A stretch of DNA of 32,638 nucleotides, from positions 84,353 through 116,990 of the forward strand of contig NHIC01000010.1 in NCBI GenBank assembly GCA_002169865.1, written 5' to 3'. The notes beneath the pieces are model-generated. The model saw only the letters and a program-made list of their open reading frames with translations. It did not search any database and was not told where the DNA came from. The DNA is from Flavobacteriaceae bacterium TMED179. Lineage in GTDB: Bacteria; Bacteroidota; Bacteroidia; Flavobacteriales; Flavobacteriaceae. Shown here one piece after another: positions 1-32,638 of this stretch (positions within the stretch are counted from its first letter, which is position 1; each line of letters opens with the position of its first letter). A program made the position numbers and the translations under genes.

Positions 1-1809
1 CTTCGTGTGTTGGATGGACTTGTTTTTTTATTTTCAGCTGTTGATGGTGTAGAGCCACAATCAGAAACTAATTGGAGGTTAGCAGATAATTATAGAGTCC
101 CTCGTATTGGATTTGTCAATAAAATGGACCGCCAAGGAGCAAATTTCTTGAACGTAAGTTCTCAAGTTAGAGAAATGTTAAAATCAAATGCTGTCCCAAT
201 TGTACTCAACATTGGAGAAGAAGAAGATTTTAAGGGTATTGTTGATTTGGTCACTAACAAAGCAATTGTATGGCATGATGATAAATATGGATCAACTTTT
301 GATGAAGTACCTATACCCGAAGATATGTTGGGCGAAGTTGATAAGTATAGAGCGGAGTTAATCGAGGCTGTGGCTGAGTACGATGAAAATTTACTTGAAA
401 AATTTTTCGAAGACCCTGAATCGATTAGTCCAGATGAAATTCATAAAGCACTCCGTGCGGCAACACAAGACATGAGTATTATCCCTATGATTTGTGGTTC
501 TTCTTTCAAAAATAAAGGAGTTCAATTTCTGTTGGATGCCGTCTGTCGTTATTTACCCTCTCCAGAAGACAAAGAGGCTATTGTAGGAACTAATCCAAAC
601 AATGGAGAAGAGATTGCCCGCAAGCCGTCGGTTAATGATCCATTTTCAGCTTTAGCATTTAAAATTGCAACTGATCCTTTTGTTGGGCGTTTAGCTTTTT
701 TTCGTGCATATTCTGGACGTCTAGATGCTGGATCATATGTGTTAAATAATAGATCTGGAAATAAAGAACGTATATCAAGAATTTACCAAATGCATTCCAA
801 CAAACAAAATGCAATCGAATTTATCGAGGCAGGAGATATCGGAGCGGCTGTTGGTTTTAAAGATATAAAAACAGGTGATACACTATCAGCTGAAAAAGCC
901 CCTATTGTTCTAGAAAGTATGGACTTCCCAGATCCTGTTATTGGTATTGCAGTTGAACCAAAAACCAAAGCAGATGTTGATAAACTTGGGATGGCTTTAG
1001 CAAAGTTAGCTGAGGAAGACCCTACCTTTCAAGTAAAAACAGACGAAGCCTCTGGACAAACTATCATATCAGGAATGGGAGAATTACACCTAGATATCAT
1101 CACTGATCGTCTAAAGAGAGAATTTAAAGTTGAAATTAATCAAGGTAAACCCCAAGTAGAGTATAAAGAAGCACTTACAGCACAAGCTAAACATCGAGAA
1201 GTTTATAAAAAACAAACTGGAGGTAGAGGAAAATTTGCAGATATTGTATTTACCATTGAACCAGGTGACGAAGGGAAACCCGGTTTAGATTTTATTAATG
1301 AAATTAAAGGAGGTAATGTACCAAAAGAATATATCCCATCTGTAGAAAAAGGATTCAGGGAAGCAATGAATAATGGTCCTCTTGCAGGGTTTGAATTAGA
1401 CTCGATGAAGATTACTTTACATGATGGCTCTTTTCACCCAGTGGATTCTGATTCCTTGTCATTTGAACTTGCAGCAAAATTGGGTTTTAAAGAATCGGCT
1501 AAATCTTCACATCCTGTAATAATGGAACCAATCATGAAATTAGAAGCATTAACTCCTGAAGAAAATATGGGAGACATAGTTGGAGATTTAAATCGACGTC
1601 GAGGTCAGGTAAACTCTATGGATGACCGTGCTGGATCAAAGGTTGTGAAAGCTGAAGTTCCGTTATCTGAAATGTTCGGATATGTAACATCACTTAGGAC
1701 GCTATCTTCAGGACGTGCAACTTCTACAATGGAATTTTCACATTATGCTGAAACACCATCTAATATTTCGGAAGGAGTCATATCAGAAGTAAATGGAAAT
1801 AAAGAATAA
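1..1809 (+). CDS. fusA: Elongation factor G, C-terminal part (5' truncated by window edge)
   Basis: Frame is open from position 1 ([25 protein letters not shown]...); contains FVNKMDR and the EF-G domain IV/V sequence; directly upstream of rpsJ. Confidence 0.97.
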
Positions 1810-1820
1810 AGAGGAATCTC

Positions 1821-2126
1821 ATGAGCCAAAAAATTAGAATCAAATTAAAATCATACGATTACAATCTTGTTGATAAATCAGCTGATAAAATCGTAAAAAC
1901 AGTTAAAACTACTGGGGCTGTTGTCACGGGTCCGATTCCGTTACCAACTCATAAGAAAATTTTTACTGTTTTAAGATCTCCTCATGTAAACAAAAAGTCC
2001 CGTGAACAATTTAAATTGTCTTCATACAAAAGACTTTTAGATATTTATAGTTCGTCATCTAAAACGATTGATGCTTTAATGAAGTTGGAATTACCAAGTG
2101 GGGTAGAAGTAGAAATAAAAGTATAA
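1821..2126 (+). CDS. rpsJ: 30S ribosomal protein S10
   Basis: 101 aa, S10 motifs ([26 protein letters not shown]-like); position in S10 operon. Confidence 0.97.
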
Positions 2127-2156
2127 TTATTAAATAAGCAATATAATAAATAAATT

Positions 2157-2774
2157 ATGTCTGGGTTAATAGGAAAAAAAATCGGTATGACCAGCCTTTT
2201 TGAAAGTAATGGGAAAAACATTCCTTGTACTGTATTAGAGGTTGGGCCATGTGTGGTTACCCAAGTCAGGACCAATAAGATCGACGGGTATGAAGCGATT
2301 CAGCTTGGTTTCGATGAGAAGCCAGAAAAGAAAGTGTCTAAGTCAGATAAGGGACATTTTTCAAAAGCTAATGTGAAGTCTAAAAACAAGCTTTTCGAAT
2401 TTAGAAATTTTGATCAAGAGTTAAATTTAGGTGATACAATTACAGTAGAGCATTTCCAAGAAGGAGACTTTGTTGATATTTCTGGAACTTCAAAAGGAAA
2501 AGGATTTCAAGGTGTAGTAAAACGTCACGGTTTTGCGGGAGTTGGTCAATCTACTCACGGGCAACATAATAGATTACGTGCACCTGGATCTATTGGTGCA
2601 GCATCATACCCAGCACGTGTTTTTAAAGGAATGCGTATGGCTGGACAAATGGGAAATAGTAAAGTTAAAGTGCTAAACTTAAGGGTCATAAAAGTGGTAC
2701 CTGAAAAAAACCTTCTTATAGTCAGAGGCTGTGTTCCGGGACATAAAAATGCATATGTAATAGTTCAAAAATAA
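2157..2774 (+). CDS. rplC: 50S ribosomal protein L3
   Basis: 205 aa; [24 protein letters not shown] motifs. Confidence 0.97.
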
Positions 2775-3409
2775 TGGAATTAAAAGTACTTAACATCAAA
2801 GGAAAAGAGACTGGCAGAAAGGTGAAACTTAATGCTGCTGTTTTTGGAATAAAACCGAACGATCACGCTATTTATCTAGATGTTAAATCACATCTTGCAA
2901 ATAGACGTCAAGGAACTCACAAATCTAAGGAGCGTTCAGAAATTAAAGGAAGTACTCGAAAGATTAAAAAACAAAAAGGTACTGGTTCTGCTCGTGCGGG
3001 TAGCATCAAAAATCCTATTTTTAGAGGAGGGGGTAGAGTATTTGGCCCTTCACCTAGAGATTATAGTCAAAAAATTAATAAGAAGGTAAAACGTTTGGCC
3101 CGAAAATCTGCCTTAAGTATAAAAGCCAAAGAGAATTCAATAGTCGTATTAGAAGATTTCAAATTAGATAAGCCTCAAACAAAAGATTATTTAAAAATCC
3201 TTGAATCGCTTGGTCTTGCAGAGAAAAAAAGCTTATTGGTCTTGGCTGAATTGAATAAAAATGTATATTTGTCATCACGTAATTTAGAAAATTCTAAAGT
3301 TGTAACAAACTCAGAACTAAATACTTATGGAATATCAAATGCCAATAATTTAATTATATCTGAACCTGCGATTGCGGGAATTGAATCACTTTTGAATCGT
3401 TACCCATGA
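2774..3409 (+). CDS. rplD: 50S ribosomal protein L4
   Basis: 211 aa; KQKGTGSARAGSIKNPIFRGGGRVFGP; start overlaps the rplC stop (TAATG). Confidence 0.97.
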   Translation: MELKVLNIKGKETGRKVKLNAAVFGIKPNDHAIYLDVKSHLANRRQGTHKSKERSEIKGSTRKIKKQKGTGSARAGSIKNPIFRGGGRVFGPSPRDYSQKINKKVKRLARKSALSIKAKENSIVVLEDFKLDKPQTKDYLKILESLGLAEKKSLLVLAELNKNVYLSSRNLENSKVVTNSELNTYGISNANNLIISEPAIAGIESLLNRYP

Positions 3410-3696
3410 GAATATTAATAAAACCAATTATTTCAGAAAAAGCTACTTTAAGTAGTGATCTCTATAATAAATTTTCTTTTTTGGTAGATCCAAGGGCAAA
3501 TAAAATTGAGATCAAAAAAGCTGTAGAGAATATTTATGATGTTAAGGTAGATAATGTTAGTACACTCAATTATGGTCCTAAGCGAAAAATTCGTTATACT
3601 AAAACTGGGATTCAAAAAGGTAAAACTAATGCTAGAAAAAAAGCCATTGTACAATTGGCAGAGGGAAGTTCAATAGATTTTTATAGTAATTTATAA
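3406..3696 (+). CDS. rplW: 50S ribosomal protein L23
   Basis: 96 aa; IIKPIISEKAT; ATGA overlap with rplD. Confidence 0.96.
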   Translation: MRILIKPIISEKATLSSDLYNKFSFLVDPRANKIEIKKAVENIYDVKVDNVSTLNYGPKRKIRYTKTGIQKGKTNARKKAIVQLAEGSSIDFYSNL

Positions 3697-3705
3697 TTTC
3701 GTTAG

Positions 3706-4530
3706 ATGTCTGTAAGAAAATTAAAACCTATAACTCCAGCTCAGCGATTTAGAATAGTAAATGGATTCGAAGCTATAACCACTGACAAGCCCGAAAAGAG
3801 TTTATTAGAACCTAACAAAAGATCGGGAGGGAGGAACAACAAAGGCAAAATGACAACACGACATATCGGTGGAGGTCATAAAAAAAGATATCGTGTTATC
3901 GATTTCAAAAGAAATAAATTTGATGTCACAGCAGAAGTTAAATCTATTGAGTACGATCCTAATCGAACTGCATTTATTGCTTTATTAGAATATAAAGATG
4001 GTGAGAAAAAATACATTATTGCGCCTAATGGGCTTTCAGTAGGCCAAACTATTAGTGCTGGGAAAAATGCAACTCCTGAAATTGGGAATGCACTATACTT
4101 ATCTGACATACCTTTAGGTACAGTAATATCTTGTATTGAATTAGCCCCTGGCAAGGGAGCGTCAATTGCAAGAAGCGCAGGGGCTTTTGCACAACTTATG
4201 GCCCGAGAAGGAAAATTTGCAACGATAAAACTTCCTTCGGGTGAGACTCGTTTAATATTAGTAACATGTATGGCAGTAATAGGAGCAGTGTCTAACTCTG
4301 ATCATCAGTTACTAGTCTCTGGTAAAGCTGGACGCTCCAGATGGTTAGGTAGACGACCTCGAACACGACCTGTAGCTATGAATCCCGTTGACCATCCGAT
4401 GGGTGGTGGAGAAGGACGTGCTTCTGGAGGACACCCAAGATCACGTAACGGTATTCCTGCAAAAGGTTTTAGAACACGATCAAAAACGAAATCAAGTAAT
4501 AAGTTCATTATTGAACGAAGAAAAAAATAA
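3706..4530 (+). CDS. rplB: 50S ribosomal protein L2
   Basis: 274 aa; [37 protein letters not shown]. Confidence 0.98.
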
Positions 4531-4536
4531 GATATT

Positions 4537-4815
4537 ATGGCTCGTTCATTAAAAAAAGGACCTTATGTTCATCACAGTTTAGAAAAGAAAGTGTTGAAAA
4601 ATACCGAATCAAATAAAAAAACAGTGATAAAAACATGGTCTCGTGCTTCGTTAATAACTCCTGACTTTGTAGGTCAAACTTTTGGTGTTCATAATGGGAA
4701 AACTTTTGTTCCAGTATACATAACTGAAAATATGGTAGGGCACAAGCTTGGAGAATTTTCGTCAACACGAAATTATAGAGGGCATGCAGGGAATAAAAAC
4801 AAGGGTAATAAATAA
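4537..4815 (+). CDS. rpsS: 30S ribosomal protein S19
   Basis: 92 aa; [11 protein letters not shown]..., [15 protein letters not shown]. Confidence 0.97.
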
Positions 4816-4822
4816 AAGCTTT

Positions 4823-5227
4823 ATGGGAAATCGTAAAAGACAATCCGCTCAAGCACTTAAAGAAGTAAATAAAATTCTTGCTTTTGCAAAATTAAATAAC
4901 TGTCCGACCTCTCCTCGTAAAATGCGTTTGGTTGCTGATCAGCTAAGAGGTGCATCGATTGAAAAGGCCCTAGCTATATTAAAGTTTAGTTCAAAGGAGG
5001 CCTCTCGACGTCTAGAAAAATTATTATTGTCTGCAATTTCAAATTGGCAATCAAAAAATGAATCTGAAGATGTAGAAAAAGCAAATCTCTTTGTTTCCGA
5101 AATCAGAGTAGATAGTGGTAGCATGTTAAAAAGATTGAGACCAGCTCCACAAGGAAGAGCCCACAGAATTCGGAAACGTTCCAATCACGTGACCTTGGTA
5201 TTGGGATCAAATAACATTGAAGCATAA
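4823..5227 (+). CDS. rplV: 50S ribosomal protein L22
   Basis: L22 motifs ([30 protein letters not shown]). ORF track starts at 4748, but the ATG at 4823 ([10 protein letters not shown]) lies after the rpsS stop and is the likelier start. Confidence 0.93.
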
Positions 5228-5229
5228 AT

Positions 5230-5952
5230 ATGGGACAGAAAACAAATCCAATTGGAAATCGATTAGGAATCATCAGAGGATGGGACTCAAATTGGTATGG
5301 TGGAAGAAGCTATGGTGACAAAATAGCAGAAGACGATAAGATTAGGAAATACATTCATGCTCGCCTCTCTAAGGCAAGTGTTTCTAATGTTATTATTGAG
5401 CGAACGCTCAAAATAATTACAATTACTATAACAACTGCTCGTCCGGGTATAATTATTGGAAAGGCAGGACAAGAGGTCGATAAGCTTAAAGAGGAGCTTC
5501 GAAAGATTACAGATAAAGAAGTTCAAATTAATATTTTTGAAATAAAACGTCCTGAACTAGATGCCCAACTTGTAGGTTCAAGTGTTGCTCGTCAAATTGA
5601 AAGTAGAATATCCTATCGACGTGCTATAAAAATGGCTATTGCTGCAGCAATCCGAATGAATGCTGAAGGGATTAAAATTCAAATATCAGGTCGTTTAAAT
5701 GGAGCTGAAATGGCACGTTCTGAATCTTATAAAGAAGGGCGTATTCCCTTGTCTACATTTCGAGCAGATATTGATTATGCATTGGTCGAAGCTCATACAA
5801 CTTATGGTAGACTCGGAATTAAAGTTTGGATTATGAAGGGAGAAGTCTATGGAAAACGTGAGCTTTCACCTTTAGTGGGAATGTCCAAAAAATCATCACA
5901 AAACTCATCAAATTCTCTTGGACGAAGTGGACGTCAGCGCCGTCGCAAATAA
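5230..5952 (+). CDS. rpsC: 30S ribosomal protein S3
   Basis: 240 aa; [25 protein letters not shown] domain GIIIGKAG. Confidence 0.98.
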
Positions 5953-5963
5953 TTTTATAAGTT

Positions 5964-6383
5964 ATGTTACAACCAAAAAAGACAAAATATCGAAAATCGC
6001 AAAAGGGACGTATGAAAGGCTTCTCTGGAAGGGGTCACCAACTTTCGAATGGTATGTTTGGGATTAAAGCTTTAGACTCTGTATTTATTACTTCGCGTCA
6101 AATTGAAGCTGCTCGTATCGCAGCTACCCGATACATGAAAAGAGAAGGACAACTTTGGATTAAAATTTTCCCAGATAAACCCATTACGAAAAAACCCCTA
6201 GAGGTTCGTATGGGAAAGGGTAAAGGAGCACCAGAATACTTTGTTGCTGTTACTAAGGCTGGGCGTATTATATTTGAGGTAGCAGGTGTTTCATACGATG
6301 TAGCTAAAGAAGCATTACGTTTAGCAGCTCAAAAACTTCCAGTCAAAACCAAATTTGTAAAAGCACGAGATTTTGAAGCTTAA
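5964..6383 (+). CDS. rplP: 50S ribosomal protein L16
   Basis: 139 aa; [32 protein letters not shown]. Confidence 0.98.
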
Positions 6384-6393
6384 TTGAACTACT

Positions 6394-6576
6394 ATGAAAC
6401 AATCAGAAATAAAAAAACTTTCAAAGGAAGATCTTCAAGATAAACTGTCAGAATATAAAAATCAGTTGGATGAATTAAAAATGACTCATACAATTTCACC
6501 TCTTGATAATCCATTACAGATTAAATCAGCACGAAGAGTAATTGCTAGACTTAAAACAGCCCTAAGTAACGAATAA
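6394..6576 (+). CDS. rpmC: 50S ribosomal protein L29
   Basis: 60 aa L29-like (MKQSEIKKLSKEDL..., ARRVIARLKT); position. Confidence 0.95.
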   Translation: MKQSEIKKLSKEDLQDKLSEYKNQLDELKMTHTISPLDNPLQIKSARRVIARLKTALSNE

Positions 6577-6585
6577 GAAATACAC

Positions 6586-6843
6586 ATGGAATCAAGAAAT
6601 ATTAGAAAAGAAAGAGTCGGTATTGTAACCAGCAATAAAATGGAAAAATCCATTGTAGTTTCAGAGATTAAACGGGTTAAACACTCTATGTATGGAAAAT
6701 TCGTTTTGAAAACTAAAAAATACGTAGCACATGATGAAAAAAATGATTGCAACATAGGGGATACAGTAAAAATTATGGAAACAAGACCTGTTAGTAAATC
6801 TAAATGTTGGAGAATGATAGAAATAATAGAAAGAGCAAAATAA
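6586..6843 (+). CDS. rpsQ: 30S ribosomal protein S17
   Basis: 85 aa; [19 protein letters not shown]. Confidence 0.97.
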
Positions 6844-6844
6844 T

Positions 6845-7213
6845 ATGGTACAACAAGAATCCAGACTTAAAGTAGCTGACAATACCGGTGCAAAGGAAGT
6901 ATTAACTATCCGTGTGCTAGGTGGTACAAAAAGACGCTATGCTTCTATTGGGGATAAAATTGTTGTCTCAGTTAAAGAAGCGTCTCCATCTGGAACTGTT
7001 AAGAAAGGTCAGGTATCCACTGCTGTAGTTGTAAGAACACGAAAGGAAGTTCGTCGTCCTGATGGATCTTACATTCGTTTTGATGAAAACGCTTGCGTTC
7101 TTCTTAATCCAACTGGAGAAATGATTGGGACACGGGTTTTTGGACCAGTAGCTCGTGAGCTTCGCGATAAACAGTTTATGAAAATCGTATCACTAGCCCC
7201 TGAGGTTCTTTAA
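6845..7213 (+). CDS. rplN: 50S ribosomal protein L14
   Basis: 122 aa; [18 protein letters not shown]. Confidence 0.98.
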
Positions 7214-7224
7214 TAATTATAAAT

Positions 7225-7539
7225 ATGATGTCAAAAATTAAAATTAAAAAAGGGGACACTGTTCGAGTGATTTCTGGTTCTCAGAAAGGAGCAGAAGGAT
7301 CTGTTTTGACTATTATAAAAGAAAAAAATAAGGCGATTATAGAAGGTGTAAATTTGGTTAAGAAACATAATAAACCAAGTGCACAAAACCCTCAAGGAGG
7401 AATTACAGAAAAAGAAGCACCTATTGACATTTCCAATTTATCTATTTTGACCGCTGACGGAAAAAATACACGTGTGGGTTACAGAATTGAAGATGGAAGT
7501 AAAGTACGTTTCGCTAAAAAAACAGATGAAATAATTTAA
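7225..7539 (+). CDS. rplX: 50S ribosomal protein L24
   Basis: 104 aa; KOW motif [21 protein letters not shown]. Confidence 0.96.
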
Positions 7540-7541
7540 TT

Positions 7542-8093
7542 ATGAGTTATACTCCAAGATTAAAACAGGATTACAACGATAGAATCGTTAATAGCTTAAA
7601 AGAAACTTTCAGTTACAAGAGTGTTATGGAGGTTCCTAAATTAAAAAAAATTATACTTAGCAGGGGTGTGGGTGCTGCTGTATCTGACAAAAAATTGATT
7701 GAGTACGCAGTAGATGAATTAACTGCAATTACCGGTCAAAAGGCAGTTCCAACAATTTCTAAGAAAGATGTAGCATCATTTAAGCTTCGAAAAGGAATGC
7801 CTGTAGGTGCTAAGGTTACTTTACGTGGAGAACGTATGTTTGAGTTTTTAGATCGTTTGGTGACTACTGCGCTTCCTAGAGTTCGTGATTTTCAAGGAGT
7901 AAAATCAACTGGTTTTGATGGACGAGGAAATTATACACTAGGTGTAACGGAACAAATAATTTTTCCTGAGATCGATATTGATAAAGTAAATCGAATTAAT
8001 GGAATGGATATCACTTTTGTTACGACATCTCAAACTGACCAAGAAGCAAAATCATTATTAACAGAATTGGGTATACCATTTAAAAAGAATTAA
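7542..8093 (+). CDS. rplE: 50S ribosomal protein L5
   Basis: 183 aa; [34 protein letters not shown]. Confidence 0.98.
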
Positions 8094-8094
8094 T

Positions 8095-8364
8095 ATGGCT
8101 AAAGAATCAATGAAAGCACGTGAAGTTAAAAGAGCTAAAACTGTTGCTAAGTATGCTGAAAAACGTAAAGCTCTTAAGGAAGCGGGAGATTATGAAGCAC
8201 TCCAAAAACTTCCTAAAAATGCATCTCCAATTAGAATGCATAATCGTTGTAAACTTACTGGCCGTCCAAAGGGATACATGAGACAGTTTGGAATTTCTCG
8301 TGTAACTTTTCGTGAAATGGCCAATAAAGGTTTAATTCCTGGAGTAACTAAAGCCAGCTGGTAA
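8095..8364 (+). CDS. rpsN: 30S ribosomal protein S14
   Basis: 89 aa; [32 protein letters not shown]. Confidence 0.97.
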
Positions 8365-8382
8365 TTTATTATATTAAAAACT

Positions 8383-8784
8383 ATGTTTACAGATCCTATA
8401 GCAGATTATTTGACACGAATTAGAAATGCAAATCGAGCAGGCCACCGTATTGTTGATATTCCAGCATCAAATATTAAAAGAGAAATTACTAAGATTTTGT
8501 ATGACCAAGGTTATATCTTGAGTTATAAGTTTGATGATACATCAAATCATCAGGGAAATATTAAAATAGCATTAAAATATGATAAGCTTACTAAAGAACC
8601 TGTTATAAAAAAACTTCAACGCATTAGTACACCAGGCTTAAGAAAGTATTCAGACTCAGATAGTATTCCAAGAATTTTAAACGGATTGGGAGTATCAATT
8701 GTTTCTACTTCTCAGGGAGTGATGACAGGTAAACAAGCTGCTAAACAAAATGTTGGTGGTGAATTAATTTGTTATGTATATTAA
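8383..8784 (+). CDS. rpsH: 30S ribosomal protein S8
   Basis: 133 aa; DPIADYLTRIRNAN, STSQGVMTGKQA. Confidence 0.97.
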   Translation: MFTDPIADYLTRIRNANRAGHRIVDIPASNIKREITKILYDQGYILSYKFDDTSNHQGNIKIALKYDKLTKEPVIKKLQRISTPGLRKYSDSDSIPRILNGLGVSIVSTSQGVMTGKQAAKQNVGGELICYVY

Positions 8785-8796
8785 AAAACACAAGAT

Positions 8797-9339
8797 ATGT
8801 CAAGAATAGGAAATAACCCGATAAATATTCCCGAAGGAGTCACTGTAGAAATTCTACCTTCTAAAATTATTGTAAAAGGTAAACTAGGTGAACTAACACA
8901 AGAATATAGTGGTGTATCAGTTAAAAATGTTGATAATATTATCACTATAACTCGCCTTTCAGAAAGTAAAAAAACCAAATCTAAACACGGTTTGTATAGA
9001 GCTCTAATTGCTAATATGGTTCAGGGTGTTAGCGAAGGCTTTACGAGAGAATTAGAGCTTGTAGGTGTAGGCTATAGAGCCAGTAATCAAGGTCAAAAAC
9101 TAGATCTAGCACTTGGTTTTTCGCACAATATTTTATTTGATATTGCTCCTGAAGTAAAAATTGAGACTGTTTCTGAAAAGGGAAAAAATCCAATCATTAA
9201 ACTTATCTCACACGATAAACAGTTAGTTGGATACGTAGCATCTAAGATTCGATCCTTCAGAAAACCGGAGCCATACAAAGGGAAAGGTGTGAAGTTTGTA
9301 GGTGAATATATAAGAAGAAAAGCGGGTAAATCAGCATAA
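8797..9339 (+). CDS. rplF: 50S ribosomal protein L6
   Basis: 180 aa; MSRIGNNPINIPEGV, GVGYRA, RKPEPYKGKGVKFVGE. Confidence 0.98.
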   Translation: MSRIGNNPINIPEGVTVEILPSKIIVKGKLGELTQEYSGVSVKNVDNIITITRLSESKKTKSKHGLYRALIANMVQGVSEGFTRELELVGVGYRASNQGQKLDLALGFSHNILFDIAPEVKIETVSEKGKNPIIKLISHDKQLVGYVASKIRSFRKPEPYKGKGVKFVGEYIRRKAGKSA

Positions 9340-9348
9340 TTTAAAATC

Positions 9349-9708
9349 ATGGGATTAACAAAATTAGATCGTAGAAAAAGAATACGAAACAGAATTCGAA
9401 AAATTATAATTGGTACTCCAAGTTTTCCTCGTTTGTCTGTATACAGAAGCAATAGAGAAATTTATGCACAGATTATAGATGACCAAAATGGAAAAACTAT
9501 TATAGCAGCATCTTCTCGTGAGAAGGAAATAACCAATATGAAGTTAGCAGGTAAGATTGAAATCGCGTCTTCAGTTGGAAAAAGAATTGGTGAACTAGCA
9601 TCTAAAGCAGGTCTTTTGGAAGTTAAATTCGATCGTGGAGGCTATTTATATCATGGTAGAGTAAAAGCACTTGCCGAAGGAGCTCGTGAGAGTGGATTAA
9701 AATTTTAA
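9349..9708 (+). CDS. rplR: 50S ribosomal protein L18
   Basis: 119 aa; PRLSVYRSNREIYAQIID, FDRGGYLYHGRVKALAEGARE. Confidence 0.97.
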   Translation: MGLTKLDRRKRIRNRIRKIIIGTPSFPRLSVYRSNREIYAQIIDDQNGKTIIAASSREKEITNMKLAGKIEIASSVGKRIGELASKAGLLEVKFDRGGYLYHGRVKALAEGARESGLKF

Positions 9709-9715
9709 TTAGCAT

Positions 9716-10240
9716 ATGTATCAAAATTATAAAAATGTAGAATTAGTAAAGCCTGCTGGTTTAGATTTAAAAGACAGATTAGTTGGTGTACAACGTGTAA
9801 CAAAAGTAACAAAAGGAGGACGTGCATTTGGTTTTTCTGCAATAGTTGTGGTGGGTGACGAAAATGGCGTCGTAGGTCAAGGTCTTGGAAAATCAAAAGA
9901 GGTTTCAGAAGCTATTGCAAAGGCTGTTGAAGATGCAAAAAAAAATTTGATTCGTATCCCTATTGATAAAGGAACATTACCTCATGAACAAAAAGGCAAA
10001 TTTGGTGGAGCTCGTGTGTTTTTAAAACCGGCTTCCGAAGGGACTGGAGTAATAGCTGGAGGAGCAGTACGTGCGGTTTTAGATGCTGTTGGTGTTCATA
10101 ATGTCCTTTCTAAGTCTCAAGGTTCATCTAACCCTCACAATGTTGTCAAAGCAACTTTTGATGCATTGTTACAATTAAGAAATCCTCAACGTATTGCCGA
10201 GCAAAGGGGAATTTCTATCGATAAGGTTTTTAATGGATAA
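9716..10240 (+). CDS. rpsE: 30S ribosomal protein S5
   Basis: 174 aa; [35 protein letters not shown]. Confidence 0.98.
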
Positions 10241-10251
10241 CCACATACAAG

Positions 10252-10431
10252 ATGGAAAAAATAAAAATAAAACAAATTAAAAGTAGTATCAAGCGTTTGC
10301 AAACTCAAAAAAGAACTTTGGAGTCTTTAGGACTTAGAGGTATTGGAAAAGAAGTTTCACATGTGGCGACTCCAGGTATATTAGGAATGATTGAAAAAGT
10401 AAAACATTTGGTATCGGTTACTAAATTATAA
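10252..10431 (+). CDS. rpmD: 50S ribosomal protein L30
   Basis: Translated by hand: MEKIKIKQIKSSIKRLQTQKRTLESLGLRGIGKEVSHVATPGILGMIEKVKHLVSVTKL (59 aa; below ORF-track cutoff); between rpsE and rplO. Confidence 0.95.
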   Translation: MEKIKIKQIKSSIKRLQTQKRTLESLGLRGIGKEVSHVATPGILGMIEKVKHLVSVTKL

Positions 10432-10441
10432 TTAATTCGTT

Positions 10442-10894
10442 ATGAGTTTAGAAAATTTAAGTCCTGCTAAGGGATCTACTAAAGGAGCTGGAAAACGCCT
10501 AGGCAGGGGTCAGTCTTCTGGTAAAGGTGGTACTGCGTCACGTGGTCATAAAGGAGCAAAATCTCGTTCAGGTTACTCAAAAAAATTAGGTTTTGAAGGC
10601 GGACAAATGCCTTTACAAAGACGAGTTCCTAAATTTGGATTCAAAAATATAAATAGAAAAGATTACCGGGGGATAAACTTGGATACAATTCAAGATTTGA
10701 TTTCGGATAAAAAAATTAGTAAAGAATTAAAAATAGAGCAATTAATTGAATTGCGATTAGCACATAAAGATGATTTAATTAAAATTTTAGGAAGAGGAAA
10801 ATTGGATAGCTCAATTAAAATTTTTGCACATAAATTTTCATTGTCTGCTAAAGCAGCAATTGAAAAAGCAGGAGGAGAAGCTGTCAATATATAA
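10442..10894 (+). CDS. rplO: 50S ribosomal protein L15
   Basis: 150 aa; [28 protein letters not shown]. Confidence 0.97.
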
Positions 10895-10905
10895 TATATC
10901 CATAA

Positions 10906-12258
10906 ATGAAAAAAGTTTTAGAAACCCTTTATAACATTTATAAAATTGAAGAACTGCGTGATCGTGTACTTCTTACTTTAGGGATGTTATTGGTATATAG
11001 AATTGGAGCACAAGTCGTTTTACCAGGGATAGATCCTGTTCAGTTAGCAGCATTAAGTAGCCGTACTGACGGGGGAGGTCTTTTAGGAATTTTAAATGCT
11101 TTTACAGGAGGAGCTTTTGCTAACGCCTCCGTATTCGCTTTGGGAATTATGCCTTACATATCCGCTTCAATCGTAGTTCAATTGATGGGTATTGCAGTTC
11201 CTTATCTTCAAAAACTTCAGAAAGAAGGTGAGAGTGGAAGAAAGACAATTAACCAGATTACAAGGTGGCTGACTATCGGTATTTGTATTGTTCAAGCACC
11301 TGCATATTTATTTGGTCTAAGTGCATTAGGGGTTCCTGAAAGTGCTTTTATTCTTGGTAAAGGGCCCATGTTTATTGGTTCTTCTGTAATTATTCTTGTC
11401 ACAGGTACTATTTTTGCCATGTGGTTGGGTGAAAAAATAACAGATAAGGGAATTGGTAATGGTATATCTCTTCTTATTATGGTTGGAATTATTGCTAACC
11501 TCCCCCTATCTTTCACTCAGGAATTTGTATCCAGGGTATCAGAAAATAATGGTGGTCCAATGCTAATTTTAATTGAATTGGTTTTATGGATAGTTATTAT
11601 TCTTTTGTCTGTTTTATTAACACTTGCAGTCAGACGTATTCCAGTACAATATGCTCGACGACAGGCTGGAGGAAACACATCTAATAGATCCATTTATGGA
11701 TCACGTCAATATATCCCGCTTAAATTAAATGCATCTGGAGTGATGCCTATTATTTTTGCCCAGGCTCTCATGTTTGCTCCAGTATATATTGGAAGCGCTT
11801 TAGGCGACTCAGATACAGGCCAATGGATTCAAGCAAATTTTTCTGATATATTTGGATTGTGGTATAATATATTATTTGCTGTTCTGATTATTATATTCAC
11901 TTATTTTTATACAGCTATAACAGTTCCTACAAATAAAATGTCTGATGATTTAAAACGAAGTGGTGGTTTTGTTCCCGGTATACGACCTGGAAATGAAACT
12001 TCAGAATATTTAGATACGGTTATGTCACACATAACTTTTCCAGGATCTCTTTTCCTTGCTGGAATTGCAGTATTTCCTGCAGTCGTTGTGAAGCTAATTG
12101 GTATTCAACAAGGATGGGCCCTTTTTTATGGAGGAACTTCCCTTTTGATTATGGTGGGCGTAGCTATAGATACAATTCAACAAGTCAACTCTTATTTACT
12201 AAATAGGCATTATGACGGACTAATGAAATCAGGTAAAATGAGAAGAAGCATAAATTAA
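10906..12258 (+). CDS. secY: Preprotein translocase subunit SecY
   Basis: 450 aa; VLPGID, GIMPYISASI, RRIPVQYARRQ, polytopic. Confidence 0.98.
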   Translation: MKKVLETLYNIYKIEELRDRVLLTLGMLLVYRIGAQVVLPGIDPVQLAALSSRTDGGGLLGILNAFTGGAFANASVFALGIMPYISASIVVQLMGIAVPYLQKLQKEGESGRKTINQITRWLTIGICIVQAPAYLFGLSALGVPESAFILGKGPMFIGSSVIILVTGTIFAMWLGEKITDKGIGNGISLLIMVGIIANLPLSFTQEFVSRVSENNGGPMLILIELVLWIVIILLSVLLTLAVRRIPVQYARRQAGGNTSNRSIYGSRQYIPLKLNASGVMPIIFAQALMFAPVYIGSALGDSDTGQWIQANFSDIFGLWYNILFAVLIIIFTYFYTAITVPTNKMSDDLKRSGGFVPGIRPGNETSEYLDTVMSHITFPGSLFLAGIAVFPAVVVKLIGIQQGWALFYGGTSLLIMVGVAIDTIQQVNSYLLNRHYDGLMKSGKMRRSIN

Positions 12259-12261
12259 TAT

Positions 12262-12477
12262 ATGGCAAAACAAGAAGCAATAGAACAAGAGGGTACTATT
12301 ATAGAAGCACTGTCCAATGCAATGTTTCGTGTAGAACTGGAAAACGGTCATGTTGTGACTGCTCATATCTCAGGAAAAATGCGTTTGCATTATATCAAAC
12401 TATTGCCAGGTGATAAGGTCAAATTAGAAATGAGCCCTTATGATCTATCGAAAGCTAGAATAACATTTAGATTTTAA
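12262..12477 (+). CDS. infA: Translation initiation factor IF-1
   Basis: 71 aa; [35 protein letters not shown]. Confidence 0.98.
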
Positions 12478-12494
12478 TATATTCAACAATTGAC

Positions 12495-12611
12495 ATGAAA
12501 GTTAGAGCATCATTGAAAAAACGAAGTGCAGATTGTAAAATCGTTAGACGAAAAGGGCGTCTGTACGTTATAAATAAAAAGAACCCTAGATTTAAACAAA
12601 GACAAGGTTAA
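12495..12611 (+). CDS. rpmJ: 50S ribosomal protein L36
   Basis: Translated by hand: [38 protein letters not shown] (38 aa; below ORF-track cutoff); between infA and rpsM. Confidence 0.96.
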
Positions 12612-12613
12612 TT

Positions 12614-12988
12614 ATGGCTAGAATATCAGGAGTAGACATTCCAAAGCAAAAAAGAGGAGTTGTTTCCTTAACTTATATTTTCGGTATTGGTAAAAGTCGT
12701 GCACAATCCATTTTGATATCTGCAAAAGTGGATGAAAGCAAAAAAGTTCAAGACTGGACAGATGAAGAAACATCAAGAATTCGAGAAGTAGTTGCTTCTT
12801 TCAAGATTGAAGGTGAGCTGCGATCAGAGGTGCAATTAAACATAAAACGTTTAATGGATATAGGATGTTATCGAGGTATTCGCCACCGAACAGGTCTTCC
12901 GTTACGCGGACAACGAACAAAAAACAATTCGCGTACTAGAAAGGGAAAACGTAAAACTGTAGCAAATAAAAAGAAAGTAACTAAATAG
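12614..12988 (+). CDS. rpsM: 30S ribosomal protein S13
   Basis: 124 aa; [36 protein letters not shown]. Confidence 0.98.
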
Positions 12989-13000
12989 CAATCCCCAATT

Positions 13001-13384
13001 ATGGCTAAAACAGCAAGTAAAAAAAGAAAAGTAATCGTCGAGTCCATTGGTGAAGCACACATAACGGCTTCATTTAATAATATTATAATTTCTCTTACGA
13101 ATAATAAAGGAGAAGTTATTTCCTGGTCTTCAGCTGGAAAGATGGGCTTTAGAGGTTCTAAAAAAAATACTCCTTATGCAGCACAAACCGCTGCTGAAGA
13201 CTGTTCAAAGACAGCTCAAGAAGCTGGTTTACGTAAAGTAAAAGTATTTGTTAAAGGTCCTGGTAATGGACGAGAGTCTGCAATTCGTTCACTACACAAT
13301 AGTGGAATTGAAGTTCTAGAAATCATTGATGTCACCCCACTTCCGCATAACGGTTGTAGACCTCCAAAAAGAAGAAGAGTATAA
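13001..13384 (+). CDS. rpsK: 30S ribosomal protein S11
   Basis: 127 aa; [27 protein letters not shown]. Confidence 0.98.
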
Positions 13385-13395
13385 TAAAATAACCC

Positions 13396-13450
13396 TGGAC
13401 TGATAAAAAGCTATCGAAGGAAGTGACCTTAATTCATAGCGTTCAATCCA
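13396..13450 (+). promoter_or_regulatory. Candidate structured leader (r-protein autoregulatory element) upstream of rpsD
   Basis: 83-nt rpsK-rpsD spacer in an otherwise tightly packed operon. Nested helices: TGGACTGA(13396-13403)/TCAATCCA(13443-13450) with one mismatch, GCTAT(13410-13414)/ATAGC(13436-13440), AAGG(13417-13420)/CCTT(13427-13430). Confidence 0.5.
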
Positions 13451-13467
13451 AATAAAAAAAGAATTAA

Positions 13468-14073
13468 ATGGCAAGATATACTGGTCCAAAAACAAAAATT
13501 GCTCGTAAATTTGGCGAGCCAATCTTTGGAGATGATAAATCCTTTGAAAAAAGAAATTATCCTCCAGGACAACATGGAAATGCAAAGCGAAGAGGAAAGA
13601 AGTCGGAATATGCAATTCAATTAATGGAAAAGCAAAAGGCAAAGTTTACTTATGGTATCTTAGAGCGTCAATTTCGCAATCTTTTTGAAAAAGCAAGTAG
13701 GAGTAAAGGTGTAACCGGTGAGGCTTTGCTACAATTGTGTGAATCTAGATTAGATAACATTGTTTATCGTTTTGGTTTATCAACCTCCAGAAGAGGTGCT
13801 AGACAATTGGTGTCGCACCGACATATAACTGTAAATAATTCTATAGTAAATATACCTTCTTACCAAGTAAAAGTGGGAGATGTTGTAGGGGTTAGAGAAA
13901 AATCTAAGTCTTTAAACATCATTGTAGAAGCAAAAGAAAAGGATTCATCGATATATGAGTGGCTGAGTTGGAATAATGACCAGCTTCAAGGAACTTATAT
14001 AAATTTACCTGGGCGAATACAAATTCCAGAAAACATTAAAGAACAACTAATAGTCGAACTATATTCTAAATAA
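13468..14073 (+). CDS. rpsD: 30S ribosomal protein S4
   Basis: 201 aa; [18 protein letters not shown]4 RNA-binding domain. Confidence 0.98.
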
Positions 14074-14090
14074 GTAAACGGAAGCAAATT

Positions 14091-15083
14091 ATGGCAATAT
14101 TGAATTTTCAAAAACCCGATAAAGTAATTATGATTGATTCATCCGAATTCGAAGGCAAATTTGAGTTTCGCCCTCTCGAACCAGGATATGGATTAACAGT
14201 TGGAAATGCACTGAGGCGTGTTTTACTGTCTTCCCTAGAAGGCTTCGCGATTACCTCTGTAAAAATAGAAAACGTTGAACACGAATTCTCAACAATCTCT
14301 GGAGTAGTAGAAGATGTTACAGAAATTATTCTAAACCTCAAGCAAGTTCGATTCAAAAGACAAATTGAAGAACTAGAAGAAGAAAAAGTTTCTATCTCTA
14401 TAGGAGGTCAAGAACAGCTAAAAGCTGCAGATTTCCAAAAATTTATTTCAGCTTTTCAAGTATTGAATCCTGACTTGGTAATTTGCAACTTGGAAAAAAG
14501 TATACAATTAAATATGGAAATAACCATTGAAAAAGGAAGAGGATATGTCCCAGCAGAAGAAAATAAAAAAAATAACACTGAACTTGGTGTGATCGCTATT
14601 GATTCTATTTTTACTCCTATAAAAAATGTTAAGTATAGTATTGAAAATTTCAGAGTTGAGCAAAAGACAGATTATGAAAAACTCATATTTGAAATTATTT
14701 CAGATGGCTCTATTCATCCAAAGGATGCTCTTACTGAAGCAGCTAAAACATTAATTCATCACTTTTTACTGTTTTCAGATGAAAGAATTACTCTTGAGGC
14801 AGACGAAATAGCTCAGACAGAGACATATGATGAAGAATCTCTTCACATGCGTCAATTATTAAAAACAAAGTTAGTTGATATGGATCTATCGGTTAGAGCA
14901 TTAAATTGCCTTAAGGCAGCTGAAGTGGATACACTAGGAGATTTAGTTTCTTACAATAAAAACGATTTGATGAAATTTAGAAACTTTGGGAAAAAATCAC
15001 TAACTGAGCTCGAGGAGTTAGTGGTTCTTAAAGGCCTTTCATTTGGTATGGACTTAGTTAAATACAAATTAGATAAAGATTAA
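14091..15083 (+). CDS. rpoA: DNA-directed RNA polymerase subunit alpha
   Basis: 330 aa; [20 protein letters not shown], alpha-[16 protein letters not shown]. Confidence 0.98.
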
Positions 15084-15105
15084 CTCACATTTTTAAATAA
15101 AAAAA

Positions 15106-15666
15106 ATGAGACACGGAAAAAAAGTAATGCATTTAGGTCGAAAAAAGGCCCACAGAAAATCAATGCTAGCTAATATGGCATGTTCTTTAATTGAACATAA
15201 ACGAATCAATACTACCTTAACTAAAGCTAAAGCCCTCAAGCAATTTATTGAGCCATTAATTACAAAATCTAAATCAGATACTACTCACAACAGAAGACTA
15301 ACTTTCTCTTCCTTGAGAAATAAAAGTGCAGTTGTAGAGTTGTTTAGAGAAGTTGCTGTAAAAGTGGGAGATAGACCAGGAGGATATACCCGAGTAATTA
15401 AACTTGGAAATCGACTTGGCGATAATGCTTCTATGGCAATGATAGAATTGGTTGATTTCAATGAGGTCTACAGTTTAGAAGCTAAGCCTAAGAAAAAGTC
15501 AAGAAGGCGAGGCAGCAGTAAAGTTAAAAATGAAAGTATTCAAAAAGTAACAGATGTTATTGAAAAAAGTTCAAATGATGAAGAACCTCCGACTAAAGAA
15601 GCAGTTATAAATGAACCATCTAAATCACAAACTAAATCTGATAAGGATGAAAAGGGAAGCGAATAG
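15106..15666 (+). CDS. rplQ: 50S ribosomal protein L17 with charged C-terminal extension
   Basis: [25 protein letters not shown]; core L17 followed by ~65 aa Lys/Ser/Glu-rich tail. Confidence 0.97.
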
Positions 15667-15694
15667 TATCTTTTTTTTAAATCCTAATTATATT

Positions 15695-15727
15695 AAAGGA
15701 TAAACGTTTTAGTTTATCCTTTTTTTT
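15695..15727 (+). terminator. Intrinsic terminator of the ribosomal superoperon
   Basis: Perfect 11-bp stem AAAGGATAAAC(15695-15705)/GTTTATCCTTT(15712-15722), 6-nt loop, followed by a T tract. Confidence 0.88.
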
Positions 15728-15744
15728 GATTTATTTTGTATTGT

Positions 15745-16845
15745 ATGGAATATAGATCTAAAAATAAAGCATTCGTACTTCTTGCAGATGGGACTCAGTT
15801 TTTTGGTAAGTCTATTGGAATTCAAGGAAGTGCTTTTGGAGAAATTTGTTTTAATACAGGTATGACTGGCTACCAGGAGATTTTTACCGATCCGTCATAT
15901 TATGGTCAACTTATGGTAACTACCAATACTCATATTGGAAACTATGGGGTTATTAAACAAGAATCTCAATCTAAGGCAATATCAATTTCAGGTTTAATAT
16001 GTAAGGATTTTAGCTTTAGTTACTCGCGCCCTTCAGGGGAAGAGTCTTTGCAGAGCTATTTAGAGTACTACAAGCTAGTTACTATTTGTGATGTTGATAC
16101 TCGTGCATTAGTAAATTATATACGTGAAAATGGTGCTATGAATGCGGTGATCTCAACTAAAACTGAAAAAGAAGAACGATTACTTAAAAAATTATCTCAA
16201 GCCCCAATCATGGAAGGTTTAGAATTAGCATCAAAGGTCTCCACTCGAGAAGCTTACACCCTAGGGGATCCTGGTGCTAAATATAAAATTGCTGCCCTAG
16301 ATTTAGGAATAAAGAGAAATATTTTAAATCATATGATCGAACGTGATATGTTTGTTAAAGTTTTTCCATACAATACAACTTTTGAAGAGCTTGAAGCATG
16401 GAAACCAGATGGCTATTTTATTTCAAACGGCCCTGGTGATCCAAAGCCACTAAAAAAAGTTCAGGCTGTTGCTAAAGCCATTATAGAAAATAATAAGCCT
16501 CTTTTTGGGATTTGTTTAGGACATCAAATCATAGCTTTAGCTAACGGTATTCCAACCTTTAAGATGTTTAATGGACATCGTGGAATTAATCATCCTGTAA
16601 AAAACTTAATAACGGGAAAAGGTGAAATCACTTCTCAAAATCATGGATTTGCAGTAGATATGAAAGCAGCTAAAGTACATCCAGAAATTGAAATTACTCA
16701 TGTCCATCTTAATGATGAGACTCTAGCAGGTATGCGTATGAAAAATAAAAAGTGTTTTTCAGTTCAATATCATCCTGAGGCTGGACCCGGGCCAAATGAC
16801 GCAACCTATCTCTTTGATATTTTTAAAAATTACATTAATAATTAA
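15745..16845 (+). CDS. carA: Carbamoyl-phosphate synthase small subunit
   Basis: NTGMTGYQEIFTDPSYYGQ, class I GATase GICLGHQ; ATG at 15745 preferred over TTG at 15736. Confidence 0.95.
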   Translation: MEYRSKNKAFVLLADGTQFFGKSIGIQGSAFGEICFNTGMTGYQEIFTDPSYYGQLMVTTNTHIGNYGVIKQESQSKAISISGLICKDFSFSYSRPSGEESLQSYLEYYKLVTICDVDTRALVNYIRENGAMNAVISTKTEKEERLLKKLSQAPIMEGLELASKVSTREAYTLGDPGAKYKIAALDLGIKRNILNHMIERDMFVKVFPYNTTFEELEAWKPDGYFISNGPGDPKPLKKVQAVAKAIIENNKPLFGICLGHQIIALANGIPTFKMFNGHRGINHPVKNLITGKGEITSQNHGFAVDMKAAKVHPEIEITHVHLNDETLAGMRMKNKKCFSVQYHPEAGPGPNDATYLFDIFKNYINN

Positions 16846-16854
16846 AAAAATTAG

Positions 16855-18153
<1,299 letters not shown>

Positions 18154-18158
18154 TAAAA

Positions 18159-18181
18159 AAGGTAAATTAAAAGTTTACCTT
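18159..18181. terminator. Weak hairpin between eno and gltA (possible attenuator or processing site)
   Basis: AAGGTAAA(18159-18166)/TTTACCTT(18174-18181); no T tract on +. Confidence 0.35.
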
Positions 18182-18201
18182 AATACACAAAATACAAAAG
18201 G

Positions 18202-19467
18202 ATGAGCGAAAAAGTAAAACTAAAATACAAAAACAAAGAATTTGAATTTCCCTTAATCATGGGATCCGAAAATGAGAAAGGAATTGACATCAAAACACTT
18301 AGGTCTCAAACAGGCTTGATTACATATGACCCTGGATACAAAAATACTGGATCATGTACTAGTCAGATAACTTTCTTAAATGGTGAAGAAGGGATCTTAC
18401 GTCATAGAGGATATTCAATTGAAGATTTATGTAAAAACGTGAGTTTCTTAGAAGTGGCATTTCTCTTAATTTTTGGAAACATGCCTACAGAAAAAGAATT
18501 AAACCTATTAAATGATGAAATAAGAAAAGATTCTTTAGTAGATGAAGATTTAAAATTAATATTAAAAAGTTTCCCCAAATCAGCTCACCCAATGGGTATT
18601 TTATCTTCCTTAACTTCAGGATTAATTGCATTTAATCCTTCTTCAGTTGATATTGAATCAGAAGATGATATGCGTGAAGCAATTATTATGTTAATTGCAA
18701 AATTCCCCATTCTAGCTTCATGGACTCATAGAAAAGTGAAAGGACTTCCGCTTAATTATGCCAATACTTCACTTTCTTATGTCGAAAATATTGCCCATAT
18801 GATGTTTAAGCTACCACATCAAGACTTTAAACCCAGTCCTGTAGTGGTCAATGCTTTAAATAAGTTATTGATTCTACATGCTGATCACGAACAAAACTGC
18901 TCTACCTCTACAGTGCGAATTGTTGGTTCATCTGAAGCTGGGCTTTTTGCATCTGTATCTGCTGGTGTTTCAGCTCTTTGGGGTAGGCTTCACGGTGGTG
19001 CAAATCAGGGCGTTATCGAAATGCTTAAAGCAATTAAAAGAGATGGTGGTGACACAAAAAAATTCATGGCTAGAGCAAAAGATAAGAATGACAGTTTTAG
19101 ATTAATGGGTTTTGGTCATCGGGTATACAAGAATTTTGATCCAAGGGCACGTATCATAAAAAAATCAGCTGATCAAGTTTTAGGTGAACTAGGAATCAAT
19201 GATCCAATTTTAAATATTGCAAAAAGTCTGGAAGAGGAAGCACTTAATGATTCATACTTTATTGATCGTAAATTATATCCAAATGTTGATTTTTATTCTG
19301 GAATCATTTATCGTGCTTTAGGAATTCCAACAGAAATGTTTACGGTAATGTTTGCTTTGGGAAGATTACCTGGATGGATCGCTCAGTGGGCAGAAATGAG
19401 AAAAAACAAAGAACCAATAGGAAGACCACGCCAAATTTATACAGGAAACACCAAACGGACTATTTAA
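18202..19467 (+). CDS. gltA: Citrate synthase
   Basis: 421 aa; GILRHRGYSIEDL, RLHGGANQGVIEML, GFGHRVYKNFDPRA. Confidence 0.97.
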   Translation: MSEKVKLKYKNKEFEFPLIMGSENEKGIDIKTLRSQTGLITYDPGYKNTGSCTSQITFLNGEEGILRHRGYSIEDLCKNVSFLEVAFLLIFGNMPTEKELNLLNDEIRKDSLVDEDLKLILKSFPKSAHPMGILSSLTSGLIAFNPSSVDIESEDDMREAIIMLIAKFPILASWTHRKVKGLPLNYANTSLSYVENIAHMMFKLPHQDFKPSPVVVNALNKLLILHADHEQNCSTSTVRIVGSSEAGLFASVSAGVSALWGRLHGGANQGVIEMLKAIKRDGGDTKKFMARAKDKNDSFRLMGFGHRVYKNFDPRARIIKKSADQVLGELGINDPILNIAKSLEEEALNDSYFIDRKLYPNVDFYSGIIYRALGIPTEMFTVMFALGRLPGWIAQWAEMRKNKEPIGRPRQIYTGNTKRTI

Positions 19468-19472
19468 ATTTA

Positions 19473-19916
19473 CTATATTCTGTCTATTGAGGGTGGTGTG
19501 TTTGAAACTTTATGGTTATTAATTTTTTTAAAGAAACTGTGTATACCTTTTCTATCTGCAAGTATTTTAATGTAATGATTGTCTAGAAAAATGGAATATT
19601 CTTGAGACTTGCCTTTGTACAATTTTAGTTTATAATAAGGTATGATAAGCCCATATGTCTCTAGTAAACTTCTAAACCGAATAATAATTCCCTTTGGTCG
19701 CAATTCTATATTACAAATATTAACGTTTTGGTCTAGTATCAATAAATTATGAATATCAACTGATGAGCTTTTTATAATTAATTTTTCAGAACCAATTCCA
19801 CCCATACTCCATCGTTTTTGAAGGGAAAATGCTTTACCTACAAGTTTTTCAATAAGCTTCCTTTGATTAGGATCATTGTATGAAATATTTAGTAACATAT
19901 TATAAAGATAAGCCAT
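19473..19916 (-). CDS. Uncharacterised protein (147 aa), resembles a flavobacterial conserved hypothetical family
   Basis: Intergenic ORF convergent with gltA (5-nt gap) and divergent from argS; no recognised functional motif; LRPKGIIIRFRSLLETYGLIIPYYKL stretch looks conserved. Confidence 0.75.
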   Translation of the reverse strand: MAYLYNMLLNISYNDPNQRKLIEKLVGKAFSLQKRWSMGGIGSEKLIIKSSSVDIHNLLILDQNVNICNIELRPKGIIIRFRSLLETYGLIIPYYKLKLYKGKSQEYSIFLDNHYIKILADRKGIHSFFKKINNHKVSNTPPSIDRI

Positions 19917-19972
19917 TAAACTAAGGCAGTATAATCAATTGATAATAATTATCTTTATTACCAAATTACAAC

Positions 19973-21757
19973 ATGAGTATGAATTATAATATTCATTTCA
20001 ATAATCATATAAATGGCTTCTTAAAAGATAAATTTCAAGTTGATATAGACACTTTTGAGTTTCAAAATACAAGAAAAGAATTCCTAGGAGATATTACATT
20101 ACTTGTTTTTCCATTATTAAAGTATATCAAAATAAATCCTGAAAAATTAGCTGAGGATATAGGTGAAATTCTGTTAAATAGTCATAAAGCAGTTACAGGA
20201 TATAATGTAGTGAAAGGATTTCTGAATTTGAGCTTAAGTGATACTTTTTATTTAGAACAATTTCAATCCATTTATAAATTAAAAAATTACGGACATAAAA
20301 TTTTAACCGAAGAATCTCCTACTATGATGGTAGAATTTTCATCTCCAAATACAAATAAACCGCTTCACTTGGGTCATATAAGAAATAATGTATTAGGCTA
20401 TTCAGTTGCCAGGATTCTAGAAGCAAATGGAATTCACGTAATTAAAACTCAAATCATTAATGATCGCGGAATACATATTTGTAAATCCATGGTTGCCTGG
20501 AAGAAATACGGAAAAAATGAAACTCCGGAAAATTCTAACCTTAAAGGAGATCAGTTAGTAGGAAAATACTACATTATTTTTGAATCTGAATACAAAAAAG
20601 AAATACAAAGTCTCATTGATGACGGACTGACTCAAGAAGAGGCAAAGCGATCAGCTCCTTTAATGATTGAAGCTCAAAATATGCTTCGACTTTGGGAAGA
20701 TAATGATCATGAGATTCGTTCTTTATGGGAAAAAATGAATAAATGGGTCTATTCAGGATTTAATACTACATATAAAAACTTAGGTGTTACGTTTGATTCA
20801 TACTATTATGAAAGTAGAACATATTTACTTGGAAAAAAAATTATTAAAAAAGGTATTGAAAATAATATTTTTTATAAAAAGAAAGATGGATCAGTTTGGG
20901 TAGATCTCTCTGATGATGGTTTAGATCAAAAAATTCTTCTCCGATCAGATGGAACATCAGTATATATGACACAAGATCTAGGTACAGCTCTTAAAAGATT
21001 TGAAGAGGAACCTAGTCTTAAAGGTATAGTCTATACAGTCGGGAATGAACAAGACTATCATTTTAAAGTTCTGTTTCTAATATTAAAAAAATTAGGTTTT
21101 GACTGGACTAAATCTCTTTATCACCTAAGTTATGGGATGGTTGATTTACCAAGTGGCAAAATGAAAAGCCGAGAAGGTACTGTTGTTGATGCTGATGATT
21201 TAATGAATGATATGATTAACCAAGCAAAACATGTTTGTCAAGAGTATGGAAAGCTAGATTCTTTATCATCTGAAGAACTTGAAAATTTATACCAAATAAT
21301 CGGTCTTGGTGCGTTGAAATATTTCATTCTAAAGATTGACCCAAAAAAAAATATTCTTTTTGACCCTATAGCCTCGATTGATTTTAATGGGAATACAGGA
21401 CCTTTTATCCAATATACTCATGCAAGAATAAAAACATTGATTAAAAGTTCATCAGCACCGATTCGTGAATTTAAAACTACATTAATTTTAGAACCTAAAG
21501 AAAGAGAGTTAATAAAACTCTTAGGAAGTTATCCAGAATTTGTTATTCTTGCTCGAGAAGAATATAGTCCAGCAATAATAGCAAATTATTTATATGATTT
21601 AGCAAAGAGTTATAATGCTTTTTATCAAAATATATCTGTTCTAGGAGTTGAAGATATAGAATTGAGAAATTTTAGAGTTGCGCTGTCACAAAAAGTTGCT
21701 GAGGTGATATCAAGTTCATCAGGTCTTTTAGGGTTTAAAGTTCCAGATAGAATGTAA
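19973..21757 (+). CDS. argS: Arginyl-tRNA synthetase
   Basis: 594 aa; class I signature FSSPNTNKPLHLGHIRNN, KMKSREGTVV (KMSK-like). Confidence 0.97.
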   Translation: MSMNYNIHFNNHINGFLKDKFQVDIDTFEFQNTRKEFLGDITLLVFPLLKYIKINPEKLAEDIGEILLNSHKAVTGYNVVKGFLNLSLSDTFYLEQFQSIYKLKNYGHKILTEESPTMMVEFSSPNTNKPLHLGHIRNNVLGYSVARILEANGIHVIKTQIINDRGIHICKSMVAWKKYGKNETPENSNLKGDQLVGKYYIIFESEYKKEIQSLIDDGLTQEEAKRSAPLMIEAQNMLRLWEDNDHEIRSLWEKMNKWVYSGFNTTYKNLGVTFDSYYYESRTYLLGKKIIKKGIENNIFYKKKDGSVWVDLSDDGLDQKILLRSDGTSVYMTQDLGTALKRFEEEPSLKGIVYTVGNEQDYHFKVLFLILKKLGFDWTKSLYHLSYGMVDLPSGKMKSREGTVVDADDLMNDMINQAKHVCQEYGKLDSLSSEELENLYQIIGLGALKYFILKIDPKKNILFDPIASIDFNGNTGPFIQYTHARIKTLIKSSSAPIREFKTTLILEPKERELIKLLGSYPEFVILAREEYSPAIIANYLYDLAKSYNAFYQNISVLGVEDIELRNFRVALSQKVAEVISSSSGLLGFKVPDRM

Positions 21758-21786
21758 AAAAAATCGCTCCATTGGAGCGATTTTTA
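21758..21786. terminator. Bidirectional intrinsic terminator between argS and proteorhodopsin
   Basis: 12-bp perfect stem AAAAATCGCTCC/GGAGCGATTTTT with 3-nt loop; A tract at 5' and T tract at 3', starting directly after the argS stop. Confidence 0.88.
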
Positions 21787-21834
21787 GAATTTTTCATAGT
21801 ATGTTGAAATACACTACTACTAAGATAAAATTAA

Positions 21835-22554
21835 TTATTTGGAGTCTACAGCTAATTGGTATACAACTAAACCAAAACCAATTTTATTGATAGCGTCACC
21901 TACATTGTAAATTACATCCATCTGAAGTCCACCGAATATTCCGCTGTACCATCCTTCAGTACCAGCCATGTATCCGATTGGATAAATAGCCCATCCAATT
22001 AATACAAACTTGCAAAGTGTTTTGTGGGCTGATTGAACAGCTCCGCCTGCAGCGGCTGCCAACTTCGAAGCACCACCCATCCAAATTTCATATACGATGT
22101 AGAAATAAGCAATACCTGATACAAGACCCCAAATTTGAGCTTGACTCGTGTAAACAGCTTCTCCAAAATATCCAGTAACTAACATCACAATAGAAGCAAA
22201 AATCATTTTCCACATTAATTGTTTTGTAGCACCAGCTGCTTTAAGGATTAGATAAAATTCAACACACATTAAAGGTACAGTTAGTATCCAATCTACATAT
22301 CTAAAAAATGTAGGGGAGGTCATATTAGTTGCCCAATAGTCACGCATGTACCAATAGTGTACTGCTGCAATGAACGTAATTAAACCTGACACCAAAATAG
22401 AAGTTTTCCATTTGTTGTCAAATGAGTTCATTTGAAGAAAGAAGAACGCTGATGCTGCCATCATCGCCATACATCCTATGAAGAATGTGAATCCAACATA
22501 GTCGTCTGTGGCCATTGCTGGCACTACAGTCATTAAACTTAGAATTTTTTCCAT
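21835..22554 (-). CDS. Proteorhodopsin (predicted green-tuned proton pump)
   Basis: 239 aa, 7-TM; helix C RYVDWILTVPLMCVEFYLIL (D88/T92/E99 = DTE), M96 at the tuning position, helix G DAINKIGFG with Schiff-base Lys224. Confidence 0.97.
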   Translation of the reverse strand: MEKILSLMTVVPAMATDDYVGFTFFIGCMAMMAASAFFFLQMNSFDNKWKTSILVSGLITFIAAVHYWYMRDYWATNMTSPTFFRYVDWILTVPLMCVEFYLILKAAGATKQLMWKMIFASIVMLVTGYFGEAVYTSQAQIWGLVSGIAYFYIVYEIWMGGASKLAAAAGGAVQSAHKTLCKFVLIGWAIYPIGYMAGTEGWYSGIFGGLQMDVIYNVGDAINKIGFGLVVYQLAVDSK

Positions 22555-22637
22555 GATTTAATCAATTATTTATTTTTGTTTAGATAAATTTAGAAAAAAT
22601 TAAACTTATTTGCTTTGTTTTTAATAAATATTTTCTC

Positions 22638-23549
22638 TTGAAAGCATTAACTTCTTCATTTACAATAACTAAAAAGTTTATATTTTCTTTATTTTTTACA
22701 TTAATTTGTATTGTTTTCACACTTTTTTGTTCTGAAAACCTTCAAAATATAGCCTCAAGTTTGGGTATTTTATCCTTTGGTATTCTTCATGGAGCAAACG
22801 ATATTAAAATTTTATCCAGTAAAAAAATGAAAATTAACTCTCTTTTTGGTGTTTCTTTTTTATTAATTTATTTAGTAGTGGTTTTTTCAGGTATATTATT
22901 ATTCTACTTTATACCAGGTATAGCTTTATTAAGTTTTGTAGCAGTAAGCTGTTATCACTTTGGAGAACAACATTGGCAAGATAAATTGAATGATATTAAA
23001 AGGCCATTGCCGTTCTATATTACTTACGGATCTTTAATTTTTTTAATGCTTTTCTCTTTTCACTATTCTCAAGTTGAGGAAATTATTTTTCGAATTTCAT
23101 CTGTTCATATACCCTATCAATTTTTTTTTGTTTCATTGATAATTACAGGGAATATTTTTTTGGGATACATTTTCATTAAATTAAAAAATATCAAACATAT
23201 ATTATTAGAAATATTCCTTTTAGGAGCATTAGCTATTCTTTTCTATACAGGATCTTTACTTTTTGGATTTGGGATTTACTTTGTAATTTGGCATAGTTTA
23301 CCTTCATTGAAGTCTCAAATCAAATATCTTTACCCTGAAAAAGAGGATCGACCATATTTGAAATATTTCAAATCTGCCTTTTTATATTGGATTATGGCTT
23401 TAATTGGATTAGTAACAATGTATTTTTTTGGCACCCTTCCAAAAGATCAATACTTATCAGTTTTCTTTTCATTTTTGGCTGCTATTACATTTCCTCATGT
23501 TATCGTAATGGGATTAATGTTTCATTCGCCTAATCAGAATAGCAATTAA
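22638..23549 (+). CDS. blh: Brp/Blh family beta-carotene 15,15'-dioxygenase
   Basis: 303 aa polytopic; HGANDIK, SCYHFGEQHW, WHSLPSL, FPHVIVM histidine motifs; divergent from proteorhodopsin; TTG start. Confidence 0.92.
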   Translation: MKALTSSFTITKKFIFSLFFTLICIVFTLFCSENLQNIASSLGILSFGILHGANDIKILSSKKMKINSLFGVSFLLIYLVVVFSGILLFYFIPGIALLSFVAVSCYHFGEQHWQDKLNDIKRPLPFYITYGSLIFLMLFSFHYSQVEEIIFRISSVHIPYQFFFVSLIITGNIFLGYIFIKLKNIKHILLEIFLLGALAILFYTGSLLFGFGIYFVIWHSLPSLKSQIKYLYPEKEDRPYLKYFKSAFLYWIMALIGLVTMYFFGTLPKDQYLSVFFSFLAAITFPHVIVMGLMFHSPNQNSN

Positions 23550-23564
23550 TTAAGACGCATTTCT

Positions 23565-23572
23565 TACTTTTG
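23565..23572 (+). promoter_or_regulatory. Bacteroidota -7 element (TAnnTTTG) upstream of ffh
   Basis: TACTTTTG 23 nt before the ffh ATG; no clear -33 TTTG seen. Confidence 0.5.
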
Positions 23573-23595
23573 TTTTAACCCAAATTAAATTAAAA

Positions 23596-24924
23596 ATGTT
23601 TGATAATCTTAGCGGCAAATTAGATAAAGCTTTTCAGGTACTTAAGGGTCATGGGAAAATCACTGAGATTAATGTAGCTGAGACACTTAAAGAAGTAAGA
23701 AGAGCATTATTAGATGCAGATGTAAATTTTAAGATTGCAAAAGAATTTACAGTTAAAGTTAAAGAAAAGGCAATTGGTCAAAAGGTTTTAACAAGTTTAC
23801 AACCAGGACAGCTAATGGTTAAAATTGTAAAAGATGAGTTGACTAAACTTATGGGGGCAGAATCTGTAAAAATTAATTTGAATGAAGAGCCTACCATAAT
23901 TTTAATGTCAGGACTTCAAGGTTCTGGAAAGACTACTTTTTCAGGCAAATTAGCACTCTATTTACAAAAAAAATATAAGAAAAGACCTTTACTAGTAGCC
24001 TGTGACGTTTACCGACCTGCTGCAATTGATCAATTAGCTATTTTAGCTGGCCAAGTTGGAGTTCCTTTATATGAAGATCGGGAGGAAAAAGACCCTGTCA
24101 AAATTGCAACAGCTGCCCTGAAAAATGCCAAAAGGGATAAAAATGATGTGGTAATAATTGATACTGCTGGTCGTCTTGCTATTGATAATATTTTAATGGA
24201 TGAGATAAAATCAATTCACTCTGCAACAAAACCTTCAGAAACTCTTTTTGTTGTTGATTCTATGACAGGACAAGATGCTGTTAATACTGCCAAGGCTTTT
24301 AATGATATATTAAATTTTGATGGTGTGATCCTAACAAAGCTTGATGGAGATACCAGGGGTGGAGCTGCTTTATCTATTAAGTCCGTTGTTGACAAACCGA
24401 TCAAATTTATTGGCACTGGAGAAAAAATGGAAGCACTTGATGTTTTTTATCCAGATCGAATGGCAGATAGAATACTTGGAATGGGTGATGTGGTTTCCTT
24501 AGTAGAAAGAGCCCAAGAACAGTTCGATGAAGATCAAGCTCGACGTATCAATAAAAAAATTTCTAAAAATCAATTTGGGTTTGATGACTTCCTTTCCCAA
24601 ATTCAACAAGTGAAAAAAATGGGAAATATGAAAGATTTGATGGGTATGATTCCTGGAGCAGGAAAAATTACTAAAGGAATCGAAATAGATGATAATGCTT
24701 TTTTGGGTATTGAAGTAATTATCAGTTCAATGACTCCTATGGAAAGATCTCAACCTCATTTAATTAATCACAGCAGAAAAATTCGAATTGCCAGAGGGTC
24801 CGGTAAATCTATTCAAGAAGTAAACCAGTTAATTAAGCAATTTGAACAAATGGGTAAGATGATGAAAATGATGCAGGGCGGTAAGAGTCAGCAAATGATG
24901 CAAATGATGCAAAATATGCGCTAG
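23596..24924 (+). CDS. ffh: Signal recognition particle protein Ffh
   Basis: 442 aa; GLQGSGKTTFSGKLA, VDSMTGQDAVNTAKAF, Met-rich C-terminus. Confidence 0.98.
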   Translation: MFDNLSGKLDKAFQVLKGHGKITEINVAETLKEVRRALLDADVNFKIAKEFTVKVKEKAIGQKVLTSLQPGQLMVKIVKDELTKLMGAESVKINLNEEPTIILMSGLQGSGKTTFSGKLALYLQKKYKKRPLLVACDVYRPAAIDQLAILAGQVGVPLYEDREEKDPVKIATAALKNAKRDKNDVVIIDTAGRLAIDNILMDEIKSIHSATKPSETLFVVDSMTGQDAVNTAKAFNDILNFDGVILTKLDGDTRGGAALSIKSVVDKPIKFIGTGEKMEALDVFYPDRMADRILGMGDVVSLVERAQEQFDEDQARRINKKISKNQFGFDDFLSQIQQVKKMGNMKDLMGMIPGAGKITKGIEIDDNAFLGIEVIISSMTPMERSQPHLINHSRKIRIARGSGKSIQEVNQLIKQFEQMGKMMKMMQGGKSQQMMQMMQNMR

Positions 24925-24929
24925 AAAAT

Positions 24930-25802
24930 ATGGAAATCTTAGACGGAAAAAAAACTTCAAACGAGATAAGAGAGGAAATAAAGGAAACTGTATCTGCTAT
25001 GAAAGATCTCGGAAAACGTCCTCCTCATCTTGCGGCTGTTCTAGTTGGAAGTGATGGAGCTAGTCTCACTTATGTTGGGAGCAAGGTTAGATCCTGTGAA
25101 TATGTTGGTTTTGATTCTACACTGATTCGTTTAGAATCAAATATTAGTGAGGAGGAACTTTTAAAGCATATTCAAGATTTAAATCAGGACGATAACCTTG
25201 ATGGATACATCGTTCAACTACCGCTACCAAAACATATAAATGAAGAAAAAATTCTTTTAGCTATAGATCCTAAAAAAGATGTTGATGGTTTTCATCCAAC
25301 TAATTTTGGGCGAATGTCTCTTGAGCTCAATGCCTTTATACCAGCAACACCTTTTGGAATAATGCAGTTGCTAGAGCGATACAAAGTTTCTACTAATGGA
25401 AAACATTGTGTAGTAGTGGGGCGAAGTCATATTGTAGGTCGTCCAATTAGTATCTTAATGAGTCAGAAAGGGCCAGCAGGAAATGCTACAGTTACCGTTG
25501 CTCACAGTCAAACAGAAAACTTAGAGAAACTTACTCGAAGTGCTGATATTGTTATAATGGCTCTTGGGATACCCGAATACCTAACAGCTGATATGGTAAA
25601 AGAAGGTGCTGTAATTATAGATGTTGGAATTACTCGTGTTCCTGATAAAGAACATCCAAAAGGTTATCTTATCAAAGGTGATGTGGCTTATGAGGAAGTT
25701 GCAAAAAAAGCCAGTTTTATTACTCCTGTTCCAGGTGGTGTTGGGCCTATGACAATTGCGATGTTATTACAAAATACTTTATTGGCTAGGCAGTCGAATT
25801 AG
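24930..25802 (+). CDS. folD: Bifunctional methylenetetrahydrofolate dehydrogenase/cyclohydrolase
   Basis: 290 aa; YVGSKVRSCEYVGF, GYIVQLPLPKHI, VVVGRSHIVGRPI, PGGVGPMTIAMLLQNT. Confidence 0.97.
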   Translation: MEILDGKKTSNEIREEIKETVSAMKDLGKRPPHLAAVLVGSDGASLTYVGSKVRSCEYVGFDSTLIRLESNISEEELLKHIQDLNQDDNLDGYIVQLPLPKHINEEKILLAIDPKKDVDGFHPTNFGRMSLELNAFIPATPFGIMQLLERYKVSTNGKHCVVVGRSHIVGRPISILMSQKGPAGNATVTVAHSQTENLEKLTRSADIVIMALGIPEYLTADMVKEGAVIIDVGITRVPDKEHPKGYLIKGDVAYEEVAKKASFITPVPGGVGPMTIAMLLQNTLLARQSN

Positions 25803-26673
25803 CTTTAGGATTTTCAATCGCATTAAAGATTTGTAAAATCAAATAGGCGAAAATAACTCCAGTCAAAATCAAAACCATTGTTAGATAACCCTCAGCTGAG
25901 AATGAAAGTCTGATTAAAATTGTAGCAATAATAAAACCTGTATTTCGTATTAGTTTACTGTATTCTTCTGTATAACGGAATGATATAAGCAGAATCACTA
26001 CATCTGCTAAAATTAATAATGTAAAAAATTGATTAAAGAAAAGACCATCAATATTTAAATCACTTTTTTGATTAATAAAATTTATAATCCAATTACCAAG
26101 AGAAGATAAAAGCATCAATCCTAAAACTCCAAAAAGTATTACGCTAACAATTTTTTTTGAGGAAATAAATCTTTGCAATCTTATATTATTTACAGGGTTT
26201 TTAGGTAAGCGTTTTTTACTTCGATTAAATAAAAAAATCAAAAGGAATAATATTAAAAATCCAAGTAAATCAATAACTAATTCAAGATTGTGTGAACTAC
26301 TCATCCAATTATCTGCAAGTTCCATTTGTGGAATATCCTTAAAAATTTTTCGAATAACAATTAATGATATTATTTCAAATTGCTTGGAAACGCATGATGT
26401 GAATGATCGAGGTAAATAAAAAAGAAGTAAATAGACTTCATAAACTAGAATTAGCGAAAAAGGAGTATAAATAGCAGAAATAGGATCATTAAATAATTCT
26501 GGATTAAGAGAGGGTAAGAATATAATTCCATGAGATTTAAGAAAAATTAGTCCTAGATGAATGAAAAATCCAGACGAGGCAAGTATTAAAATATTTTTTT
26601 CGATTATTTTCTGGATTCTAACTGCAAAAACTGAAGCAAAAATTTTCTCGAAGGTCAAATAAAAAAAATTCAT
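25786..26673 (-). CDS. Uncharacterised polytopic membrane protein
   Basis: 295 aa with multiple long hydrophobic stretches; follows the VOC gene with a 3-nt gap on the same strand; no recognised family. Confidence 0.75.
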   Translation of the reverse strand: MNFFYLTFEKIFASVFAVRIQKIIEKNILILASSGFFIHLGLIFLKSHGIIFLPSLNPELFNDPISAIYTPFSLILVYEVYLLLFYLPRSFTSCVSKQFEIISLIVIRKIFKDIPQMELADNWMSSSHNLELVIDLLGFLILFLLIFLFNRSKKRLPKNPVNNIRLQRFISSKKIVSVILFGVLGLMLLSSLGNWIINFINQKSDLNIDGLFFNQFFTLLILADVVILLISFRYTEEYSKLIRNTGFIIATILIRLSFSAEGYLTMVLILTGVIFAYLILQIFNAIENPKANSTA

Positions 26674-26676
26674 TTA

Positions 26677-27099
26677 TTAGGAAATAAATAATTGATCTAT
26701 GTTTTTAAAGCTTTTAAATTCTAATGCGTTTTCGGATGGATCATAAAAGAACATTGTCTGCTGTTCACCAGGTAAACCTTCAAATCGAAGGTAGGGAGGG
26801 ATTTGGAATTCAATATTATTGTCTTTCAACTTTTGGCTAAAAGTTCTGAATACATCCCATTCTAATACTACTCCAAAGTGCGGTATTGGTACTGATTTTC
26901 CATCCACTTCATTGAAATGTTTATGTCCTTCATGGTTTTTGTCTTCATGTAAAACTAGTTGATGTCCAAAAAGAGAATAGTCTGCCCATTCATTAGAATA
27001 CCTTCCAGGATTACAACCTAAAATCTTTTCATAAAAATATTTTGAAGTTTGAAGATCCTTAACAGGAATAGCTAGATGGAACGGTGATAATAATGCCAT
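26677..27099 (-). CDS. VOC superfamily / glyoxalase-like protein
   Basis: 140 aa; FHLAIPVKDLQTSKYFYEKILGC and FYDPSENALEFKSF. Confidence 0.88.
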   Translation of the reverse strand: MALLSPFHLAIPVKDLQTSKYFYEKILGCNPGRYSNEWADYSLFGHQLVLHEDKNHEGHKHFNEVDGKSVPIPHFGVVLEWDVFRTFSQKLKDNNIEFQIPPYLRFEGLPGEQQTMFFYDPSENALEFKSFKNIDQLFIS

Positions 27100-27142
27100 A
27101 AGTAAAGGTACATAATTTTAGTTCATGGCTGTTATAAAGTGG

Positions 27143-27150
27143 TATCTTTG
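27143..27150 (+). promoter_or_regulatory. Bacteroidota -7 element (TAnnTTTG) immediately upstream of queE
   Basis: TATCTTTG, 3 nt before the ATGATG start codons. Confidence 0.55.
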
Positions 27151-27153
27151 CAT

Positions 27154-27786
27154 ATGATGGGAAAAACTTTACAGGACAAAGTTAATATCGGAATTGCGTT
27201 ACCAGTGATGGAAGCATTTTATACTATTCAAGGTGAGGGCTATCATAAAGGAAGTGCGGCTTATTTTATTCGCATTGGAGGCTGTGATGTTGGCTGTCAT
27301 TGGTGTGATGTTAAGCAAAGCTGGGATGCTCAAAAACATCCTGTTATTCTTATTGATGATATTGTTTCACAAGCAATAAAGTACTCCAATACAATTGTAA
27401 TAACAGGTGGTGAGCCTTTAATGTGGAATATGATTCCATTGACTAAAGCCTTAAAGGAAAAAAAAATTCAAATTCATATCGAAACCTCCGGTGCATATAA
27501 AATTACAGGCCAATGGGATTGGTTTTGTCTTTCACCAAAAAAAAATAAATTACCTACTCAAGCTGCTTTCTCTTATGCTGATGAACTCAAGGTCATAATT
27601 TATAACAATGATGACCTTCGATTTGCTGAAAAACAAGCAGAAAAAGTAAATAGAAATTGTATTTTATATTTACAACCTGAATGGTCTAAAAGAGATAAAA
27701 TTATGCCCTTAATAGTGAATTATATTTTACAAAATCCAAAATGGAAAGTTTCTTTACAAACTCATAAATATTTAAACATTCCTTAG
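27154..27786 (+). CDS. queE: 7-carboxy-7-deazaguanine synthase (radical SAM)
   Basis: FYTIQGEGYHKGSAAYFIRIGGCDVGCHWCDVK with CxxxCxxC; ORF-track GTG start at 27139 would overlap the promoter, so ATG at 27154 or 27157 preferred. Confidence 0.92.
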   Translation: MMGKTLQDKVNIGIALPVMEAFYTIQGEGYHKGSAAYFIRIGGCDVGCHWCDVKQSWDAQKHPVILIDDIVSQAIKYSNTIVITGGEPLMWNMIPLTKALKEKKIQIHIETSGAYKITGQWDWFCLSPKKNKLPTQAAFSYADELKVIIYNNDDLRFAEKQAEKVNRNCILYLQPEWSKRDKIMPLIVNYILQNPKWKVSLQTHKYLNIP

Positions 27787-29006
27787 TTATAAATCAGATA
27801 TTTTTTTCTAATTTCTTTAAATGCATTAAGTTTAGGTTCCCAACTTTTTCTAATTTCCTTTTTATTTACTCTTGAAATTAGTTGTTCTTTTAAATTAGAA
27901 TTACCTACAATCCTATTAAATCCTTTTAAAAAAAAATTATTTGGATCAGGAAAACTTCTATACGCATCCATAAGCCATTTTAACTTTAACTGATTAGGTC
28001 TATTAGCTTTAGTCAAGTCTACTCCATAGCAAAGAATATTTTTAAATTTTGGATTTTTTGATCCAAAATTGGGAACAGGTGTAAAAGAGAAATTATTATT
28101 AGTAAGTTTTGGATGACCATATATTTGAAATTGAAAGTCCGTTCCTCTTCCAACACTCATAACAGTTTGTTCCAAGAGGCATAAGCTCGGATATAATGCT
28201 ATTGATTGAGCATTAGGAAGATTAGGAGAAGGTCTTACAGTTATTTCATAAGTAGAGTTTCGAAAATAGTTTTCTACAGGGATAACATTTAATTGACAAG
28301 TAATATTACTTTTCAACCATCCCTCTCCATTTATCATTCGAGCATATTCTCCTATAGTCATACCATAAACAATCGGCACTGGATGCATTCCTAAAAAACT
28401 AGTGTATTTTTTTTCCATAACAGGACCATCTACATAATGTAAGTTTGGATTAGGGCGATCCAATACTATTAAAGGAATATTATTTTCTGCACAGGCCTCC
28501 ATAACTAAATGTAAAGTTGAGAGATAGGTAAAAAATCGCACACCTACATCTTGAAGATCAAAGACCATAACTTCTACTTCGGTTAATTGATCAACTGAGG
28601 GTTTTTTATTTTTTCCATAGAGAGAAATTATAGGAATTCCTGTTTTAGAATCTTGCTGATTTTCAATCAATTCTCCTGCATCTGCTATTCCTCTAAAACC
28701 ATGCTCTGGAGCAAAAATACTATGAATATCAACATTATTTTCTAACAAAAAATCTATAAGATGTTGTGATTCATTATTTTTTGGAACTAAACTGGCTTGA
28801 TGAGCTATAACTCCAACTTTTTTTTTACCTAATTTCGGTAAGTAACTGTGTTTTTGATAAGCTCCTGGAAGTATTTTTTTTTGACTTACAGAGCTAAAAG
28901 AAATAAATAAAAGAAGCCAAAATAAAAATGTATTTTTGATAATGAAATTTTTAATTTTTTTTAATTGAATACAGCTTTGTTTTTTGCTCGTAAAATGCAG
29001 AGTCAT
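27783..29006 (-). CDS. DUF1343 family secreted protein (NamZ-like exo-beta-N-acetylmuramidase)
   Basis: 407 aa; N-terminal hydrophobic signal segment; FAPEHGFRG, DLQDVGVRFFTYLSTLHLVMEA, VLDRPNPN motifs. Confidence 0.88.
   Translation of the reverse strand: MTLHFTSKKQSCIQLKKIKNFIIKNTFLFWLLLFISFSSVSQKKILPGAYQKHSYLPKLGKKKVGVIAHQASLVPKNNESQHLIDFLLENNVDIHSIFAPEHGFRGIADAGELIENQQDSKTGIPIISLYGKNKKPSVDQLTEVEVMVFDLQDVGVRFFTYLSTLHLVMEACAENNIPLIVLDRPNPNLHYVDGPVMEKKYTSFLGMHPVPIVYGMTIGEYARMINGEGWLKSNITCQLNVIPVENYFRNSTYEITVRPSPNLPNAQSIALYPSLCLLEQTVMSVGRGTDFQFQIYGHPKLTNNNFSFTPVPNFGSKNPKFKNILCYGVDLTKANRPNQLKLKWLMDAYRSFPDPNNFFLKGFNRIVGNSNLKEQLISRVNKKEIRKSWEPKLNAFKEIRKKYLIYN
28931..28938 (+). promoter_or_regulatory. 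Bacteroidota -7 element (TAnnTTTG) upstream of the FtsX-like gene
   Basis: TATTTTTG located inside the 5' coding part of the opposite-strand DUF1343 gene. Confidence 0.45.
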
Positions 29007-30200
29007 AAACAGTATAAAAATACAGTTTCTGCACGAATAATCAAGATAGCTGTATTTGCTGTCGCATTAGGTGTAGCCTCAATAATAATCGCACTGGCGA
29101 CAAGCAGAGGGCTTCAAAAAGAAATTCAAAATAAGACAAGTGCTTTTAATGGTCATATTTTAGTAACTCTATTTGAAAATAATGAGTCTAAAGTTTCTAT
29201 CCAACCATTTGAAGATTCAGGCTTTTTGAGAGAACTAATCAGTAATAAAAAAAATATTAAAAGCTTTTATCCAGTAGCAATAAAACCTGGGATGTTAAAA
29301 ACAGATTCTGATTTTGAAGGAATTTTGTTTAAAGGTGTTAATGAAAATTTTGATTGGTCAATTTTAGATAGTTTTCTAGTAAAAGGGCGTTTTCCAAATT
29401 TATCTAATACTTTAAGTGAGGAAATTATTATTTCTGAAACCTTATCGCGTTTATTAGATTTAAAAGTTGGAGACGAAACCAACGTATTTTTTCAAAATCA
29501 ATTTAATCAGGTTTTACCTAATAAAAGAAGTTTTACTATTGCAGGTATATATTTTTCTGGTTTTCCTGAGATAGATCAGAATTTAATTTATGGCGATTTA
29601 CGGCAAATTCAGAGATTAAATCGATGGAAGGATAATGAAATTGGAGGATACGAAATATTTGTAAATAATTTTTCAAATATTCAAAATACAGCAGATCAAA
29701 TATATAATAGCTTACCTTCTGAATTGAATTCCATAACAATTTATAATCAATTTCTAAGTATTTTTCAATGGATAGCATTATTTGATTTCAACGTTTTAAT
29801 AATATTGATTGTCATGTTACTTGTAGGGGTTATTAATATGGCAACTGCGATTTTAGTTTTAATTTTGGAGCGCAGTAAAATGGTAGGTTTATTAAAATCC
29901 ATTGGAGCAAAGAATACGTTTATTCAAAAAATCTTTTTATATAATGGTGTTATAGTCATGTCCAAAGGTTTATTAATTGGTAATTTAATCGGTGTAGCTT
30001 TTTATTTTTCTCAAAGCTTTTGGGGTTGGATTAAATTAGATCCAAAAACTTATTTTGTGAGTAAAGCACCTGTTGCAATATCTATATTAGAGCTAATTTC
30101 TCTGAACTTATTTTTTCTTTTAATTTCATCTATTTTACTTTGGATTCCTTTAAAAATAATTTTGACTATTAGTCCTTCTAAAGTCCTTCGATTTAGATGA
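28965..30200 (+). CDS. FtsX/LolC-like ABC transporter permease
   Basis: 411 aa; N-terminal TM, large periplasmic domain, three C-terminal TMs; NMATAILVLILERSKMVGLLKSIGA motif; TTG start. Confidence 0.88.
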   Translation: MNTALFFARKMQSHKQYKNTVSARIIKIAVFAVALGVASIIIALATSRGLQKEIQNKTSAFNGHILVTLFENNESKVSIQPFEDSGFLRELISNKKNIKSFYPVAIKPGMLKTDSDFEGILFKGVNENFDWSILDSFLVKGRFPNLSNTLSEEIIISETLSRLLDLKVGDETNVFFQNQFNQVLPNKRSFTIAGIYFSGFPEIDQNLIYGDLRQIQRLNRWKDNEIGGYEIFVNNFSNIQNTADQIYNSLPSELNSITIYNQFLSIFQWIALFDFNVLIILIVMLLVGVINMATAILVLILERSKMVGLLKSIGAKNTFIQKIFLYNGVIVMSKGLLIGNLIGVAFYFSQSFWGWIKLDPKTYFVSKAPVAISILELISLNLFFLLISSILLWIPLKIILTISPSKVLRFR

Positions 30201-30220
30201 AAAACCAAAAAAATAAAAGT

Positions 30221-30228
30221 TATTTTTG
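30221..30228 (+). promoter_or_regulatory. Bacteroidota -7 element (TAnnTTTG) upstream of cysteine synthase
   Basis: TATTTTTG, 18 nt before the ATG at 30247. Confidence 0.5.
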
Positions 30229-30246
30229 TTGCAAATACTTAATTAT

Positions 30247-31227
30247 ATGAAATACTTTAATTCAATTATTGAAACTATTGGGAATACCCCGCTAGTAAAA
30301 TTAAATAAAATCACAAGCGATATAGACGCATTGGTTCTAGCAAAGTTAGAGAGTTTTAATCCTGGAAATTCGGTGAAAGACCGTATGGCTTTGAAAATGA
30401 TTGAGGATGCAGAGAGCGATGGAAGATTAAAACCTAATGGTACCATTGTTGAAGGAACATCAGGAAATACAGGAATGGGATTAGCTTTAGCAGCTATTGT
30501 AAAAGGGTATAAATTGATTTGTGTTTCTAACGATAAACAGTCCAAAGAAAAATTTGATGTTCTTCGTGCAGTTGGAGCTAAAGTAGTTGTATGCCCCACT
30601 GATGTGACTCCTGAGGATCCACGCTCCTACTATAGTACCTCAAAGCGAATTGCAAAAGAAACTCCTAATAGTTGGTATGTTAATCAATATGATAACCCCT
30701 CTAATACACAGGCACATTATGAATCAACTGGTCCAGAGATCTGGGAACAAACTGATGGAAAAATTACACATTTTATTGTAGGTGTTGGAACTGGTGGAAC
30801 CATTTCTGGAGTTGGAAAATTTTTAAAGAAAAAAAATCCAAAAATTAAAATATGGGGCATTGATACCTTCGGATCTGTATTCAAAAAATATCATGAAACA
30901 GGTATTTTTGATCCTAATGAAATATATCCATATACAACTGAGGGAATTGGGGAGGATATTTTACCGGAAAATGTTGATTTTTCAGTTATCGATTTGTTTG
31001 AAAAGGTAAGAGACAAAGATGCGGCTATTTTTACAAGAAAATTAGCAAAAAAAGAAGGTATTTTTGCTGGCAATTCCTGTGGAGCAGCTATTAAAGGCTT
31101 ATTACAATTAAAACATAAATTAAAAAAAACAGATGTTGTTGTTGTGCTTTTACATGACTCGGGAAGTAGATATATTGGTAAAATTTATAATGATAATTGG
31201 ATGAAATCAAAGAAGTTCTTGAAATAA
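30247..31227 (+). CDS. PLP-dependent cysteine synthase / cystathionine beta-synthase-like protein
   Basis: IGNTPLVKL, NPGNSVKDRMA, EGTSGNTGMGLA, GVGTGGTISGVGKFL; ATG at 30247 preferred over TTG at 30226. Confidence 0.92.
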   Translation: MKYFNSIIETIGNTPLVKLNKITSDIDALVLAKLESFNPGNSVKDRMALKMIEDAESDGRLKPNGTIVEGTSGNTGMGLALAAIVKGYKLICVSNDKQSKEKFDVLRAVGAKVVVCPTDVTPEDPRSYYSTSKRIAKETPNSWYVNQYDNPSNTQAHYESTGPEIWEQTDGKITHFIVGVGTGGTISGVGKFLKKKNPKIKIWGIDTFGSVFKKYHETGIFDPNEIYPYTTEGIGEDILPENVDFSVIDLFEKVRDKDAAIFTRKLAKKEGIFAGNSCGAAIKGLLQLKHKLKKTDVVVVLLHDSGSRYIGKIYNDNWMKSKKFLK

Positions 31228-31296
31228 TTAATAGAAATCCTTTAATTAAAACTTACACAAAGCCTTTTAAAGGCAATTTTAAATGGTTAAATTCGT

Positions 31297-31315
31297 TAAC
31301 TATATAATATAGTTA
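31297..31315. repeat. Perfect inverted repeat just upstream of the adhesin start
   Basis: TAACTATA-TAA-TATAGTTA, 8-bp arms with 3-nt spacer, 3 nt before the TTG start. Confidence 0.6.
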
Positions 31316-31318
31316 CAA

Positions 31319-32638
31319 TTGAAAAATATTAGGTATAACTTATTATCAAGGCTTTTTGCTATAGCTGCTATATTTGTAACAACCATTGCATTCAGCCAAA
31401 CACCAAGTCTAACCTTATCTACAAGTCTTGGAGCTGATAACATAACTTGTGCCAATTCGGCTTTTACCTTAACTGTTTCCGATACTACACTAAGTCTTAG
31501 TACAACCTACACATTAAGTTATGGTTCATTTGTTTCTAGACAAAATACTGATACTGGAATCGTTATTTTTTCACTTGCAGGTGTAGCTACGGAAACTACT
31601 ATTACTGTAAATGCTGAAAATCCTAATGGAAGTGTTGCAAGTACAACAACAATTTATGTACCTAGATTAGCAACGTCAGGAACTATAAGTACAACTGCCC
31701 CTTTAGTAATTTGTTATGGTGGAATCATTAACGGTGCTATATATGGTGATGGAGTATTAAGTACATCTTCAGCAACTTTAACTGCAGGAAGTTCTGCAGC
31801 ATCAATACAATATCAATGGCAGTTTAAGACCAATACTGATCCTTGGGAAAATATCCCTGGAGCAAGTACAGCTAGCACATTGTCAACAAATACACTATCA
31901 ACTTTTCAAATTTATGAAAACATTACTATAAGAAGAGTCTCTTATGCTGTTAGCGGAACTGTTTCTTGTTCGGTTGGAATGACCTATCCTCAGATTTCTG
32001 CTGTAGTATCCAATGTTTCTGCACCTGTTATTACATCTGATACTTCTGATTATAATGTTTGTAGTGATCAAAACTATAATTTCTCAACTTCTCCTGTTGG
32101 TGGAATAACACATTATTGGTACTTAGGTGCTTCACAAGTAGCTACAGGAGATTCTTATAGTTTAGCAGCTGGAACAATATCGACAGATTCTACCTTAGGT
32201 CTAATAGCGTTTAATGGAACTTGTAGCTCAACCCTAGTAACAAAAACATTAAAGGTTGCACCTCTGCCTAGTTTAACTATAAATACAGGTCTTACAGAAG
32301 ACGCAGTTTGTGAGGACGAAACCTTTACAATAACTGTTGTTGATACCCAGAGTTCTACTACAAATTATACCCTTTCTTATTCAGGAGGCTCTGAGACAAA
32401 GAGCAGTTCAACAGGTCAAGTTACCTTTACTTTATTAAATGGTTTAGCAGCTGAAGGGGATATTTCTGTTAGAGCAAACTCTTCATCTGGGTGTACTGAT
32501 ACTGTTACTAAGACAATCTTAGTTCCCAAACTAGCCTCGGCGGGAACGATATCGACAACTCAGAGTACTTTGTGTTATGGAGATACAGCTTCAGCAGGTG
32601 TATTTAGTCTAACTGAGGCTACTTTAACAGGAGACAGC
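31319..32638 (+). CDS. Large secreted repeat protein / adhesin, N-terminal part (3' truncated by window edge)
   Basis: Open 440-codon frame to window end, absent from the ORF track because no stop is in the window. MKNIRYNLLSRLFAIAAIFVTTIAFSQ signal peptide, then Thr/Ser-rich beta-type Ig/PKD-like repeats (YQWQF...W.NIPGA). Confidence 0.85.
   Translation, partial: MKNIRYNLLSRLFAIAAIFVTTIAFSQTPSLTLSTSLGADNITCANSAFTLTVSDTTLSLSTTYTLSYGSFVSRQNTDTGIVIFSLAGVATETTITVNAENPNGSVASTTTIYVPRLATSGTISTTAPLVICYGGIINGAIYGDGVLSTSSATLTAGSSAASIQYQWQFKTNTDPWENIPGASTASTLSTNTLSTFQIYENITIRRVSYAVSGTVSCSVGMTYPQISAVVSNVSAPVITSDTSDYNVCSDQNYNFSTSPVGGITHYWYLGASQVATGDSYSLAAGTISTDSTLGLIAFNGTCSSTLVTKTLKVAPLPSLTINTGLTEDAVCEDETFTITVVDTQSSTTNYTLSYSGGSETKSSSTGQVTFTLLNGLAAEGDISVRANSSSGCTDTVTKTILVPKLASAGTISTTQSTLCYGDTASAGVFSLTEATLTGDS
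31406..32638 (+). repeat. Long-period degenerate protein repeat (~864 bp / 288 aa) in the adhesin
   Basis: SLTLSTSLGADNITCANSAFTLTVSDT...YVPRLATSGTISTTAPLVICYG recurs as SLTINTGLTEDAVCEDETFTITVVDT...LVPKLASAGTISTTQSTLCYG beginning at 32270. Confidence 0.75.

Follow-up and report, generated by a model that had tools for sequence, protein, structure and literature searches.

Proteorhodopsin (PR) and blh have been described together in Flavobacteria bacterium MS024-2A (PMC2668756), and a green-light PR has been called a unifying feature of the NS5 group of marine flavobacteria (PMC9122927). The locus analysed here resembles these systems in its PR lineage, the presence of blh, the green type of its PR, and its setting in small photoheterotroph genomes. 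No description of an antenna site or of an operator was found in either of these two papers. Regulation was taken up in a study of flavobacterial PR light induction that discussed sigma factors and found no regulator (PMC3587595).

Carotenoid-binding rhodopsins are recognized primarily by a glycine, and secondarily by a tyrosine on the following helix, with a polar floor typical of binders of 3-hydroxy-xanthophylls (PMC12308411). Two of them, KR1 (the PR of Dokdonia eikasta) and EinA29G6, bind zeaxanthin and lutein (PMC12308411). According to a separate line of work, CarH/LitR proteins use B12 to regulate carotenoid genes in response to light (PMC6739363).

The phototrophy locus

The window, meaning the whole stretch of 32,638 nucleotides that was analysed, comes from a 1.04 Mb assembly that is 58% complete. 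Its relevant features, together with its sole Rfam match, are as follows.

21835-22554, minus strand: PR, 239 aa, ATG start, Pfam Bac_rhodopsin at 2.2e-39
22638-23549, plus strand: blh, Brp/Blh-family beta-carotene 15,15'-dioxygenase, 303 aa, TTG start
22555-22637, no strand: divergent intergenic region of 83 bp with both promoters
21759-21785, no strand: bidirectional intrinsic-terminator-like hairpin between argS (plus) and PR (minus)
13409-13442: S4-Flavobacteria ribosomal protein leader (Rfam RF03141)

PR and blh stand head to head, as they do in 74/74 named relatives having both genes, and argS and/or ffh adjoin the pair in most named relatives. These relatives include MS024-2A and Candidatus Arcticimaribacter, which are NS5-type marine flavobacteria. 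Because of this arrangement, and because green PR/blh was already described in NS5/MS024-2A, the locus is a standard flavobacterial PR/blh phototrophy cassette and ordinary as such; its pairing of pump and retinal synthesis is almost certain and of a kind described before. A sequence-only reading of the window had proposed a divergent cassette in which retinal synthesis and opsin are locally paired. The pairing is borne out, and "divergent" is accurate for transcription, with the two genes 83 bp apart, but not for sequence, as the PR of a near sister genome (G015) is 100% identical and the best PDB relative, Proteorhodopsin 9jov/9jou, is 76% identical. That reading was sound as to the cassette and incomplete elsewhere, having noticed neither the antenna site, nor the operator in the PR promoter, nor the earlier description in NS5.

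A mobile or viral origin of the locus was rejected, with no viral-contig match and only distant plasmid matches, at or below about 31% among the matches listed. Between species, divergence at four-fold sites is 36-49% in PR versus mostly 50-75% in flanking genes, which suggests codon-level constraint across 21835-22554. Recent transfer of PR alone was also rejected, as PR diverges from that of G015 at 22% of four-fold sites, like neighbouring genes, and constraint fits better.

Pump, colour and retinal supply

Five residues of PR align to functional residues of GPR, XR, Kin4B8, and GR.

22291-22293, minus strand: D88, proton-pump residue
22279-22281, minus strand: T92, proton-pump residue
22267-22269, minus strand: M96, spectral tuning site
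22258-22260, minus strand: E99, proton-pump residue
21883-21885, minus strand: K224, Schiff base

All five had been named in the earlier reading, with correct codon coordinates for M96 and K224. The protein belongs to the Bac_rhodopsin family and carries both the Schiff-base lysine and the D-T-E motif, in agreement with the proton pump that had been proposed. In alignment with characterised rhodopsins it is of the DTE type, and on this motif an NQ (Na+) or Cl- pump was rejected. Judged by these residues, the window PR is almost certainly a light-driven outward proton pump. M96 aligns to the tuning site, position 105 in GPR numbering, where leucine or methionine is common in green PRs (PMC8386455), so that a green absorption maximum is predicted from this methionine, as it had been before.

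The neighbouring product is a Brp/Blh protein, as previously assigned from its histidine motifs. It matches Pfam BCD at 1.5e-40 and NCBIfam blh_monoox at 1.4e-56, with 192 bits against a curated cut-off of 95.25, and its histidines 51, 107, 112, 219, and 287 are invariant in 70-71 aligned sequences. For the carotenoid pathway, which the earlier reading had proposed to look for, the window's own assembly encodes crtI, a crtA-like gene, crtD, cruF, and a lycopene cyclase (crtY), while crtB, crtZ, and carH were not found in this 58% complete assembly. In the relatives, crtB is present in nine of ten listed genomes, including G015, with a crtZ-type hydroxylase gene adjoining, and G015 has carH as well. 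Together, crtZ, cruF, crtD, and a crtA-like 2'-hydroxylase are the gene set for myxol synthesis, and the genus has crtZ and myxol-type pathway genes. The crtA/crtD region of the own assembly (L114:13720-17500) contains many ambiguous bases.

A predicted carotenoid antenna site

Two further segments of PR correspond to the carotenoid site of antenna-bearing rhodopsins.

22126-22128, minus strand: Gly143 codon, antenna fenestration residue, aligning with XR Gly156, Kin4B8 Gly153, and GR Gly178
21955-21972, minus strand: Tyr195-Glu200 codons (Y195, M196, T199, E200), predicted carotenoid-site floor, from the alignment and Table 2 of PMC12308411

The window PR has glycine at the position of XR-156, where GPR has phenylalanine and the PR in 4jq6 has tryptophan; tyrosine (Tyr195) at that of XR-207; and a polar floor of Thr199 and Glu200. 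KR1 and EinA29G6 share the glycine fenestration, the conserved tyrosine, the polar threonine, and an acidic floor residue. The floor reads Y-M-T-E in the window PR, Y-M-T-D in KR1, and Y-I-T-E in EinA29G6, with glutamate here in place of the aspartate of KR1. The closest structures, 9jov/9jou, likewise have a methionine tuning site, Gly142, Tyr194, and the threonine, but carry proline where the window PR has Glu200. The open Gly143 fenestration and the Y-M-T-E floor make a 3-hydroxylated carotenoid, either zeaxanthin or myxol, a probable light-harvesting antenna of the window PR; binding is predicted here and was demonstrated for KR1 and EinA29G6.

A plainer reading is that this is a green PR/blh cassette with no antenna in vivo, in which Gly143 is a residue inherited by the clade and retinal is the sole chromophore. 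Gly143 occurs in 112/112 aligned sequences and Thr199 in 111/111, and Met196 is likewise invariant, so these positions permit no covariation test; the antenna is predicted from residues only. Against the plainer reading, KR1, another flavobacterial PR and one that is reported to bind both zeaxanthin and lutein (PMC12308411), has the same residues, and the genus carries xanthophyll genes; that reading is unlikely.

A dyad shared by several promoters

The PR-blh intergenic region contains an inverted repeat.

22578-22605, no strand: dyad GTTTAG-N16-TTAAAC on either side of a -7-like element, TAAATTTA; predicted to be the operator for PR and possibly also for blh

The dyad was surveyed in 76 PR upstream regions, those of the window and 75 named relatives, at spacings from 8 to 25. 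At a spacing of 16, 60 of the 76 loci match at least 11 of the 12 arm bases, and no other spacing in this range gives more than four matching loci. Two of the PR upstream regions (L106, L111), one from a Tenacibaculum and one from Pelagihabitans pacificus, carry tandem dyads with starts 34 bp apart. Sigma70-type promoters in the PR-blh spacer were discarded as no commoner than in shuffles, as was a plus-strand TAnnTTTG match for blh, which is not conserved.

Across promoters the consensus is GTTTAR-N16-YTAAAC. Within the genus, a dyad with the same spacing of 16 precedes the SRPBCC-SDR-photolyase operon in 28/29 cases, 25 of them perfect and with variable spacers, and the crtA-crtD-cruF operon in 20/29 at a match of at least 11/12, both counts including the two query loci. 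It also stands, more weakly, upstream of carH-crtB-crtZ in 8/22 genus members (at least 11/12) and at a TonB receptor/Rieske promoter in 3/3, including the own genome. Outside the genus, the carH promoter has a dyad of at least 11/12 in 3/29 and mostly a half-site abutting the -7 box. Dinucleotide shuffles, which ignore relatedness, gave means of 0.23 for SRPBCC-SDR-photolyase, 0.42 for crtA, and 0.02 for carH. In the photolyase set the arm columns hold 1.8-2.0 bits and most spacer columns less than 1.3. The distance from dyad to start codon ranges from about 2 to 165 nt while the spacing stays at 16.

Exact dyads are no more numerous per genome than matches to a reversed-pattern control, so only their placement is informative. 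In the most complete genome (G024, 98%), all four exact sites precede PR, SRPBCC-SDR-photolyase, crtA-crtD-cruF, and TonB/Rieske. The own genome has the dyad at PR and TonB/Rieske, and none was seen upstream of its crtA operon. Its TonB/Rieske copy is a perfect dyad at G000:C6:41973-42000 (L169:1974-2001), in the promoter region from which the genes for a small Rieske-domain protein and a TonB-dependent receptor diverge. The dyads that fall within coding sequence (L167, L168, L172) were dismissed. By position and conservation, there is strong support for the dyad as an operator element common to several promoters.

A candidate B12-dependent regulator

Members of the genus carry, ahead of crtB-crtZ, a gene whose product combines a MerR helix-turn-helix (HTH) with a B12-binding domain; among PDB entries, those of Thermus CarH match it best over the full length. 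Of 52 homologues, 51 have the motif W-x9-EH and 47 have E/D-x-H-x-x-G. Because the protein scores below the NCBIfam CarH equivalog cut-off (64.8 versus 400 bits), it is called CarH-type and not CarH.

One relative (G001) keeps the order tRNA-Lys, tRNA-Lys, tRNA-Leu, crtB, crtZ with carH absent (L263, 2337-2630). Its PR promoter has a degraded dyad matching 9/12, the exact dyad is absent genome-wide, and none stands at the photolyase or crtA promoters. In a second (G006), the CarH-type protein (L194) has EQ for EH in W-x9-EH, the PR dyad (L035) has a spacing of 17, and crtA has none, a possible case of light-switch decay. Co-loss of carH and dyads comes from one clear lineage, G001, with G006 as a suggestive case. 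The other genomes without a carH match are mostly fragmented and keep their dyads, which is what one would see if they had carH but their assemblies did not include it.

The CarH-type protein is therefore a probable ligand of the dyad, judged from motifs and co-occurrence. The dyad might instead be a real operator of another regulator, such as a different MerR protein or a two-component system that responds to light or stress. Such a reading draws on the predicted status of CarH binding, on the imperfect dyads of the carH promoters, and on the dyad at the TonB/Rieske promoter, whose relevance to light is not evident; it is doubtful in view of the probable place of carH within the regulon, the CarH domain set of its product, the lost or degraded dyads of G001, and the disrupted PR dyad and missing crtA dyad of G006. 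That the dyad only marks promoter strength or a sigma factor in the AT-rich promoters of flavobacteria is very improbable, for although its arms are AT-rich, it overlaps a -7-like box at PR, and its exact count does not exceed the control, the spacing is fixed whatever the start-codon distance, the arms are symmetric about variable spacers, and the shuffle control is near zero.

Proposed mechanism and implications

The favoured and fairly likely reading is that PR pumps protons, has a predicted carotenoid antenna, and belongs to a light regulon governed by a CarH-type B12 photoreceptor. Blh would cleave beta-carotene to retinal, which would bind K224, and light would drive outward proton transport via D88 and E99. 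The antenna carotenoid would be zeaxanthin, or myxol made via crtZ, cruF, crtD, and crtA. The dyad would act as the operator of a light regulon covering PR, SRPBCC-SDR-photolyase, crtA-crtD-cruF, and probably carH-crtB-crtZ, and the most likely regulator would be the MerR-B12 protein of CarH/LitR type whose gene lies upstream of crtB.

On the analogy of known CarH proteins, this regulator, when loaded with B12, would occupy the operator in darkness and repress; on illumination it would leave, and PR (possibly with blh), xanthophyll synthesis, and photolyase would be turned on together. This direction of control, dark repression and light release, is inferred from the analogy. At PR the -7-like box lies between the dyad arms, and at carH the arms adjoin the -7 box, a placement that suits repression. 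For Flavobacteriaceae as a whole, a broader proposal is put forward with somewhat less confidence, though it is still judged the better bet: PR would be a direct target of CarH-type proteins via a GTTTAA-N16-TTAAAC operator common to photolyase and xanthophyll operons, and B12 and light would jointly gate PR phototrophy and its antenna.

With an operator defined and a B12 photoreceptor proposed, PR light induction becomes directly testable. CarH-type control of PR would link phototrophy in the ocean to the supply of B12, and it predicts that pump, antenna pigment, and DNA photorepair are expressed jointly in a marine group that is abundant and uncultured. The antenna residues, for their part, point to a broader spectral range for these "green" pumps than one would expect from the tuning residue.

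Comparison with known CarH systems

A search of the open-access literature yielded no relevant connection between CarH and flavobacterial PR, which leaves novelty unproven. The flavobacterial protein shares with Thermus CarH (5c8d, 3whp) the MerR HTH, the B12-binding domain, the W-x9-EH and E-x-H-x-x-G motifs, and linkage to crt genes, and differs in having glutamine where Thermus CarH has histidine after the motif tryptophan. Compared with known CarH/LitR regulons, the operator is different, and proteorhodopsin appears as a predicted target.
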